Origin: Sporocytophaga sp.
Lineage (GTDB): Bacteria > Bacteroidota > Bacteroidia > Cytophagales > Cytophagaceae
NCBI RefSeq assembly: GCF_017745095.1
Contig: NZ_JAGHZZ010000009.1
Coordinates: 1-64,000 of the forward strand
Direction: 5' to 3'
DNA length: 64,000 nt
Position numbers and translations under genes: made by a program. Below, in pieces: positions 1-64,000 of this stretch (position 1 is its first letter; each line of letters opens with the position of its first letter). The notes beneath the pieces are model-generated. The model had not been told where the DNA came from. It saw nothing but the letters and a program-made list of their open reading frames with translations, and made no database searches.

Positions 1-84
1 ACCTGTAAACCTATTTCAGGACGAGACAGAAAGTTTGGCAAATCAATAGACTTGCCATCATTTGTGGACTTAAGTTAAATAAAC

Positions 85-362
85 TTAAGCCAGGATGCTG
101 AATATTTGTTCCAGCTTGTATTCCGGAGCAAAATGAAGTACACTAAGTTTATCATAAAAGAAATTTGTTTATCTCTAAGGTAAAGATATAAAACCCTGAT
201 GCGCTCAAGAGTATTACAGGATGGACAAACAGCATTTTGTCTTTTTATATTTCCGTGTGGAAGAAATTTTGTAAAACTCTTATTGCAGCAAACACATGTT
301 ACGTTTGATCCTGAATAAAAAAAATTCTTATATAAAATTTTGTATGATGAAGTTTTATCCAC
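85..362 (-). pseudogene. Frameshifted remnant of a zinc-ribbon SAM methyltransferase
   Basis: The reading frame starts at a GTG (complement 360-362) behind an AAGGA-like sequence. Its first 65 residues carry two CxxC pairs (C23/C26 and C46/C49) and the phrases KFLPHG and CPSCNTLERIRVLYLYL. This pattern is typical of the N-terminal zinc ribbon of a class I methyltransferase group. The family normally continues with a motif like LHxAPE. That motif is present, as DKLSVLHFAPEYKLEQIF, but in another frame, entered by a one-base shift near 155-170, and it ends at a stop at 85-87. The SAM-binding domain is therefore lost. An inverted repeat, CTTAAGTT-AAATA-AACTTAAG (69-89), lies at the break. A sequencing error could explain the shift but not the early stop. 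Confidence 0.6.
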
Positions 363-505
363 GTCCTTTCGGAAAGGATGGATTTATAGATCGTCTTTAC
401 TATTTGCAACATTGAATAGGGCAAGAATTGAATCGTTAAGTTAAAGGATAGTTTATCAAAAACGAAGCATTAAATTTTCATGCCCAATTTTAGTAGTAGA
501 AATTT

Positions 506-856
506 TTAGTTTTGACACCTTATAATATCTTTTATAATTGGTGCAGCCAAATTAGGCACAAGATAGTCTGTAAAGTAGCTCCCACTGCTACTCTTTTGCT
601 TTGAGCTTCTGTGTGTACTTCTGTATGAATATTTTGAAGTATAGTTCCGGTAAGGCTTCCCCTGAAGATTTTTTTTGAGAGGAGCAGCATTGTATTGTTG
701 ATTTTTATAAGCAAAACCTTCAAATCTGTTTTTCCTTGAGTTTAAAAAGTCGTATTGACTTTTTATAAAATAATTGTCGCCCGATGTCTGAGCTTTGAGA
801 TTGAGCATAGCCAGCAAAAATAAGCTTGTAAAAATAATAGTTACAATTTTCTTCAT
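506..856 (-). CDS. Small secreted basic protein of unknown function
   Basis: The protein has 116 residues. Residues 1-22 form a clear Sec signal peptide: two lysines, a hydrophobic core and a cleavage-like site after LKA. The mature part of about 94 residues is rich in Lys, Arg, Ser, Tyr and Asn, with a serine/lysine stretch near residues 75-92 (HRSSKQKSSSGS). I do not recognise a family. It stands alone between a broken methyltransferase and a DUF1802 gene on the same strand. Two downstream stops and the signal peptide make it a believable gene. It is most likely periplasmic or outer-membrane associated; no function can be assigned. Confidence 0.6.
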   Translation of the reverse strand: MKKIVTIIFTSLFLLAMLNLKAQTSGDNYFIKSQYDFLNSRKNRFEGFAYKNQQYNAAPLKKNLQGKPYRNYTSKYSYRSTHRSSKQKSSSGSYFTDYLVPNLAAPIIKDIIRCQN

Positions 857-936
857 TTTTGTAAAAGTGTAAAGATATAAGTATAAGTCCTTTTTTGTTA
901 AAAGGTTACAAGCTCGACAAATGATTTCCTAAACTC

Positions 937-1449
937 TTAACGGATCATTTTATTTATTACAGGCTTCCCTTCCAGATTAAAATCTCCTTCCAGATCTACC
1001 CATGACTTGCAGCCTCCATATTCCGGAAGTATTTCAATAGTTTGAGGTTCGTTTAGTTTGTAAATCTGAACGATAAGAAGATGTGCTCTTTTCTCCCATC
1101 TTTCAAAGCGTTCCTTAATGATTGCTTCGCTCCATGCATGGAAAGGAAATAATTTGGCAAGTTTGTCCCACTCAGTTATAATCCTGCTGTCCGCAATCTC
1201 AGCAAAATATTCAACCCTAACTTTATCTTGTTCCTTATGAAATTTTTCTGGATCAAAACCTTCAAACCAATCGCTTTTTACTAAGTCTTTTGCCTGATGG
1301 AAGAGGGTGGGGAACAATAAGAATTTTTTTGTTTTAATTTCAAAATCAGAACCTTCTTCATGAATACCTCCTTTTCGGATGATGATGTTCTGTTTGCCTG
1401 TTCCTAAGGCTTCCACTATATATGACCATTCTTTAAATGCAGGAGTCAT
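937..1449 (-). CDS. DUF1802 family protein
   Basis: The protein has 170 residues. The N-terminal pattern AFKEWSYIVEALGTGKQNIIIRKGGI, followed by LFPTLFHQ, is the signature of DUF1802, a cytosolic family of unknown biochemistry found in bacteria and archaea. The ATG at 1449 gives the usual family start immediately before AFKEW, and the length is normal for the family. The gene is monocistronic as far as can be seen, with about 165 bp of AT-rich sequence between it and the divergent FAD oxidoreductase. The family name is firm; the role is unknown. Confidence 0.85.
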   Translation of the reverse strand: MTPAFKEWSYIVEALGTGKQNIIIRKGGIHEEGSDFEIKTKKFLLFPTLFHQAKDLVKSDWFEGFDPEKFHKEQDKVRVEYFAEIADSRIITEWDKLAKLFPFHAWSEAIIKERFERWEKRAHLLIVQIYKLNEPQTIEILPEYGGCKSWVDLEGDFNLEGKPVINKMIR

Positions 1450-1613
1450 GATTTTAACTTTGTAATATGTTATAAAAACTTAAGCATTAATTGGTAATCG
1501 TTCTGTAATGCTGGAATAAAAATAATAGAGGAAATTCAGATTTAAGTATTTTTATTCCCTAATTTATTTTTGAAATTGTAAGTTTATTACATTAACACCT
1601 GTTCATCAAAACA

Positions 1614-2729
1614 TTGAAAGATATCATAATCATAGGTGGAGGCCTTGGTGGGCTCATTACTTCCATTTGCCTTGCAGATAAGGGATATGATGTTTTAGTG
1701 ATAGAAAAGAAAGAATATCCCTTTCATAAAGTTTGCGGAGAATACATCTCTAATGAAGTAAAACCTTTTTTGAGCTCAATAGGATTAAAAATTGCCGACC
1801 TTGGCCCTTCAGAAATTAAAAGACTAAAAGTTACTTCTCCGCTTGGTGCGGAAGTAAACATGCAGCTTGACCTTGGGGGATTCGGACTCAGTCGTTATGC
1901 ACTTGATTATGCTTTATATACACTTGCAAAATCAAAAGGAGTAAGTTTTGTCTTAAAAAGGCAGGTTGAAGATGTGAACTTTGAAAACGACATCTTCAAC
2001 GTAAAACTGCAGGATGGCTCAGAGTATTATTCCCATATTGTCGTGGGTAGTTTTGGAAAAAGATCAAACCTTGACAGGCAACTCAATCGCAGATTTTTCT
2101 TTAAAAGGTCTCCTTACATTGGTGTGAAATACCATATCAGGACGGAATTCCCTAACGATCTGATCGCTTTGCATAACTTTAAAGATGGTTACTGTGGTAT
2201 ATCAAAAATTGAAGATAATAAATATTGTCTATGTTATCTGAGCTCAAAAAGTAATCTGAAAGATCATGGAAATATTGAAGAGATGGAGAAAGAAGTACTT
2301 TTCAGGAACAAGCATTTAAAGTACATTTTTGAGCACTCTGATTTTCTATATAAAAAGCCAGAAGTAATAAATGAAATCAGCTTTGAAAGAAAAGAAGCTG
2401 TATCCAATCATCTTTTGTTTTGCGGAGATGCAGCTGGTATGATCTCTCCCCTTTGCGGCAATGGAATGGCTATGGCTATACATTCTTCAAAGATCTTATC
2501 AGAACTTATCTCCACACATTTTGTAAAATCATCTTTAAACAGACAGCTTTTGGAAGATCAATATTCACAAAGGTGGAATGAATTATTTTCAACCAGATTG
2601 TTTGTTGGGAGCCAAATACAAAAATTATTCGGGCAGGACCTGATGACAGAGTTTTCTTTGAGATTCCTGAATACAGCAAAGCCTGTTTTAAGGCAACTTA
2701 TAAAAATGACTCACGGTGACCCATTCTAG
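1614..2729 (+). CDS. FAD-dependent oxidoreductase of the type III PKS locus
   Basis: The protein has 371 residues. A Rossmann dinucleotide fold sits at the very N terminus (IIIIGGGLGGL, residues 4-14), followed by HKVCGEYIS (38-46), the substrate/FAD motif of the geranylgeranyl-reductase/aromatic-hydroxylase flavoproteins. A second FAD motif, LLFCGDAAGMISPLCGNGMA, lies near residues 268-287. The TTG start at 1614 leaves only three residues before the first strand, so it is probably correct. Beside a type III polyketide synthase such an enzyme usually hydroxylates a phenolic ring to a quinol/quinone (compare SrsC next to SrsA in Streptomyces). Reduction of a prenyl chain is the alternative. 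Its last 4 bp overlap the convergent UbiA gene. Family confident; substrate inferred. Confidence 0.85.
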   Translation: MKDIIIIGGGLGGLITSICLADKGYDVLVIEKKEYPFHKVCGEYISNEVKPFLSSIGLKIADLGPSEIKRLKVTSPLGAEVNMQLDLGGFGLSRYALDYALYTLAKSKGVSFVLKRQVEDVNFENDIFNVKLQDGSEYYSHIVVGSFGKRSNLDRQLNRRFFFKRSPYIGVKYHIRTEFPNDLIALHNFKDGYCGISKIEDNKYCLCYLSSKSNLKDHGNIEEMEKEVLFRNKHLKYIFEHSDFLYKKPEVINEISFERKEAVSNHLLFCGDAAGMISPLCGNGMAMAIHSSKILSELISTHFVKSSLNRQLLEDQYSQRWNELFSTRLFVGSQIQKLFGQDLMTEFSLRFLNTAKPVLRQLIKMTHGDPF

Positions 2730-3601
2730 GTATACTTAAGAACGGTAAGGAAGATAAAGAAAGCTATAAATCCTAGAGAGGACAGCATATTCAGTGTCAT
2801 AGTTGATTTGAAATTTGCAGCATTTTCATCCTTTAATACTCTTATAAACCATAGGAGAAAGTAAACCAGAGTGGGCATCATAAATAAAGGAAAAGCGTAA
2901 AGAGCAACTAAAAGATTTTTTGCGATGAAATAATATACAAATCCACCAGAACCAATTGTAAAGACCAACGCTGTCCAGATGAAAGTACCTCTGATTCCAA
3001 GCATTCTGCTAAATGTTTGATCTCCTCTTCTACCATCTTCATTATGCTGATATACTTGAGTCATAGGGTATGATCCCAAAAGGATCAAAGTACAAAGAGA
3101 AGCCGGAAGAATAAGATCATAAAAATTGACATCTGAATATGTCAGTCCGTTAATCGCTAAATAAGACATCAGATAAGTCCAGAGGCCCTGAAAGAAAGAA
3201 ACGACAAGAAGTCCTCCTATTGGATATTTCTTCAATCTTGTAGAAGGATGACTATATGCCTTACTTGCCATTGCGATAATAAAGACCATTAGGGCAAATT
3301 GCCACCCTATAATAAATGAAAGGCCAATCGCTATAAACTCAAATAGTAATGATGTAAAATACAACTCTTTTGAAACAGGGGGAGGATTTTCGATGCCTCC
3401 TATACTTTCTTCATCTTTGTCAAAATAACTATTGTAACCATTGCTTGAGGGATAAAAAAAGAGGTGAATTATAATGAATGAAAGAATCAAATAAGGTATA
3501 TTGGGATTCGGTGATTGGCTTAAAGCAAAGATAAAGAAAGGCATCAAAAAAATTGAGAAGGGAATTCTCAAGTGAATTAATGTTGATTTTTGAATCATCA
3601 T
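2726..3601 (-). CDS. UbiA-family membrane prenyltransferase
   Basis: A polytopic membrane protein of about 291 residues (298 if the TTG at 3622 is used; I prefer the ATGATG at 3596-3601). Two acidic motifs mark it as UbiA-type. The first is NSYFDKDEES in the loop after the second helix, a variant of NDxxDxxxD. The second is YQHNEDGRRGDQTFS, matching the second Asp-rich motif. UbiA enzymes move an isoprenoid chain from its diphosphate onto an aromatic or other acceptor within the membrane. The gene is convergent with the FAD oxidoreductase (4 bp overlap) and divergent from the polyketide synthase, which suggests it prenylates the polyketide product. The variant first motif (Ser and Glu in place of two Asp) leaves donor choice uncertain. 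Confidence 0.85.
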   Translation of the reverse strand: MMIQKSTLIHLRIPFSIFLMPFFIFALSQSPNPNIPYLILSFIIIHLFFYPSSNGYNSYFDKDEESIGGIENPPPVSKELYFTSLLFEFIAIGLSFIIGWQFALMVFIIAMASKAYSHPSTRLKKYPIGGLLVVSFFQGLWTYLMSYLAINGLTYSDVNFYDLILPASLCTLILLGSYPMTQVYQHNEDGRRGDQTFSRMLGIRGTFIWTALVFTIGSGGFVYYFIAKNLLVALYAFPLFMMPTLVYFLLWFIRVLKDENAANFKSTMTLNMLSSLGFIAFFIFLTVLKYT

Positions 3602-3648
3602 TGTTTTAAGAGTTTTTAACAAGATAGATAAAATTTTGTTTCTAAGGA

Positions 3649-4809
3649 ATGAAAAGTTTCATTACAGCGATAGGTACTGCAAATCCCGCATATGGTTTTC
3701 CGCAATTAAAGATAGCGGAGTTCATGTCGGATGCTGTTTCCATGAATGAGGAGGAAAGACAAAGGTTATTTACCTTGTATCGTGCTTCTGGCATAAGACA
3801 TAGATACTCGGTCTTACCTGACTTTGGGACTGCATTTAAGTATTCTGATTTTTTCAAACCAGGAGATAAAGCCCTTATGCCATCTGTGTCTGAAAGGATG
3901 GCTCTTTATAAACAAGAGGCGCTTCCTCTGAGTATCGCTGCAATTGAGAACTGTTTGGATCAATTAGGATCTTTTTCCAAAGATAAAATCACTCATCTTA
4001 TTACTGTTTCATGCACTGGTATGTATGCTCCAGGTCTTGATCTTGATATTGTTCAGTCTCTTGGCTTATCTCATTCAGTGAACAGAACATGTGTCAACTT
4101 TATGGGATGTTATGCTGCATTCTCTGGGATGAAAGTTGCGGACGCTATTTGTAAAGCGGACAAAAATGCTGTTGTATTAATGGTTTGTGTTGAACTTTGT
4201 ACCATTCATTATCAGAAGAGTATGAATTGGGATCACATTCTCTCTAATGCTATATTCGGGGATGGAGCGGCAGCGGTGATTGTTCAGGCTGAAAAATCCA
4301 GCGCACTAGCCTTGAGTCCGGAGTTGTTTTATTGTGATTTACTACCGGAAGGTCGCAAAGACATGGCCTGGTCTATAGCTGACTTTGGCTTCGAAATGAC
4401 TTTATCTTCTTATGTTCCTTCAATGATAAAAAGTGGGATAAAAGAGTTAACAAACAATTTGCTATCAAAGCTTAGTTATAAAGTTGATGAAATAGATTAT
4501 TTCGCTGTTCACCCTGGAGGAAAGAAGATACTGGAAGTAATAAAGGATGAGTTGGAAATTAAGAAGGAAAAATGTCAACAGAGTTTTGACGTGCTTGCTG
4601 ATTATGGGAATATGTCTTCGCCATCGGTACTTTTTGTTTTGAAAAAGATTATGCAGGATTTACAAAACGATCTTTCCTCTAAAAGAATTTTATCATTTGC
4701 ATTTGGTCCTGGACTTACAATGGAATCAATGGTTTTGGAAGTTGTCCCATCAGAATTTACCAAAGCCCTTGAAGATGATAAGGAGTTTATCAATATAGAA
4801 GCAGTATGA
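3649..4809 (+). CDS. Type III polyketide synthase (chalcone/stilbene synthase-like)
   Basis: The protein has 386 residues, normal for the family. The catalytic triad is visible: nucleophile Cys154 in NFMGCYAAFSG, His288 in YFAVHPGGKK and Asn321 in DYGNMSSPSV. The C-terminal FGPGLTMES loop of the thiolase fold is also present. The enzyme condenses an acyl-CoA starter with malonyl-CoA units and cyclises the chain to resorcinols, pyrones or a naphthalene; which one cannot be told from sequence alone. The gene starts 26-47 bp from the divergent UbiA gene and its stop overlaps the methyltransferase start (ATGA), indicating translational coupling. The neighbours suggest a methylated, hydroxylated and prenylated phenolic lipid. 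Confidence 0.93.
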   Translation: MKSFITAIGTANPAYGFPQLKIAEFMSDAVSMNEEERQRLFTLYRASGIRHRYSVLPDFGTAFKYSDFFKPGDKALMPSVSERMALYKQEALPLSIAAIENCLDQLGSFSKDKITHLITVSCTGMYAPGLDLDIVQSLGLSHSVNRTCVNFMGCYAAFSGMKVADAICKADKNAVVLMVCVELCTIHYQKSMNWDHILSNAIFGDGAAAVIVQAEKSSALALSPELFYCDLLPEGRKDMAWSIADFGFEMTLSSYVPSMIKSGIKELTNNLLSKLSYKVDEIDYFAVHPGGKKILEVIKDELEIKKEKCQQSFDVLADYGNMSSPSVLFVLKKIMQDLQNDLSSKRILSFAFGPGLTMESMVLEVVPSEFTKALEDDKEFINIEAV

Positions 4810-5525
4810 GTCGTTTTTTGCAAAGATCAGCAGACCCTGAAATTATGGACGACCTGGAGTTCGAAGGGGAGGTTCTTGGCCAAACGTTAGATGAAATTGA
4901 ATTTATAAATAAATGGTTAGGGGGTAATGCAGTAACGTTGGATGCTGTTAAAAGGGTTATTAAGGAAGGTAAGTTGCAAGCTTCAGATAATTCTATAACT
5001 ATTTCTGATCTCGGATGCGGTGGAGGAGAAATGCTTTCACTCATTTATAAATGGGCACAGTCAAAAAGTATAAAAGTAAACCTTATTGGCATTGATGCTA
5101 ACGACTATGTGGTGAATCATGCAGCAAAAAAAGTTCCTTTAAATAACAGTATATCATTTAAAAAATTTAATGTGCTGGATAAGGATTTCAGAAATGAATT
5201 ATTTGATATAAGCACTTGTACACTTTTTTGTCATCATTTTGAAGATGATGTTTTTGTAGATTTTTTAAAGCAATTGAGGAAACAAACTCGTGTTGCTATC
5301 ATAATTAATGACATTCACAGGCATTGGTTTGCTTATTATTCCATAAAATACCTTACGGGGTTGTTCTCCAAGTCATACATGGTGAAATATGATGCTCAGC
5401 TTTCGGTACTTAGGGCATTCAAGAAAAAGGAACTTGAACTTTTAATTACTAAAGCCGGTTTCGCTAAGTTTGAAATCCGCTGGAAATGGGCGTTTCGTTT
5501 TCAGGTGATTTTGTGGTGTGATTAA
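4806..5525 (+). CDS. Class I SAM-dependent methyltransferase coupled to type III PKS
   Basis: The protein has 239 residues. SAM-binding motif I is SDLGCGGGEML (near residues 60-70) and motif II is the acidic LIGIDAND. A further motif, FDISTCTLFCHHF, follows near residue 138. The ATG overlaps the stop of the polyketide synthase (ATGA), so the two are almost certainly co-translated. By analogy with SrsB/BpsB-type partners of type III PKSs, it would O- or C-methylate the phenolic product. The C-terminal part (residues 165-239) has hydrophobic, aromatic-rich segments (RHWFAYYSIKYLTGLF) that might contact the membrane or a lipid substrate. Methyltransferase assignment firm, substrate inferred. Confidence 0.85.
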   Translation: MSRFLQRSADPEIMDDLEFEGEVLGQTLDEIEFINKWLGGNAVTLDAVKRVIKEGKLQASDNSITISDLGCGGGEMLSLIYKWAQSKSIKVNLIGIDANDYVVNHAAKKVPLNNSISFKKFNVLDKDFRNELFDISTCTLFCHHFEDDVFVDFLKQLRKQTRVAIIINDIHRHWFAYYSIKYLTGLFSKSYMVKYDAQLSVLRAFKKKELELLITKAGFAKFEIRWKWAFRFQVILWCD

Positions 5526-5556
5526 TCTTGTGAGTTAAGATCAATTAACTACGGAA

Positions 5557-6177
5557 TTAGTTTAACCTTCTTTTGAAGCTGCAAAACAAGAAATTTTGCT
5601 TTGTATTAAATGGTGTAATATGATCTTCAGTGATGCACTTCATTTTGTCAAATCCAGCTTCAAGTTCTGCTGTCAATGCTTGTTCATCATACTGTTTTAT
5701 TTCAAGGCCACTGCACTTTGTTGGTCCATCTGTTGAAAAAGTTCCTATAGCTATGTAGCCAGATACACTTTGCTTTACAGTTTCCAGATAATGGGCAATT
5801 TGATCTTTTGTTGTGAGGAAATGAAAGGTTGCTCTATCATGCCAGATGTCGTAGTTTGAAGTAGGCTTAAATTCTGTTATATCACTTACAATCCAGGTTA
5901 CCTTGTCGGCTTTGTCACCCAAGCGATTTTTTGCTTTGTCAAGGGCATTTTTAGAAATGTCAAGAACTGTTATGTTTTCATAACCTTCGTCAAGAAGGTG
6001 ATCCACTAGTTTACTATCTCCACCGCCAATATCAATAATTTTCGCATTCTTAGACAGACCAAATGAATGAATAAAGTTCAATGAAGTGGAGGGAACATCT
6101 TGAGTCCAACTTACCTGGTCAGGAGTTTTCGTTGCATAGACTGTTTCCCAATGTTTTTTATTTGTCTGATTTTCCAT
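5557..6177 (-). CDS. Class I SAM-dependent methyltransferase (unknown substrate)
   Basis: The protein has 206 residues. It begins with KKHWETVYATKTPDQVSW, a common N terminus of a small-methyltransferase group in Bacteroidota. SAM motif I is IIDIGGGDSKLVDHLL (near residues 47-62), then ITVLDIS (motif II) and YDIWHDRATFHFL (post-II/motif IV). It is cytosolic, with no membrane segment. It is convergent with the PKS-linked methyltransferase but belongs to a different subgroup, and I see no reason to place it in the same pathway. The substrate is unknown. Confidence 0.85.
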   Translation of the reverse strand: MENQTNKKHWETVYATKTPDQVSWTQDVPSTSLNFIHSFGLSKNAKIIDIGGGDSKLVDHLLDEGYENITVLDISKNALDKAKNRLGDKADKVTWIVSDITEFKPTSNYDIWHDRATFHFLTTKDQIAHYLETVKQSVSGYIAIGTFSTDGPTKCSGLEIKQYDEQALTAELEAGFDKMKCITEDHITPFNTKQNFLFCSFKRRLN

Positions 6178-6334
6178 AATAAGTGCTATTTAGATAGGAA
6201 TATTTAGGTTCGTTCCGTTGTATTACCACTTATTTACAACAGATTGAATATAGTTTCAATTCTTCCTTAGGAGAAATTGCACCTATTTATTTTGATCTTG
6301 GTTGATTTATTAAGGAACCAAAGGGAAAGATCTT

Positions 6335-6511
6335 ATGAGCAAGGTACATTTTATAGTTGGATTAATTGGTATCGTTGTACTCATCGTTGCGGGTGCTGCA
6401 ACTGGTATAGTAAAAATAGGTGAAGCCGCGATTATTGGTGTTCTCGTATTCGCAGCTTCTCCTTTTATTTTCAAATTTGTGCAAGCAACCAGAAAGCACG
6501 ACGAGCGCTGA
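6335..6511 (+). CDS. Small two-helix membrane protein, 58 aa
   Basis: A reading frame of 59 codons from ATG 6335 to TGA 6511, starting MSKVHFIVGLIGIVVL. Residues 5-26 and 31-50 are two hydrophobic helices separated by a short Lys/Glu-containing turn, and the C terminus is charged (ATRKHDER). A purine-rich sequence, AAGGGAAAGA, lies 5 bp before the ATG, a better ribosome site than most genes here have. It lies alone between two minus-strand genes. No family recognised; probably an inner-membrane protein. Confidence 0.55.
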   Translation: MSKVHFIVGLIGIVVLIVAGAATGIVKIGEAAIIGVLVFAASPFIFKFVQATRKHDER

Positions 6512-6536
6512 CTATCTGTAAAAAAGTTATTCTATT

Positions 6537-7859
6537 TTATTGAAGATCATTCAATAATTGGCCGCTTAACCTTTGCAGCTCAATTTCGGCAGTTTTTGCT
6601 GTAAATTGGGCTGAAAGAAGGTTGTTTTCTGCATCGGTAAGTTTTTGCTGGGTAATTCGAAGATCTATATCATTTATATTACCTAGTTTATATCTGCCCA
6701 CTGCAATATTTAAGTCTTTACGTGCTACTTCAACATTTCCAACCTGAATATTTACAAGTTGAATGCTTGTGAGGTAATTGTTATAGTATTTATACAAGTC
6801 ATTTTTAAGAGATAATTTTGTGTCTTCATACAGAGATGTATTTGATTTATATTGAACCTTTGCATTCTGAACATTCAAGGACGTGACACTTCCATTGAAG
6901 ATGTTCATGCTTGCCGTTACCCCGTATGTTAAACCATTGGATTGGTTCAAACGTGCTGGGCTCACTGGGTTTTGGGTTTTTGTATAGTTGTATCCTCCAA
7001 ACACTCCAATTATCGGTAAATATTGGCTACGGAAAGATTCTATATCATATCTGGCAATATTGGCATTTGCTCTGGATGTTAGTAACATTGCATTTTGACT
7101 CTCTAACTTCTCATTAAGATCATTAAAATCAAGCTTTGCATTAATTGGTATTTCTGGCCTTACTTCAAATGCCGTAGTAATTTCACGTGCAAGAAGCCGG
7201 TTAAGATCTGCTTTGGCATTACGGATTAGGGCCGCTTGTTGTAGAAGCCTTGTACTGTCGGCATTTGCATCCACCATTGCCTGATAAATTGCCTGCTCGG
7301 ATCCGGTTCCTATACTTTTCATGCTTTGGGCCAGCTTAAGTCTTTGCAGTGAAAGGCCGATAGCTTCTTGAATCACATACATCATCTTTTGTTGCTGTAC
7401 AATTGAGTAATATGTATTAATGATGTTTGCGACTGTTACTTCAATATCCATACGAGCTTTTGTCTGTCCGGCTCTTTCAAGTTCCTGAAGTTTATTCTTT
7501 GTAATAAACATGTTGAAGCCATCGAATATGGTCCAGTTGACAAGGGCATTAGCAGATATGCTTTTGGGTTTAAGACCGGTTACATCTTTTGCAGGTGTAG
7601 GTGGCTGATATTCTACGTGAGTATTCACAAGGTTGCCGGTATTATTAAAGTTTAAGTCAACCGTAGGTAAAAATCCAGCATTCCCAAGAGTATTGCTATT
7701 TTCTGCTATCTTCTGATTATTCCTTGCAATTATTATGGAATAGTTATTTTCAAGCCCTGTTTCAATAGCTTTTTCAAGTGTCAAAGTATCCTGACAAAAA
7801 GCAGTTAAAAAGCTGGCTGTCGATATAACAGCCAGCATAAAAAATTTAATTTTATTCAT
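6537..7859 (-). CDS. TolC-family outer membrane efflux protein
   Basis: The protein has 440 residues. A signal peptide occupies residues 1-22 (cleavage near FLTAFCQ). The repeated long helical hairpins of the outer membrane efflux (OEP) fold follow, with the typical N-terminal phrase LTLEKAIETGLENNYSI and a C-terminal TDAENNLLSAQFTAKTAEIELQRLSG. It forms the outer-membrane exit duct of an RND pump. It is the last gene of the operon: its ATG lies inside the end of the RND gene (8 bp overlap), so it is translationally coupled to the pump. Length and repeat layout are normal. Confidence 0.93.
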   Translation of the reverse strand: MNKIKFFMLAVISTASFLTAFCQDTLTLEKAIETGLENNYSIIIARNNQKIAENSNTLGNAGFLPTVDLNFNNTGNLVNTHVEYQPPTPAKDVTGLKPKSISANALVNWTIFDGFNMFITKNKLQELERAGQTKARMDIEVTVANIINTYYSIVQQQKMMYVIQEAIGLSLQRLKLAQSMKSIGTGSEQAIYQAMVDANADSTRLLQQAALIRNAKADLNRLLAREITTAFEVRPEIPINAKLDFNDLNEKLESQNAMLLTSRANANIARYDIESFRSQYLPIIGVFGGYNYTKTQNPVSPARLNQSNGLTYGVTASMNIFNGSVTSLNVQNAKVQYKSNTSLYEDTKLSLKNDLYKYYNNYLTSIQLVNIQVGNVEVARKDLNIAVGRYKLGNINDIDLRITQQKLTDAENNLLSAQFTAKTAEIELQRLSGQLLNDLQ

Positions 7860-10800
7860 ATGAATATTCTATCTTTTTAGGCTCTTCTTTAACTTCTTTC
7901 TTTTTATTCTTCTTTCTGGATAAGAATGTGTACATCGCCGGAATTACATACAAGGTCAGGATTAAAGAAAACAATAATCCTCCGATAATTACAAGTCCCA
8001 TCGGGATACGGCTTTTAGCGCCAGCCCCAATAGCAAATGCAATCGGAACTGCTCCCAGAATAGTTGCAAGACTGGTCATTAGGATTGGTCTTAAACGTGC
8101 TGCTGCTGCCTCACGTGCTGCATCCATTACAGATAATCCTTCTTCTATTTTATGATTCGCAAATTCTACAATCAAGATACCATTTTTGGTTACCAGACCA
8201 ATTAATATAATAATACCAATCTGGCTGAAAATATTTAATGTCTGTCCAAACGCATACAAAGTTATAAAAGCTCCGGCAAGTGCTAGTGGTACGGTTAACA
8301 TAATTACCAGCGGATCTATAAAACTTTCAAATTGCGCAGACAAAATAAGATAGATAAGTACCAGCGCCAAAGAAAATGCAAATAGAATATTTGAAGAACT
8401 TTCGGCAAAATCCCTTGATGGTCCGCTCAGACTGGTGCTGAAGGAATCGTCTAGCAGTTTTTTGGAAATCTGGTCCATGGCTTCAATTCCATCCCCAATG
8501 GTTTTGCCAGGAGCAAGTCCGGCAGATACTGTTGCAGATTTATATCTGTTAAAGTGATAAAGTTGGGGTGGACTATTCGTTTCCTCTATTTTCACCAGAT
8601 TGTCCATTTGAACAGGAACTCCGTCTTTGTTTTTCACATACAGCGAACTCAGATTCAATGGCTGATCACGGTTTGCCCTGTCAAGCTGACCGATAACCTG
8701 ATATTGTTTTCCATTCATGTTAAAATAGCCAAACCTCTGCCCACTAAACGATAATTGAAGAGTCTGAGCAATATCACTCACAGAAACGCCAAGCGCTTTG
8801 GCTCGTTCTCTATCAGGTTTTACAATAAGCTCAGGCTTGTTGAATTTTAGGTTAACATCAAAGCCCATGAATGTGGGGTTTTTCCCTACTTCTTCCATGA
8901 ATTTAGGAAGTACAGAAGACAGTTTTTTAAAATCAGATGACTGGATAACATACTGTACCGGAAGTCCGGACTTGGCGGCGCCCCCACCGCCACTGATCGT
9001 CTGTTCCTGAACGACGAAGAGTTTGGCAGATGGGAAAGACTTCAGATTTTTGGATAAGTAATCTGCAATCTCCTGCTGCGACCTGTTCCTGTCATGAGGA
9101 TCTGTCAATGCTATTCTGAATATACCCGTATTCATGGCTCCGGAACCTGAGAATCCCGGTGCTGTGATGGTCATAGCAATTTTATTTTCAGGTACGGAAT
9201 CTTTGATGAACTTAGATACATTGTCCATGTAGTTAAGCATGTAATCAAATGAAGTACCTTCAGGTGCCGTTGCAGAAACTCTGAGTACACTTCTATCATC
9301 AAGTGGTGCCAGCTCTGACTGAAGATTTCCTTTGATATATCCGATAGTTCCTAATGATGCAAGAAGTATGATAATTGCAACCCATCTTACATTCAGAAAT
9401 TTTCCCAGAGAGCGACTGTATAGATTGGTCATCCCAACAAAGAAAGGTTCAGACCATTCATAGAAGCGTGTTCTCTTGGTATGGTTTTTTCTAGCCAGTT
9501 TTACATTCAACATTGGCGTAAGTGTAAGAGATACAAATGCTGATATAAGTACAGCACCTGCAACCACGATACCGAATTCCCGGAATAATCGACCTACAAA
9601 GCCTTCAAGAAATATAATCGGAAGAAACACTACAGCGAGAGTTATGGAAGTTGATATTACCGCAAAGAAGATTTCTTTGGAACCTTCATGAGCAGCATTT
9701 AACGGATCCATGCCTTCCTCAATTTTTTTGTAAATATTTTCCGTGACGACTATACCGTCGTCGACTACGAGACCTGTGGCAAGAACTATTGCAAGTAAGG
9801 TTAGAATATTAATAGAAAATCCTGCAACATACATGATAAAGAATGCCCCAATAAGAGATACAGGGATATCTATCAAAGGTCTGAAAGCAATAAGCCAGTC
9901 GCGGAAGAACAAATAAATGATGATAACCACAAGTACGAATGCGATGATCAGTGTTTCCTGGACTTCCAGTATAGATGTCTTAATGAATCTCGTGTTATCA
10001 AGAGCGATGTCCATCTTGTAATCATTAGGAAGATCTTTTTTTATCTGGTCGAATCGCTTGTGAAACTCGTTGGCAATTTCAATATAGTTTGCTCCTGGTT
10101 GGGGCACCACACCAAGACCAATCATTGGAATGCCAGATTCCTTAAGCATGGTGTTTTCATTCTCTGCACCTAAAGTAGCCCTTCCGATATCAGACAGCTT
10201 AATAATTCTGGTTCCATCGTTTTTAATGATAAGGTTATTGAACTCATCTTCTGTGGTAAGTCTTCCCATCGTCCTTACGGAAAGTTCAGTAGCATAACCT
10301 TCAATTTTACCACTAGGAAGTTCTACATTTTCTTTGTTCAATGCACCCCACACGTCGGCAGCTGTTAGCTGATAGGAGGCCAGTTTAAATGGGTCCATCC
10401 AAATCCGCATAGCATATTTTTTCTGTCCCCAAATCTGTACAGTACTTACACCTGGAATTGTCTGGAGCCTTTCAAGCACCACGTTTTCGGCATAGTCGCT
10501 CACTTCAAGCTGACTTCTGGTATTGCTTTGCAGGGTAAGAGCTATGATGGCATCAGAATTTGCATCTGCTTTTGTAACAACCGGAGGACCATCAATATCC
10601 AAGGGAAGAAAGCGAACCGCTTGAGAAACCTTATCCCGAACGTCATTCGCTGCAGTTTCAAGATCTGCATCTAGATTAAATTCAACAGTGATGCTGCTTG
10701 TTCCTGTGCTGCTTGAAGAAGAGATGGATCTGATACCCGCGATTCCGTTGATACTTTTTTCCAATGGTTCCGTGATCTGCGATTCTATAATATCAGCATT

Positions 10801-10962
10801 GGCACCAGTATAGGATGTCTTAACTGTAATGACGGGAGGGTCAATGGATGGGAATTCCCGTATACCCAGGTATTTATAGCCGATGAGTCCGAATAGTACA
10901 ATGACTATGGACATCACGGTTGCCAGAACAGGGCGGTTTATACTTACAGAAGAAATATTCAT
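7852..10962 (-). CDS. RND efflux pump inner-membrane permease (AcrB/HAE1 type)
   Basis: The protein has 1036 residues, the full length for the family. It starts with SVSINRPVLATVMSIVIVLFG, the first transmembrane helix, followed by the large periplasmic porter loop, helices 2-6, a second loop and helices 8-12. The proton-relay Asp pair is present in LATGLVVDDGIVVTENIY, matching the AcrB helix-4 motif. The C terminus is a charged Lys/Glu tail. It uses the proton gradient to export drugs, bile-like compounds or lipids. It lies 6 bp after the adaptor gene and overlaps tolC by 8 bp. Which compound it exports is not visible. Confidence 0.95.
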   Translation of the reverse strand: MNISSVSINRPVLATVMSIVIVLFGLIGYKYLGIREFPSIDPPVITVKTSYTGANADIIESQITEPLEKSINGIAGIRSISSSSSTGTSSITVEFNLDADLETAANDVRDKVSQAVRFLPLDIDGPPVVTKADANSDAIIALTLQSNTRSQLEVSDYAENVVLERLQTIPGVSTVQIWGQKKYAMRIWMDPFKLASYQLTAADVWGALNKENVELPSGKIEGYATELSVRTMGRLTTEDEFNNLIIKNDGTRIIKLSDIGRATLGAENENTMLKESGIPMIGLGVVPQPGANYIEIANEFHKRFDQIKKDLPNDYKMDIALDNTRFIKTSILEVQETLIIAFVLVVIIIYLFFRDWLIAFRPLIDIPVSLIGAFFIMYVAGFSINILTLLAIVLATGLVVDDGIVVTENIYKKIEEGMDPLNAAHEGSKEIFFAVISTSITLAVVFLPIIFLEGFVGRLFREFGIVVAGAVLISAFVSLTLTPMLNVKLARKNHTKRTRFYEWSEPFFVGMTNLYSRSLGKFLNVRWVAIIILLASLGTIGYIKGNLQSELAPLDDRSVLRVSATAPEGTSFDYMLNYMDNVSKFIKDSVPENKIAMTITAPGFSGSGAMNTGIFRIALTDPHDRNRSQQEIADYLSKNLKSFPSAKLFVVQEQTISGGGGAAKSGLPVQYVIQSSDFKKLSSVLPKFMEEVGKNPTFMGFDVNLKFNKPELIVKPDRERAKALGVSVSDIAQTLQLSFSGQRFGYFNMNGKQYQVIGQLDRANRDQPLNLSSLYVKNKDGVPVQMDNLVKIEETNSPPQLYHFNRYKSATVSAGLAPGKTIGDGIEAMDQISKKLLDDSFSTSLSGPSRDFAESSSNILFAFSLALVLIYLILSAQFESFIDPLVIMLTVPLALAGAFITLYAFGQTLNIFSQIGIIILIGLVTKNGILIVEFANHKIEEGLSVMDAAREAAAARLRPILMTSLATILGAVPIAFAIGAGAKSRIPMGLVIIGGLLFSLILTLYVIPAMYTFLSRKKNKKKEVKEEPKKIEYSYE

Positions 10963-10968
10963 AGCAGA

Positions 10969-12018
10969 TTACTTGGATAAGGTTATGTTTACCTTCAGGC
11001 TGTCTTTTAATTGCATGATACCTGAAGTAATTAATGTGTCTCCAGCATTCAGACCTTCGGTTATCTGAATGGAAGAGTCGTTACGCACGCCAGTTTTTAC
11101 ATTTTTGGAAATAGCATAACCTTGTTTATAAACAAATACTTTTGAGCCATTTTGCATGGGTACAATTGACTGTGTAGGAGCCATGATAGCTTGAGCGTCT
11201 TTTTGTAACAAGAGATCAATTTTAATAAATGACCCAGGTCTCAAACTGAAGTCTTCATTTGAAGATCTTGCACGCACTTTTAAAGTTCTTGTAGCTACAT
11301 CTACCATAGGTTCCGAAGCATATACTGTACCATTATAAATCTTGTCAGATCCGGTTACAGTAAACTTTATATCAGAACCTTTCTTGACAAAAGCACCATA
11401 TTTTTCAGGAATATCGAATTCAAGCTTAATGGGATCTATTTGCTGAAGAGAAGCTATAACAGTAGTAGGAGAAACAATTTCACCTTCACTCACATAGCGT
11501 AGTCCTATTATCCCACTGAATGGTGCTTTCACTTCAGTTTTACGCAATTGAGCAGATAATAAGTCCAGATCTGCATGCAGGGTACTTGCTTGGTTGCTGG
11601 CAATGTCATATTCTTCCTGGCTAATACCACCTATTTCGAGGAGCTTCCTTTTACGCTCTTCTTCTCTGTTAGCTAGTTCTTGTTGAAGCTTGATCTTTTT
11701 ATATTGAGCTCTGAGTTCTTCATCAAAAATTTTTACAAGAAGTGTTCCTTTGGAAACTTTTGCATCTTCTTTAAAATGAATCCCTGTTACTCTACCGGAT
11801 ACCTCACTTCTAAGATCTACTTTTTCATTTGAAAGTATAGTTCCTATAATTTCTATCTTATTGTCCACCTCTTCAGGCTTAAGAATTAAGCCTGTGATGG
11901 ATAAAGGAGGTGTATCCTTTGGCCCACGGATCTCTTTGGCTTTTTTGCCGGAGGATGTGCAGGACCAGATAGTGGCCAAAATAAAAATAGCGGGAAATAT
12001 GGTGGTTCTGATACTCAT
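10969..12018 (-). CDS. RND efflux periplasmic adaptor (MFP) lipoprotein
   Basis: The protein has 349 residues. The N terminus has a hydrophobic segment ending in IWSC with a lipobox cysteine at residue 20, so it is probably a lipoprotein. Next come the barrel-sandwich (lipoyl) half motif (SNEKVDLRSEVSGRVTGIHF), a helical hairpin of about residues 100-150, the second lipoyl half (VKAPFSGIIGLRYVSEGEIV) and beta-barrel/membrane-proximal domains. It links the RND pump to the TolC channel. It lies 10 bp after marR and 6 bp before the pump gene. Confidence 0.93.
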   Translation of the reverse strand: MSIRTTIFPAIFILATIWSCTSSGKKAKEIRGPKDTPPLSITGLILKPEEVDNKIEIIGTILSNEKVDLRSEVSGRVTGIHFKEDAKVSKGTLLVKIFDEELRAQYKKIKLQQELANREEERKRKLLEIGGISQEEYDIASNQASTLHADLDLLSAQLRKTEVKAPFSGIIGLRYVSEGEIVSPTTVIASLQQIDPIKLEFDIPEKYGAFVKKGSDIKFTVTGSDKIYNGTVYASEPMVDVATRTLKVRARSSNEDFSLRPGSFIKIDLLLQKDAQAIMAPTQSIVPMQNGSKVFVYKQGYAISKNVKTGVRNDSSIQITEGLNAGDTLITSGIMQLKDSLKVNITLSK

Positions 12019-12028
12019 CGCTTTGGTT

Positions 12029-12511
12029 TTACTTAACTTTATTAATTTTGAGTTTGATGTCTATTTTGCTTGAATGCAGAGCTTTTAAATTATTTCTTAT
12101 CAGGTCAAGGGTACTATAGAAATTATTTATTTCTATTTCACTCATCCCTTTAAATGCTCCTTGCTCCAGTTCTTTATATGTTTTCCTGATTTGCGGAATT
12201 AACTTTTTGCCTTTGGTGGTCACTTGTAAAAGATGCTCCCTTCGATCTTTCTGGTTAATGACCCTTTCTACAAGCTCAAGCTTGGACAAATGATCAAGAT
12301 TGCGCAGGGTAGTAACTTTGTCGCAATGAAGTAATTCGGAGAGTTGCTGCTGGGTTATTTTTCCTGAGTTTTCATCCAAAACCAACAACATATAATAATA
12401 CCTGTCCAAGCCAGAGCTTTCTAGATTTTCAACAAGAAATGCCAGATAATTTTTGGCCAGATCTGTGCAGCGTTTTCCCAGCGGAGGTTCTTTTGATGAA
12501 ATAATTCTCAT
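12029..12511 (-). CDS. MarR-family transcriptional regulator of the efflux operon
   Basis: The protein has 160 residues. The winged-helix core is clear: LSELLHCDKVTTLRNLDHLSKLELVERV is helix-turn-helix plus recognition helix, and NQKDRREHLLQVTTKG is the wing with the conserved DRR. It is first in the efflux operon, with 10 bp to the adaptor gene, so it probably autoregulates the pump by ligand-released repression. A dyad at 12537-12560 upstream is a candidate operator. Its ligand is unknown. In this layout marR-first operons usually sense the exported compounds. Confidence 0.92.
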   Translation of the reverse strand: MRIISSKEPPLGKRCTDLAKNYLAFLVENLESSGLDRYYYMLLVLDENSGKITQQQLSELLHCDKVTTLRNLDHLSKLELVERVINQKDRREHLLQVTTKGKKLIPQIRKTYKELEQGAFKGMSEIEINNFYSTLDLIRNNLKALHSSKIDIKLKINKVK

Positions 12512-12536
12512 TTAAAGCAACAACAATAGTAAATTA

Positions 12537-12560
12537 AGTTAATTGTTAGCAATATTAACT
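12537..12560. promoter_or_regulatory. Candidate MarR operator dyad
   Basis: An inverted repeat AGTTAAT-N10-ATTAACT lies 26-49 bp before the marR start. MarR dimers bind palindromes of about this size, often overlapping their own promoter. The repeat is visible in the sequence; the binding is inferred. Confidence 0.45.
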
Positions 12561-12621
12561 AATTGGTTTAATAACGTAAATAAACAGACTAAAATTTAAT
12601 TGTTTATCATCGTTCGTCTAT

Positions 12622-12642
12622 GAATTCCATGATTTGGAATTC
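12622..12642. repeat. Perfect inverted repeat upstream of marR
   Basis: GAATTCCA-TGATT-TGGAATTC has two 8-bp perfect arms with a 5-base loop. No T-tract follows on either strand, so it is not a standard terminator. It may be a second regulator site for the efflux operon or simply a hairpin in the leader. Confidence 0.4.
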
Positions 12643-12705
12643 GAAAAATTAGGAACAGTAAATGCGGGATAATAGTTTGAAAAATATTTATTTGAATGTG
12701 AAAAC

Positions 12706-12819
12706 TTACAGCGGAGAGTTCAGATGTTTCGTTTTTTTATTTTTGCCTATTTTTTTAGGCATAGAAACTACCTTATAGGTTAAAAAGCAAACAATGGCGA
12801 GAATAAAGAATAGTAGCAT
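12706..12819 (-). CDS. Possible 37-aa membrane mini-protein
   Basis: A frame from ATG (complement 12817-12819) to TAA (12706-12708). It encodes one hydrophobic helix (MLLFFILAIVCFLTYKVV) followed by a strongly basic tail with PKKIGKNKKTKH. The layout is that of a single-pass membrane peptide with a cytosolic basic end. There is no convincing ribosome site, and the frame contains a TGCCTA/TAGGCA hairpin, so it may be non-coding. Confidence 0.3.
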   Translation of the reverse strand: MLLFFILAIVCFLTYKVVSMPKKIGKNKKTKHLNSPL

Positions 12820-13072
12820 AACAAAAAAATTAAGGTGTTTAAGTGTTTATACGTGTTTTTTGAGGGTAAGTAACCTGGTTTTTCGTGAATTTTATTTCTG
12901 TGATATTAAACGTTTTATGTAATGAGGAGTCTGTGGATTCCTTATTAAGTCTGCGTTAATATTTTTTGCTCATCTTCTCGCAGGTTGGCAATAATTAATT
13001 TTCTGATTATAAGTAGATTATAATGATTGATAGTAAAGCAATTACTAAAATTTGTTACAATTGGTCAATTTG

Positions 13073-13104
13073 TTTTGTTTTTAACATTTCTCCGATTAAT
13101 TTTG
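13073..13104 (+). promoter_or_regulatory. Bacteroidota-type promoter of the metX leader
   Basis: TTTTG (13073-13077), 19 bases, then TAATTTTG (13097-13104). This matches the Bacteroidota -33/-7 consensus TTTG-N19-TAnnTTTG exactly. The predicted start point is near 13110, about 25 bases before the first helix of the SAM riboswitch. Confidence 0.75.
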
Positions 13105-13134
13105 AACCCTCCAAAGTCAATTACTCTGAACATG

Positions 13135-13250
13135 TAATTGATTTATAAAGAAGAGGGGAGAGAAAAGGCTCTTTGAACCTCTAGCAACCTATCCTTTTGA
13201 GATAAGGTGCTAATTCCTTTCCTAAGATATTAGGGCATATAAATTAATTA
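13135..13250 (+). ncRNA. SAM-I (S-box) riboswitch upstream of metX
   Basis: All four helices of the SAM-I fold can be drawn. P1 pairs 13135-13147 with 13238-13250 (13 bp, one G-U). P2 pairs AGAGG with CCTCT around an inner GAGA/CTCT hairpin, followed by the conserved AGCAACC. P3 is CCTATC/GATAAGG, then the conserved AAGGTGCTAATTCC (13205-13218). P4 is CCTAA-GATA-TTAGG (13221-13234). SAM-I switches repress methionine/SAM genes when SAM is bound, in line with metX downstream. No classic rho-independent terminator follows. The P1 3' strand ends on the A of an ATG (13250), so translational control of that frame is possible. Confidence 0.88.
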
Positions 13251-13348
13251 TGATGAAGAAATTAATTGAATACTATTACACCTTTCGTTATACCTCTTTC
13301 TTTAAGAGTAAAGGCCAGTCTTTTAATTTCCTTTTTATCTGTTGTTAG
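13250..13348 (+). CDS. Possible 32-aa leader peptide between SAM riboswitch and metX
   Basis: The frame starts ATGATGAAG at the end of riboswitch helix P1 and runs to TAG at 13346-13348. The product starts MMKKLIEYYYTFRYTSFF, is rich in Tyr/Phe/Lys and ends in two cysteines. Two identical AATTAATT blocks (13242-13249 and 13260-13267) flank the ATGATG and could form a hairpin with the start codons in its loop. That pairing excludes P1. Its position suggests a regulatory upstream frame, but expression is unproven. Confidence 0.35.
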   Translation: MMKKLIEYYYTFRYTSFFKSKGQSFNFLFICC

Positions 13349-13387
13349 TTTTGTGCTGAATTTGTTGGTTTAATCTGGAGTTTAAAA

Positions 13388-14425
13388 GTGGAAAATAAGA
13401 CCTTTACATATAAGAATAATTTTGTTTTAGAGTCAGGGCAGGTTCTTGAAAACCTTACGATTCAATATTCTACATTTGGGAAACTAAATAGTAGAAAAGA
13501 TAACGTAATTTGGGTTTGCCACGCTCTTACTGCTAATTCAGAAGTACATACATGGTGGTATGGGTTGGTAGGAGAGGATAAATTTTTTAATCCTGAAAAG
13601 CACTTCATAGTATGTGCCAATATACTTGGTTCTTGCTACGGAACAAGTGGCCCTCTTAATGTTAACCCTCAAACAGGTAAACAATATTTTCTAGACTTCC
13701 CGCAGGTTACAATAAGAGATATGGTAAATGCCCATATCGTCCTTAAAGAGGAATTGGGTATTTCTAAAATACATTCATGTATCGGCGGATCCCTTGGCGG
13801 TCAGCAGGCTATGGAGTGGGCTATTATAGCTCCTGATACTATCGAAAACCTGATCTTGCTGGCAACTAATGCGTTTCATTCTCCGTGGGGAATTGCTTTT
13901 AATGAATCTCAGAGAATGGCTATTCAGGCTGATAGTACCTGGCAAGAGTGCAGAGAAGATGCAGGGCAGGATGGTTTGAAAGCGGCAAGGGCTATCGCAC
14001 TTCTTTCATACAGAAATTATAATACTTACGTTTCCACACAGAAAGAAACGGACGACAATAAGCTGGATAACTATAAAGCATCCTCTTACCAGAATTATCA
14101 AGGGGTTAAGCTTGTAAACAGATTTAATTGTCATTCATACCTTTACCTTTCAAAAGCAATGGATTCACATCACGTCGGTCGTGGACGCGGTGGAGCTGAG
14201 GTTGCGTTAAAGGCTATAAAATCAAATACTTTGGTGATTGGCATCAAAACCGATATTCTTTTTCCAGTTTGCGAGCAAATTTTCTTAGCTCAAAATATTG
14301 TTGGAGCAGAATATCAGGAAATTGATTCTTTGTATGGGCATGATGGCTTTTTGATTGAAACTGAAAAAATTGCACATATACTGAAGGATTTTTATAAAAG
14401 AAAAACCGCTGCCGGATTATTCTGA
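13388..14425 (+). CDS. metX: Homoserine O-acetyltransferase
   Basis: The protein has 345 residues, alpha/beta-hydrolase fold. The nucleophile elbow is GGSLGGQQAMEW with Ser135. The oxyanion-region phrase WVCHALTAN is near residues 42-50, GSCYGTSGPL follows, and the catalytic His lies in YGHDGFLIE near the C terminus. It transfers an acetyl group from acetyl-CoA to homoserine in methionine synthesis. The GTG start is preceded by GGAG 9 bases upstream and leads directly into the family N terminus. The SAM-I riboswitch 140-250 bp upstream shows feedback by SAM. No other met gene is adjacent. Confidence 0.95.
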   Translation: MENKTFTYKNNFVLESGQVLENLTIQYSTFGKLNSRKDNVIWVCHALTANSEVHTWWYGLVGEDKFFNPEKHFIVCANILGSCYGTSGPLNVNPQTGKQYFLDFPQVTIRDMVNAHIVLKEELGISKIHSCIGGSLGGQQAMEWAIIAPDTIENLILLATNAFHSPWGIAFNESQRMAIQADSTWQECREDAGQDGLKAARAIALLSYRNYNTYVSTQKETDDNKLDNYKASSYQNYQGVKLVNRFNCHSYLYLSKAMDSHHVGRGRGGAEVALKAIKSNTLVIGIKTDILFPVCEQIFLAQNIVGAEYQEIDSLYGHDGFLIETEKIAHILKDFYKRKTAAGLF

Positions 14426-14487
14426 TAATTTATTTTTCTTCCCTTCGTCTTCCCCGCAATAACTTTATCCGATAAATCGTATAGAAA

Positions 14488-14513
14488 AAAAGCCTATATT
14501 TAGGGCTCTTTGT
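14488..14513 (+). terminator. Weak hairpin after metX
   Basis: AAAGCCTA and TAGGGCTCTTT can pair with one bulge, and the sequence continues TTTGTATTT. It lies 65-90 bp after the metX stop. The stem is short, so this is a weak terminator call. Confidence 0.35.
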
Positions 14514-14554
14514 ATTTATCAGAAATCTGACAGAAATCAATTAATTCAATTCAA

Positions 14555-17554
14555 ATGAAAAAAGGTCTTCTTATTTTTCTGGGGATAATAGCATTTTTAT
14601 TTATCCTCTTGTTAACCATTCCATTCCTTTTTAAAGATCAAATCAAAGCCAAAGTAGATGAGCAGATCGCCAAAAGCGTGAATGCTACTGTTGTTTTTGA
14701 TGCGGATAAATTAGGATTGTCTCTTATCAGAAACTTTCCAAACGTAACTATTTCCATCGACGATTTTGGTATCATCGGAAAACAGGAAGAGTTTAAAGGT
14801 GATACTCTTTTCTTCGCTAAGAACTTTAAAGTTGTCGCCGATATCATGAGTGTTATTTCAGGAGATCAGATAAAAGTTAAAAGCATTTATCTGAATAAGC
14901 CAATTGTTGCTACATATGTGACGAAGGACGGCAAGATGAGCTGGGACATTGCTATAGCAACTCCTGAAGATACTGTTAAGAAAGCTCCGGAAGAGCCTTC
15001 TAAGTTCAGCATTGCACTGGATAAATGGGAAATCGAAGATGGTCTTATTATTTATGAAGATAAATCGTTGCCTATGTATGCTGAGTTGAGGGGCTTTAAC
15101 CATACTGGGAAAGGGGATATTACTCAGGATATTTATGATGTTGAAACTTATACAAAGTCTAAAGAGACAGTTGTTATTTTTGACAATGTTGCTTATCTGA
15201 ACAAACATCAGGTTGAAGCGAACCTTAATCTGAATATCAACATGCCTAAGTCAGAATATAAGTTCCTTGAAAACAATATCAAGATCAACAATTTTGATTT
15301 CGGGTTTAACGGACTTATAGCAATGCCAGGTGATGATATCATCTATGATCTTACTTATGAGGCAAAGGAAACTGATTTCAAAGATCTTATTTCTCTTGTT
15401 CCTGCGATCTATACTAAAGATTATAATGATCTGAAGGCTGAAGGTAAAGTTGCATTTAACGGAATTGTAAAGGGTAAACAAACAGCTACTACACTTCCAG
15501 GCTTTACATTCAATTTGAAAGTTGATAACGGAAGCATGAAATATCCATCTCTACCTTCTGCTATCAGCAATATTGCGACTGACCTGAGTGTGGTTAACAA
15601 TGACGGAATCATTGATAATACTGTTATCAATCTGAAAAAATTCCACATGGATATGGACAAAAATCCTATAGATGCACGTGCTCTTGTTGAAGGGTTGAAT
15701 CCATATAAAATTGATGCGAATGTACTTGCAAAGGTAAAGCTTGATGATGTAACTAAGTTTTACCCGATTGAAGGAACTACATTAAAAGGACTTTTCGGTG
15801 CTGACGTAAAGGTAAAGGGTATGTATAGCGACTCTTTGAAACTGATGCCGGTTGTAGATGCAAAGATGTTCTTACAGAATGGTTATGTTAAAACCAAAGA
15901 TTTCCCTGCTGCATTGGAGCAAATGAGCTTTAATGCTGCAGTGCAAAGTTCAGGTGATATGCCAACTTCTAAAGCATCATTGGAAAACTTTAAAATGGTG
16001 ATGGACGGAGAGCCATTTGAAATGAAGGCTAATGTTGTGAATTTTGATGACCCTGCCTATGACGTGAATTTGAAAGGAATTATTGATCTTACAAAAATGA
16101 CAAAGATCTATCCTCTTGAAGATATGACAGTAGCAGGTAGAATCATTGCAGATATCGCAACTAAAGGAGTATTGTCTGATGTGGAAGCAGGAAGGTATGA
16201 AAAAACTTCTACTGCTGGTACAATGAAGGTTTCCAACCTGAAATATTCTAGTAAAGATTTCCCTCAGGGAATGGCTCTTTCCTCTGCAAGCTTTACACTT
16301 ACACCTGATAAAATGACTATCGATAATATGGATGGTTATCTTGGAAAAAGTGATATCAGCATAAAAGGATTTTTCTCTAATTACATGGGCTATATGTTCG
16401 GAAAGCAGGACACTGTACTTCGCGGAAACATGAGCTTTAATTCGAAGAAATTTGATGTGAATGAGTGGATGACAGACGAAGAGGCTACAACTCCTCAGGC
16501 TCAGGCTGAACCTGTAGATAGCGGTCTTGTTGAAATTCCCAAGAACATAGATTTTTTCCTTGCTTCACAAATCGGAGAAGTTCTTTATGACAATATGAGC
16601 CTTAAGGATCTTAAAGGTAACATCATCATGAAAGATGGTATAGCGAGACTGGAAAATCTTGTATTCAATTCTCTTGGCGGAAGTTTCTTACTGGCTAAGG
16701 GAGAGTATAATACGAAGGATGTAGAAAAGCCGTCATTCGATTTTGATATGAAGATTACAGAGATTCAGATCAAAGAGGCATTTAAGACCTTCAATACAGT
16801 TCAGACATTTGCTCCAATGGCAAAAAATATGGAAGGCGTTGTTTCTTTATCCCTGAAGACAAATGGTCAGATGGATAAATATATGAATCCGCTTTATCCG
16901 ACAATGTCAGGAGCAGGAAGTCTTGCTATTCCTAATGCTACCATTAAGGACAATCCTATTCTTGCTACAATGAGCAAGCTTACTATGGTAAAGGAGCTTA
17001 ACCCGCTTGGTGTTAAAAATGTGATTGCGAATTTTAAGATTGAAGGCGGCAAGTTAAAAGTTGAACCTTTTGATGTAAATGCTGGTAACTTCAAAATGAA
17101 TATTGGTGGTGCTTCTGGCTTTGATGGAGGTCTTGATTACATTGTAAAAATGGATGTTCCAGCAGGTGCATTAGGTTCTGCCGTAAACTCAGCTTTAGGG
17201 AAGATTACAGGTCAGCCTTCTTCAGGTTCTGAGAACATAAAACTTGACCTGAAAATTGGCGGTACCAACAGCGATCCAAAAGTGGGTATAGCAGGAAGCA
17301 GCGTACAAGAGCAAGGTAAAGCTCAGGCGAAGACAGCCGTTGAGAACAAGGTAAAAGAAGAAATCAAAAACAATGCTCAGATCCAGGAAGCTCAGAAGCA
17401 AGCTGAAGAAGCGAAGAAGGCTGCAGAAGAAAGAGTAAAGGCAGAGCAGGAGAGAATAAAGAAAGAAGCAGAAGAAAAGCAGAAAGCGGAGCAGGAAAGA
17501 CTGAAGAAAGAAGCTGAAAAAGCAATTAAGGATAAGTTTAAGCTTCCTAAATAA
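14555..17554 (+). CDS. AsmA-family protein with C-terminal coiled coil
   Basis: The protein has 999 residues. One N-terminal membrane helix (residues 5-26) is followed by the AsmA signature LSLIRNFPNVTISI near residues 49-62. A very long beta-rich periplasmic region follows, and a second AsmA-like block near 770-890 (GSLAIPNATIKDNP, LKVEPFDVNAGNFKM). Residues about 925-995 are a Lys/Glu/Ala/Gln coiled coil with KAEQERxKKEAE repeats. AsmA-like proteins are inner-membrane anchored and are thought to bridge or carry phospholipids to the outer membrane. The charged coiled-coil tail is the unusual part. A hairpin terminator follows the stop. Confidence 0.9.
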   Translation: MKKGLLIFLGIIAFLFILLLTIPFLFKDQIKAKVDEQIAKSVNATVVFDADKLGLSLIRNFPNVTISIDDFGIIGKQEEFKGDTLFFAKNFKVVADIMSVISGDQIKVKSIYLNKPIVATYVTKDGKMSWDIAIATPEDTVKKAPEEPSKFSIALDKWEIEDGLIIYEDKSLPMYAELRGFNHTGKGDITQDIYDVETYTKSKETVVIFDNVAYLNKHQVEANLNLNINMPKSEYKFLENNIKINNFDFGFNGLIAMPGDDIIYDLTYEAKETDFKDLISLVPAIYTKDYNDLKAEGKVAFNGIVKGKQTATTLPGFTFNLKVDNGSMKYPSLPSAISNIATDLSVVNNDGIIDNTVINLKKFHMDMDKNPIDARALVEGLNPYKIDANVLAKVKLDDVTKFYPIEGTTLKGLFGADVKVKGMYSDSLKLMPVVDAKMFLQNGYVKTKDFPAALEQMSFNAAVQSSGDMPTSKASLENFKMVMDGEPFEMKANVVNFDDPAYDVNLKGIIDLTKMTKIYPLEDMTVAGRIIADIATKGVLSDVEAGRYEKTSTAGTMKVSNLKYSSKDFPQGMALSSASFTLTPDKMTIDNMDGYLGKSDISIKGFFSNYMGYMFGKQDTVLRGNMSFNSKKFDVNEWMTDEEATTPQAQAEPVDSGLVEIPKNIDFFLASQIGEVLYDNMSLKDLKGNIIMKDGIARLENLVFNSLGGSFLLAKGEYNTKDVEKPSFDFDMKITEIQIKEAFKTFNTVQTFAPMAKNMEGVVSLSLKTNGQMDKYMNPLYPTMSGAGSLAIPNATIKDNPILATMSKLTMVKELNPLGVKNVIANFKIEGGKLKVEPFDVNAGNFKMNIGGASGFDGGLDYIVKMDVPAGALGSAVNSALGKITGQPSSGSENIKLDLKIGGTNSDPKVGIAGSSVQEQGKAQAKTAVENKVKEEIKNNAQIQEAQKQAEEAKKAAEERVKAEQERIKKEAEEKQKAEQERLKKEAEKAIKDKFKLPK

Positions 17555-17578
17555 TAATCAGAAATTATAATTAAAAAG

Positions 17579-17616
17579 AAAAGAGGTTGTTTCCAAAAGA
17601 AGCAACCTCTTTTTAG
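17579..17616 (+). terminator. Rho-independent terminator after asmA-like gene
   Basis: AAGAGGTTG and CAACCTCTT pair around a 13-base loop, followed by TTTAGTTTT; A-rich sequence precedes the stem. It lies about 25 bp after the asmA-like stop and also faces the convergent sprT-like gene. Confidence 0.85.
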
Positions 17617-17669
17617 TTTTAAGTAATAATTTCTATGAACACACTCTTACAATTTATTACTTACAACTT

Positions 17670-18383
17670 TTAAATTTCCACCAGAGCTACTTCAGATACA
17701 TAATAGCTTTTTCCACTTTTGCATTCTTTGCATATATACCTTGTTCGATTTAGTTTGCCTTTGATAAAAAATTTTCTTCCCAGTCGGAATCGTTGTCCCT
17801 CGTTAAGTTCCGACAAATAGACGAGATTGTCATCCTTATCGAATTCTCTTAAAGCCATCATCAGATTTGTGTCAGAGCAAGTGGAAGCTTTAGGATCAGC
17901 GATATAATCTTTTAAAGCTTTAGATAAGGAGGCTGGAAAATCATGCCTTTCGAATATTGGAATCAATAATTCTGAGAATATGGCTTTCCATTGATCACCA
18001 TGAGGTTTTATCCTGTTTCCGTAACGGATCTGTGCTTTAAGGTGTGCTACTTCATGCAGATAAGTGACAAGGAAAGAATATGGATTAAGGTCATGATTGA
18101 GCGTTATTGTATGTTCCTTAGTACGTGGATCATATCTGTAATCGCCAAGTTTTGACTCCCTTCTCCGTGCTAATCTGAAGTAAAAGTGATTCTCATACCA
18201 TAGCTTGTAACAATATGAAACTGTCCCTTTCGGAAGATGCTTTTCAAAAACTGAAATAAGAAGATTTTCCTGCATTTTAGGTGTAAATAGAATTTTAAAA
18301 TAAGAATTTGCAGGAACAGTGGCATGAGAATGTAAGGATTTTTTATTCCTGGTAATAATGGGACTTTTCTGCTTATTTTTCAT
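17670..18383 (-). CDS. SprT-like zinc metalloprotease-domain protein
   Basis: The protein has 237 residues. The zinc-metalloprotease motif is TYLHEVAHLKAQ (His110, Glu111, His114) with a further His128 in KPHGDQWKAIF, exactly as in the SprT/Spartan-like group. Near the C terminus a single CxxC (ICKECKSG) is what remains of the family zinc ribbon. The first 35 residues are basic and poorly conserved-looking, so translation could begin at Met37. Family members are linked to DNA-protein crosslink repair in eukaryotes; the bacterial role is unclear. It is probably cytosolic. Confidence 0.85.
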   Translation of the reverse strand: MKNKQKSPIITRNKKSLHSHATVPANSYFKILFTPKMQENLLISVFEKHLPKGTVSYCYKLWYENHFYFRLARRRESKLGDYRYDPRTKEHTITLNHDLNPYSFLVTYLHEVAHLKAQIRYGNRIKPHGDQWKAIFSELLIPIFERHDFPASLSKALKDYIADPKASTCSDTNLMMALREFDKDDNLVYLSELNEGQRFRLGRKFFIKGKLNRTRYICKECKSGKSYYVSEVALVEI

Positions 18384-18525
18384 ACCCTTTTTTTGAAATT
18401 ACATGCCAGAACAGGAAAAGTTTTACAAAAAATGGTCTAAATTTTTAACTTATGGTGTTTAGATGATATAAGAAAGCTTTAAAATTGTTATATTAGCTCC
18501 TTAAGAATTTTTAAATTAAATAAGT

Positions 18526-19617
18526 ATGGTTGAAAATATAAAAACATCCGCTCTAAAAGGTGTTGTAGTAGGAGATCAGGTTCAGGAGATTTTCGAAGCA
18601 GCAAAAAAACATCAGTTTGCCCTTCCTGCAGTAAACGTAGTAGGAACTAACTCTGTAAATGCTGTTATGGAAACAGCAAAAGAAGTTAATTCACCTGTAA
18701 TTATTCAGTTATCAAACGGTGGTGGACAGTTCTATGCTGGAAAATCTCTTCCAAATGACAAACAGCAGGCTTCTATAGCAGGTTCTATTTCTGCTGCTCA
18801 CCATGTACACCAATTATCTTTGGTTTACGGTGTTCCTGTTATCCTTCACACTGACCATGCAGCAAAAAATCTTCTTCCTTGGATAGATGGGATGCTTGCC
18901 GCTGGTGAGGAGTTTTTCAAAGCATACAAAAAGCCTTTGTTCTCATCTCACATGATTGATTTGTCTGAGGAGCCTCTTGAAGAGAACATCGAAATCTGCA
19001 AAGAATATCTTAAAAGAATGTCTAAATTGGGTATGACTCTTGAAATCGAACTTGGTGTAACAGGTGGAGAAGAAGACGGAGTTGATAATTCAGATGTGGA
19101 TAATTCTAAACTATATACTCAACCTGAAGAAGTTTCTTACGCTTACGAAGAGCTTATCAAAATCAGCGATAAATTTACAATTGCAGCAGCTTTCGGTAAC
19201 GTTCACGGCGTTTATAAGCCAGGTAGCGTAAAGCTTGAGCCAAAAATTCTTAACAAGTCTCAAGAGTATGTTAAGAAGAAATTCAATCTGAGTGCTGAAA
19301 AACCAATCAACTTTGTATTCCATGGTGGATCTGGATCTAGCCAGGAGCAAATTAGAGAAGCTATCTCTTACGGAGCTATCAAAATGAATATCGATACAGA
19401 TATTCAGTGGGCTTATTGGGATGGTGTGAAGAACTACTACAAGAAGAACGAAGGATATCTACAAGGTCAGATTGGTAACCCTAAAGGAGAAGATCAGCCT
19501 AACAAGAAATTCTACGATCCAAGAGTTTGGTTGAGAGAAGGTGAGAAAACTCTAGTAGCGAGATTGAAGCAGTCATTCGAAGATTTGAATGCGATCAATA
19601 TCAACGCTAAATTGTAA
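18526..19617 (+). CDS. fbaA: Fructose-bisphosphate aldolase, class II
   Basis: The protein has 363 residues, the class IIA length. The zinc and catalytic residues lie in VILHTDHAAKN (Asp110, His111). Further family motifs are ELGVTGGEEDGVDN, AAFGNVHGVY and VFHGGSGSS, ending in the KMNIDTDIQWAYWDGV segment. It catalyses the reversible split of fructose 1,6-bisphosphate in glycolysis/gluconeogenesis. Transcription is probably solo: an AT-rich upstream region and two hairpins after the stop. A class I aldolase gene lies only 1 kb further on the other strand. Confidence 0.97.
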   Translation: MVENIKTSALKGVVVGDQVQEIFEAAKKHQFALPAVNVVGTNSVNAVMETAKEVNSPVIIQLSNGGGQFYAGKSLPNDKQQASIAGSISAAHHVHQLSLVYGVPVILHTDHAAKNLLPWIDGMLAAGEEFFKAYKKPLFSSHMIDLSEEPLEENIEICKEYLKRMSKLGMTLEIELGVTGGEEDGVDNSDVDNSKLYTQPEEVSYAYEELIKISDKFTIAAAFGNVHGVYKPGSVKLEPKILNKSQEYVKKKFNLSAEKPINFVFHGGSGSSQEQIREAISYGAIKMNIDTDIQWAYWDGVKNYYKKNEGYLQGQIGNPKGEDQPNKKFYDPRVWLREGEKTLVARLKQSFEDLNAININAKL

Positions 19618-19633
19618 TTTGATTATATAATAT

Positions 19634-19672
19634 ACCTCAACGTGCCGCTCCGAAGGAGAAGTACGTTGAGGT
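19634..19672. repeat. Nested hairpin after fbaA
   Basis: A perfect 10-bp stem ACCTCAACGT/ACGTTGAGGT encloses a smaller CTCC-GAA-GGAG hairpin. It lacks a T-tract. It is 14 bp upstream of the terminator and its stem resembles the terminator stem (CCTCRACGT). It could stabilise the fbaA mRNA 3' end. Confidence 0.5.
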
Positions 19673-19686
19673 AAAACTCTATAAAT

Positions 19687-19722
19687 AAAAAGCCCTCGAC
19701 GTATCGAGGGCTTTTTATTTAT
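19687..19722. terminator. Bidirectional terminator between fbaA and accD
   Basis: AAAAAGCCCTCGA-CGTA-TCGAGGGCTTTTT has A-tracts before and T-tracts after, so it can stop transcription of fbaA (+) and accD (-), whose stops lie on either side. Confidence 0.9.
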
Positions 19723-19735
19723 GCATGTATTTATC

Positions 19736-20611
19736 TTAAAGATTCTCCTGAGGTACTTCAGTAACTTTACCTTTGAGGATAATCAGAAGATCTGTTAATT
19801 TAGATTTAAGCTCTTTTCTGTCAACTAGAAAATCAAGGAAGCCATGCTCCAATAAGAATTCAGCGGACTGGAAACCTTCAGGAAGGTCTTTACCTATTGT
19901 TTCCCTGATTACCCTTGGTCCTGCAAAACCAATCAAAGCTCCTGGCTCAGATATGTTGAAATCGCCTAACATTGCATAAGAAGCAGTAACCCCTCCGGTG
20001 GTAGGGTCTGTCATTAATGAAATATAAGGAATTCTCTCCCTGTCAAGAAGGGCTAGTTTGGCAGAAGTTTTAGCCATTTGCATCAATGAAAAGCCAGCCT
20101 CCATCATTCTGGCTCCACCAGATTTACTGATCATTAAAAAAGGAATTTTGTGTTTTCTTGAGTAGTCGATTGCTCTTGAAATTTTTTCACCCACAACTGA
20201 TCCCATTGAACCACCAATGAATTTAAAATCCATGCAGGAGATAACGATTTCAATTCCGTTCATCTTTCCTACAGCAGATCTTACAGCATCTTTAAGTCCT
20301 GATTTTTTTTGTGAAGCTTTAATTCTGTCCGGGTAAGCCTGGCTATCTGTAAATTCTAATGGATCTGAGGAGCTAAGGGTAGGATCTAATTCAGTAAACT
20401 GATTATCATCAAAAATCAGTTCGAAATATTCTTTTGAGCCAATTCTGGCGTGGTAATTACACTCAATGCAGGTATAGGAATTAAGTACATGAGCACTCGT
20501 CTGCATGACTTTTTTGCATTCGGGACACTGATACCAAAGCCCGTCAGGAACCTCTTTTTTCAGTTCTGTTGGTGTTTGAATTCCTTTTTCTGTTCTCTTA
20601 AACCAAGTCAT
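19736..20611 (-). CDS. accD: Acetyl-CoA carboxylase carboxyltransferase subunit beta
   Basis: The protein has 291 residues. An N-terminal zinc ribbon is formed by Cys29, Cys32, Cys48 and Cys51 (CPECKK and CIECNYH). The crotonase-like carboxyltransferase core follows with [40 protein letters not shown] and the [15 protein letters not shown] motif. It works with AccA to move the carboxyl group from biotin to acetyl-CoA, giving malonyl-CoA, the extender needed for fatty acids and for the type III PKS at 3.6 kb. It lies 46 bp after the class I aldolase gene and is probably cotranscribed with it. Confidence 0.97.
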
Positions 20612-20657
20612 CCCCTTATTCGTTTTGATTGTTTATTTTCACTATTAATTATAATTC

Positions 20658-21716
20658 TTAAGCTAAGTCAATTTCTTTGGTTAGGTAAACATCCTGAACC
20701 GCATTTAAAAGTTTTACGCCCTCGGATAGCGGTCTTTGAAAGGCTTTTCTACCTAAAATTAGTCCAACTCCTCCAGCTCTTTTATTAATAATCGCTGTTT
20801 TTACCGCTTCTTTTAGGTCATCATCTCCTTTTGATTCTCCGCCAGAATTGATCAGTCCAATTTTTCCTGAATAACAATTGGCTACCATATATCTTGTGAG
20901 GTCGATAGGATGGTTTGTTGAAAGCTGAGAGTACATCTTTTCGTCATATTTTCCGAAATTTAATGCCTTAAAGCCTCCGTTGGTTTCTGGTAACTTTTGC
21001 TTGATAAGATCGGCCTGTATGGTCACTCCTATGTGGGTTGCCTGGCTGCTCATATCTGTCGCATTATGGTAGTCAACGCCGTCTTTTTTGAAAGCATTGT
21101 TCCTTGTATAGCACCATAGTATTGTTGCCATCCCAAGTTCATGTGCCTGCTCAAAGGCTTCAGAAACTTCAATGAGTTGTCTGTTACTTTCTTCGGCGCC
21201 AAAATAAATAGTTGCTCCGACCGCAACAGCCCCAAGGTTCCAGGCTTCTTTTACTTTTCCGAACATAACCTGATTGTATTTATTCGGATAAGTGAGCAGT
21301 TCGTTATGGTTGATTTTTACTATAAAAGGAATTTTGTGGGCGTATTTTCTGGCATTGATGGCTAATGTACCGAAAGTACTTGCAATGGCATTGGAACCAC
21401 CTTCAATTGCCAGTTTTATAATGTTTTCAGGATCAAAGTAAATGGGATTTGGAGCAAATGAAGCTCCTGCTGTATGTTCTATATCCTGGTCCACGGGCAA
21501 AATAGATATATACCCTGTTCCAGACAGTCTTCCGTGTCCAAGCATAGAAGCAAGGCTTCTCAGAACCGGTGTCGGGCGATTAGACAGAGCAAACGATTCA
21601 TCTACATAGTTAGGTGTAGGATTTCTTATCGATTGCTTAGTGATTGTCTCACATTGATGCTTCAGGAGGTAATCGGCATCATTTCCAAGCAGACTTAATA
21701 TCTTATTGTAGGACAT
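20658..21716 (-). CDS. fbaB: Class I fructose-bisphosphate aldolase (DhnA/FbaB type)
   Basis: The protein has 352 residues. The TIM-barrel phrases [27 protein letters not shown] and the Schiff-base lysine region [13 protein letters not shown] (Lys239 probable) define the archaeal-type class I aldolase family. [12 protein letters not shown] and [15 protein letters not shown] form the phosphate-binding end. It is metal independent, unlike the class II enzyme encoded at 18.5 kb. It lies upstream of accD with a 46 bp gap and the same orientation. A gluconeogenic role for one enzyme and a glycolytic one for the other would be typical, but this is not provable here. Confidence 0.92.
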
Positions 21717-21801
21717 TTTTCTTCTTTTGTAATGAAAACTTTATCCAATACAGAAAAGCAAAGATATCTTTTTTTTCAAATCCTCCAAATTTGGATATTT
21801 C

Positions 21802-21843
21802 AAACACCTGTCTGAAAATCAAATGATTAACAGACAGGTGTTT
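21802..21843 (-). terminator. Terminator after carB-DUF4834
   Basis: A 13-bp stem, AAACACCTGTCTG/CAGACAGGTGTTT, with a 16-base loop lies 37 bp after the DUF4834 stop on the minus strand. It has a weak T-tract on either side and can act in both directions. Confidence 0.75.
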
Positions 21844-21879
21844 TGGTGATTTCAGAGTAACATTTTGAAAAGGATAGCT

Positions 21880-22137
21880 TTACTTTACTTCCTCATAGTC
21901 TACATATTCCCCCTCAGAAGGTGATTTTCCCGATTTCTTCTGATTGTTAGGAATATAGTCAATGTCTATAGTCCCTTCTTTTTTTCTTGGACGTATTGGC
22001 TCTTGGTTATTTGTGTTAAAACCATGCTGTTCAGCCATTTTTTTTGCCATGCGCTCAATAGCATACCTTAATAAAGGTTTCGTAAGCCACCTTATCGCCA
22101 GATAAATAAGAAATATAATTAATAAGACTTTAAACAT
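21880..22137 (-). CDS. DUF4834 family membrane-anchored protein
   Basis: The protein has 85 residues. One N-terminal membrane helix (residues 2-17) is followed by a basic helix (RYAIERMAKKMAEQHGF) and a C-terminal EGTIDIDYIP segment, the mark of the Bacteroidota-specific DUF4834 family. It lies 11 bp after carB in the same direction, so it is cotranscribed with it. Function unknown. Confidence 0.8.
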   Translation of the reverse strand: MFKVLLIIFLIYLAIRWLTKPLLRYAIERMAKKMAEQHGFNTNNQEPIRPRKKEGTIDIDYIPNNQKKSGKSPSEGEYVDYEEVK

Positions 22138-22148
22138 ATATCTATAAA

Positions 22149-24962
22149 CTACCTGCTGAGGTATAAGTTCCTTTCAGAATAAAGTTTTAAGAAATAGTCG
22201 TCCTGCAAATCGTCAATGAAGTAAATTGCTTCTCCTGTCGATTTCATTTCAGGGCCAAGTTCCTTATTTACATTCGGGAACTTGTTGAATGAAAATACTG
22301 GTATTTTTATAGCGTATCCCTTCTTTTTCGGATTAAAATTGAAGTCTTTAACTTTATTTACGCCTAACATTACCTTTGCTGCATAATTTACATATGGCTC
22401 ATCATAAGCTTTGCAGATGAAAGGTACTGTTCTTGAAGCTCTTGGGTTTGCTTCAATCACGTATACTACTTCATTTTTTACAGCAAACTGAATATTTATT
22501 AAACCTACTGTATTTAAAGCAATTGCAATTCTTCTGGTATAATCTTCAATTTGCTTGATCACATTTTCACTCAGATTAAATGGAGGTAGTACTGAATGAG
22601 AATCTCCTGAGTGAATTCCTGCTGGTTCAATATGTTCCATTACGCCAATGATGTAAACATCCTCGCCGTCACATATTGCATCTGCTTCTGCTTCGAGCGC
22701 ATTTTCAAGGAAATGGTCAAGGAGTACTCTGTTTTCAGGGATATCTCTCAGGATGTCCACTACATGCTGCTCCAATTCCTTTTCGTTGATAACGATTTTC
22801 ATGCTCTGACCACCTAATACATAAGAAGGTCTTACAAGAAGTGGGAATCCAAGTTCTTTGCTTAATTCAATTGCATCATCAGCAGTCTGAATAACACCAA
22901 ATTTTGGATATGGAATATTGTTTTCTTTAAGAAGGGTAGAGAAACTTCCTCTGTCTTCAGCAAGATCAAGTGATTTATAGTTTGTTCCAAGGATTTTTAT
23001 TCCGTAACGCTCAAGTTTTTCTGCAAGCTTAAGCGCAGTCTGACCTCCAAGCTGAACTATTACGCCTTCAGGTTTTTCATGCTGAATGATATCATACAAA
23101 TGCTCCCAGAAAACTGGTTCAAAGTATAGTTTATCCGCAATGTCAAAATCCGTAGAAACAGTTTCTGGATTACAGTTGATCATGATGGTTTCGAATCCAG
23201 CTTCTTTAGCTGCAAGGATCCCATGCACACAAGAGTAATCAAATTCGATACCCTGGCCAATCCTGTTCGGGCCAGATCCAAGAACGATGATTTTTTTCTT
23301 ATCGGAACGGATAGATTCGTTTTCTCCTTCGAAAGTCGAGTAGTAATATGGAGTTTTTGCCTCAAACTCTGCAGCACAGGTATCTACTACTTTAAATACT
23401 CTCTGGATATTGTAATCTGTTCTTTTCTTGTGGACTTCACTTTCAAGACACTTCAAAAGATGCGCTATTTGTCTGTCTGCATAGCCTTTTTTCTTTGCAG
23501 TAAACAGCAAGTCTTTTGAGATATTATCTATAGTATTTTTTTGAATTTCTTTTTCAAGCAACACTAGCTCCTCAATTTGATGCAGGAACCAAGGGTCAAT
23601 TTTGGTAAGCTTATGAATTGTTTTAAATGGAATTCCCATAGCGAAAGCGTCACGCACATGGAATATTCTGTTCCAACTTGGATGTTCAAGGCTCTCAAGG
23701 ATTTGATCCTGTTTGGTAAGTTCTTTGCCGTCCGCTCCAAGTCCGTTTCTCTTTATTTCGAGAGACTGACAAGCCTTCTGAAGCGCTTCTTGGAAGTTTC
23801 TTCCAATACCCATAGCCTCTCCAACAGATTTCATCTGTAAGCCAAGGTGTCTGTCTGCTCCTTTGAATTTGTCGAAGTTCCAGCGAGGAATTTTAACGAT
23901 TACATAGTCAAGTGCTGGTTCGAAATAAGCACTTGTTGTTTTTGTAATAGCGTTGTTTAATTCATCCAAGTTATATCCCACTGCAAGTTTTGCTGCTATT
24001 TTAGCGATTGGGTAACCAGTAGCTTTTGAAGCGAGAGCAGATGAACGAGATACTCTAGGGTTGATTTCAATGGCAATTACAGATTCGTCTTCTGGATTAA
24101 CAGAGAACTGTACATTACATCCACCGGCAAACTGACCAATACCGTTCATCATTTTGATGGCAAGGTCTCTCAAGTGTTGGTAAGTAGTATCCGCCAGAGT
24201 CATTGCCGGAGCTACAGTTATTGAGTCTCCTGTGTGGATACCCATTGGGTCAAAGTTTTCGATAGAGCAAATGATAATTACATTGCCTATATTATCTCTT
24301 AAAAGCTCAAGCTCATATTCTTTCCAGCCCATGATACTTTGCTCTACAAGAACCTCATGAATTGGGGAGGCGTGCAATCCTCTTGTAAGCGCTTCATCAA
24401 AATCTTCAGGTCTGTTTACGAAACCCCCACCTGTACCACCAAGTGTAAAAGAAGGTCTGATAACAAGAGGAAATCCTATTTCCTGAGCAATTTCTTTTCC
24501 TTCTAGGAAAGACGTTGCAGTTTCCCCTTTGCAGACACCTACTCCCAGTTCAAGCATTTTAAGCCTGAATTTCTCTCTATCCTCAGTGGTTTCAATTGCT
24601 TTAATATCAACCCCAATAATTTTTACATTATATTTTTTCCAGATACCTGCTTTGTCGCAGTCAATTGCCAGATTCAGAGCAGTTTGTCCGCCCATTGTTG
24701 GAAGAACAGCATCAATTTTATGCTTTTCTAAAATCTCAATAATAGATTTTTTCTCAAGCGGCTTTAGATAGACATGGTCAGCAGTGACCTTATCAGTCAT
24801 GATTGTAGCCGGGTTAGAATTAATGAGTACGACTTCTATACCTTCTTCTCTCAGGGACCTGGAGGCCTGGGAACCGGAATAGTCAAACTCACAAGCTTGT
24901 CCGATGATGATTGGACCGCTACCTATGATCAAGACGGTCTTGATACTATTGTCTCTTGGCAT
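22149..24962 (-). CDS. carB: Carbamoyl-phosphate synthase large subunit lacking MGS domain
   Basis: The protein has 937 residues. Both synthetase halves are complete: the first with GSGPIIIGQACEFDYSGSQA and an ATP-grasp lid, the oligomerisation region about 400-550, the second with GSGPNRIGQGIEFDYSCVHG. It ends 20-odd residues after PEMKSTGEAI. Enteric CarB continues there for about 130 residues as the MGS allosteric domain (UMP/ornithine binding), which is absent. The stop is 12 bp before the next gene, so this is no frameshift. It makes carbamoyl phosphate for pyrimidines and arginine. The small subunit is not in the window. Confidence 0.96.
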   Translation of the reverse strand: MPRDNSIKTVLIIGSGPIIIGQACEFDYSGSQASRSLREEGIEVVLINSNPATIMTDKVTADHVYLKPLEKKSIIEILEKHKIDAVLPTMGGQTALNLAIDCDKAGIWKKYNVKIIGVDIKAIETTEDREKFRLKMLELGVGVCKGETATSFLEGKEIAQEIGFPLVIRPSFTLGGTGGGFVNRPEDFDEALTRGLHASPIHEVLVEQSIMGWKEYELELLRDNIGNVIIICSIENFDPMGIHTGDSITVAPAMTLADTTYQHLRDLAIKMMNGIGQFAGGCNVQFSVNPEDESVIAIEINPRVSRSSALASKATGYPIAKIAAKLAVGYNLDELNNAITKTTSAYFEPALDYVIVKIPRWNFDKFKGADRHLGLQMKSVGEAMGIGRNFQEALQKACQSLEIKRNGLGADGKELTKQDQILESLEHPSWNRIFHVRDAFAMGIPFKTIHKLTKIDPWFLHQIEELVLLEKEIQKNTIDNISKDLLFTAKKKGYADRQIAHLLKCLESEVHKKRTDYNIQRVFKVVDTCAAEFEAKTPYYYSTFEGENESIRSDKKKIIVLGSGPNRIGQGIEFDYSCVHGILAAKEAGFETIMINCNPETVSTDFDIADKLYFEPVFWEHLYDIIQHEKPEGVIVQLGGQTALKLAEKLERYGIKILGTNYKSLDLAEDRGSFSTLLKENNIPYPKFGVIQTADDAIELSKELGFPLLVRPSYVLGGQSMKIVINEKELEQHVVDILRDIPENRVLLDHFLENALEAEADAICDGEDVYIIGVMEHIEPAGIHSGDSHSVLPPFNLSENVIKQIEDYTRRIAIALNTVGLINIQFAVKNEVVYVIEANPRASRTVPFICKAYDEPYVNYAAKVMLGVNKVKDFNFNPKKKGYAIKIPVFSFNKFPNVNKELGPEMKSTGEAIYFIDDLQDDYFLKLYSERNLYLSR

Positions 24963-25287
24963 TTATGATGGGCGTTTTATAAACAAATATTTAAATCTGA
25001 TACAAAATTGGGAACTCATCGTTCCGAAGGATTTGGAAAATTCCTGGCCGGAATTTCAAAAATCCTACAAATGTAGGGCAAAAAGTGATTAAAGTGAAAG
25101 GATGTAAGAGAAATGTGGATATTTAATGGTTTCTTGGAAAATGAAATTTTGATTGGACTTCGATCAAATTTGGATTTTCAGATTTAAAGCAAAATTGTTT
25201 AATAAAAATGAGATTTAGATATTCGAAAAAATGGGATATAAAAGCCCAAAATAAGGCTCGGGCAAATATATCTTATTGAAATTTAGA
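24963..25287. other. AT-rich intergenic region between carB and a membrane protein gene
   Basis: This stretch must hold the carB promoter, but I see no exact TAnnTTTG box. A short AGCC-N8-GGCT stem (25253-25268), followed on the minus strand by TTTATAT, may be a weak terminator for the gene ending at 25288. No reading frame of note. Confidence 0.4.
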
Positions 25288-26739
25288 TTAACGGTCCGTT
25301 AAACTAAGATTAGAGACTATGTCGGAACCAAATTCTTTTTCAAGAATTATATACGTTGATTTTTTGCTAACTGCAAAATATTCTGAAGGAAGAACATTTA
25401 GACTTGTATTCCAGGTATCATAAAAAATAATATCAGAAGAGTGCAAATTATGATTAATTTCATTTATGTTGGGAGCAACATAAATCAACTTACTTTTAGT
25501 ATTCCCATCTAGTGAACTGAGCAGCAACGCTTCATCTGGCGATGCCCAAAATAATTCTGGATTACCTATATTTTTTGCATTATCACGAGATATTATTGCC
25601 TTTGATATGCCATTTTTATCCATAAAATTTAGATAATTTTGAAAGAAAGCATGTCTTTGTTTGATTATGATACTGTCTCTGCAAATAAAATAGATAGGGA
25701 AAACAAATATCATTGAAAGAATAATGGGATAGAATTTTGAGATCTTAAATGCTGTGGTAGCATATTGACCAAAAAATAATGCAATAATAAATGTTAAAGG
25801 CTGAAATAAGTGCTGACAATAAAAATCATATATAATTGCAGGACGAGTGATCAAATACAATATATAAAAGCTTCCAAGGCTGAATACAAACATACTGATT
25901 AATGCATATTTCCTTAAATATAGAAGCCCGCAAATTATTGCCAATACAATTATGAGTGTATAAAAATATTCAGACTGAAGGTAAGTCCAAAGATTATTTG
26001 AGGTCTCATTTGTAAATGAATGAAGACCGAAGTTTTTAAGGCTACCTGCCTTTTCTATATTTCTTTGATCATAGTTTGATTTAAATAGTGTTTCACGGAT
26101 GTTATAATTAACCAGTGCAGCTAACAAGATTGAAGGGATCCAATTTCTTCTCTCTGGTAATTCATAATATTTTAATCCACTCCATAAAATGAATATCAGT
26201 AACGTTAAAGGGTGGCTAAATATAATTACAGAGATAAGAAACAAGCTGCTAATAATGAAAATTATAAAATGCTTATTTTGGGTATTATAATGGTTATATA
26301 GGCCATTATAGAATAGAAGCACACACAAACCTATTTGAAACTCACTTACTGGATAAAAAAACAGATATGAATTCATTATGGAATAAAACGCTAGTATGGA
26401 AATTGCTGTCTTTGTTTCTTTAAACCACCAAATTGATAAGAAGATTAATACCAAAGGTATAAGGAAGAAATTGACGGAGTAAGATATTAAAATGGCAGAA
26501 AGTGAAAGATGTAAATTGAAAGCAAAAAATGGAAGAAACTGTGAGAAGATACTAATGTATCTATTAGTAGCAATATAAAATGTGTTATTCTCCATCATAG
26601 TCAAGAGATAATGGGAGGTATCTACAAGAATTATTCTTTCTTTTGAAAAGACTACAGACAATATCAAAAGAGATAAAGTCCAAATAATGATAAATGTCAG
26701 TTCTGTCTTAAAGATTGTTTTTTTTGAAAGAAGATTCAT
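25288..26739 (-). CDS. Polytopic membrane protein, possibly GT-C glycosyltransferase-like
   Basis: The protein has 483 residues with about ten or eleven hydrophobic helices spread over residues 12-365. A soluble C-terminal domain of about 110 residues follows (ISRDNAKNIGNPELFWASPDEALLLSS). An acidic residue in the first outer loop (IILVDTSHYLL) and the overall topology resemble GT-C enzymes that use lipid-linked sugars, but I see no family-specific motif. It is followed in the same direction by no close gene and preceded by the GT2 gene 38 bp upstream, so the two form a transcription unit. The link to surface glycan synthesis is inferred from context. Confidence 0.55.
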   Translation of the reverse strand: MNLLSKKTIFKTELTFIIIWTLSLLILSVVFSKERIILVDTSHYLLTMMENNTFYIATNRYISIFSQFLPFFAFNLHLSLSAILISYSVNFFLIPLVLIFLSIWWFKETKTAISILAFYSIMNSYLFFYPVSEFQIGLCVLLFYNGLYNHYNTQNKHFIIFIISSLFLISVIIFSHPLTLLIFILWSGLKYYELPERRNWIPSILLAALVNYNIRETLFKSNYDQRNIEKAGSLKNFGLHSFTNETSNNLWTYLQSEYFYTLIIVLAIICGLLYLRKYALISMFVFSLGSFYILYLITRPAIIYDFYCQHLFQPLTFIIALFFGQYATTAFKISKFYPIILSMIFVFPIYFICRDSIIIKQRHAFFQNYLNFMDKNGISKAIISRDNAKNIGNPELFWASPDEALLLSSLDGNTKSKLIYVAPNINEINHNLHSSDIIFYDTWNTSLNVLPSEYFAVSKKSTYIILEKEFGSDIVSNLSLTDR

Positions 26740-26777
26740 GCCCTAATAGAGTGTTGAATAGTTTGATGGTTTGTGGA

Positions 26778-27503
26778 TTATCTTTTTAGATTGAAGAAAT
26801 GAAAAATTAAAATCCTGAAAAAACTTAAGCTTTCAATTGTCAGAATTTTTATGTTTAAGTTAGAAAAGGTGACCCCTTTTCTTAAAGATACTTGATGACT
26901 GATAAGTTTTACACCTTTTCTTTTGCATGCTAAATATATAAATTCCAGGTCAAATAAATACCTGTTAATTGTTGTTTCTGAATAAATGCTTTTACCCAAG
27001 TTATTAAAGCCTTTAAGGCCACATTGAGTGTCTGTCACGGAGAGATTCAGAAGTTTCGCCGAGAAGTATTTAAAAATTTTTGAAATTAAAATTCTAGTTT
27101 TAGGAACAGTAGAGTAATAGCTCTGATCTCTCACACCAACAATTATATCAGCCTCCTTGCCTTTTAATTTATTGTAAATTTCTACTATATTGATTTCTTC
27201 GAAAGGAAAATCAACGTCAGTGTAAATGATTATTTCCGATGTTGCGTATTCTAACCCTTTTCTTAAAGCAAATCCCTTTCCTTTATTTTCATTATAGGAG
27301 TTAAATTGAAAGGACTTTAAGTTCTTAAAAAGGTAATCGATTGATGATTGTTCTATATTGGGTGAACCGTCATTGACTACTATTAGATTAATATTTAAAT
27401 CGGGAAGGATTTCGTTCAGATTTTTTATACTTCGATTAATTCTTACTTCCCAACCATCCAGAGGATTATAACACGGAAGGACAATATCTAAACAATTCTC
27501 CAC
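26778..27503 (-). CDS. GT2 family glycosyltransferase (DPM/ALG5-like)
   Basis: The protein has 241 residues. It has the GT-A fold start LDIVLPCYNP, NLIVVNDGSPN (nucleotide-sugar site), NENKGKGFALRKGLEYA and the metal-binding DxD as IIIYTDVDFPF. This arrangement matches dolichyl-phosphate mannose/glucose synthase-type enzymes, which load a sugar onto a polyprenyl phosphate at the cytosolic face. There is no C-terminal membrane domain. It precedes the polytopic protein by 38 bp and is divergent from the ArnT-like gene. A lipid-phosphate sugar made here would be a logical donor for that enzyme. Confidence 0.88.
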   Translation of the reverse strand: MENCLDIVLPCYNPLDGWEVRINRSIKNLNEILPDLNINLIVVNDGSPNIEQSSIDYLFKNLKSFQFNSYNENKGKGFALRKGLEYATSEIIIYTDVDFPFEEINIVEIYNKLKGKEADIIVGVRDQSYYSTVPKTRILISKIFKYFSAKLLNLSVTDTQCGLKGFNNLGKSIYSETTINRYLFDLEFIYLACKRKGVKLISHQVSLRKGVTFSNLNIKILTIESLSFFRILIFHFFNLKR

Positions 27504-27715
27504 TTAATCTTTATAAAAAAATATTTTACCAATATATTAATTTTTACAGAATATATTCACGCTAAACTTAAGAGAAGTTTTATACCAGATTTATCTATAG
27601 ATATTTGAACCGTTTCATTTTTTAGAATAGTCTAAATATAGTTGATCCATAATAATTTGATATTTCTATGGTTTAAACATCAAATTATATTATGGATTTT
27701 CTGAGTAAAATTTAG

Positions 27716-27723
27716 TATTTTTG
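27716..27723 (+). promoter_or_regulatory. Possible -7 box of the ArnT-like gene
   Basis: TATTTTTG fits TAnnTTTG. It overlaps the TTG at 27721 and would place the start point near 27730, which favours ATG 27745 as the start codon. The -33 box is not convincing. Confidence 0.35.
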
Positions 27724-27744
27724 AGTTTTAATATTCCTGAGGAA

Positions 27745-29721
27745 ATGTATTCAGCTCCACTTTCTACCAAAAATTTTACTCTTTTAGGTATAATTTTATT
27801 TACAGTATTTTTAGCCTTTTACCGAATTACCGCTTCAGAAATTCAGCTTAGTGATGAATCAAGGGTTGCTGTTAATGCTCTTGAAATGTATCACAATGGG
27901 AATTTTATAACAACTTATTTTAATGGAAGTCCCGATACATTGAATACAAAACCACCTTTCCCTGTTTGGTGTACTGTAGTTTCAATGAAGATATTCGGTG
28001 TAAATGAATTTGCCATAAGATTACCCAATGCACTGGCATTTATACTCCTTTCGTTTTTTACCTTTCTTTATATAAGAAAAATTACAGGTGATGAGATTTC
28101 TGCATTTTTTTGCTCATTAGTTATTCTTACTTTTCCAAGTCTGGCTTCGCTTCAAGTATTTCGGACAGGGGACTATGATTCAATGCTGGTACTTTGGGTT
28201 ACACTTTATTGTTTTTCTTATTTTGAATATCTGAAAACTAACAATATAAAGTACGTTAATTATTTTTTCACATTCTTTATTTTAGCTTGTTTTACAGGGG
28301 GAGTCGCAGCGTTTTTTGCATTACCTGGTCTAGCCCTTTACTTTTTACTTTTTAATAGAAGATTTGAGATTTTCAAAGTTGAAAGATTCCTTTATCTAAC
28401 TTATCTCACGATATTTCTGATAATAGGCTATTATTTCTTAAGGGAGAGTCAGAATCCAGGTTATGTTAATCTTGTCATTACAAAAGAGTTGGGTGGAAGA
28501 TATTTTAAATCCCTTGAAAGCTATAAGCAATTCTGGGATACTTCTTGGCAGGTGGTTGTCAATTTACAAATTCCATTTTGGATATTTTTATTACTCTTTT
28601 TAATAAAGGATAAGGTTGTTAAGCATACTATTTATTTCAGCCTTATTGTTGCCTTCTTTATTGCGCTGGGTATATCGCCATCCAAAGCAAAATTAGATTG
28701 GTATATAGTTCAGACATTTCCCTTCATTGCAATATGCATAGGGCTGTTCATTGGTTTTATATATAAACATGTGAATCAGTATTTATCAGATAATGTAAAT
28801 GAAAATATACTATTAAAACCTTCAGTAATAAATACTGCATTTATTTTATTAATCATATTTCCTATATACAAAGTTGTAAAAGTCATTAATGAAAGAGAAG
28901 TAGTCACTAACGGCAAATATATTCCCGTAAAAGAGGCCTTGGCTGATCTTAAAAATTACAAAACAGGCAGCAAGAAGTCTTATGCAATTTTCTCTGATTC
29001 TTCCACTTCCTTAGCTTTTTATATGACAAAATTCAATCACGAAAATAATTGTGATATTCATTTTGATCGCGAAAATTATAATGATACAATTCTTTTGATT
29101 AAAGGGACAAACTGGGGAATAAGGGAAATTTATCGCACTGATTTGCTTTTTGAATCAGCTAATATGCAGGTCTTAGCAAGAAGCGGGCTACGTTTTAACT
29201 TCCCATTAACTGACAAAGATTTGATTTTTATTAAACACCTGAATGAAATTAAGAACTCACAAGATCTCATCAAACTGGAGCTGGACAAGATTATATATAA
29301 CAATAATTCTATTATGACCCAGATTATTCTTGATGCGGGGTATTTGATGGAAATGAATAATGAAGGTTCTAAGGAAGAAATTGCAATATTGATAAATAAA
29401 TACACCGAAGAATATAAAAAGGGAAATTTGTTTTTTGCTTCTCCAAATGTTCAGGACTTATCCAAAAGCGGGAAATACTTTAACTTCCCTTTAAATGAAA
29501 AAGATTTTACTTTTTTAGGACATTTTGATAAAATTAAAAACTCAGAAGCTCTTCTGAAAGTGGAGACTGAAAAGATCAAATATAACAATAATCCAATGAT
29601 GGTTCAGATCCTTATTGATGCTGGGTATTTAATGGAGATTAATGGACAGGGATCTAAGGATGAAATAAATCAGCTTGTAAATAAATATACAGAAGAATAT
29701 AAAATGGGTAATATTCTCTAA
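27745..29721 (+). CDS. ArnT-like GT39 glycosyltransferase with duplicated C-terminal module
   Basis: About 658 residues from ATG 27745 (a TTG at 27721 would add eight). The N-terminal half has about 11-12 membrane helices. The first loop holds ITASEIQLSDESR, with the acidic pair expected of ArnT/PMT-type enzymes, and then LNTKPPFPVW, typical of the GT39 fold. Such enzymes move sugars from polyprenyl phosphates to lipid A or other acceptors at the outer face of the inner membrane. Unusually, the C terminus consists of two tandem copies of a 95-residue module (29149-29433 and 29434-29718) with no gap between them. The bond acceptor is unknown. Confidence 0.8.
   Translation: MYSAPLSTKNFTLLGIILFTVFLAFYRITASEIQLSDESRVAVNALEMYHNGNFITTYFNGSPDTLNTKPPFPVWCTVVSMKIFGVNEFAIRLPNALAFILLSFFTFLYIRKITGDEISAFFCSLVILTFPSLASLQVFRTGDYDSMLVLWVTLYCFSYFEYLKTNNIKYVNYFFTFFILACFTGGVAAFFALPGLALYFLLFNRRFEIFKVERFLYLTYLTIFLIIGYYFLRESQNPGYVNLVITKELGGRYFKSLESYKQFWDTSWQVVVNLQIPFWIFLLLFLIKDKVVKHTIYFSLIVAFFIALGISPSKAKLDWYIVQTFPFIAICIGLFIGFIYKHVNQYLSDNVNENILLKPSVINTAFILLIIFPIYKVVKVINEREVVTNGKYIPVKEALADLKNYKTGSKKSYAIFSDSSTSLAFYMTKFNHENNCDIHFDRENYNDTILLIKGTNWGIREIYRTDLLFESANMQVLARSGLRFNFPLTDKDLIFIKHLNEIKNSQDLIKLELDKIIYNNNSIMTQIILDAGYLMEMNNEGSKEEIAILINKYTEEYKKGNLFFASPNVQDLSKSGKYFNFPLNEKDFTFLGHFDKIKNSEALLKVETEKIKYNNNPMMVQILIDAGYLMEINGQGSKDEINQLVNKYTEEYKMGNIL
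29149..29718 (+). repeat. Tandem 285-bp in-frame duplication
   Basis: Two units of exactly 95 codons each. Shared elements include RFNFPL/YFNFPL, LNEIKNS/FDKIKNS, YNNNSIM/YNNNPMM, DAGYLMEM/DAGYLMEI and NKYTEEYK. Both copies have diverged at many positions but contain no insertion or deletion relative to each other. This indicates an old duplication held in frame by selection. Confidence 0.9.
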
Positions 29722-30078
29722 GAAACTGGTAAAAAGATTCAACAGGCAGAATTTTTCATAGGATTATTGGCATAAAATTTCTCTTTTATAATCTAATAAG
29801 TCTATGTATATATTTTGCTTCGGCTATAAACCGTTATTGGAGAATAATTAGAATTAAAAATCAGGTTTTCCTAGTATGCCTGAAAAATCAATTTTAATAT
29901 TAATTTAATATATTCTGGCTTTGTAGAAGAGTAACAGAGGCTTTAAGCGTAATGTTTATAGGCATAATTGGAGAATATATCAGTTGAATTGCAAATTATG
30001 TGAGAAACAGACCTTTGTATATATCAATAATGCTAATCTTATTCATTTAGAAATAAAATTTTCAAAAACAGTTAATCA
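29722..30078. other. AT-rich intergenic region, no gene seen
   Basis: The longest frames are about 15 codons. No strong hairpin or consensus promoter is visible. It probably carries the promoter of the acyltransferase gene. Confidence 0.4.
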
Positions 30079-31230
30079 GTGAAAGATAATTTGACTCTTG
30101 ACCATAACCCTGCAAGACTGGCTTACCTTGACAGTTTAAGGGGGATTGCCGCTTATAGTGTATTAGTATATCATGTGATAGGAGCGCATTGGGGATACTT
30201 TACTGAAGCTCATTTATTTTCTATGGTTTTTAATGGATCAGATGCAGTTTCATTTTTCTTTGTGCTTAGTGGATTAGTACTTTCGTACAAATACTTTAAT
30301 TCCTCTAATGAAAAAAGTCTGGATTATAAAGAATTTGTCATTTCCAGAATATTTAGGATTTATCCTGCTTTCCTGGTGATGATATTAATTTACTATTTTT
30401 ATAAATATAAAGCCGAGTTCAGTTTTGATCTTATATGGAATACTATATTTCACAATAAGTACTTTCTATATGAAGAAGCTTCATTATTGAGAATGAAGTC
30501 GGACCTTTTTTTACCGGATTGGACTTTAGGTGTTGAAATTGCGATGTCTGTTTTAGTGCCTGTATTAATACTGGTTCTGAAAAATGATCGTAAGATGTTT
30601 CTTATGCTTATTCCGGTATTTTTTATACTAAATAAGTATTTGAGCATTTTCATTTTCCACTTTGCTCTCGGTGTATTGATAGCTTACTACTTTCCAAAAA
30701 TTCAGTCTTATGACTTTAAGAAATCTAAGTGGTATACTTTCCGCTATCCTTTATATGTAGGAATTTTTTTGATGTATGGTGTCAGACATTTATCCAGGAT
30801 TCATCCCTTTGGGCAAACCTATGATTACTTCTCTGGCAGTTTAATTGGCCTCGATTTCTTCCACATTACAGGATTGGCCTCTGCTTTGATAATTGTGCTA
30901 ATAATCAATAATACAAAGTTACAGGAGATGCTTTCTGCTGCTCCCCTAAGATTCTTAGGAAAAATCTCATATGGCGTTTACCTTATTCATTGGTTTGTTA
31001 TAGGAAATCTGTTGATGGAAAATTTTGACATGTTCCTTAAATTCTTTGGAAGTGAATTAAGAACTTTAGTAGGGTTTATCATCATTACTTCAGTTGTAAC
31101 TTTTGTGTTGGCCACTGTCTTATATAAGTTAGTTGAGGAACCGGCAATAAATGCAGGCAGGAGGTTAATTCAAAGCTTGAGGGCGAAAGAGACAACTACA
31201 GAAACAGAATTGTTAGCTGAAACAAAATAA
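30079..31230 (+). CDS. Acyltransferase-3 family (OafA-like) membrane protein
   Basis: The protein has 383 residues starting from GTG, with about ten membrane helices. The family signature is LAYLDSLRGIAAYSVLVYHV (residues 14-33, with the catalytic His32), followed by FFVLSGLVLSY and FRIYPAFL. Near the C terminus LGKISYGVYLIHW is also typical. These proteins O-acetylate (or succinylate) surface polysaccharides, LPS or peptidoglycan. The tail of about 25 polar residues (TTTETELLAETK) is cytosolic. Placement after the ArnT-like gene supports a joint role in decorating a surface glycan. A terminator follows. Confidence 0.9.
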   Translation: MKDNLTLDHNPARLAYLDSLRGIAAYSVLVYHVIGAHWGYFTEAHLFSMVFNGSDAVSFFFVLSGLVLSYKYFNSSNEKSLDYKEFVISRIFRIYPAFLVMILIYYFYKYKAEFSFDLIWNTIFHNKYFLYEEASLLRMKSDLFLPDWTLGVEIAMSVLVPVLILVLKNDRKMFLMLIPVFFILNKYLSIFIFHFALGVLIAYYFPKIQSYDFKKSKWYTFRYPLYVGIFLMYGVRHLSRIHPFGQTYDYFSGSLIGLDFFHITGLASALIIVLIINNTKLQEMLSAAPLRFLGKISYGVYLIHWFVIGNLLMENFDMFLKFFGSELRTLVGFIIITSVVTFVLATVLYKLVEEPAINAGRRLIQSLRAKETTTETELLAETK

Positions 31231-31254
31231 ACAGCTTCTTAAAATAAATTTTAC

Positions 31255-31295
31255 AGGAATAAATGCTCCATGATGAATTAGATGCATTTATTCCT
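31255..31295 (+). terminator. Terminator after acyltransferase gene
   Basis: GGAATAAATGC/GCATTTATTCC forms an 11-bp stem with a 17-base loop, followed by GTTCTTTTT. It lies 25 bp after the stop. Confidence 0.8.
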
Positions 31296-31425
31296 GTTCT
31301 TTTTAATATCAGTTACTTTTCGCTAAATTTTTCTCAAACTTCCTATTCAGTTGAAAAAAGATTAAAAATTAGTTATCAATTATTCTAAATTTGTCTTTTG
31401 TGTCAATTTTAATTTCAAAAGAATA

Positions 31426-32184
31426 ATGAGAAAAAAAATAGTTGCAGGAAACTGGAAAATGAATAAAACTTTGGAAGAAGGTTTAAAGCTTGCTTCAGAA
31501 GTTGTTAATATGGTAAAAGATGAAGTAAAGTCTGATGCTGGCATCGTTCTTTGCCCACCTTTTATTGAGCTTCATGCCGTAAGCAAATTAGTGGAAGGAA
31601 GTAAAATTAGTCTTGGCGCTCAGAATTGCCACTCAAAAGCCTCTGGAGCTTATACTGGTGAAGTTTCAGTAGAGATGTTAAAATCTGTAGGTGCTGGATT
31701 TGTAATTTTAGGACATAGTGAAAGAAGAGAATATTTTAATGAGTCTAATCAGTTTTTGACTGAAAAAGTAAATATAGCTCTTCAGAATGGTCTTACTCCA
31801 ATATTCTGCTGTGGTGAGACGTTAAGCCAAAGAGAAAAAGGTGTTCACCTGGATTTCGTTAAAAGTCAATTAACAGAAAGTCTTTTCCACCTTCCAGAAT
31901 CTGAATTTCTAAAAGTAGTTATTGCATATGAGCCAATCTGGGCAATAGGTACTGGTGTTACAGCTACTACAGCTCAGGCACAAGAAATGCATGCTATTAT
32001 CAGAGACCATATCAAATCAAAATATGGAGCTAAAGTAGCAGATGCGACTACAATTCTATACGGTGGAAGCTGTAAGCCTGACAATGCAAAAGAACTGTTC
32101 GCATGTCCGGATGTTGACGGCGGATTGATAGGCGGAGCAAGCTTGAAAGCAAGAGATTTCGTTGATATTGTTAAATCTTTCTAA
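31426..32184 (+). CDS. tpiA: Triosephosphate isomerase
   Basis: The protein has 252 residues, the full family length. Active-site residues are visible: Lys11 in AGNWKMN, His97 in ILGHSERREYF and Glu169 in IAYEPIWAIGTG. The phosphate-gripping loops GGSCKPDN and GGLIGGASL are at the C terminus. It interconverts dihydroxyacetone phosphate and glyceraldehyde 3-phosphate. A possible -7 box, TAAATTTG, lies at 31386-31393 without a good -33 box. A long hairpin terminator separates it from prmA. Confidence 0.98.
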   Translation: MRKKIVAGNWKMNKTLEEGLKLASEVVNMVKDEVKSDAGIVLCPPFIELHAVSKLVEGSKISLGAQNCHSKASGAYTGEVSVEMLKSVGAGFVILGHSERREYFNESNQFLTEKVNIALQNGLTPIFCCGETLSQREKGVHLDFVKSQLTESLFHLPESEFLKVVIAYEPIWAIGTGVTATTAQAQEMHAIIRDHIKSKYGAKVADATTILYGGSCKPDNAKELFACPDVDGGLIGGASLKARDFVDIVKSF

Positions 32185-32194
32185 AACAAATAGT

Positions 32195-32257
32195 AAAAGG
32201 CTGGGTTGGTAGTATTCTCGGAATACAAATTCCGAATATTAGTGGTCCAGCCTTTTT
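32195..32257 (+). terminator. Terminator between tpiA and prmA
   Basis: AAAAGGCTGG/CCAGCCTTTTT forms the base. Inside it CGGAAT-ACAA-ATTCCG makes a second stacked stem. A T-tract follows. This indicates that prmA has its own promoter. Confidence 0.85.
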
Positions 32258-32294
32258 AAATAATCGAAATATTTAGTATTTTAAATAGTTTATT

Positions 32295-33122
32295 TTGGAC
32301 TTTCTTCAAATAATAATTCCAGCATCAGAGGAAATAAAGGAAATGCTGATTGCTGAACTTGATTTTTTAGGTTTTGATTCTTTTCAGGAAACAGAAGAGG
32401 GGGTCGAAGCTTATGTGCAAGATGATCTTTTTCAAGAGGAACAATTGAAAGAGGTACTTTCTAGATATCAGGATATTCCAGCCTATACTGTATCTAAACT
32501 TGAAAAAAAGAATTGGAATGAAGAATGGGAGAAAAACTTTGATCCGGTCAGAATTGAAGATCAGGTGCTCATTAGAGCATCATTTCATCACCCTGACAAG
32601 AGTTTTCCGTATGAAATTCTGATTAATCCCAAAATGGCATTTGGCACAGGTCATCATGAAACTACTTCTTTGATGATCAAAGCTCAGCTAGGCCTTGAGC
32701 ATCAGGGAAAAATAATACTGGATGCAGGAGCAGGAACGGGGGTATTGGGCATATTTGCCGGAATGCTTGGGGCAAAGGAAATTACTGCCACAGATATTGA
32801 TGAGTGGGCCTATTCCAATATGATGGAAAATGCTGAAATCAATAACATACATAACATGAAATGTTTGCAGGGCACAATGGCTGAACTGAATCTCGTTAAG
32901 AATAAATATGACATTATCCTGGCCAATATTAATAAGAATGTTTTGCTGGATGAGATCAAATTATACTCGTTAGCTTTAAATAAATCCGGAAATCTGCTAT
33001 TAAGCGGATTTTATACAGAAGATATTGAAGATATTAAATCAGAAGCACTTAACAGGGGCTTAAAATTCAAAAAGAGCTTTCAGAAAAATAACTGGGCTTG
33101 TTTAATGTTTCAAAATTCCTGA
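32295..33122 (+). CDS. prmA: Ribosomal protein L11 methyltransferase
   Basis: The protein has 275 residues. The N-terminal substrate domain (residues 1-60) is followed by the linker NWNEEWEKNFDPV and NPKMAFGTGHHETTSLM, the PrmA signature. SAM motif I is ILDAGAGTGVLGIFAG, then the catalytic-site phrase ILANINKNVL. It trimethylates several amino groups of ribosomal protein L11. The start is a TTG at 32295; the first ATG is 16 codons later and would cut into the conserved N-terminal strand, so TTG is favoured. The giant exported-protein gene begins 11 bp after its stop. Confidence 0.95.
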   Translation: MDFLQIIIPASEEIKEMLIAELDFLGFDSFQETEEGVEAYVQDDLFQEEQLKEVLSRYQDIPAYTVSKLEKKNWNEEWEKNFDPVRIEDQVLIRASFHHPDKSFPYEILINPKMAFGTGHHETTSLMIKAQLGLEHQGKIILDAGAGTGVLGIFAGMLGAKEITATDIDEWAYSNMMENAEINNIHNMKCLQGTMAELNLVKNKYDIILANINKNVLLDEIKLYSLALNKSGNLLLSGFYTEDIEDIKSEALNRGLKFKKSFQKNNWACLMFQNS

Positions 33123-33133
33123 GAGAAATTACC

Positions 33134-36100
33134 ATGATGAGGCTTAAATTTTACCTTATTTTTTTAATTGTTGCTGTACCTCTCTTCTGCAGAGCTCAGT
33201 ATAAACTTGCATCAGAACCTGCACAATTTGTTGTGGACGTGAGTACAATGCTTAATACCACCAATAATCAGGGAGCGATGCTCGTGGCCTCTAACTTTAA
33301 CTCATCGTGGTCTGGGTTTTCCGATGATCAGAAGAAAAAAATTATTGAAACTTGTCAGAAGATGTTGAAATCCAAAAAATTAAGGACAAATCCTAATTTT
33401 TCGGATTTCTTTGCAACTTTAGTTGCATCCAAAAATGCTAATCTTTCGACTTCCAACCTTGACACCCTATTAGCCATCACTCAATACGCAGTTGAAAAAT
33501 ACGACGGCCAGAAATTGAATACATATTTTTCTACAATAAGGCTGGTTGTGGAAAAAGGAATGGTTTATTCTTCAGGATATAACAGACTCTATTTTAAAGG
33601 GGGATCCTACAACTTCAGAATGGTAAAAGCAAAGGAGGAAGCTTCTGTAATAGACCAATATGACCAGCAAATTGCAAAGGAGGAACAGCAGGATCAGTCC
33701 CAAACTCAAACAACAGATGAGGGCTGGGGCAATGCTAAGGACATGGATAAGAAGAAAAACGAGTTTTTTAGTGATTGGGATAATCCGCAAGCAGAAGAAA
33801 ATAGCTGGGGAACAATGGAGGAAAATCAACCTAAGCAGGAAGAACAAAATATTTATAACATTGGCTATGTACCAGCTCCTCAACCTCCGATAGATGGAGC
33901 AGTTATTGAATTTAAGGATGTTGACTTTACATTTGTAACAGCCTCTGATAGTACGACTCTCAAAGGTACAAGCGGCAGCCTGATGCTGAAAAATAATCTA
34001 TTTGTTGGTAAGGGAGGAAAATTTGACTGGACTATGGCTGGTTTTGGACCGGATGAAATAACTGCAGAGTTAAAAGATTACAACTTTCCTGTTAAATCTA
34101 CCAAGTTGGTTTGTGAGAGTGCGATTCTGACTTATCCAGCCAAAACAGATGCGAAAGTTGAAGGAATTTTTGAGTTCAACAGTAAGAAGCATAAGACCTT
34201 TGAGGATTGTCAGTATCCAAGATTCAAATCATATGAAAGTAATATTGATATCAAAGGTCTTGGGGAAAATATAAAGTATCATGGAGGTTTGTCTCTTGCC
34301 GGAAGAAGGATGTATAGCTCCTCTGTTGACGAAGGAACAGCATCTATAGAAATTCTTCATGAAGGGAAAACTAAGATCAGATCTGTATCTCCTCGGTTTA
34401 CAATGACAGATTCTACGATCACCTCTGATGTTTCAGGTATTGTTTTATATCAAACCGAAACAGATTCAATCTTCCACCCGGGAGGTAGTTTAAAGTATAA
34501 TAAAAACAGCGCAACTGTTCGTATCACAAAGCCAAATGGCTACAGGCATTCTCCATTTCTTGATAGTTATCACAAGATAGAAATTGTAGCAGATGCACTT
34601 TCCTGGAATCTTGCAGGATCTCAAATTGATTTTAATATCACTAATGGAAGGGATCAGATCCCCGCACTTTTTGAATCGGAGGAATATTTTAGTGGAGACA
34701 AATATTCAGGAATGCAAGGGATGTATAAGTTTCACCCTCTTCAAATGATCGTGGCTCATGCAGACAAAACAAAGTCTGATGTGATGTTTGCCGATGACGT
34801 AGCAAAAGCTTATAAAATTGAACCTCTTACTGTAAGAGGAGCAATGGTGCAGTTAATGAAAACCGGATTTATTGACTATAGTGTGAAATCTGGCGAAATC
34901 AAGCTGAGAAGAAAAGCTAGACACTATGTACTTTCCCGCAGAGACAAAAAGGATTATGATAACATTACCTTTGTTTCTATTAGTCCGGGTGGCGCCAATG
35001 CAACTTTGGACCTTAGCACTAATGAACTCTTGGTAAGAGGGGTGGATAAAATTTATATCAGTGACTCTCTTAATGTAAACTTTGTTCCTGACAAGAGAGA
35101 GCTCAAAATTTTGAAAAACCGTGACTTCTCTTTCCACGGAAAAATCAATACTCAGAACTTTCAGTTCATTGGGAATGATTTCAATTTTGTTTATGACAGC
35201 TTTCTGGTACACTTAAAAACTATCGACCAGATAAGACTTGCCGTGGAGTCTAAAGAAAAAACAGAAAAAGGAAAAGCAAGAGTTTTGGGCAATGAATTGA
35301 GATATTCATCTGGAACACTTTACATCAATAAGCCAGATAATAAGTCAGGAAGAAAAAGAATTCCTGCTTACCCTATCTTTGATGCTACATCTGGGGCAAC
35401 GGTGTTTTTTGATAAACCAACAATTGCCAATGGCGCGTATGATACTACTATTAAGTTTAAAATTCCACCATTTAAAATAGACAGTTTAAGTAGTGATGAC
35501 CCCCAGGCCATTGGTTTTGATGGAAGCTTTGAAACTGGTGGAATATTCCCTGAGTTTAAGGAGAAACTTATTGTAATGCCGGATTATTCTTTGGGATTTG
35601 TTCATGAAGTGCCCAAAAATGGTTATCAGCTGTATACTGGAACCGGAACATACTACAACAAAATATCTCTTGATAATAAAGGTATTCGTGGAGAGGGAGA
35701 CATTACCTATTTAAATGCAGTTTTAAAATCTAAGGACTTTGCATTTTTTAAAGACTCGGTGCTTACGGAGGGGACATCAGTCGTCAATAAAGAAGGTACC
35801 TGTGCTCAGGCTTCATCTCAGGATGTTCATTACCCTGATATGATGGTCAATGATTATAGACTGAAATGGTTGCCGAAAGCAGACAGTATGTTCATATCTA
35901 ATGCAAAAGAGCCCATCAAATTTTATAAAAACACAGGAGACATGCATGGTACTGCCATTCTTACTAAGAATGGTATGTTCGGAAAAGGAGTGCTTATCAC
36001 CAGAGGCTCCGAATCTGAATCACCTAAATTCCATTTTGAACAAACTAGGTTCGCAGCGCGCGAGACACTTTTCAAAGTTAAATCTGATAACCCTGATAAA

Positions 36101-38194
36101 CCTGCATTGAAATGTGAACAGGTAAAACTGAATTTCGATCTTGATCAAAGCATTGCCCAGTTTAGTCCCGAGCAACAGGGCTTTGCAAGTAATGAGTTCC
36201 CATATGCTCAGTATAAAACTTCCCTAGATGAAGGTACTTGGGATCTGAAAAAGAAAAAGATCTTCATGAAAATGCCGGAAGGAGGAAATATCAATAAGTC
36301 ATATTTCTACTCTACCAGACCAGATCAGGATAGCTTGGTGTTTAATGCAACAGATGCAGTTTATGACATGGAAAAGCTGACACTTAACGTGTATGGAATT
36401 CCTTATATTAAAGTAGCAGACGGATTGGTGTATCCTGATAGTAGTAAGGTTATAGTGGAAGAGAATGCGGTTATGCGTACGTTAAAAAACGCAAGGATTG
36501 TACTCGATTCCGTTACCAAATACCACAATTTGTATGATGGTATTATTGATATTGAGGGTAGAAAGAAATTTGCAGGAGAGGCAACTTACCAATATGTTAA
36601 CCTGGGTGCAGATACACTTTCATTCAAATTCCAGGATTTCAGACTTGTGGAATCTGAGAAGAAGAAAGAAGGAGCGCATACGGTGGCGATGGGAGCTATC
36701 AGGGAAGAAGACAGCTTGGAAGTGGCACCAAAAATCCTTTATAAAGGTAAAGTTACCCTTTTTGCAGAAAAGAAATTCCTTGCCTTTGACGGTTTCCTGA
36801 AGCTCGATCTTAAAGGAGCATTGAGCTATTCTCAATGGTTGAAGTATAATAATGATGGATCTAATGCGGACGTAGTAATCAATGTTGACAATGCCGTAGC
36901 TGGAAATGGAACACCATTGACAACAGGTATGTACTTTGACACCAGATCGAATGAGATGTATACTACATTTATCTCACAAAAGCGAAATCAGCTAGATCAT
37001 GATATCTTTAGTACCAAGGGAGTACTTGAGTATATTGCACAAAAAGGATTGTTCCGTGTCGGACTTCCGGATAGACTTTCAGGTAAAACAAAACAGGGTA
37101 GCATTTTTTCATATGATGATGCTAATTCCACTTCAGAATTTTCAGGAAGATTTAATCTTCTTAAAGAAAATAAGAATATTACACTGGATGCAGCAGGTTT
37201 TGGAAAATCAGACCTTACAAATTTTAAATATGAATTTAATACAATATTGTCATTCAATTTTAAGGTAAATTCCTCAGTGTTGACAGCTGTTGGTAAAAAT
37301 ATGAAGACGATGTCTGCTGCTTTCCCATTAGATACTTCTGAGACTTCGGAAAAAATATTTGCAAGAGATACTGTTTTAGTATATAAGTTGGCAGAATTAA
37401 TAGGAAATCCAGGCGCAGAAAAGTATAAAAGTCAAAAATCTCTTGGATATGCGCCGCTGGCAATGATTGACAGCGATTTTGGGAAAAATGTAGTATTCTC
37501 AGATGTAAATCTGAAATGGTCTACAGAGTATAAAGCGTTTTATAGTGTAGGTACCATATATGTGTCAAATATTTTAAAAGATGACATAAATAAGGCAATG
37601 CCTGGACATATCGAGATTAAGAAGACACCTAAAGGTGATGTGATTAATATATATCTTGAAGCAGGTCCTAATTCCTGGTATTACATTACTTATGATGACA
37701 ACAGGTTTGCAGTGACATCTTCAAATGACGAAGTAAATTCAATATTAGCCGGAAAATCAAAAGGTGAAATGGCTGATCGTTCAAAATTCTTCTATGTCAA
37801 AGCTGAACCAGTTGAAAAAACCAGGTTCGTGACTATGTTTAAGGAAAGATATCTTGGAATTCAGGAAGACTTGAACGAATCTATACCTGAAAGTCAGGAA
37901 TATGAGCAGGAGGAGGCCCCTCAAGATGAAGTACAAGAAGAGGCTCCAGCAGAGGAAACTCCTGCCGTAGGAGAGGAGCCTGCAGAAGCCGAATCTCCTG
38001 CGAAGAAATCTAACAAACCTGCTAAAAAAGGTAAAGAAGACACCAAGAACTACGATAAATATAAACTTCCAGATCAAAATCTTGATCAAGGAGAAGAGGG
38101 GCCTGCGGAAGGAGATAAGCCAGATCCTTCAATAGAGGACAGAAAAAAACAGCAACAGGATCAACAAAAGATGAAAAATTTATTCGGAAATTAA
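33134..38194 (+). CDS. Giant exported protein of unknown function, about 1686 aa
   Basis: I place the start at ATG 33134, because the upstream frame overlaps prmA and this ATG directly precedes a signal peptide (residues 1-21, ending LFCRAQ). After a helical N-terminal region comes an acidic, Gln-rich low-complexity stretch near residues 160-245 (KEEQQDQSQTQTTDEGW). About 1,300 residues of beta-strand-rich sequence follow, with recurring short strand-turn patterns of the type seen in AsmA- or OstA-like proteins. The last 115 residues are Glu/Pro/Lys-rich and probably disordered. No known domain is recognisable to me. It is likely periplasmic or outer-membrane associated. Cotranscription with prmA is probable (11 bp gap). 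Confidence 0.75.
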   Translation: MMRLKFYLIFLIVAVPLFCRAQYKLASEPAQFVVDVSTMLNTTNNQGAMLVASNFNSSWSGFSDDQKKKIIETCQKMLKSKKLRTNPNFSDFFATLVASKNANLSTSNLDTLLAITQYAVEKYDGQKLNTYFSTIRLVVEKGMVYSSGYNRLYFKGGSYNFRMVKAKEEASVIDQYDQQIAKEEQQDQSQTQTTDEGWGNAKDMDKKKNEFFSDWDNPQAEENSWGTMEENQPKQEEQNIYNIGYVPAPQPPIDGAVIEFKDVDFTFVTASDSTTLKGTSGSLMLKNNLFVGKGGKFDWTMAGFGPDEITAELKDYNFPVKSTKLVCESAILTYPAKTDAKVEGIFEFNSKKHKTFEDCQYPRFKSYESNIDIKGLGENIKYHGGLSLAGRRMYSSSVDEGTASIEILHEGKTKIRSVSPRFTMTDSTITSDVSGIVLYQTETDSIFHPGGSLKYNKNSATVRITKPNGYRHSPFLDSYHKIEIVADALSWNLAGSQIDFNITNGRDQIPALFESEEYFSGDKYSGMQGMYKFHPLQMIVAHADKTKSDVMFADDVAKAYKIEPLTVRGAMVQLMKTGFIDYSVKSGEIKLRRKARHYVLSRRDKKDYDNITFVSISPGGANATLDLSTNELLVRGVDKIYISDSLNVNFVPDKRELKILKNRDFSFHGKINTQNFQFIGNDFNFVYDSFLVHLKTIDQIRLAVESKEKTEKGKARVLGNELRYSSGTLYINKPDNKSGRKRIPAYPIFDATSGATVFFDKPTIANGAYDTTIKFKIPPFKIDSLSSDDPQAIGFDGSFETGGIFPEFKEKLIVMPDYSLGFVHEVPKNGYQLYTGTGTYYNKISLDNKGIRGEGDITYLNAVLKSKDFAFFKDSVLTEGTSVVNKEGTCAQASSQDVHYPDMMVNDYRLKWLPKADSMFISNAKEPIKFYKNTGDMHGTAILTKNGMFGKGVLITRGSESESPKFHFEQTRFAARETLFKVKSDNPDKPALKCEQVKLNFDLDQSIAQFSPEQQGFASNEFPYAQYKTSLDEGTWDLKKKKIFMKMPEGGNINKSYFYSTRPDQDSLVFNATDAVYDMEKLTLNVYGIPYIKVADGLVYPDSSKVIVEENAVMRTLKNARIVLDSVTKYHNLYDGIIDIEGRKKFAGEATYQYVNLGADTLSFKFQDFRLVESEKKKEGAHTVAMGAIREEDSLEVAPKILYKGKVTLFAEKKFLAFDGFLKLDLKGALSYSQWLKYNNDGSNADVVINVDNAVAGNGTPLTTGMYFDTRSNEMYTTFISQKRNQLDHDIFSTKGVLEYIAQKGLFRVGLPDRLSGKTKQGSIFSYDDANSTSEFSGRFNLLKENKNITLDAAGFGKSDLTNFKYEFNTILSFNFKVNSSVLTAVGKNMKTMSAAFPLDTSETSEKIFARDTVLVYKLAELIGNPGAEKYKSQKSLGYAPLAMIDSDFGKNVVFSDVNLKWSTEYKAFYSVGTIYVSNILKDDINKAMPGHIEIKKTPKGDVINIYLEAGPNSWYYITYDDNRFAVTSSNDEVNSILAGKSKGEMADRSKFFYVKAEPVEKTRFVTMFKERYLGIQEDLNESIPESQEYEQEEAPQDEVQEEAPAEETPAVGEEPAEAESPAKKSNKPAKKGKEDTKNYDKYKLPDQNLDQGEEGPAEGDKPDPSIEDRKKQQQDQQKMKNLFGN

Positions 38195-38230
38195 TTTCTC
38201 AGGAATTTTCATTTAAAGATTTTGGTTCGG

Positions 38231-38278
38231 ACAAAAGAGATTAAAAATCGATGTTGGTTTTTTAATCTCTTTTGTTTT
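38231..38278 (+). terminator. Terminator after the giant protein gene
   Basis: ACAAAAGAGATTAAAAA pairs with TTTTTAATCTCTTTTGT over 17 bp around a loop of about 11 bases, followed by TTTATT. It lies 37 bp after the stop. Confidence 0.85.
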
Positions 38279-38342
38279 ATTAATCAAATTTGGTATTTTT
38301 CAAAAATTAACATTTTGTTAAGGTTACACGTAAGTAAGAAAC

Positions 38343-38984
38343 ATGAGCATATTATTTATAACAATTGGAATTGTTTTTGCCTACCTGATAGGATCACTTC
38401 CTACAGCAATATGGTATGGTAAAGCTTTCTTTGGTCTGGATGTGAGGGATTTCGGTAGCGGAAATGCCGGCGCGACAAATACCTTCAGGGTAATGGGAAA
38501 AAGGGCTGGCATTATAGTTATGCTGGTGGATATATTAAAAGGATGGACTGCGACTAACAGCGCATTCTTTCTTGCATATTATAATTTGATTGATCATCAG
38601 GATCTTGTTTTATACAAGCTATTTTTCGGATTGGCAGCGGTAGCAGGACATATTTTTCCTGTTTACGAAAGATTTAAGGGGGGAAAGGGTGTAGCGACCC
38701 TTTTGGGAATGATATTATCTATACAATCCGAAGCTGCTCTTCTTTGTATTTTGGTTTTTCTGGTTGTATTTCTGGTATTTAAATACGTATCCCTTGGTTC
38801 AATGACCTCTGCATTGGCATTCCCTATTTTGTTATGCCTTCCAAGGTTTAGTCCAAATCAGCCAATTGTTGTGCTATTTGCTTTCGCAATTTTTGCTTTG
38901 GTGGTTATCACTCACCAAAAAAATATTGTCCGTCTTCTTCATGGAGAGGAGAATAAAGCAAAAATCAGAATCAGAAGACGCTAA
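38343..38984 (+). CDS. plsY: Glycerol-3-phosphate acyltransferase PlsY
   Basis: The protein has 213 residues with five membrane helices. The three PlsY motifs are present: IGSLPTAIWYGK, DFGSGNAGATNTFRVMG and HIFPVYERFKGGKGVAT. It transfers an acyl group from acyl phosphate to glycerol 3-phosphate, the first step of phospholipid synthesis, in the inner membrane. The length is normal. The C terminus is short and basic (KIRIRRR). It is convergent with anmK, with only 5 bp between them. Confidence 0.97.
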   Translation: MSILFITIGIVFAYLIGSLPTAIWYGKAFFGLDVRDFGSGNAGATNTFRVMGKRAGIIVMLVDILKGWTATNSAFFLAYYNLIDHQDLVLYKLFFGLAAVAGHIFPVYERFKGGKGVATLLGMILSIQSEAALLCILVFLVVFLVFKYVSLGSMTSALAFPILLCLPRFSPNQPIVVLFAFAIFALVVITHQKNIVRLLHGEENKAKIRIRRR

Positions 38985-38989
38985 AATTA

Positions 38990-40072
38990 TTACGGGGCCA
39001 AATAAATGGCCCCTCCGCAATTATCTTTCATAGAGCCTGTTACTGAGCTCAAACTATTTACCTCATTTCTCCATCTTAGCGTTCCTAAAAAGGCAAATAT
39101 TAATGCCTCTTTAAATGAGACTATTTTAGCTTCCGGAACAATGAATTCGATTCCATTACCGGACTTTTCCTGGAAAAGGCCCACAAGGAATTCATTAAAT
39201 GCTCCACCTCCAGTAATCAGAACTTTGCTATTATCTGAAATTTCATTCTTTTTAATAATGTCAGTTACTTTTTCTGCAATGTGATGGCAAAAAGTATTCA
39301 GTAAATTTTCAATGCTGTCTTTTGTATTTTCTATCAGAGGAATAAATAGATTGTCAACATGTTCTTTACCAAGGGATTTTGGAATTGGTTGAGAATAGTA
39401 ATTAATGTGAGAAAGCGCCTCCAGTAATTTTTTATTAGTGACGCCAGCCTTAGCCAAAGCTCCTCCATGATCAAATAGATGCCCCTTATGTGCTGCCAGT
39501 AAATTTAAAACCATATTTGCAGGGCAGATATCAAAGGCGATTCTTTTGCCAGAATTGTCATCGTAGGAAATATTTGCAATGCCACCAAGATTCAGGCAAA
39601 AGTCAAATTCCTTAAATAATAATTTATCTCCAATAGGAACTAAAGGTGCTCCTTGTCCCCTGAGCGCTACATCCAGTGATCTGAAATCGCAGACTACAGG
39701 AAGATTGCTTGCTGCCGCAACTGCAGCGCCATTTCCAATCTGAGTAGTAAATCTATTTTCTGGCTGATGAAAGATGGTATGACCATGGGTGGAAATAAAA
39801 TCTACAGGAATATTTAGTTTATCAAGAAAGTTTTTTACCGCATTTCCCTGAAAATATCCAAAGTCAAAATCCAGCTTGGCAAGACTTTCAGCAGAGCCTT
39901 TCATCACATTTTTCAAACTGTTTCTGCGCGCTTCGTCATATTCGAAAGTTGTAGCTTCCAGTATTTCGTAGCTCCATTTATTCTCCCTAAGTTCAAACTT
40001 ACAAACCGCGATATCCAGTCCGTCAAGAGATGTTCCGGACATAAGCCCTGCAACTATATAGGTGTTTTTCAT
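38990..40072 (-). CDS. anmK: Anhydro-N-acetylmuramic acid kinase
   Basis: The protein has 360 residues. The N-terminal GLMSGTSLDGLDIAVC is the AnmK nucleotide-binding signature. STHGHTIFHQP, IGNGAAVAA, CDFRSLDVALRGQGAPLVP and the C-terminal LITGGGAFNEFL complete the actin-like kinase fold. It opens and phosphorylates 1,6-anhydroMurNAc from cell-wall turnover to MurNAc 6-phosphate. That product is the substrate of MurQ, encoded 6 kb downstream. A GGGGCCA/TGGCCCC hairpin (38994-39013) lies inside the last codons. Confidence 0.96.
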   Translation of the reverse strand: MKNTYIVAGLMSGTSLDGLDIAVCKFELRENKWSYEILEATTFEYDEARRNSLKNVMKGSAESLAKLDFDFGYFQGNAVKNFLDKLNIPVDFISTHGHTIFHQPENRFTTQIGNGAAVAAASNLPVVCDFRSLDVALRGQGAPLVPIGDKLLFKEFDFCLNLGGIANISYDDNSGKRIAFDICPANMVLNLLAAHKGHLFDHGGALAKAGVTNKKLLEALSHINYYSQPIPKSLGKEHVDNLFIPLIENTKDSIENLLNTFCHHIAEKVTDIIKKNEISDNSKVLITGGGAFNEFLVGLFQEKSGNGIEFIVPEAKIVSFKEALIFAFLGTLRWRNEVNSLSSVTGSMKDNCGGAIYLAP

Positions 40073-40127
40073 GATTCAATCTTCAAACAAATGGGATAAA
40101 ATGAAACAGCTTCGCAAATTTTATTAT

Positions 40128-40135
40128 TATTTTTG
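40128..40135 (+). promoter_or_regulatory. Possible -7 box of coaX
   Basis: TATTTTTG lies 5 bp before the coaX ATG. If used, the mRNA would be almost leaderless. The -33 region is weak, so this is a low-confidence call. Confidence 0.3.
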
Positions 40136-40140
40136 AATTT

Positions 40141-40863
40141 ATGAACCTGGTCATAGATTCTGGCAATACATTAATAAAACTCGGATTATTCGAAAATGGT
40201 ATTCTTGAGAAAGTTTTTACTACAAATGATTATAACCAACTGACAAGAATAATTTCCGGATTTGATATAAAAAGAGCAATTATAAGCAGTGTAAGGAAGG
40301 ATCAAGACATTATTAAAGAGAAAATTTTATTTAAGGTAAACCCTCTTTTGTTAAGTTCAGGCCTTCAATTCCCTTTTAATAATAATTACGAAACACCTCA
40401 AACTCTTGGGCCTGATAGAATTGCGGGTATTGCAGGAGCTTATCAACTTTATCCAGGGAAAGCCAACCTGGTCATAGATGCGGGAACCTGTATTACCTAT
40501 GATTTTATTGATAAAGAAAAAAATTATTATGGAGGAGCAATTTCTCCTGGGATTTCCATACGATTTAAGGCACTAAATACGTTTACAGCAGGCTTACCCT
40601 TAGTAGAAAAAGAAGAAAATATTTCTTTTATCGGAAAAAGTTCAAAAGGATCCATTCTAAGCGGAGTTTTAAATGGAGCCACTGCGGAAATTCAAGGTAT
40701 GATTGGGGAGTTTAAAAAAAATGATCAGGAATTGAATGTAATAATGTGTGGTGGTGATGCAAGATTTTTTGAAAGAAGATTAAAAGAAGCCATCTTTGTG
40801 GTTCCCGATTTGGTTTTAATTGGGCTAAATAGCATTTTGGAATATAATGAGAGATTTTTATAG
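40141..40863 (+). CDS. coaX: Type III pantothenate kinase
   Basis: The protein has 240 residues. Motifs are VIDSGNTLIKLGLFENG (phosphate loop), GPDRIAGIAGAY (substrate loop), VIDAGTCITYDF, and GGAISPGISIRF. It performs the first step of coenzyme A synthesis. Type III enzymes are not feedback-inhibited by CoA. The last 17 bp overlap the start of the following outer-membrane protein gene, a coupling seen in many Bacteroidota. Confidence 0.95.
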   Translation: MNLVIDSGNTLIKLGLFENGILEKVFTTNDYNQLTRIISGFDIKRAIISSVRKDQDIIKEKILFKVNPLLLSSGLQFPFNNNYETPQTLGPDRIAGIAGAYQLYPGKANLVIDAGTCITYDFIDKEKNYYGGAISPGISIRFKALNTFTAGLPLVEKEENISFIGKSSKGSILSGVLNGATAEIQGMIGEFKKNDQELNVIMCGGDARFFERRLKEAIFVVPDLVLIGLNSILEYNERFL

Positions 40864-42181
40864 GATTTTACTAGCACTCCTGATTTCTTTAACAGCTTTT
40901 CAGGCAACAGCTCAGTTAACGGAAAATTCACCTTATTCACGCTTTGGTTTAGGAGATCTTTATCCCACCGGTAGCATCAGGAATATTGGAATGGCAGGTG
41001 TCGGGGTCGCATCTCCGAACCTTGAGTATATCAACTTCCTGAACCCTGCCCTGCTTACAACAAATAGACGGCTGAATCTGGATACAACATTTAAATATAC
41101 CATGTTTGAAGGCGCATTGTATGGGGTGGGAAGGTCAATAAGTGACGGTACACTAAAGCAACAGAGTAAGTCTGTCAATTTTCAATATCTAAATATTGCT
41201 TTTCCTATTTCTAACCGTTGGACAACAAGTATTAGCCTTAACCCATACAGCAATATGAGTTACGATTATTACAATAACGTTGGATTTGACACAAGCGGAA
41301 TAGCTGTAAGTACATCCAATATTGGTACAGGTGGAGTTTATACACTTAACTTTGCCAATGGTGTGGATTTAACGAAAAATTTCTCCGCCGGCTTAACAGC
41401 ATCCTATGTTTTTGGCTCAACAAATGAGGATTATTTCACTCAGCTTACTTCTCTTGACCTTTCTGTACAGGATCAGAAATATGGAATTCACCAGAGAACT
41501 TCTTATTCGGGATTTAATTTTAAGCCAGGTTTGGCATACAGAAATGTTTTGAAAGCGGCTACCAAAGAAGAAGAGGAGCATATTTATTATAACCTTGGCG
41601 CGACCTATGATTTTTCTGCTGGTTTAACATCCAGAAGAGAACAGGTCAGGCAAATAAAAACTGATAAAGATGCTTTGAGCGAAGATTCTACTATTAGTAA
41701 TGTTAAGATGAATGCGGTGCTGCCCTCAAAACTATCAGTAGGTTTTAGCATCGATAAGCCTGTTGATTGGAGTATTGGTGTCGATTTTACCTATTTGAGC
41801 TATAGTAAATACAAAAATTTCGATGCAGGAATAGATAATTTTAAAAATGGCTATAAAATTGCTCTTGGGGGTGAATACAAACTGAAGGGTCAGGAAGTGA
41901 TGAAAATGCCTATATTAAGAGCAGGATTTGCATATCAGAAAACACCATTCTTTTTCAATGGAACTCAACTAAATGATTTTTCTGTTTCAATTGGCGGTTC
42001 AATACCTGTTGGCCGCAAAGATGCAAGATATAAGTCCAAACCTTTGTCAAGGCTGAATGTCGCTTTGGTTGCTGGCCAGAGAGGCACAACCAATGATGGA
42101 CTTATTCGTGACAGGTATTTCCAGGTATATCTTAGTTTCCAAACCATTGACAAATGGTTTGAGCGTAGAAGAATTGAATAA
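40847..42181 (+). CDS. Outer-membrane beta-barrel protein (coaX-lptC locus)
   Basis: The protein has 444 residues. A signal peptide spans residues 1-23 (ending FQATAQ). ENSPYSRFGLGDLYPTGSIRNIGMAGVGVA follows in two steps, an N-terminal pattern common to PorV/FadL-like barrels of Bacteroidota. The rest consists of alternating amphipathic strands with aromatic girdles, ending in a strand with a terminal aromatic-rich segment (YFQVYLSFQTIDKWF). The start ATG lies inside coaX. Transport of a lipid or hydrophobic compound is the likely role, but the exact substrate is unknown. Confidence 0.8.
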   Translation: MRDFYRILLALLISLTAFQATAQLTENSPYSRFGLGDLYPTGSIRNIGMAGVGVASPNLEYINFLNPALLTTNRRLNLDTTFKYTMFEGALYGVGRSISDGTLKQQSKSVNFQYLNIAFPISNRWTTSISLNPYSNMSYDYYNNVGFDTSGIAVSTSNIGTGGVYTLNFANGVDLTKNFSAGLTASYVFGSTNEDYFTQLTSLDLSVQDQKYGIHQRTSYSGFNFKPGLAYRNVLKAATKEEEEHIYYNLGATYDFSAGLTSRREQVRQIKTDKDALSEDSTISNVKMNAVLPSKLSVGFSIDKPVDWSIGVDFTYLSYSKYKNFDAGIDNFKNGYKIALGGEYKLKGQEVMKMPILRAGFAYQKTPFFFNGTQLNDFSVSIGGSIPVGRKDARYKSKPLSRLNVALVAGQRGTTNDGLIRDRYFQVYLSFQTIDKWFERRRIE

Positions 42182-42187
42182 TATTTA

Positions 42188-42718
42188 ATGAGAAAAGTCT
42201 TTTTATTTTTAACAGCCACAGTAATTCTCTTTTCCTGTCAGCAGGCTAAAACCTATGAACAGCTAAAGCCTTATGATGGTCCGGTAATGGAGGTGAATGA
42301 TATAGAAACAATTTATTCAGATTCCTCTGTCGTAAGGGTTAGATTAAAAGCACCCAAAGAATTAGAATTGCAAAATGGAGATAAGTTGTTTCCAAAAGGA
42401 GTATTTATTGAGTTTTTCGATAAAAAAGGGGTTAAAACGTCAACGCTGAGAGGAAATTCAGGGAAGTTGGAAAAGGAAAAGAATCTCTACAATGTTAAAG
42501 GAGCTGTGGAAATTAAAAGTATAGAACAGCAGAAGAAAATGAATAGTGAAGAATTATTCTGGGACCCTGGTAAGGATGAAGTTTATTGTGATACAAACAC
42601 TTTTGTAACAATCACCACACCTACAGAGATTCTGATGGGAAGAGGTCTTAAAACAAATCAGAATTTTACTTCCTATAAAATTTTGCATCCTACAGGAGTT
42701 ATTGACGTTACCGAATAA
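42188..42718 (+). CDS. lptC: LPS export periplasmic protein LptC
   Basis: The protein has 176 residues. An N-terminal lipobox-like segment (VILFSCQQ) suggests a lipoprotein form, as is usual in Bacteroidota, rather than the bitopic form of enterics. The beta-jellyroll body contains KGVFIEFFDKKGVKTSTLRGNSGKL and YNVKGAVEIKS, the LptC signature. It carries LPS from the LptBFG complex to LptA in the periplasm. It lies 6 bp after the barrel protein gene. Confidence 0.88.
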   Translation: MRKVFLFLTATVILFSCQQAKTYEQLKPYDGPVMEVNDIETIYSDSSVVRVRLKAPKELELQNGDKLFPKGVFIEFFDKKGVKTSTLRGNSGKLEKEKNLYNVKGAVEIKSIEQQKKMNSEELFWDPGKDEVYCDTNTFVTITTPTEILMGRGLKTNQNFTSYKILHPTGVIDVTE

Positions 42719-42725
42719 ATTGAAA

Positions 42726-42944
42726 ATGAAACTTCTGGGAACAATAATATTTTCATTAGGCGTTGTGTTCCTGCTTATAGGAATTCACCAGGCAATGACA
42801 GTGGGGTTCAAAGAAAGCTACTGGCTTTTCATGTTATGTTTTATGATGCTGATGTGTTTTCAATGGGTAAAGTCGAAAAGTCCTGGAAAGCAAGAGTATA
42901 AAGAAAAGGAAGAGTCTTCAAAGAAAGTTAGGGTTAAGAAATAA
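42726..42944 (+). CDS. Small two-helix membrane protein after lptC
   Basis: 72 residues from ATG 42726 (a TTG at 42702 is less likely as it overlaps lptC). Two helices (residues 4-20 and 28-47) are followed by a strongly charged Lys/Glu tail (KSKSPGKQEYKEKEE). It is 7 bp after lptC, so in the same operon. No family recognised; conserved operon position suggests an envelope role. Confidence 0.6.
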   Translation: MKLLGTIIFSLGVVFLLIGIHQAMTVGFKESYWLFMLCFMMLMCFQWVKSKSPGKQEYKEKEESSKKVRVKK

Positions 42945-42970
42945 ATAATTTTATTTCAGAGGTTTATTGA

Positions 42971-43003
42971 TTTTGATTTTGAAAATTAATAATAGTATTT
43001 TTG
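42971..43003 (+). promoter_or_regulatory. Bacteroidota-type promoter of the PpiD-like gene
   Basis: TTTTG (42971-42975), 20 bases, TATTTTTG (42996-43003). The predicted start lies near 43010, giving a leader of about 25 bases. Confidence 0.65.
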
Positions 43004-43033
43004 CGGTTCTTTAAAAGAAATTATAATTAAGCA

Positions 43034-45139
43034 ATGGCAATTTTTAACAAAATTAATCAGCATTCCGGGGTTGTTGTAGGAATCGTGGCCGTAGGTCTGG
43101 TTCTTTTCTTGGTGGGAGGCGAGGTTTTCGGACCAAATTCCTATTTCCGTAACAGATCCAAAAATGTAGGAGAAATCGCCGGAAAAAGTATTTCCGCTGA
43201 AGATTTCCAAAAAAAGGTAGACGAAACAGAAGCTGACTATGTCCTGAGAACAGGCAGAAGTATTGGCGAAAGTGAAAGACCTTCTATTATTGAACAGGCA
43301 TGGAATGCAAAAATATTTGATATTGCTTATGCAAAGCAGTTTGAAAAACTGGGCCTTACCGTTACTAACGATGAGCTATATGACATGGTTCAAGGCGAGC
43401 ATATTCACCCTACTGTAATCCAGTTATTTTCTAATCCTCAGACACAACAGTTTGATAAAGCTTTCCTAAAAGAATTCTTTAATAAATTTAAAGAAAGAGA
43501 TCCTCGTGATCAGCAACTGTGGTACAGTATTGAAAGAGGCATTAAAGAAGAAAGACTTAGAACTAAATATCTTAACCTTTTCAGAAAATCTGTTTATGTG
43601 ACCTCTGAAGAAGCAAAAAGAGATTATAACAGTCAGAACACTAAAGCTGAAGCTAAATATTTATATGTTCCTTTTTATGCCGTTGCGGACAGCCTTGTTA
43701 AAGTTACTGACGATATGTTGTCTGATTATCTGAACAAGCATAAGAATGAGTTCAAAGTTGAAGCAGGAAGATCATTTGACTATGTTACTTTCAGCATTAA
43801 ACCAAGCAGCGAAGATAGCGCAGCGTTTAAACAAGAACTAGCGGAAGTTAAGAAGGAATTTGCAACTTCTCAGAATGACACTTTATTTATTCAGACAAAT
43901 TCTGATAATCCTGTTCCTCCTTCATTCAAAACTTTCGGAGAACTACCTGAAGAGTTGAAAAACATTGCTAACAATGTTGTTATTGATAGCATTTATGGTC
44001 CTTTTATTACAGCTGGTAAAGTTCAGTTGTACAAGATTAATGATATAAAATCTGATTCTGTTTCTTACGCAAAGGCAAGTCATATCCTTTTTGACACAAG
44101 AAATAAATCTGCTGCTGAAAAAGATTCTTTGAAGAAAAAAGCAAACGATGTCCTTAATCAGATTAAATCAGGTGCTGACTTTGCTCAAATGGCAAGAATG
44201 TACGGATCTGACGGAACTGCTTCAAGAGGTGGTGATCTGGGCTGGTTTAGCCAGGGTCAAATGGTGAAGCCTTTTAGTGATGCTGTATTCCAGGCCTCTT
44301 CAGCGGGGTTACTTCCAAAGTTAACTGAGACAGAGTTCGGTTACCATATCATCAAAGTAACAGGTCCTAAAAACAATAAGAAATATCTTGTAGCTCTTGT
44401 TGAGAAGGACATTGTAGCTTCTGAAGCAACAAAAGATGCCGCTTTCAGAAAAGCAGATGAATTTGCTAATTCTATTAAAGATACTGCTGACTTTAATGCA
44501 AGAGTAAAAGCAGATACCTTGCAAAAATTCACAGCCACTAATATCAGAAAATCTGACAGATATGTAAACAACCTTTCAAATGCGAGACAAATTGTAAGAT
44601 GGGCTTTCAATGATGCAGACCTAGAAGAAGTTTCTTCTGTTTTCTCATTGGATGATCAGTATGTAGTTGCGATTTTAACAGGAGAAAGAGAAGAAGGTAT
44701 CGCATCTGTGAATGATGTAAAAGATGAGCTTACTGCCAAAGTGAGAAATGAAGAGAAAGCAAGACTTATTACTGAAAAGCTTTCAAAACTTTCTGGTTCG
44801 TTTGAGAAGATTGCAGCTGAATTTGGTCCTGGTGCTACTTCTGGAGCTGCTCCTGATGTAACCCTTTCCTCTAATTCAATTGCAGCTATTGGTTATGATC
44901 CAGTAGCAGTAGGAAAGTTATTCGGCTTGCAAAAAGGTGCGAAGACAGGTCCGTTTAAAGGTGAATATGGTGTAATCAATCTTGAGCTTGTAAGTTTGAC
45001 TCCTGCTCCTGAAATAGCTGATTACTCTAAATATAAAAATGATCTGATCAATCAAAGAATAGGAAGAGTTGATTACAGTGTGGATGAGGCAATCAGAAAG
45101 AATTCCGATATCGTTGATAATAGAGTTAAATTCTTTTAA
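43034..45139 (+). CDS. PpiD/SurA-like peptidyl-prolyl isomerase
   Basis: The protein has 701 residues. A single N-terminal membrane helix (residues 13-33) anchors it, followed by a SurA_N-like helical region (EIAGKSISAEDFQKKVDE). A parvulin domain occupies about residues 340-440 (ASHILFDTRN, GSDGTASRGGDLGWFSQGQMV, TEFGYHIIKV). A further helical region and C-terminal domain follow. It assists folding of exported and outer-membrane proteins at the periplasmic face of the inner membrane. It has its own promoter and a strong terminator, so it is probably a single-gene unit. Confidence 0.92.
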   Translation: MAIFNKINQHSGVVVGIVAVGLVLFLVGGEVFGPNSYFRNRSKNVGEIAGKSISAEDFQKKVDETEADYVLRTGRSIGESERPSIIEQAWNAKIFDIAYAKQFEKLGLTVTNDELYDMVQGEHIHPTVIQLFSNPQTQQFDKAFLKEFFNKFKERDPRDQQLWYSIERGIKEERLRTKYLNLFRKSVYVTSEEAKRDYNSQNTKAEAKYLYVPFYAVADSLVKVTDDMLSDYLNKHKNEFKVEAGRSFDYVTFSIKPSSEDSAAFKQELAEVKKEFATSQNDTLFIQTNSDNPVPPSFKTFGELPEELKNIANNVVIDSIYGPFITAGKVQLYKINDIKSDSVSYAKASHILFDTRNKSAAEKDSLKKKANDVLNQIKSGADFAQMARMYGSDGTASRGGDLGWFSQGQMVKPFSDAVFQASSAGLLPKLTETEFGYHIIKVTGPKNNKKYLVALVEKDIVASEATKDAAFRKADEFANSIKDTADFNARVKADTLQKFTATNIRKSDRYVNNLSNARQIVRWAFNDADLEEVSSVFSLDDQYVVAILTGEREEGIASVNDVKDELTAKVRNEEKARLITEKLSKLSGSFEKIAAEFGPGATSGAAPDVTLSSNSIAAIGYDPVAVGKLFGLQKGAKTGPFKGEYGVINLELVSLTPAPEIADYSKYKNDLINQRIGRVDYSVDEAIRKNSDIVDNRVKFF

Positions 45140-45162
45140 CAATTAGTTGTCAAAATAAAGCA

Positions 45163-45197
45163 TAAAAAAAACCTGAGAATTTTCTCAGGTTTTTTTT
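45163..45197. terminator. Bidirectional terminator
   Basis: AAAAAAACCTGAGAA-TT-TTCTCAGGTTTTTTT is a near-perfect stem with A- and T-tracts, serving the PpiD-like gene on the plus strand and the murQ operon on the minus strand. Confidence 0.92.
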
Positions 45198-45204
45198 ATG
45201 CTTT

Positions 45205-45771
45205 TTATGAAAGCCTTAGAGTGATATTTTTCTTTACAGCTTCATAGAACTGTAGCGGTGGCATTGTCCTCCAGTTAGTGATTTCAAGAGTGCCGCCAAA
45301 GTTGATATAATAGTCTAGGCGAAATTTTTTCCATTCATCAAGAACAAAATCTCTGAAGTTTACAGCAGCAATCCATCCATCTTCTACATCTTCAAACCAT
45401 TCTTCATAATAGCAATCATCCGAACCGTGAAAGTTAAGAATGTTTTCTCCCAAAAGAATAAACTGATTTATTCCTTCTCCAAGTAAATGATCAATGACAT
45501 TCCGTTTAAAATGCATAATATCATTGTGGAGGGTGTCATTCCATTCTCCGAACATTTCAAGTATTGCGATCCCTTTTTCATAATTGATAAAAAGGATTTT
45601 TAAATAAAGTGTATCGGACCCTATGTAATCCCATAGCGGATGAATGAAGTATCCATAAATGTTATTGGTATATCCCTGCATATTGTATTCTACTCCATGG
45701 AAAGGAGATCGTTCATCATCTGCAGGGTTGTAGTAGTTTTCCCAGTTATAAAATGGTTCTATCTCATGCAT
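45205..45771 (-). CDS. Conserved-looking protein of unknown function in the murQ operon
   Basis: The protein has 188 residues with no signal peptide or membrane segment. It is rich in aromatic and acidic residues, including NWENYYNPADDERSPFHG, YGYFIHPLWDYIG and DDCYYEEWFEDVEDGW. It has no recognisable catalytic motif. Its start overlaps the end of murQ by 8 bp, so it is translated from the same mRNA. The role may concern muropeptide sugars or be unrelated. Confidence 0.7.
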   Translation of the reverse strand: MHEIEPFYNWENYYNPADDERSPFHGVEYNMQGYTNNIYGYFIHPLWDYIGSDTLYLKILFINYEKGIAILEMFGEWNDTLHNDIMHFKRNVIDHLLGEGINQFILLGENILNFHGSDDCYYEEWFEDVEDGWIAAVNFRDFVLDEWKKFRLDYYINFGGTLEITNWRTMPPLQFYEAVKKNITLRLS

Positions 45772-46573
45772 GTTTCCTGTACCAGTCTATAGCTTTTCTC
45801 ACGCTTCCTTGTTCTTCCAGAAGACGTGCAGCTTTTTCGGTTTCAATCTTTAACTCATCCACGATCATTTTAATTCCTCTTTCGATGAGTTTTTCATTAC
45901 TAAGCTGCATGTCTACCATTTTGTTTCCTTTAACTCTCCCGAGCTGGATCATAACGGATGTACTGATCATGTTAAGGACAAGCTTTTGTGCAGTCCCGGC
46001 TTTCATTCTTGTGCTACCGGTAACGAATTCTGGTCCTGTAATTACTTCTACAGGAAAGTGAACTTGTTCAGCGAGTGGCGAATCGGGATTGCAAGTAATG
46101 CATCCAGTTGTCAAATTATTACCGCGAGCGGTTTTAACACCTTCCACAACATAAGGCGTAGTGCCGGATGCTGCTATACCTACTACTACATCTTTCGAAG
46201 TAACATTGTAAAGTTGTAGGTCAATCCATGCTTGCTGTTCGTCGTCTTCAGCAAACTCTACTGCTTTGCGCAAAGCGATATCACCTCCGGCAATAAGTCC
46301 TATTACCCAATCTTCCGGAACTCCGAAAGAAGGAGGACACTCTGAAGCATCCAATACGCCAAGTCTTCCGCTGGTACCTGCTCCTATGTAAAAAAGCCTG
46401 CCTCCGGCTTTCATTTTTTCAACGATTGCGGAGACAAGCTTTTCAATTTGTGGGATTGCCTTTTCAACGGCAATCGGAACAGTTATATCTTCCTGATTTA
46501 TATTTCTAAGAAGTTCACCAACAGACATTTTTTCAAGGTCGTTAAACCTTGACGATGTCTCAGTGATGCGCAT
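45764..46573 (-). CDS. murQ: N-acetylmuramic acid 6-phosphate etherase
   Basis: About 269 residues from the ATG at 46573, which begins RITETSSRFNDLEKMS, the normal family start. A longer frame upstream overlaps the kinase gene and is not needed. The SIS-domain motif RLFYIGAGTSGRLGVLDASE is followed by FGVPEDWVIGLIAGGD and TGSTRMKAGTAQKLVLNM. It removes the lactyl ether from MurNAc 6-phosphate, giving GlcNAc 6-phosphate. The start overlaps the upstream kinase by 14 bp. This joins cell-wall sugar recycling with the anmK gene at 39 kb. Confidence 0.96.
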   Translation of the reverse strand: MRITETSSRFNDLEKMSVGELLRNINQEDITVPIAVEKAIPQIEKLVSAIVEKMKAGGRLFYIGAGTSGRLGVLDASECPPSFGVPEDWVIGLIAGGDIALRKAVEFAEDDEQQAWIDLQLYNVTSKDVVVGIAASGTTPYVVEGVKTARGNNLTTGCITCNPDSPLAEQVHFPVEVITGPEFVTGSTRMKAGTAQKLVLNMISTSVMIQLGRVKGNKMVDMQLSNEKLIERGIKMIVDELKIETEKAARLLEEQGSVRKAIDWYRKHA

Positions 46574-47423
46574 GCACGTATTCTTTTTTATAATGATAAT
46601 CTGTAAGAGATTCCATCGGATCACCTACGATATTTCCGATTGTTACGCCTTTATCAGCTGCTACTTTGTATAGTACATCACTTAGATAGTGTGCAATAGA
46701 ACCAACAAAATTAACAGGAAGGGTTTTAGCTCCTTCGTATCTCAATATTGATCTGTCAAACATCAACTCAAAGTTGTGGTAGGCAAGATTAAATAAATAT
46801 GGATCTTTTTGGTTTTCTGCAACAAATCTTGCGAAAGAAGCCAGATATCTGTTAGGAAAAGGTTTTGTGTAAACTTTATCTAACATGTCAGCTTGTCTGT
46901 CTGGAGTAAATTCCTCAAACTTCTTTGAAATATGTGCCGGCATTGCTTCTCTGATGTATTCTCTGATAACCATTCTGCCTAGGTATCCGCCACTACCTTC
47001 ATCACCAAGGAATAAACCAAGACTGTGAATGTTTTTTGTAACATCTTTTCCATCATATGAACAAGTGTTGGAACCTGTTCCGGAAATGCAGGCAATACCA
47101 GGAGTATCTCCAAGAGCAGCTTTTGCAGCAGCAAGAAGATCATGATCAACCATTACTTCAGTTCCAGGAAAAGCTTTACGGATGGCAATTGCTACCTGCT
47201 CTCTTTGTTCCAAAGCTTCGCATCCTGCACCGTAAAAGAATATTTTCTCAATTTTTTTGGAACCTAACTGAGGTATCAAGTCGTTTATCAGCGTCTGATA
47301 AATATCTTCAGTGCTTTGATAATACGGGTTGAATCCAACAGTTTTTGCTGTAGACCTGTTATTGTCTTTGTCGACAATAACCCAGTTTGTTTTGGTTGAA
47401 CCGCTGTCTGCAATTACTATCAT
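46560..47423 (-). CDS. BadF-family N-acetylhexosamine kinase (MurK/NagK-like)
   Basis: The protein has 287 residues. ASKHA-type phosphate motifs are visible: VIADSGSTKTNWVIVD at the N terminus and CISGTGSNTCSY near residue 115, then LGLFLGDEGSGGYLGR. This is the BadF/BcrA ATPase family, which includes GlcNAc kinases and the MurNAc kinase MurK. Because the gene overlaps murQ, MurNAc or GlcNAc is the likely substrate. Which one cannot be told from sequence alone. It is first in a three-gene operon with murQ and the 188-aa protein. Confidence 0.87.
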   Translation of the reverse strand: MIVIADSGSTKTNWVIVDKDNNRSTAKTVGFNPYYQSTEDIYQTLINDLIPQLGSKKIEKIFFYGAGCEALEQREQVAIAIRKAFPGTEVMVDHDLLAAAKAALGDTPGIACISGTGSNTCSYDGKDVTKNIHSLGLFLGDEGSGGYLGRMVIREYIREAMPAHISKKFEEFTPDRQADMLDKVYTKPFPNRYLASFARFVAENQKDPYLFNLAYHNFELMFDRSILRYEGAKTLPVNFVGSIAHYLSDVLYKVAADKGVTIGNIVGDPMESLTDYHYKKEYVHAHH

Positions 47424-47461
47424 CGTTTAATTTTTTATTTATTGGGAAATATTACAAATTA

Positions 47462-47707
47462 TCAAGGCTTCAATATACCTACAATTTTAAATTTATCAAA
47501 AACATTCTCATTATGAGGAGCGTCTTTCATTTCTTCCGTTAAATCCTGTCCCGCCCAATGTTCATAATGCTTACCGCCTCTCCATAATCTTGATTTATTC
47601 AATTCATAAATAAAACCATTATAGGCGCACCAGATCTCTTCTTTATCTACTCCGTTTCGCAAGGCAAGCTGTGATCTTGTAAAAGTCGGGTAATCAGACA
47701 AATTCAT
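47462..47707 (-). CDS. Cytochrome b5-like heme/steroid-binding domain mini-protein
   Basis: The protein has 81 residues and is a stand-alone b5-type domain. It begins YPTFTRSQLALRNG, then WCAYNGFIYELNKSRLWRGGKHYEHWAGQDLT and DAPHNENVFDKFKIVG. This fits the predicted heme/steroid-binding family with the b5 core YNGxIYDxxxSxxWxxGxH. It is cytosolic, with no anchor. His residues in GGKHYEHW and DAPH are the candidate heme ligands. The start ATG overlaps the RDD gene stop (ATGA), so it is translated together with that membrane protein. Confidence 0.85.
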   Translation of the reverse strand: MNLSDYPTFTRSQLALRNGVDKEEIWCAYNGFIYELNKSRLWRGGKHYEHWAGQDLTEEMKDAPHNENVFDKFKIVGILKP

Positions 47708-48417
47708 AAAGACTTAAAAGCAGAGGTGGTGTTATAGTAATCCTTTAGAACGGTTTTCAATAACACGATAGGGTCCATTTGTGTTTGAATATCGAGTGCA
47801 GTTTTTATCTTTTTTGAAAGTTCGCCTGCTGGAATCATGTTACCAGAAGCTTCATAGACCTTTATTGCCTCTTTGATAATTTCCATATCTCGATCATTTA
47901 ACCTGTCAACACCGGTAAATACCGGAACATAGTTATTTTCCGGGTTCACAAAAAGCGTGTTATCCAGACTGTATTGTTTTTTTAGTCGAATTACAGTTGT
48001 GCCTGCCAGAAGATCCCCAAGCCTTTGTCCCTTCCGAGTTGCTGCTATAGTAAGCATGGCAACGCCACCATAGAAGAACAAATCAATGGGCCTGAGTACC
48101 CATCTTAGAAAGTAATTCAAAAAATTACATTCTTTACCATCAATTCTGACGACTTTTAAACCTCTGCTTTTCATCCCAGGCGATTGGCCATTCATAAATG
48201 TTTCAAACAATAGCTGATATAAAAAAGGCGGAATTGCAAAAAGGAAGTATACGAGCGGGTTATTACCTCCAATATAGCCTACAATAATTGCTAAAAGTAT
48301 AATGTATGAAATGATAATAAGATAATCCCTGAAATTTGCGACAATTCTATCCCAAATTGAGGCAATTTCGTATTCTATAACTACATTTTGTGGGGTTTGA
48401 ATCTTAAGGGTTTGCAT
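47704..48417 (-). CDS. RDD family membrane protein
   Basis: The protein has 237 residues. The RDD domain occupies residues 12-155: ASIWDRIVANFRDYLIII, QSPGMKSRGLKVVR, FLRWVLRPIDL and GQRLGDLLAGTTVIRLKK, the last with the conserved Asp. It has three or four membrane helices and a soluble C-terminal part of about 80 residues. RDD proteins are small transporter-like membrane proteins, some shown to be Na+(K+)/H+ exchangers. It is divergent from the SpoIIM-like gene across 45 bp, the usual neighbour in MoxR-type clusters. Confidence 0.9.
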   Translation of the reverse strand: MQTLKIQTPQNVVIEYEIASIWDRIVANFRDYLIIISYIILLAIIVGYIGGNNPLVYFLFAIPPFLYQLLFETFMNGQSPGMKSRGLKVVRIDGKECNFLNYFLRWVLRPIDLFFYGGVAMLTIAATRKGQRLGDLLAGTTVIRLKKQYSLDNTLFVNPENNYVPVFTGVDRLNDRDMEIIKEAIKVYEASGNMIPAGELSKKIKTALDIQTQMDPIVLLKTVLKDYYNTTSAFKSL

Positions 48418-48461
48418 CTCAGCAGAAAATTTATAAATTTTATGAAATATACTTATTTTTT

Positions 48462-49433
48462 ATGAGGGAAGCGGCTTTTATAAAGCAAAATTCGGAGAAG
48501 TGGAAAAAATTTGAAATCCTGCTGGGAGAAAGATATACAGGAGATCCTGATAAGTTATCAGAACTGTTTATTGAACTTACTGATGACCTATCGTATGCAC
48601 AAACTAACTATCCTTCAAGTAAAATTACTATATATCTTAATGACCTCACATTAAGAGTTCATGGAAATATTTATAAAAATAAAAAGGAAAAAAGTGGAAG
48701 GTTCTTCTCGTTCTGGAAGTCAGAACTTCCATTAACTATCTATAGAAATAGAAATGCACTCCTTGCCTCTCTTATTATCTTCGCGATATCTATTGCAATG
48801 GGAGTAATATCTGCATATTACGATGATTCTTTTGTTAGGATAATTCTCGGAGATAATTATGTAAATATGACGATCAGCAATATTGAAAGAGGTGACCCAA
48901 TGGCTGTGTATAAAGGAGAGGGTGAGACAAATATGTTTCTTTTCATTACTTTTAATAATATCAGAGTAGCATTCATGACCTTTGCCGCCGGTGTGGCATA
49001 TGCTTTAGGCACAGTTTACTTTCTATTTACCAATGGCGTTATGCTCGGGGCATTTCAGACTTTTTTTTACAAGTATGATTTGTTACTTCATTCCGTACTA
49101 ACTATTTGGATCCATGGTACAATAGAAATTTCTTCTATTGTAATTGCAGGAGGAGCAGGACTAGTACTTGGCAATTCATTGTTATTTCCTGGTACATATT
49201 CAAGGGGAGTTTCTCTGATGAGAGGTGCTCGAGAAGGTGCCAAGATAAGTTTGGGACTTGTCCCTTTGTTTATTGTAGCTGGCTTTTTAGAAGGCTTTGT
49301 TACTAGACATACAGAAATGCACAATGCCATAAAACTATTAATTATCCTGGTTTCCGCAGGCTTCATAATTTATTACTTTGTTTTCTATCCTAAATTAATT
49401 CACAACCGATACAACCATGCAACAAAAAATTAA
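48462..49433 (+). CDS. SpoIIM-like (stage II sporulation protein M) membrane protein
   Basis: The protein has 323 residues. A cytosolic N-terminal region of about 90 residues (REAAFIKQNSEKWKKFEILL) is followed by about six membrane helices. The SpoIIM motifs are MFLFITFNNIRVAFMTFAAG and WIHGTIEISSIVIAGGAGL. Despite the family name, this group is widespread in non-spore-formers, next to MoxR and DUF58 genes. It starts a plus-strand operon of six genes; the next ATG overlaps its end by 17 bp. Confidence 0.9.
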   Translation: MREAAFIKQNSEKWKKFEILLGERYTGDPDKLSELFIELTDDLSYAQTNYPSSKITIYLNDLTLRVHGNIYKNKKEKSGRFFSFWKSELPLTIYRNRNALLASLIIFAISIAMGVISAYYDDSFVRIILGDNYVNMTISNIERGDPMAVYKGEGETNMFLFITFNNIRVAFMTFAAGVAYALGTVYFLFTNGVMLGAFQTFFYKYDLLLHSVLTIWIHGTIEISSIVIAGGAGLVLGNSLLFPGTYSRGVSLMRGAREGAKISLGLVPLFIVAGFLEGFVTRHTEMHNAIKLLIILVSAGFIIYYFVFYPKLIHNRYNHATKN

Positions 49434-50373
49434 TTTTCGTCAGTCAAGAGATTTGGGTGATATTATAAGCATTACTTTTTTATTCCTGACAGCGAATCTA
49501 AAACCCTTGCTGATGGCCATTTTGTTTATCTCGGGCCCTTTTATCTTATTAGGAGGGATTGGCTTTGGACTTTATTATTCATTTATCATGAGTTCAGCTA
49601 TGGGTGGTGGCGTGCCGGATTTGCTATTGTTTCAAAACATGGGATTGCAGTTTATATTATTGTATCTCATTCTAACCGCAGGTTCTCTGGTGTTTTTTAT
49701 TACTATATATGAGTTTATGTATTTGTATATAAATAACATGGATACCTCTGTCGGTGAAGTTTGGAAAGGTGTGAAAAAGAGATTTCCTCTTGCTCTGAAA
49801 GTGATTTTCGGTTCAATTTTTCTTATGGGCTTAACCTTTGCTATAATTGGAGGACTGTTGTTTCAATTGTTTTTTGCAGGAGGAAGCCTTGGGTTTTTTC
49901 TGAGCTTTATCACAATTGTCCTGTCAATAGCACCATTTTTCTATATAGCCGTAACTTTGTCTTTGTTGATGAGCGTTTGCCTTTTTGAGCAAAAAGGATT
50001 TTTTGCAGGACTCAAGCGTTCATTCAGCCTGATTGCTGGAAAGTGGTGGAGAACATTCGGATTAATTTTTGTTTTTACTCTTATCTATTCAGGTGCATCT
50101 TTCGTATTCGCGGTACCAATGTATGCAGCACTTGGCATAGAGATGTTCTCACAAATCAATGGCAATGAAGTTTCGCCTCTTATTAAGATTGCTACAGCTG
50201 CTTCTTCTGCTCTTTTACTTGTCGGAAGTTACCTTGTTTCATCAATTTTGTTAATTGGTATTAATTTTCATTATTTCAGCTTAGCAGAGGAGAAAGACGC
50301 AACAGGCTTGCTGGAGAGAATTGATTCTTTCGGATCCATTTCATCTGAATCTAAAAATGTTGAAGAGTATTAA
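49417..50373 (+). CDS. Polytopic membrane protein of the MoxR cluster
   Basis: The protein has 318 residues with about six or seven hydrophobic helices. The N-terminal stretch is NFRQSRDLGDIISITFLF. The topology resembles the membrane domain found in glycerophosphodiester phosphodiesterase-like proteins (YckC/UgpQ-type membrane domain), but no catalytic residues are visible. It is encoded inside overlaps on both sides: 17 bp with SpoIIM-like and 17 bp with the DUF4129 gene. A scaffold or transport role is inferred from context only. Confidence 0.75.
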   Translation: MQQKINFRQSRDLGDIISITFLFLTANLKPLLMAILFISGPFILLGGIGFGLYYSFIMSSAMGGGVPDLLLFQNMGLQFILLYLILTAGSLVFFITIYEFMYLYINNMDTSVGEVWKGVKKRFPLALKVIFGSIFLMGLTFAIIGGLLFQLFFAGGSLGFFLSFITIVLSIAPFFYIAVTLSLLMSVCLFEQKGFFAGLKRSFSLIAGKWWRTFGLIFVFTLIYSGASFVFAVPMYAALGIEMFSQINGNEVSPLIKIATAASSALLLVGSYLVSSILLIGINFHYFSLAEEKDATGLLERIDSFGSISSESKNVEEY

Positions 50374-51079
50374 GATTTATATAACATCAGTTTTATTGGT
50401 ATTCACTATTCCGGTACTCTTCTTTTCTGATTGCTTTGCACAGGCTGATACCATTGCTTTGCAGCTGAATCAACAGAAGTTTGATGTGCAGGAATGGAAT
50501 GAACTAAGATCAGAACCAGAGTTTAATTATCATCCTCAGGCAAATGCTTTTTTTGACTGGTTGGGAGAAATCTTTGGATCCTTTCTCAGAAGCTTGTTTA
50601 GCAAGGATTTTAAGATGGGTAATACTAAGTGGATAGATTATGTCATCTATGCAATTGCTATTGCAATCTTTATATGGTTTTTGATAAAAGTTATTAAGGC
50701 AGACAAAGGATGGCTTTTTTGTAGAAGTAAAGAAGCAGAAAAACAAAACCCTGTATTTACAGAAGAAGATATTCAAGGCTCAAACCTTGATGAAGCTATA
50801 GCAAAGGCAATTAAAGATGAGGATTACAGATTAGCTGTCAGATATTTATTCCTTTCAAATTTGAGCAATCTGAATAGCCTTCAGCTGATACAATGGGCTC
50901 CAGATAAAACAAACCGGGATTATTCAAGAGAATTAAAGAAAAAGGAATATTCTGAAACATTTAAAGAGAATGCATCGGCATTCGAGAGAATCTGGTATGG
51001 AGAATATATTCCCGATAAGCATTTATTTGAGAAGCTGAGAGAGGATTTCAGGAGTTTTGACAGGAGGGTCGCAAGATGA
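50357..51079 (+). CDS. DUF4129 domain membrane protein
   Basis: About 240 residues from ATG 50357. A signal-like segment (IYITSVLLVFTIPVLFFSD) leads a periplasmic region. A second helix (residues 94-110, YVIYAIAIAIFIWFLI) precedes the cytosolic C-terminal DUF4129 domain (YRLAVRYLFLSNLSNL, NRDYSRELKK, FERIWYGEY). The family is linked to transglutaminase-like and MoxR/DUF58 clusters. The end overlaps the DUF4350 gene by 4 bp (ATGA). Confidence 0.85.
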   Translation: MLKSIKIYITSVLLVFTIPVLFFSDCFAQADTIALQLNQQKFDVQEWNELRSEPEFNYHPQANAFFDWLGEIFGSFLRSLFSKDFKMGNTKWIDYVIYAIAIAIFIWFLIKVIKADKGWLFCRSKEAEKQNPVFTEEDIQGSNLDEAIAKAIKDEDYRLAVRYLFLSNLSNLNSLQLIQWAPDKTNRDYSRELKKKEYSETFKENASAFERIWYGEYIPDKHLFEKLREDFRSFDRRVAR

Positions 51080-52290
51080 AGAAAAAAGAAGTGAAATATG
51101 GATTGGCTTTACTGTCGCTATTTGCTCTACTGATCGTTGTGGAGTATAACCAACCTGAACCTATTGATTGGTCACATACTTATTCTGTTGAAAAGAAAGG
51201 TCCTTTTGGGGCTTATGGTTTGTTTAAGTTATTGCCTGGGTACTTTAAAAATTCAAAGATAACTACTGCCAGAAAGACAATCTTTGAAATAGAAAAGGAT
51301 TATGCTGATTCAACCTATAACTACATCATCATTGGAGATGAATTTAATCCTTCAAATGAAGATATTGTGGCAATAAAATCCATTCTTAACAAAGGGAATG
51401 ATGTATTTATAGCCGCTTCTTATTTTTCAAAAGAGGCAGAGGATTCATTAGGTTTTTATACAGGTGCAAAATTTTTCAAAGATCTTAATTTAAATAGTGA
51501 TTCTTTATACAAAAAAGCTTCGGATACTATTCAACTGAGCTTTGTGACTCCCTATTGGGAGAAGCATAACAACTACATGTTTGAAAATAATCATCTTGTT
51601 GCCATATTTGATAGCTTAGAGAAACATCCTGATAATAAAGTGTTGGCTGCTACTGCTAAAGGAGAGCCGATTATGATACATAAGCGCATTGGAAAAGGGA
51701 GGCTGTTTCTCTCAACAATCCCTCTAGCATATACCAACTATTATTTTACTCAGCAATCAGGAAAGAGGTTTATTGAAAAAAGCTTTAATTTTCTTCAGCC
51801 GAATAGAAAAATATTGTGGGATGTTTACTATCATGGTGAAGTAGTGGTGTCAACAAATCCTTTGAGATTTGTGCTTGAAAATAATGCACTGCGTTATAGC
51901 CTTTATCTTACAATGCTGGGTGCCTTTCTTTTTGTTATGTTTGAAGGAAAGAGAAAGCAACGTATTATTCCAATTATTGAGCCTGTGACAAATAACTCAC
52001 TTGAGTTTATAAAAACAGTTAGCAATCTTTATTTTTCAAAAGGGAATCACAAAAATATAGCTGATAAAAAGATTGTGTATTTTTTCGATTATGTAAAAAA
52101 TCATTATTACATACATGCTTCTGATACTGCCTTTAAGGACAGACTTGCGGCCAAGTCTGGATTAGAAGAGGCAAGGGTCAATCACTTGCTAAAATACATA
52201 GAAACGATAAAGAGTAGATCCTCTCTTAATGGAGATGATTTGATTAAATTAAATAACCTGTTAGAAGACTTTTTTAAAAATTGCAGATAA
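51076..52290 (+). CDS. DUF4350 domain membrane protein
   Basis: The protein has 404 residues. An N-terminal membrane helix (residues 8-24) is followed by SVEKKGPFGAYGLFKLLPGYF, the DUF4350 start (a GATase-like/ThuA-like extracytoplasmic domain). A second helix lies near residue 272-290 (YSLYLTMLGAFLFVMFEG), then a cytosolic C-terminal domain. It belongs to the same module as DUF4129. It ends 1 bp before the MoxR gene, so the two are translationally linked. Confidence 0.83.
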   Translation: MKKKEVKYGLALLSLFALLIVVEYNQPEPIDWSHTYSVEKKGPFGAYGLFKLLPGYFKNSKITTARKTIFEIEKDYADSTYNYIIIGDEFNPSNEDIVAIKSILNKGNDVFIAASYFSKEAEDSLGFYTGAKFFKDLNLNSDSLYKKASDTIQLSFVTPYWEKHNNYMFENNHLVAIFDSLEKHPDNKVLAATAKGEPIMIHKRIGKGRLFLSTIPLAYTNYYFTQQSGKRFIEKSFNFLQPNRKILWDVYYHGEVVVSTNPLRFVLENNALRYSLYLTMLGAFLFVMFEGKRKQRIIPIIEPVTNNSLEFIKTVSNLYFSKGNHKNIADKKIVYFFDYVKNHYYIHASDTAFKDRLAAKSGLEEARVNHLLKYIETIKSRSSLNGDDLIKLNNLLEDFFKNCR

Positions 52291-52291
52291 T

Positions 52292-53269
52292 ATGCAAAAC
52301 GAAATGTTTGAAAATAAAATAGATCTGAGCGTAGTTGCCAATTCAATTGCGAAGATAAAGGATGAAGTAAGGAAAGTTATAGTTGGCCAGGAGACAATGG
52401 TAGAGCTACTGTTGGCTTCGATATTAGCTGATGGACATGTTTTGATTGAGGGAGTTCCAGGTGTAGCAAAGACGCTTACATCAAAAGTATTGGCAAGGAC
52501 AATATCGGCAGAATTCAGCAGAATCCAATTCACTCCAGATTTAATGCCTTCGGATGTGACAGGAGTTTCTGTCTTTAATCAGAAAACTAGTGAGTTTGAT
52601 TTTAAGAAAGGGCCAATATTTTCCAATATAGTATTGATTGATGAGATTAACAGAGCTCCAGCAAAAACTCAGGCAGCGTTGTTTGAGGTGATGGAAGAAA
52701 GACAGATTACTATAGATGGAAATACATATCTGATGGACCCACCTTTTATGATCCTTGCAACACAGAATCCCATTGATCAGGAAGGGACATATAAGCTTCC
52801 TGAAGCTCAGCTGGATCGTTTTCTTTTTAAAATCGTTGTAAGGTATCCTCAGGCAGAGGAAGAATTTTTAATTTTGAAAGATGCCCATGTGAATGGCAGC
52901 AGGGCTAATTTATCAAAAGTTGCTGCTGTTTTATCCAAGCAGGAAATAAAAGAAATAAGAGAAGCTGTTCAGAAGGTCCATGTAGAAGATCACCTTATCC
53001 GCTATATTACTTCAATTATTCAGGAAACAAGGAACAATGCATCATTGTATCTTGGAGCTTCCCCAAGAGCTTCCGTAGCGATATTAAGAGCATCAAAAGC
53101 TATAGCGGCTATAAGAGGTAGAGACTTTGTAACTCCGGAGGATATTCAGGAAGTAACTTCTCCTGTACTTGAACACAGAGTAGTCGTAACTGCCGAAAAG
53201 GAGATGGAAGGTACTACAGTTAGTGATGTGCTGAAACAAATTATTAAAAAGATAGAAGTGCCGAGATAG
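52292..53269 (+). CDS. MoxR-family AAA+ ATPase (first copy)
   Basis: The protein has 325 residues. Walker A is GVPGVAKT (54-61), Walker B is VLIDEINRAPAKTQAALFEVMEE (LIDEIN 115-120), with sensor 1 in FMILATQNPIDQEGTY and sensor 2 near ASPRASVAILRASKA. MoxR ATPases act as chaperones that mature or assemble protein complexes, usually with VWA or DUF58 partners. The DUF58 gene starts immediately after the stop, which is the standard arrangement. Confidence 0.96.
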   Translation: MQNEMFENKIDLSVVANSIAKIKDEVRKVIVGQETMVELLLASILADGHVLIEGVPGVAKTLTSKVLARTISAEFSRIQFTPDLMPSDVTGVSVFNQKTSEFDFKKGPIFSNIVLIDEINRAPAKTQAALFEVMEERQITIDGNTYLMDPPFMILATQNPIDQEGTYKLPEAQLDRFLFKIVVRYPQAEEEFLILKDAHVNGSRANLSKVAAVLSKQEIKEIREAVQKVHVEDHLIRYITSIIQETRNNASLYLGASPRASVAILRASKAIAAIRGRDFVTPEDIQEVTSPVLEHRVVVTAEKEMEGTTVSDVLKQIIKKIEVPR

Positions 53270-54604
53270 ATGAAATTATTGAAGTCTCTTTATTTTAACT
53301 TATTATTTTTTTTCCTGATTGGAGGCAATGTGGTATTCTACATAATGGCCTTCTTTTTTCCATTTTTGTTGTTGCCGGCATCCATTATATTAGCATGTTT
53401 GGTGGTAGTTTTGTGTATTGATATAGCAATCTTATACAGGCTTAAGGCAGGAATAAATGGTGGCAGAATATGCTCAGAAAGATTTTCTAATGGTGATGAA
53501 AATCAAATATTAATTAGAATAAAGAATAACTATCCTTTTACTGTTAAAGCAACTATCATTGATGAAATTCCTTTTCAGTTTCAGAAACGAGATTTTGAGA
53601 TCCATGAAACATTGAAGCCAGGGATTGATAAGGAAGTACGGTATTCTTTAAGACCGGTGAAAAGAGGAGAGTATAGTTTCGGGACTATAAACATTTATGC
53701 TCAGTCGCCCTTTAGACTTATCAAAAGAAAGTATATGTTCGATGGTGCATTTAATGTAAAAGTCTATCCTTCTTTTCTTCAGATGCGCAAATATGAGCTG
53801 CTTGCTTTTACGGATAAACTCAGAGACCAGGGGATAAAGAAGCTTAGAAAGCTAGGACACAATCTTGAGTTTGAGCAAATAAGAGACTATAGTCTTGGCG
53901 ATGATATCAGAAGTATCAACTGGAGAGCTACAGCGAGAAGAGGACATCTGATGGTCAATCAATATCAGGACGAAAAGGCACAGGATATTTACAGCATCAT
54001 TGACAAAGGAAGAACCATGAAGATGCCTTTCAACGGCATGACACTGCTTGACTATTCAATAAACAGCAGTCTTGTAATGTCTAACATTGCACTGAAGAAA
54101 GATGACAAAGCGGGTTTGGCAATCTTCTCCAATAAAGTAACATCTTTTGTTAAAGCTGACAGAATATCTACTCAGTTAAATACAATATCAGAGACGCTGT
54201 ATAATGAAAAAACAGCCTACCCTGAACATGACTTTGCTTCGCTTTATGTCTATCTCAGCAGGAAGATATCAAGAAGAAGCCTTTTAATGATCTATACAAA
54301 CTTTGAGGGCATTACTTCGGCGAGGAGGCAACTTTCATATTTGAAGAAGCTTTCTGCCAGGCATCTTGTAGTCGTGATATTTTTTGAGAATACTGAATTA
54401 AGTAAAGTTGCTAATTCATTAAATTCTACTTCTCTTGAAGAGATCTATACAAAGACTATTGCTGAAAAGTTCTTATATGAGAAAAGGCAGATCAGTATTG
54501 AATTCCAGAAGTATGGTATCTATACTATTTATACCACCCCTGAAGCACTTACTGTAAATACAATTAATAAATATTTGGAGTTGAAATCTAGAAATCTTAT
54601 ATAG
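53270..54604 (+). CDS. DUF58 domain (VWA-like) protein
   Basis: The protein has 444 residues. Two N-terminal membrane helices (residues 10-58) precede a beta-rich region (about 60-180). Next comes the DUF58 signature EFEQIRDYSLGDDIRSINWRATARRG. The remainder folds like a von Willebrand A domain with a partial MIDAS (YSIIDKGRTMKM in place of DxSxS). It is the customary partner of MoxR. It starts directly after the MoxR stop (no gap). A terminator follows the stop. Confidence 0.92.
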   Translation: MKLLKSLYFNLLFFFLIGGNVVFYIMAFFFPFLLLPASIILACLVVVLCIDIAILYRLKAGINGGRICSERFSNGDENQILIRIKNNYPFTVKATIIDEIPFQFQKRDFEIHETLKPGIDKEVRYSLRPVKRGEYSFGTINIYAQSPFRLIKRKYMFDGAFNVKVYPSFLQMRKYELLAFTDKLRDQGIKKLRKLGHNLEFEQIRDYSLGDDIRSINWRATARRGHLMVNQYQDEKAQDIYSIIDKGRTMKMPFNGMTLLDYSINSSLVMSNIALKKDDKAGLAIFSNKVTSFVKADRISTQLNTISETLYNEKTAYPEHDFASLYVYLSRKISRRSLLMIYTNFEGITSARRQLSYLKKLSARHLVVVIFFENTELSKVANSLNSTSLEEIYTKTIAEKFLYEKRQISIEFQKYGIYTIYTTPEALTVNTINKYLELKSRNLI

Positions 54605-54621
54605 GGAACTAATTAATAGGT

Positions 54622-54665
54622 AAAATAAAAGCCCTCAAGAGAATTCTCCTGACGGCTTTTATTTT
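54622..54665. terminator. Terminator after DUF58 gene
   Basis: AAAATAAAAGCC/GGCTTTTATTTT with an inner GAGAATTCTC palindrome. It serves the MoxR operon and, on the other strand, the DsbA-like gene ending at 54679. Confidence 0.85.
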
Positions 54666-54678
54666 ATTGTTATAGGTT

Positions 54679-55365
54679 TTAGCAATTTGTCCCATCCACA
54701 TCACACGAATCGCCTTGCAAAGGCGTTTCTGCTGCAATATCTGTAAGTGCTTTTACAAAAACATCAGCAGGTTGTGCTCCGGAGATGCCATACTTATCAT
54801 TGATAATGTAAAAAGGAACCCCTGAAACACCGGCACCTTGAATAAAACGTTCAGACTCTTTTACTTCATTCAAGCCTTCATCTGATTCTAAAAGGGCTTT
54901 TACTTTTTGAGCTTCAAGACCCGCTGAAGCTGCGACAGAAATAAGATTTTCTTTTTGGGTAAGATCTACTCCATCTTCAAAATATGCTTTAAAAAAAGCT
55001 TCTACAGTTGCTCTTTGATTGCCTGTTTTCTCAGAAAACCAAATGATTCTGTGTGCGTCCAGTGTATTAGGAGATTTTAATTGTTTGCTAAAGTCAAACT
55101 TGAGCCCATCCTGTGCAGCCACACCTGTGACGTTGCCAGTGATCTGCTCATATCTTTCTTCTCCACCGAATTTGTTAGAAAGATATTCTTTCTGGTTATA
55201 ACCCTCTTTGGGAGTACCAGGGTTTAATTCAAAAGGCAGATAGCTAATGTCAAAATCGTAATCATTTTTAAGTTGATCCATCGCTTTCTCGATTCTTCTT
55301 TTACCGATATAGCACCATGGGCATACTACATCAGATGCAATGGCAATTTTTATTTTTGGTTTCAT
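54679..55365 (-). CDS. DsbA-family (FrnE-like) thiol oxidoreductase
   Basis: The protein has 228 residues. The thioredoxin-fold active site is DVVCPWCYIGKRRIEKAM (CPWC at residues 15-18), with the helical insertion typical of FrnE/2-hydroxychromene isomerase relatives and the cis-Pro loop GVSGVPFYIINDKYGISGAQP. There is no signal peptide, so it acts in the cytosol, as for most FrnE-like proteins. Extra cysteines lie at the C terminus (GDSCDVDGTNC). The substrate is unknown; a role in stress redox control is usual for the family. Confidence 0.9.
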   Translation of the reverse strand: MKPKIKIAIASDVVCPWCYIGKRRIEKAMDQLKNDYDFDISYLPFELNPGTPKEGYNQKEYLSNKFGGEERYEQITGNVTGVAAQDGLKFDFSKQLKSPNTLDAHRIIWFSEKTGNQRATVEAFFKAYFEDGVDLTQKENLISVAASAGLEAQKVKALLESDEGLNEVKESERFIQGAGVSGVPFYIINDKYGISGAQPADVFVKALTDIAAETPLQGDSCDVDGTNC

Positions 55366-55593
55366 AAAGAACAGTTTATTCTATTTTAAGATAAGTAAGA
55401 AGCGGAATAGTTCCTTCAATTAATTATTTAACAAATAACCATAGTTTAACGACTTTTAAAAGAGATTTTATAAAGATTTATTACAAGGGAACTCAATTTT
55501 GTTGAAGAGGTGTAATGGGCTATTTCTTGCCTTAGATCAACGATTAATAAAATCAAACAAGCTAGTTTTACATCAGAAATAACAATTAAAGTT

Positions 55594-56472
55594 ATGGCAA
55601 TGAGAAATATAGAAATCGTAGCATCTCCCAACGCACCTCATATGGTAGGAGATGGCTTCAGGGTACATAATTTCATTCCTAGCAGATTTCGTCTGGATAT
55701 GCAAAGAATGGATCCATTCATTATGATGGATTATAATTCTAAGTTTTATTTTCCTCCTACACAAAAACCAAAAGGGGTTGGTGTTCATCCCCATAGAGGT
55801 TTTGAAACAGTGACGATTGCTTATAAAGGTAAGGTTGCTCATCATGACAGTACCGGAAATAAAGGCATTATAGGTGAGGGAGATGTACAATGGATGACTG
55901 CAGCATCAGGTGTATTGCATAAAGAGTATCATGAAGAAAATTTCAGCAAGACAGGTGGAGATTTTCAAATGGTTCAGCTTTGGGTCAACCTCCCTGCAAA
56001 GGATAAGATGTCTCGGCCAAAGTACCAGGCAATTACAAATGAAGAAATCAGTAAGGTTAACCTGCCGGACAATGCAGGAGTTATTGAAGTGATTGCAGGA
56101 GAATATCAGGGAATTAAGGGCCCTGCATTTACCTTTACACCAGTGAACATGCAGAATGCGAAATTGAACAAAGGCGGAAAGGCTACATTTTCATTTCCTT
56201 CTGATTATAATACTGTGATTCTGGTTATTGAAGGAAGTGTAAAAGTTAATGACAAAGAAAATGTTCCTACAGATCATCTTGTTCTTTTCGAAAATAACGC
56301 TGAAGATTTCACTATTGAGGCTTTAGAGGATTCAATTGTTCTGGTTTTAAGCGGTAAGCCAATTAATGAGCCTATCTACGCTCATGGTCCTTTTGTGATG
56401 AATACAAAGGCAGAAATAATGCAGGCTTTTGAAGATGTAAATAGTGGAAAATTCGGATATTTGGAAGACTAA
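55594..56472 (+). CDS. Pirin family protein (first of two)
   Basis: The protein has 292 residues with two cupin domains. The metal site is HPHRGFETVTIAYKGKVAHHDS (N-terminal cupin, residues 67-88), with GDVQWMTAASGVLHKE containing the further ligands. Pirins bind iron; bacterial members include quercetin 2,3-dioxygenases and regulators. It is followed after 11 bp by a second pirin gene, so the two are cotranscribed. Confidence 0.92.
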   Translation: MAMRNIEIVASPNAPHMVGDGFRVHNFIPSRFRLDMQRMDPFIMMDYNSKFYFPPTQKPKGVGVHPHRGFETVTIAYKGKVAHHDSTGNKGIIGEGDVQWMTAASGVLHKEYHEENFSKTGGDFQMVQLWVNLPAKDKMSRPKYQAITNEEISKVNLPDNAGVIEVIAGEYQGIKGPAFTFTPVNMQNAKLNKGGKATFSFPSDYNTVILVIEGSVKVNDKENVPTDHLVLFENNAEDFTIEALEDSIVLVLSGKPINEPIYAHGPFVMNTKAEIMQAFEDVNSGKFGYLED

Positions 56473-56483
56473 GATTCCCGACT

Positions 56484-57356
56484 ATGTCCAATATTAAACT
56501 TATTATAGAAGAACGTCCGACACATATAGGAAAATTTATGGTCGGGCGTTTGCTTCCATTCAAAGAAAAGAGAATGGTAGGTCCGTTTATATTCATCGAT
56601 CATATGGGCCCTGCAAAGATGAATGAATCAGAGAATATTGATGTGCCGCCTCATCCGCATATAGGGCTTTCAACACTTACTTATCTTTTCGAAGGAAGTA
56701 TCATGCATCGAGATAGCCTTGGTGTGGAGATGGAAATTAAGCCTGGTGCAGTAAACTGGATGACGGCAGGCAAAGGCATTGTACATTCAGAGAGAACTCC
56801 TGAATATCTCAGAGGTTCTGACAAAGTTTTGCACGGATTGCAGATATGGGTTGCATTGCCCAAGGAATATGAAAAAGATGAGCCTTCATTTGTTCATGTA
56901 GAAGAATCTGAAATTCCTGAATGGAAAAAAGATGGTGTTAATTTTAAACTAATAGCAGGGGAAGTAATGGGTAAGAAATCGCCGGTTCCAGTCTATAGTC
57001 CTCTTTATCTTTTGGAACTAAAGACAATATCAGGGGCAAAATTATCCATAGGTAACGAGCTTTTTGGTGAGAGTGCAATGTATATCCTTGAAGGAAGTGT
57101 AAGCAGCGAAGGCAATACATTCGGCACCAAACAGATTCTTGTTGCAAAAGATGCTACACTATGTGAATTTGAAATGGGGCCAAATACTAGCATATATATT
57201 TTTGGAGGAATGCCTTTTGATGAGGAAAGATTTATCTATTGGAATTTTGTTGCTTCTGATAAAGACACTATCGAAAGAGCTAAAGAAGATTGGAAGGAGC
57301 AGAGATTTCCTAAGATCAAAGGAGAGAAAGATTTTGTGCCCCTACCATCAAGGTAA
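56484..57356 (+). CDS. Pirin family protein (second of two)
   Basis: The protein has 290 residues with the same bicupin fold. The metal site is VPPHPHIGLSTLTYLFEGSI plus MHRDSLG, then GAVNWMTAGKGIVHSER. It has only moderate similarity to the upstream pirin, so the pair is an old duplication or two separate subgroups. The function is probably oxygen- or redox-related; no substrate is visible. Confidence 0.92.
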   Translation: MSNIKLIIEERPTHIGKFMVGRLLPFKEKRMVGPFIFIDHMGPAKMNESENIDVPPHPHIGLSTLTYLFEGSIMHRDSLGVEMEIKPGAVNWMTAGKGIVHSERTPEYLRGSDKVLHGLQIWVALPKEYEKDEPSFVHVEESEIPEWKKDGVNFKLIAGEVMGKKSPVPVYSPLYLLELKTISGAKLSIGNELFGESAMYILEGSVSSEGNTFGTKQILVAKDATLCEFEMGPNTSIYIFGGMPFDEERFIYWNFVASDKDTIERAKEDWKEQRFPKIKGEKDFVPLPSR

Positions 57357-57676
57357 GTTTAATAATGAGAATAATTTATTCCTGATAATATCAATTGATG
57401 CGATCATTCTTATCGTTGACATCATTTGATATTATCCCGATTAGAACAAAAAGTCAGCAGGTTATTCTTCAGGTATTAGGGAATAAAAAAGCCCTTATAG
57501 ATAAATTGTCCGTCTGTGATTCATAAATCTTGAATTTGATAAGATAGGTCGCATAATATCTTTATATAGTAGGATAAACGACCCAAGGAGGTTTATGACA
57601 GAGGAAGTGGGATGTAAACTTAATTGAAGAAAGCTTTGAATCGAGATTATTTTATTGATAAGAAGAATATAAAACT
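57357..57676. other. Intergenic region with inverted repeat and isolated strong ribosome site
   Basis: An 11-bp inverted repeat, GATAATATCAA (57384-57394) and TTGATATTATC (57426-57436), follows the pirin gene. At 57583-57589 there is AAGGAGG 3 bp ahead of ATG 57593, but the frame has only ten codons. Such a strong Shine-Dalgarno site is unusual here. No larger gene is seen. Confidence 0.5.
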
Positions 57677-58129
57677 ATGACAAATAACAAATTAAAGAGA
57701 ATGGACAATGTCGGCATTGTTGTAGAATCCCTCGACAATGCCATCGCTTTTTTCACTGAATTAGGCCTCAAGCTAGAGGGAAGAGCAGCGATAAAAGGGG
57801 AATGGGCTGGTCGAGTTACCGGATTGGGCGATCAAAGCGTAGAGATTGCTATGATGGTTACTCCGGACGGTCATAGTCGTCTTGAACTTTCGCAGTTTCT
57901 TGCCCCAGCTACAATCTCGGACCATCGCAATGCACCTGTTAACTCTCTCGGTTATCTGCGGGTCATGTTCGCTGTTCAAGACATTGATGAAATGGTAGCC
58001 AGGCTTATCAAGCATGGAGCTCAGCTTGTTGGTGAAGTTGTTCAGTATGAGAACTCCTATCGGTTATGCTACATTCGAGGAATTGAAGGACTTCTCATAG
58101 GGCTAGCAGAAGAACTCGGTAAAAAATGA
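57677..58129 (+). CDS. VOC family (glyoxalase/bleomycin-resistance fold) protein, probably transferred
   Basis: The protein has 150 residues and a single VOC domain of two beta-alpha-beta-beta-beta modules: DNVGIVVESLDNAIAFFTEL near the start and YLRVMFAVQDIDEMVARLIKHGAQ near residue 94. It is cytosolic. Possible metal ligands are His and Glu in the standard places, but the enzyme type is unclear. Arginine codons are mostly CGN (six of nine) and TCG/GCC are frequent, whereas neighbours favour AGA and TCT/TCA. This points to horizontal transfer. The gene lies alone next to tRNA genes. Confidence 0.88.
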   Translation: MTNNKLKRMDNVGIVVESLDNAIAFFTELGLKLEGRAAIKGEWAGRVTGLGDQSVEIAMMVTPDGHSRLELSQFLAPATISDHRNAPVNSLGYLRVMFAVQDIDEMVARLIKHGAQLVGEVVQYENSYRLCYIRGIEGLLIGLAEELGKK

Positions 58130-58268
58130 ATGAAGCGAAGCACATATTCTGATATTAAATCAAGACGATCTATCCGAAAAGAAGCAACAGTAGGAGCAAG
58201 AGCAACAGATTTTAGCCTTTTATAATCCTGTCTTTCCTCTTGCTGTTGCTCATTACTCTTGCTGAACA
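58130..58268. other. Spacer between VOC gene and tRNA-Leu-like fragment
   Basis: No gene seen. The short frames here are not supported by a start site or composition. Confidence 0.4.
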
Positions 58269-58323
58269 AACCCGCACGTCCAAGCGGACATCCCGATATA
58301 AATCGGGACGAGTCTACCAATTC
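58269..58323 (-). pseudogene. Partial tRNA-Leu-like copy with replaced anticodon arm
   Basis: A 22-base block (58269-58290) is identical to the variable-arm/T-stem part of tRNA-Leu at 58409-58430, and a 12-base block (58312-58323) is identical to its D-arm. The sequence between them has been replaced by a palindrome (TCCCGAT/ATCGGGA) that would make an 8-base anticodon loop. The acceptor stem and the T-loop end are missing, so it cannot be a working tRNA. Confidence 0.7.
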
Positions 58324-58355
58324 TTGTATTATATTTGTTTTTTAGATCAGAGGCA

Positions 58356-58388
58356 TAAAAAAAGCCCGAAGATAACTCTTCAGGCTTT
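58356..58388 (-). terminator. Terminator of the tRNA unit
   Basis: On the minus strand AAAGCCTGAAG pairs with CTTCGGGCTTT (one A-C mismatch) around a short loop, followed by a T-run. It directly follows the tRNA-Leu 3' end. Confidence 0.8.
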
Positions 58389-58390
58389 CG

Positions 58391-58474
58391 TACCAGGGGC
58401 GGGACTTGAACCCGCACGTCCAAGCGGACACAAGATTTTAAGTCTTGCGTGTCTACCAATTCCACCACCCCGGC
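58391..58474 (-). tRNA. tRNA-Leu(TAA)
   Basis: 84 bases. The acceptor stem is GCCGGGG/CCCTGGT (two G-U pairs), with discriminator A. The D-arm is GGTAGAC, the anticodon stem CAAGA/TCTTG with loop CTTAAAA (anticodon TAA), and there is a long class II variable arm (TGTCCGCTTGGACG). The T-arm is GCGGG-TTCAAGT-CCCGC. CCA is not encoded. Confidence 0.96.
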
Positions 58475-58531
58475 AAAGATTTTTTAAGTGGAAGTTGTTG
58501 ATTTTTAATAGTCAACCCCTATTTAACAAAT

Positions 58532-58552
58532 AACCCCGGCAACCGGGGTTTT
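58532..58552. terminator. GC-rich hairpin between the tRNAs
   Basis: AACCCCGG-CAA-CCGGGGTT, flanked by CAAATA and TATTTG. It is probably a processing signal or a bidirectional terminator between the two tRNA genes. Confidence 0.5.
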
Positions 58553-58556
58553 ATTT

Positions 58557-58630
<74 letters not shown>

Positions 58631-58752
58631 TTATTATTTCCTTAATGGGACTGCAAAGGTAATAGATGAATTTAATAAGTCAATAGCAACGCCCGATTTT
58701 TTTTAATTTTTTTTCGAAAAATTATTGATTTCACTTTTAAAGTGGTTTTTGC

Positions 58753-58760
58753 TAATTTTG
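58753..58760 (+). promoter_or_regulatory. Possible -7 box before the arginase-fold gene
   Basis: TAATTTTG matches TAnnTTTG 16 bp before the ATG at 58777; the nearest TTG upstream is 25 bases away, too far for a standard -33 box. Confidence 0.3.
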
Positions 58761-58776
58761 ATCATCTTCTTATTAC

Positions 58777-59931
58777 ATGAATCTCAGAATCTTTTTTGAT
58801 AACATCAAGGAGCCTTTTGAAAAGCCTTCTGTCGACCCTACACTATTCGTAAACAACATTAAAACTCACAATGAAGATTTTCCAGATTGGAAAGAGGCTG
58901 ATATTGCATTGATTGGCTTAGCAGAGGACAGGGGAAGCGCTACAAATAACAATCTGGAAAACGGTCCGGATGAGATTAGAAAGAAATTATATAAACTAAA
59001 AAGAGGTGGTGGCGCTTACAAGATTGTTGATCTTGGAAATCTCCGTTGCGGCGTAAACCTTGAAGAAAGTTATCTGAGAGTGAAGGAAGTTTGTGAAATG
59101 CTCATGCAGCATAATACCATTCCTGTTTTATTTGGGGGTACACATGATCTTGATTATGGACAGTTTCTTGGATATGAATCTTCGGGAAAGGTGATTAATA
59201 TGCTTAATGTCGATGCTTTTGTTGATATGGCAGCAAACAGAGAAGACATGAGTCGCCATCATATCCATAAAATTCTGGTCAACGATCCTAATATTATTTT
59301 TCACTATAGCCAGCTTGCACACCAGTCCTATCTGGTAGATCCTGAAACAATTAATGTTCTTGAAAAGCTTTATTTTGAAACGAGAAGACTAGGACAGCTT
59401 CGTGAAAGCCTTGAAGATATAGAGCCCATGGTGCGAAATGCAGATATGCTGAGTTTTGATATCACTTCTATAAAACAAGCGGATGCTCCCGGTAATGCCA
59501 ATGCACAGCCATTTGGTCTGACAGGGGAAGAAGCCTGCCAGATATGTTGGTATGCAGGACTTAGCTCACGTCTCAGCTCTTTTGGGATTTATGAATATAA
59601 TCCAGAGCTTGATTTCAGAGGGCAGACGGCAGGTGTGATTGCAACGATGATCTGGTATTTCATAGAAGGGTTTTATCTGCGTCAGGAAGATAAAGATGTG
59701 AGCAGCGCTAATTTTACCAAATATATTGTATCGCTTCAGGAAGAACCGCACAAACTGGTTTTCTATAAAAATGAGAAATCAGAAAAATGGTGGCTTGAGG
59801 TTCCTTATCCTTCAGGAAAAAGCAAATTTGCGAGAAATTCTATAGTTCCTTGCAGCTATGCAGATTACCAGGATGCCAATAATGGTGAGATTCCTAACCG
59901 CTGGTTGCTTACCCACGCAAAACTAATTTGA
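58777..59931 (+). CDS. Arginase/formiminoglutamase-fold protein with altered metal site
   Basis: The protein has 384 residues, longer than typical arginases (about 300). The fold is recognisable: IALIGLAEDRGSATNNNLENGP at the start, FGGTHDLDYG (His123), NMLNVDAFVDMA (146-150) and MLSFDITSIKQADAPG (Asp228). The family consensus is DAHxD and SxDxDxxDP; here His is Phe and the second Asp is Thr. Several manganese ligands are therefore missing. Bacteroidota proteins of this kind are often named formimidoylglutamase; activity is doubtful. No hut genes are adjacent. Confidence 0.8.
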   Translation: MNLRIFFDNIKEPFEKPSVDPTLFVNNIKTHNEDFPDWKEADIALIGLAEDRGSATNNNLENGPDEIRKKLYKLKRGGGAYKIVDLGNLRCGVNLEESYLRVKEVCEMLMQHNTIPVLFGGTHDLDYGQFLGYESSGKVINMLNVDAFVDMAANREDMSRHHIHKILVNDPNIIFHYSQLAHQSYLVDPETINVLEKLYFETRRLGQLRESLEDIEPMVRNADMLSFDITSIKQADAPGNANAQPFGLTGEEACQICWYAGLSSRLSSFGIYEYNPELDFRGQTAGVIATMIWYFIEGFYLRQEDKDVSSANFTKYIVSLQEEPHKLVFYKNEKSEKWWLEVPYPSGKSKFARNSIVPCSYADYQDANNGEIPNRWLLTHAKLI

Positions 59932-59954
59932 TGCTAATAGGTTATTTCTTCAGT

Positions 59955-60407
59955 ATGGAGAAAGAACCCATTACCGTCGTCGATAATTTTACACTAGCCT
60001 CTCCTGTAGAAAGGATACTGGCCTTGTTTATCGATTATATAGTTGCTGCAGTAATTTATACCCTATTCTTTTTCATCTTTCCGGGTTTTATTGCTGCATT
60101 GGCTAGTACAGTATATCTGATATTCAGGGATAATTTTGGTTTTCTAGGCTATAAATCTTTGGGAAAAAAAGTTTTTAAAATTGAGGTTTTAAAAAATGAC
60201 TCTCGCAGGATCAGTATTAAAACAGCCCTTAAACGTAATTTTGTTTTCTTTACAGCGCTACTGAATATTAATCCCGGTTCCTGGTTTTATATTGCCGGGT
60301 CTGTTACTTTGTTATTCTTTGCTATAGAAGGTTATTTGCTGCTTACCACAGATGATAACCAAAGACTGGGAGATTATTTCGCAGATACTTTAGTTGTAAA
60401 GGAATAA
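59955..60407 (+). CDS. RDD family membrane protein (second copy)
   Basis: About 150 residues from ATG 59955, the usual RDD start (MEKEPITVVDNFTLASPVERILALFIDYIVA). ATG 59931 or TTG 59928, overlapping the previous gene, are alternatives. It has three or four membrane helices; the RDD hallmarks are LASPVERILALFIDY, GYKSLGKKVFKIEV and DNQRLGDYFADTLVV. It is shorter than the RDD protein at 47.7 kb and is not linked to a MoxR gene directly. It follows the arginase-fold gene closely and may be cotranscribed. Confidence 0.85.
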   Translation: MEKEPITVVDNFTLASPVERILALFIDYIVAAVIYTLFFFIFPGFIAALASTVYLIFRDNFGFLGYKSLGKKVFKIEVLKNDSRRISIKTALKRNFVFFTALLNINPGSWFYIAGSVTLLFFAIEGYLLLTTDDNQRLGDYFADTLVVKE

Positions 60408-60408
60408 G

Positions 60409-61245
60409 CTACCTCTTTGAATATTCCTGAAGATCAAGATCCAGAGAACCTACCAGAACATTTGCTTCCACTTTTAAAAGTATTCTTCTGTCGTCATTCG
60501 TGATCCACGCTTTTACCGGCAGTTCACCAACGAGAAGATTATTTGGGGGAAGTATAGGGGCAATTTTATAGGCATTTATTTTCCCGAAAATACTTTTCAC
60601 TTTCTCTGTTCCAAGATATTTTACTTTGATGTTGTAAGCGCTTTCGTCCATAAATACATCGATTACCATTGTATCACCAATTGTCATTGAGTTAAAATTA
60701 GCATTTCTCAATAAGTATAATGAGCTGATCATATCTTCCATGTCAACTGTTATATCAAATGTTTTATGTTTAATATTCTCTTTTCTTGTGGTATCAGTTA
60801 CAAATACTTTATTTTCCAGTCTGTTGAAAATGGAGAATTCATCTTTACGGTACTTGTTTTCCAGAAGGTGTCTTGAAAATTTTAAAGGAAGCAGGTCGAA
60901 GGTATCCACACAAGTTTCCCAGGTATCATCGAGATTGGACATCCATCCAGCCGCGCCTTTCAGCTTGCAGTTTGCTCGAACACTGTAACAGGGAGTTTTG
61001 TCTACCCAGTGAAGTTTGTTATCATTTTCAATGATCAGTGTGCCGGCATTAAGCAAGCCATAGCTGGCATTATATTTAAATCGTTCACCTTCCTTATAAT
61101 AGTTATGTGTATGTTTGATTTGTTTATGTGTTGGAATAAATAGTTCCTTGCCACCTTTTTCACCTTCACAGCTACATAAAAACCAGATAGGTATAATTAA
61201 CAAAAGAAAATATTGATGGATATAAGTAGATTTATTCATGCTCAT
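60409..61245 (-). CDS. DUF3108 domain lipoprotein
   Basis: The protein has 278 residues. A signal peptide of about 25 residues ends in a lipobox (FLCSC) with the lipidated Cys near residue 26. The DUF3108 body has GERFKYNASYGLLNAGTL, TPCYSVRANCKLKG, DTFDLLPLKFSRHL and SIFGKINAYKIAP. The family is found in the periplasm of Gram-negative bacteria with unknown function. The convergent RDD gene ends 2 bp away. Confidence 0.87.
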   Translation of the reverse strand: MSMNKSTYIHQYFLLLIIPIWFLCSCEGEKGGKELFIPTHKQIKHTHNYYKEGERFKYNASYGLLNAGTLIIENDNKLHWVDKTPCYSVRANCKLKGAAGWMSNLDDTWETCVDTFDLLPLKFSRHLLENKYRKDEFSIFNRLENKVFVTDTTRKENIKHKTFDITVDMEDMISSLYLLRNANFNSMTIGDTMVIDVFMDESAYNIKVKYLGTEKVKSIFGKINAYKIAPILPPNNLLVGELPVKAWITNDDRRILLKVEANVLVGSLDLDLQEYSKR

Positions 61246-61498
61246 TTTTTAAGTGGGAATGGCTCCAAAAAATTGTGCCATATTTTTCAAATTTAATATT
61301 TCTGCAACGGTAAAAACAAAAAAGTAAGTATAATGTGCTATGTCAAAGCCTACTAATAATTAAGACTTTTGTAACTGTCGCTTACCAGGCGCTTATGAAA
61401 ATCAATCATTTGCAATGTTTGCTAATGGGTACCGAAAAAACTTTTTCATTTTGAGAGTAAAGATATTTAAACTTGTACAAGATAAAATCGAGATAAAT

Positions 61499-61870
61499 AT
61501 GAAAGGAATTCTGGCAATAGGTCTTTTGATACTTTCCAATGCATTTATGACTCTGGCATGGTATGGTCATTTGTTTTTTAAGAAAGTGCCCTGGTTCAGC
61601 AAGCTAGGTTTGTTTGGTGTTATTATTATCAGTTGGGGAATGGCGTTTTTCGAATACTGTTTTCAGGTACCTGCAAATCGTATAGGCTTTGAGGAAAATG
61701 GTGGTCCTTTTTCACTATTTGAACTAAAAGTGATTCAGGAAGCTGTTTCTTTGATTGTCTTTACTGCCATTGCTATTAATGTATTCAGATCAGACAAACT
61801 GGCCTGGAATCATGTGGTGGGCTTTTCGTTGATCATACTGGCGGTTTTCTTTATATTTAAAAAATGGTAA
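61499..61870 (+). CDS. DUF486 (DMT family) membrane protein
   Basis: About 123 residues from ATG 61499; a longer frame upstream (from 61415) is basic and not part of the family. It has four membrane helices. The pattern ILILSNAFMTLAWYGHL, ISWGMAFFEYCFQVPANRIG and FELKVIQEAVSLIVF is DUF486. These are small multidrug-transporter-like proteins whose substrate is unknown. Confidence 0.87.
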   Translation: MKGILAIGLLILSNAFMTLAWYGHLFFKKVPWFSKLGLFGVIIISWGMAFFEYCFQVPANRIGFEENGGPFSLFELKVIQEAVSLIVFTAIAINVFRSDKLAWNHVVGFSLIILAVFFIFKKW

Positions 61871-61922
61871 GTTGCAATTGCTAACGGATTTACCTTAGAC
61901 AGAAATTAATATTATTGAGCTG

Positions 61923-62915
61923 ATGGCAGAAATTACAGATAAAGAGCGTACGGAATTATTATATACAAAATTAAAGCAGGTCAGAGAGGAAGTAGGAAAA
62001 GTGGTGATTGGTCAGGAGTATATGCTGAACCGTCTGCTTTTGGGGTTATTTACAAATGGCCACATATTGCTGGAGGGTGTTCCTGGTCTTGCCAAGACAT
62101 TAATGGTAAATACTTTGGCTAAAGTTTTACATCTTGATTTTAACAGGATTCAGTTTACCCCCGATCTTCTTCCAGCGGATCTCATTGGTACCATGATTTA
62201 CAATCAGGCTAAAAGTGATTTTGAAGTTAAGAAGGGGCCCATCTTTGCCAACCTCATTCTTGCAGATGAAGTAAACAGGTCTCCTGCAAAAGTTCAGGCG
62301 GCTTTACTTGAATCAATGCAGGAAAGACAGGTGACGATCGGTGAAACGACGTTTAAGCTGGATAGTCCATTTCTGGTATTGGCCACTCAAAACCCCGTTG
62401 ATCAGGAAGGTACCTATCCATTGCCCGAAGCCCAAATGGACCGCTTCATGATGAAAGTCCATGTTGATTATCTCGACAAGGAATCGGAACTGGAAGTGAT
62501 GAGACGTATGTCAAACATGAACTTCAGATATGAACCGAAAAGGATTCTTGATAAAGGTGATATTGCCTTGATCAGAAATGAAATCAATAAGGTGAATATG
62601 TCTGAAAGTCTTGAGAAGTATATTATAGAACTTGTATTTGCAAGCCGCAGGCCAAAGGAATATGGGCTGAATGACGAAGCAGAATACATCCAGTATGGAG
62701 CTTCTACAAGAGCAAGTATCAATCTGAATCTGGCGTCTAAGTTCATAGCATTTTCCAATCAAAGAGACTATGTACTCCCTGAAGATGTGAAGTCTGTTGC
62801 TTATGATGTTTTGAATCACCGTATCATTCTTAACTATGAAGCCGAGGCTGATGGAGTGACGACAAGACAGATCATCGAATCTATCTTAAGAAAAGTCACA
62901 ATCGGAAAAGTATAA
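61923..62915 (+). CDS. MoxR-family AAA+ ATPase (second copy)
   Basis: The protein has 330 residues. Walker A is GVPGLAKT (52-59), Walker B is ILADEVNRSPAKVQAALLESMQE, sensor 1 is LVLATQNPVDQEGTYPLPEAQMDR. This is the group that usually activates BatA/VWA or DUF58 partners, but no such gene follows here. It is only moderately similar to the copy at 52.3 kb, so it belongs to a different MoxR subfamily. A terminator lies about 150 bp after the stop. Confidence 0.95.
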   Translation: MAEITDKERTELLYTKLKQVREEVGKVVIGQEYMLNRLLLGLFTNGHILLEGVPGLAKTLMVNTLAKVLHLDFNRIQFTPDLLPADLIGTMIYNQAKSDFEVKKGPIFANLILADEVNRSPAKVQAALLESMQERQVTIGETTFKLDSPFLVLATQNPVDQEGTYPLPEAQMDRFMMKVHVDYLDKESELEVMRRMSNMNFRYEPKRILDKGDIALIRNEINKVNMSESLEKYIIELVFASRRPKEYGLNDEAEYIQYGASTRASINLNLASKFIAFSNQRDYVLPEDVKSVAYDVLNHRIILNYEAEADGVTTRQIIESILRKVTIGKV

Positions 62916-63064
62916 CACTAGGGCGAATCTGATAGGAGAGGAGGCCAATTTAACATTTTCATAACCTCGCTATAACTCGGAATTAATAAGAGTTGGCGAA
63001 CTTTGAATCATATCCGGAAATGATTATTAATGGCTCTCCTGCGTTAGTAATTGACTTTTAAATC
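62916..63064. other. Spacer after the second moxR
   Basis: Nothing recognisable. The DUF58/VWA partner gene expected after moxR is not found here. Confidence 0.4.
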
Positions 63065-63097
63065 AAAAAAAGCCGAAGAGACGCTTCGGCTTTTTTT
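63065..63097. terminator. Terminator after the second moxR
   Basis: AAAAAAAGCCGAAG-AGACG-CTTCGGCTTTTTTT has a long T-tract and A-tract; bidirectional. Confidence 0.9.
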
Positions 63098-63230
63098 ATT
63101 TTAAATCCGAAAGAGTTTACCCTTTAGATTTTTTAAGACACTTCGACTGTTTTGCAAAAAGCAAATAGGAAATTTTTTTAATAATTCAACGAGAACTCCT
63201 TTCCAACTTGATGGTATATTGTTCTGCTGC

Positions 63231-63710
63231 TTATTCTTTGTGGAACTTTAGATAAAGATATTTGTACACATCTGCAGAAATACCTAATGCAAGAAATACA
63301 AAGCTGCTATAGAAAAAATTGACTGCAGTGCTCATAATGATTTGGCCATCTTTTGCCATGCTCCAATTTTGTGATAGGTAAATATAAAATCCAAGGGGAT
63401 GAACTATAAAGAGCAATAATGTAAAAATATTGGTGTATGATTTTGTGCTGATATTTTTTTTCTCCTTAAGTTGTTCAGTGATACTGTAATGAAGATAAAG
63501 ACAAGATAGCGCAGATAAAAAAGAGAGTATAAGAATTATACCTACTCCACTGGTTTCAGCAGGTTCATTGGGAAGTGCCACTTTAATAATAGCTTCAAGA
63601 AGAATCGTAGGCAATGAAATTAGAATCGGTACAAGGTATGTAGGTGCTGTGAGGATACTAAATAATGAATATGCAAGACCAATTAATGTTGCAGTAAATT
63701 TTCCTTTCAT
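63231..63710 (-). CDS. Four-helix membrane protein of unknown function
   Basis: The protein has 159 residues. Helices lie at about residues 8-38, 55-75, 95-113 and 130-150. A basic loop (EQLKEKKNISTKSY) sits between the second and third. No motif is recognised. It stands alone and is preceded on the same strand by the partial gene at the window edge. Confidence 0.65.
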   Translation of the reverse strand: MKGKFTATLIGLAYSLFSILTAPTYLVPILISLPTILLEAIIKVALPNEPAETSGVGIILILSFLSALSCLYLHYSITEQLKEKKNISTKSYTNIFTLLLFIVHPLGFYIYLSQNWSMAKDGQIIMSTAVNFFYSSFVFLALGISADVYKYLYLKFHKE

Positions 63711-63814
63711 GGATATCTTAAATGTAAATGTCGCTTAGACTAGCAGATTGTTTTATGAATTTTCAATAGATCTGGATGAAGAGTAATAAAGTCTCGATCT
63801 GACAATTAAAATGT

Positions 63815-64000
63815 TTACTTTGGGTTTTCTTCCGAATGAAATTGATTAGAAGAACCTACAATGTTTAATATTTCCAAAGCATCCAGAACATTATTAAGCC
63901 CCAGAGGAATTATAAGGTATTCATAAATGCCCAGAGATTCTTTTTGTATAATCTTAGTGATCGAAGCCCCCTCACTTTGGGGATCTTTAAACCTTAAACG
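63815..64000 (-). CDS. Partial gene at window edge, C-terminal 61 residues
   Basis: The frame is open from base 64000 to a TAA at 63815-63817. The visible part starts RLRFKDPQSEGASITKIIQ and ends SNQFHSEENPK. It contains a hydrophobic stretch, YEYLIIPLGLNNVLDALEIL. The gene begins outside the window. No family recognised. Confidence 0.5.
   Translation of the reverse strand, partial: RLRFKDPQSEGASITKIIQKESLGIYEYLIIPLGLNNVLDALEILNIVGSSNQFHSEENPK

Follow-up and report, generated by a model that had tools for sequence, protein, structure and literature searches.

The locus described here occupies positions 1,614 to 5,525 of the window, the whole stretch of 64,000 nucleotides of Sporocytophaga sp. 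DNA that was analysed. It encodes four enzymes, with a short divergent gap between two of them:

1614-2729, plus strand: FAD-dependent oxidoreductase of the geranylgeranyl-reductase/QhpG-like class (FAD), 371 aa, TTG start; ring oxidation is its probable role
2726-3622, minus strand: UbiA-family membrane prenyltransferase, 298 aa, TTG start (alternative ATG at 3601)
3623-3648, no strand: divergent UbiA/PKS gap of 26 nt, or 47 nt (3602-3648) with the UbiA ATG
3649-4809, plus strand: type III polyketide synthase (PKS), 386 aa, with Cys154-His288-Asn321 and Trp241
4806-5525, plus strand: class I SAM-dependent methyltransferase (MT), 239 aa, translationally coupled to the PKS (ATGA)

Open reading frames, junctions and Pfam domains all agree with the sequence-only reading, which had placed four intact, touching genes here. 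The FAD and UbiA genes overlap stop to stop by 4 nt (2726-2729), the PKS/MT junction is an ATGA at 4806-4809, and the Pfam search finds FAD-binding domains in the FAD protein and methyltransferase domains in the MT. The UbiA/PKS gap must contain or overlap both transcription starts, unless these lie inside the genes. Head-to-head UbiA/PKS gaps in 59 loci of relatives have a median of about 71 nt, as measured from guessed gene starts. Scans for promoter-like sites (15 against 16.6 expected) and terminator-like sites (4 against 2.8 expected) gave no signal.

The four genes form one real unit. PKS and UbiA orthologues are present in the identical 30 of 39 related genomes; 28 of these 30 have the FAD orthologue and 27 the MT orthologue, some relatives being without one or the other. 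The Fisher tests of this co-occurrence treat genomes as independent, ignoring relatedness. Co-occurrence of the four persists even where the genes are scattered, and of 30 genera sampled from the surroundings of the host, 21 have both PKS and UbiA. A survey of 247 Bacteroidota genomes contains 19 with a strong UbiA match (E below 1e-80), all of which have PKS and FAD and all but one of which have MT (18/19); PKS and UbiA adjoin in 14 of them. Many genomes of the survey hold PKS, FAD and MT without this UbiA. In a collection that represents each species by a single genome, relatives of the window UbiA are encoded on at least 578 stretches.

The full four-gene set is present in 39 of the 80 UbiA loci taken from named genomes, invariably in the order and orientation of the window. 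The reversed UbiA, previously judged unusual, is thus the commonest arrangement among these loci. Nor is it an objection to a single unit, since six relatives (G004, G010, G012, G014, G015 and G017) have the set co-directional; G071 and G101 carry further co-directional sets. The earlier reading had considered that FAD and UbiA genes lying elsewhere in relatives would speak against a pathway. In 6 of the 30 relatives the PKS indeed has no partner in its 14-15 kb stretch, yet all six genomes keep UbiA at another site, five keep FAD and three keep MT. Because the four-gene set recurs over many genera, its association is more than chance; as the genes also co-occur and stay linked, we reject chance adjacency.

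We consider it probable, at roughly 0.6, that the four genes constitute one pathway to a prenylated membrane compound, either a phenolic lipid or a quinone, proceeding via alkylresorcinol formation, methylation, ring oxidation and prenylation. The type III PKS would load a fatty acyl thioester, probably long-chain, add malonyl units and close an alkylresorcinol. To judge from three-gene modules in other phyla, the MT and the flavoprotein would methylate and oxidize the ring, giving a methoxy-hydroquinone or quinone, and the membrane-bound UbiA enzyme may transfer an isoprenoid chain, either onto the ring itself or onto a hydroxyl. The end product would be a membrane quinone or phenolic lipid bearing a prenyl group. 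Co-occurrence and conserved linkage uphold the one-pathway part of the original proposal of a prenylated, methylated, hydroxylated phenolic, which is also the likeliest product class; the chemistry is what we infer from gene content and integrity, co-occurrence, linkage, active-site residues and predicted folds. Against a four-gene pathway, other phyla have PKS/MT/FAD modules that do without UbiA, and the UbiA motifs are non-standard.

The FAD enzyme might act on the prenyl chain rather than on the ring. Its best NCBIfam model is TIGR02032, the geranylgeranyl reductase family (100.9 bits, below the cut-off of 158.8), and a dihydrogeranyl group appears in the title that names the product of the agq cluster discussed below. 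Both are consistent with a flavoprotein that saturates the isoprenoid chain after UbiA has acted, which would yield an alkylresorcinol that is methylated and bears a partly saturated prenyl chain. We regard this as unlikely. The next model, QhpG (77.5 bits), is by name a monooxygenase, and three loci of family f24 that have no UbiA (L076-L078) encode FAD enzymes like that of the window, which score 470, 438 and 432 bits with the FAD profile. Weaker homologues adjoin PKS and MT in Sphingobium, Methylobacterium and Psychrobacter with no UbiA annotated nearby, and in Deinococcus and family f40 the FAD slot is occupied by UbiH-like monooxygenases.

The alkylresorcinol expected in the four-gene pathway depends on the PKS, which matches Chal_sti_synt_N with 102.9 bits and Chal_sti_synt_C with 94.3 bits (cut-off 27). 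Its catalytic triad is intact, as the first reading had it: Cys154 and His288 are invariant in 93 close homologues, a set that includes some genomes twice, and Asn321 is kept in 92, with one gap. Trp241, the counterpart of the ArsB-type Trp of resorcinol formers, is present in all 93. Its equivalence to ArsB position 281 was mapped indirectly, as ArsC is absent among the matches listed and ArsB itself is not in the alignment. Trp241 aligns with a Trp of a Phyllobacterium PKS, which in turn aligns with the PKS11 Trp and with THNS Tyr224, and the PKS11 residue has been equated with ArsB Trp281 (PMC9927152). Changing ArsB Trp281 to Gly leads to pyrones, yet PKS11, which has the same Trp, is reported to be a pyrone maker (PMC6274091). 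As PKS11 shows, a Trp at this position is not decisive for a resorcinol product.

In structure the PKS is close to PKS18, PKS11 and the Mycobacterium marinum enzyme, which are of pyrone or long-acyl type; together with the Trp shared by PKS11, they could point to an alkylpyrone that the other enzymes of the locus then methylate, oxidize or prenylate. Such a product is improbable, however: at the position of Trp241, Leu stands in both PKS18 and M. marinum 7cb3, and a pyrone would be an unusual substrate for prenylation by a UbiA enzyme. In addition, an alkylresorcinol core has been shown for the PKSs of planctomycete PKS/MT/FAD operons (PMC10896814). The window PKS would probably take long acyl chains, but its tunnel matches that of PKS18 in part only. 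Among the PKS18 tunnel residues given in PMC6274091, Cys205 alone is kept, as Cys184, while S143, N208, A209 and L266 are replaced by Cys122, His187, Tyr188 and Trp241, so that a long tunnel is no more than a possibility. Thr144 and Ala148 of PKS18, which we take to be tunnel residues as well, are both kept.

The UbiA protein matches PF01040 with 55 bits (cut-off 34.2), and according to its predicted structure (pLDDT 93.6) it has the UbiA fold. The model superposes on 4tq4 with Z 23.1 and rmsd 3.7 over 273 aligned residues; Z is 16-23 for other UbiA structures and about 14 for isoprenyl diphosphate synthases. The Asp-rich motifs are variant, N64-S65-x-x-D68-x-D70 and Q192-x-x-x-D196-x-x-x-G200-D201, and all of their named residues are invariant in 20 family members. 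Assignment as MenA was rejected: no NCBIfam MenA model matched over its cut-off, and the sole NCBIfam match is PRK12884, with 42.2 of 269 bits. Two of 11 family members weakly match one MenA model (best E 1e-5). Another UbiA-family gene of the same genome (L172) reads like a possible MenA. Ubi-297/EboC proteins of marine Bacteroidota resemble the window UbiA in fold, in their occurrence in Bacteroidota including Algoriphagus, and in acting outside menaquinone and heme synthesis, but they belong to the ebo cluster, prefer quinolines and carry the motif DXXDXXXD (PMC9235831). In contrast, the motif of the window protein is N-S-x-x-D-x-D-x-x-x-I-G and its gene adjoins that of a PKS, and with no ebo genes nearby and no ebo-like family among the recurrent neighbours, it was not assigned to EboC/Ubi-297. 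That UbiA serves a separate pathway and merely adjoins the PKS module is very improbable: PKS/MT/FAD modules function without it in other phyla, the window gene is on the opposite strand and 16 of the 80 UbiA loci have no partner in the flanking DNA available (9 of them with 8 kb on both sides), but across 39 genomes UbiA is present or absent exactly as the PKS is, non-adjacent cases included, and is co-directional with the other genes in several lineages.

The four-gene pathway has a counterpart in the agq cluster. Awakawa et al. are said to have described agqA-D in 2011 as encoding a PKS, a methyltransferase, a flavoprotein and a UbiA protein. Like the window, agq thus has the four encoded together, a match by enzyme class only. 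According to a passage of PMC10896814, the alkylresorcinols of AgqA from Actinoplanes missouriensis are prenylated and hydroxylated, and the title of a reference therein names the product as an alkyl-O-dihydrogeranyl-methoxyhydroquinone. This name shows a methoxy group, and therefore all four kinds of step are present in agq. The first reading overlooked agq, and its view that known relatives each share only part of the set is not supported by this passage and title, in which alkylresorcinol formation, methoxy group, hydroxylation and prenylation are all covered. The agq genes form an actinomycete cluster, whereas the Bacteroidota set mostly has a reversed UbiA.

Other systems share three of the four classes. 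As in the window, PKS, MT and FAD genes stand together in hidABC (hierridins), planctomycete operons, pkqABC (polyketide quinones) and srsABC. An alkylresorcinol core has been shown for cyanobacterial PKSs, and one hierridin-like cluster from cyanobacteria reportedly includes a prenyltransferase (PMC8086630); the modules of Streptomyces and mycobacteria lead to benzoquinones (PMC9927152). The loseolamycin locus of Micromonospora endolithica resembles the window in having UbiA-family and methyltransferase genes just before the PKS gene losA, but has an acyl-CoA dehydrogenase in place of the FAD enzyme, and the products isolated after losA activation are unprenylated alkylresorcinols (PMC7587189).

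The pathway logic is thus not new: PKS/MT/flavoprotein modules are known in several phyla, and agq adds prenylation. The Bacteroidota set is real and widespread. We found no description of a Bacteroidota UbiA/type III PKS set or its product in one open-licence library, going mainly by listings; a keyword check of PMC9248904 found no mention. In the portions consulted, only the antiSMASH type III PKS class is reported for Marivirga (PMC11225308), and T3PKS clusters are reported for Flavobacteriaceae (PMC7440613). If our reading is correct, an order that is common in the environment produces a phenol or quinone of the membrane that is undescribed for the group. This would bear on respiration, dormancy or stress in Cytophagales, and would provide bacterial enzymes for making prenylated resorcinols such as those of the cannabigerol or grifolin type. 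It is a doubtful further step that Cytophagales hold a second isoprenylated quinone beside menaquinone, its ring derived from a type III PKS and not from chorismate. Such a compound would serve the membrane as a redox lipid or as an alternative carrier of electrons; it would resemble the polyketide quinones of mycobacteria and Streptomyces, but bear a true prenyl tail.

On this further reading, the retention of the genes together despite their dispersal would point to a conserved role in physiology rather than to a mobile cassette for a secondary metabolite. Window-type UbiA has zero matches on 72,556 plasmids at E 0.01. PKS/MT/FAD modules occur in 4 of 10 plasmid loci examined (Psychrobacter, Deinococcus, Methylobacterium and Sphingobium) and differ from the window in having no UbiA gene annotated; of the remaining loci, five show type III PKS genes in other contexts and one comes from a record that carries no annotation.

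No fifth gene family is as widely recurrent among the stretches of 29 relatives and the window. The direct neighbourhood of UbiA contains FAD, PKS and MT together with a DUF1802 gene, which lies next to FAD in two genera only and was rejected as a pathway member. An RND pump was likewise rejected, being nearby only in the window's genus and in one further relative (G005, 54% identity). The RND protein of G004 is only 23% identical to that of the window.

The four genes constitute a real, conserved and widespread pathway. They lie at the start of a 278-kb contig in a genome of 6.63 Mb:

1614-2729, forward strand: FAD-dependent oxidoreductase (FAD)
2726-3622, reverse strand: UbiA-family membrane prenyltransferase (UbiA)
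3649-4809, forward strand: type III polyketide synthase (PKS)
4806-5525, forward strand: methyltransferase (MT)

The ORF listing of the window reproduces the coordinates of the sequence-only reading, and the compact arrangement that it described is borne out. FAD and UbiA overlap stop-to-stop by 4 nt (2726-2729), the starts of UbiA and PKS are 26 or 47 nt apart, according to which start codon UbiA uses, and PKS and MT are coupled by an ATGA at 4806-4809. All four gene names are backed by Pfam matches. None of the proteins reaches the curated cut-off of a listed NCBIfam model (for FAD, among the best 25 of 74 models); the nearest listed models are PRK12884 for UbiA (42.2 of 269 bits), DpgA for PKS (154.7 of 425 bits) and PRK06202 for MT (124.3 of 243 bits).

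That the four genes serve a single pathway, as had been proposed, is upheld by the presence of PKS and UbiA in the same 30 of 39 related genomes, host included. PKS orthologues (E < 1e-50) occur in 30 genomes and UbiA matches in exactly these and none outside them; two further genomes contain only weak PKS matches (1e-4 to 1e-5). The association gives a Fisher p of 5e-9 when every genome is counted and of 7e-8 when each genus is counted once (21 of 30 genera), relatedness being ignored in both. FAD is found in 28 of the 30 PKS genomes (absent from G016 and G032) and MT in 27 (absent from G022, G028 and G032), while genome G035 contains MT without the other three. In the 30 stretches around PKS, from 29 relatives and the window, all four genes are present in 12, UbiA accompanies PKS in 21, and PKS stands without partners in six. 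These six genomes encode UbiA (6/6), FAD (5/6) and MT (3/6) elsewhere. Clustering of the 30 stretches gave no fifth gene family that recurs as widely.

A profile survey of 247 Bacteroidota genomes matched PKS in 115 (threshold 1e-30), UbiA in 39 (1e-20), FAD in 59 (1e-30) and MT in 96 (1e-15). The UbiA matches split into 19 at E < 1e-80 and 20 at 7e-34 to 8e-44, the latter all from a single genome family, f40. The 19 strong-UbiA genomes all contain PKS and FAD, 18 contain MT, and in 14 PKS and UbiA are at most 600 nt apart. The remaining PKS genomes are without this UbiA, and many have PKS-MT-FAD or PKS-MT. A UbiA profile scan of named genomes yielded at least 592 stretches, at least 578 of them confirmed, with carriers including Chryseolinea, Algoriphagus, Marivirga, Fulvivirga, Ohtaekwangia, Larkinella and Emticicia. 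The best 80 loci, many on cut contigs, comprise 39 with all four genes, 12 with MT-PKS-UbiA, six with PKS-UbiA, five with UbiA-FAD, two with PKS-UbiA-FAD and 16 with UbiA alone, of which nine are flanked by a complete 8 kb to the left and right. This UbiA also turns up in metagenome bins titled Thalassovita, Candidatus Anammoxibacter and Thalassobius (L088, L092, L109, L110), and the two Candidatus Anammoxibacter loci contain all four genes; mis-binning or mislabelling seems likelier here than transfer.

All 39 full sets among these 80 loci share the order and orientation of the window, whereas all four genes are co-directional in six relatives and in genomes G071 and G101; the orientation has thus been altered while the set was retained. 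The tail-to-tail FAD-UbiA gap is at most 17 nt in 30 of 46 loci and exactly -4 in 12, and the PKS-MT gap, for which MT starts were guessed, is at most 7 nt in 46 of 51. A transcript spanning an oppositely oriented gene is termed a non-contiguous operon, and a putative transcript of this kind through the reversed UbiA is possible.

Trp241 of the window PKS aligns with the Trp of a Phyllobacterium PKS, which in turn aligns with the PKS11 Trp and with Tyr224 of THNS. The PKS11 Trp has been equated with Trp281 of ArsB (PMC9927152), whose replacement by Gly turns resorcinol formation into pyrone formation (PMC6274091). Trp241 is present in 93 of 93 strong homologues, of 107 homologues compared (some genomes counted twice); three PKSs of the type found in genome family f24, which represent another subfamily, have Phe. 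The residue is not decisive for resorcinol formation, because PKS11 has the Trp yet is a reported pyrone maker. Among the PKS18 tunnel residues named in a review (PMC6274091), Cys205 is kept in the alignment as Cys184, and S143, N208, A209 and L266 are replaced by Cys122, His187, Tyr188 and Trp241, so that a long-chain starter is inferred mainly from related modules. The PKS structure model (pLDDT 86.6) is nearest to 4b0n, 7cb3, PKS18 and the Cannabis tetraketide synthase. Contig 22 of the same genome encodes a second chalcone-synthase-like protein (L061:3159-4286), ~30% identical to the window PKS, with a chalcone-synthase Pfam match over cut-off.

Archaeal UbiA structures rank first against the UbiA model (pLDDT 93.6; 4tq4, Z 23.1, rmsd 3.7, 273 aligned), followed by isoprenyl diphosphate synthases at Z ~14. 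The UbiA motifs are non-standard yet invariant. Of 11 family members, eight gave weak matches to PRK12884, seven to chlorophyll synthase models, four to a GGGP geranylgeranyltransferase model and two to a MenA model. Seven places in the window's genome match the UbiA family, the present one among them, and two match polyprenyl synthases. Another of the UbiA-family places, on contig 61 (L175), adjoins an apparent dehydroquinate-synthase relative, a pairing known from the ebo cluster. No relative of the window UbiA was found among 72,556 plasmids.

In the proposed pathway, PKS would convert an acyl thioester and malonyl units to an alkylresorcinol, the ring of which would next be methylated and oxidized, with UbiA prenylating it after or before these steps. 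A quinone is an attractive putative product. Two kinds of flavoprotein occupy the FAD slot in loci of other phyla. Those of Sphingobium, Methylobacterium and Psychrobacter (131, 74 and 72 bits against the FAD profile) are distant relatives of the window enzyme; those of Deinococcus and f40 score 31 and 44 bits and best match UbiH-like and other monooxygenase models. The oxidase of the PKS/MT module is exchanged in f40 and Deinococcus, and the exchange of flavoprotein kinds in this slot suggests ring oxidation as their common role. A rival explanation is that FAD is a prenyl reductase; its nearest listed NCBIfam model is GG-reductase (100.9 of 158.8 bits). A UbiH/PHBH-like monooxygenase lies beside PKS and MT at L063:4181-5341 and L166:6818-7960 (f40 and Deinococcus).

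Several known systems combine some or all of these enzyme classes. Planctomycete MT-FAD-PKS operons, which hold 58 of 96 PKS genes, have type III PKSs that yield alkylresorcinols (PMC10896814), cyanobacterial hidABC leads to hierridins (PMC10896814, PMC8086630), and actinobacterial PKS-MT-oxidoreductase operons lead to polyketide quinones (PMC9927152). Three genes upstream of losA, Micromonospora endolithica encodes a UbiA-family protein (PMC7587189). In Actinoplanes missouriensis, the alkylresorcinol made by the PKS AgqA is prenylated and hydroxylated (PMC10896814). In light of these systems the combination is not new, and the Actinoplanes case speaks against the earlier claim that the four-enzyme set has no full known counterpart. 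No description of the Bacteroidota set, its UbiA or its product was found in the open-licence literature searched; the set represents a further case of a known pathway type.

Loci of three genomes of f24, which we take to be Flavobacteriaceae, combine FAD-MT with the different type III PKS subfamily (L076:2982-9547, L077:4431-9804, L078:4703-10199). There the PKS is followed by genes for FabZ-like, KAS II, ACP and phosphopantetheinyl-transferase proteins, as identified by family search in L076 and by clustering in L077 and L078. By analogy with Azotobacter ArsA, these genes may perhaps provide the PKS with acyl-ACPs of its own.

Beside FAD the window has a DUF1802 gene (937-1449), a pairing shared by G001-G003 and, in a second genus, by the three genomes G007, G013 and G018. 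A second class I methyltransferase just downstream of the set on the opposite strand (5557-6177) recurs at that place only in G002 among the relatives' loci. Three genes at 6537-12018 appear to encode an RND efflux system, whose pump gene is 95-99% identical at the same place in G001-G003 and 54% identical nearby in G005. For the window and these few relatives, product export by this system is conceivable.
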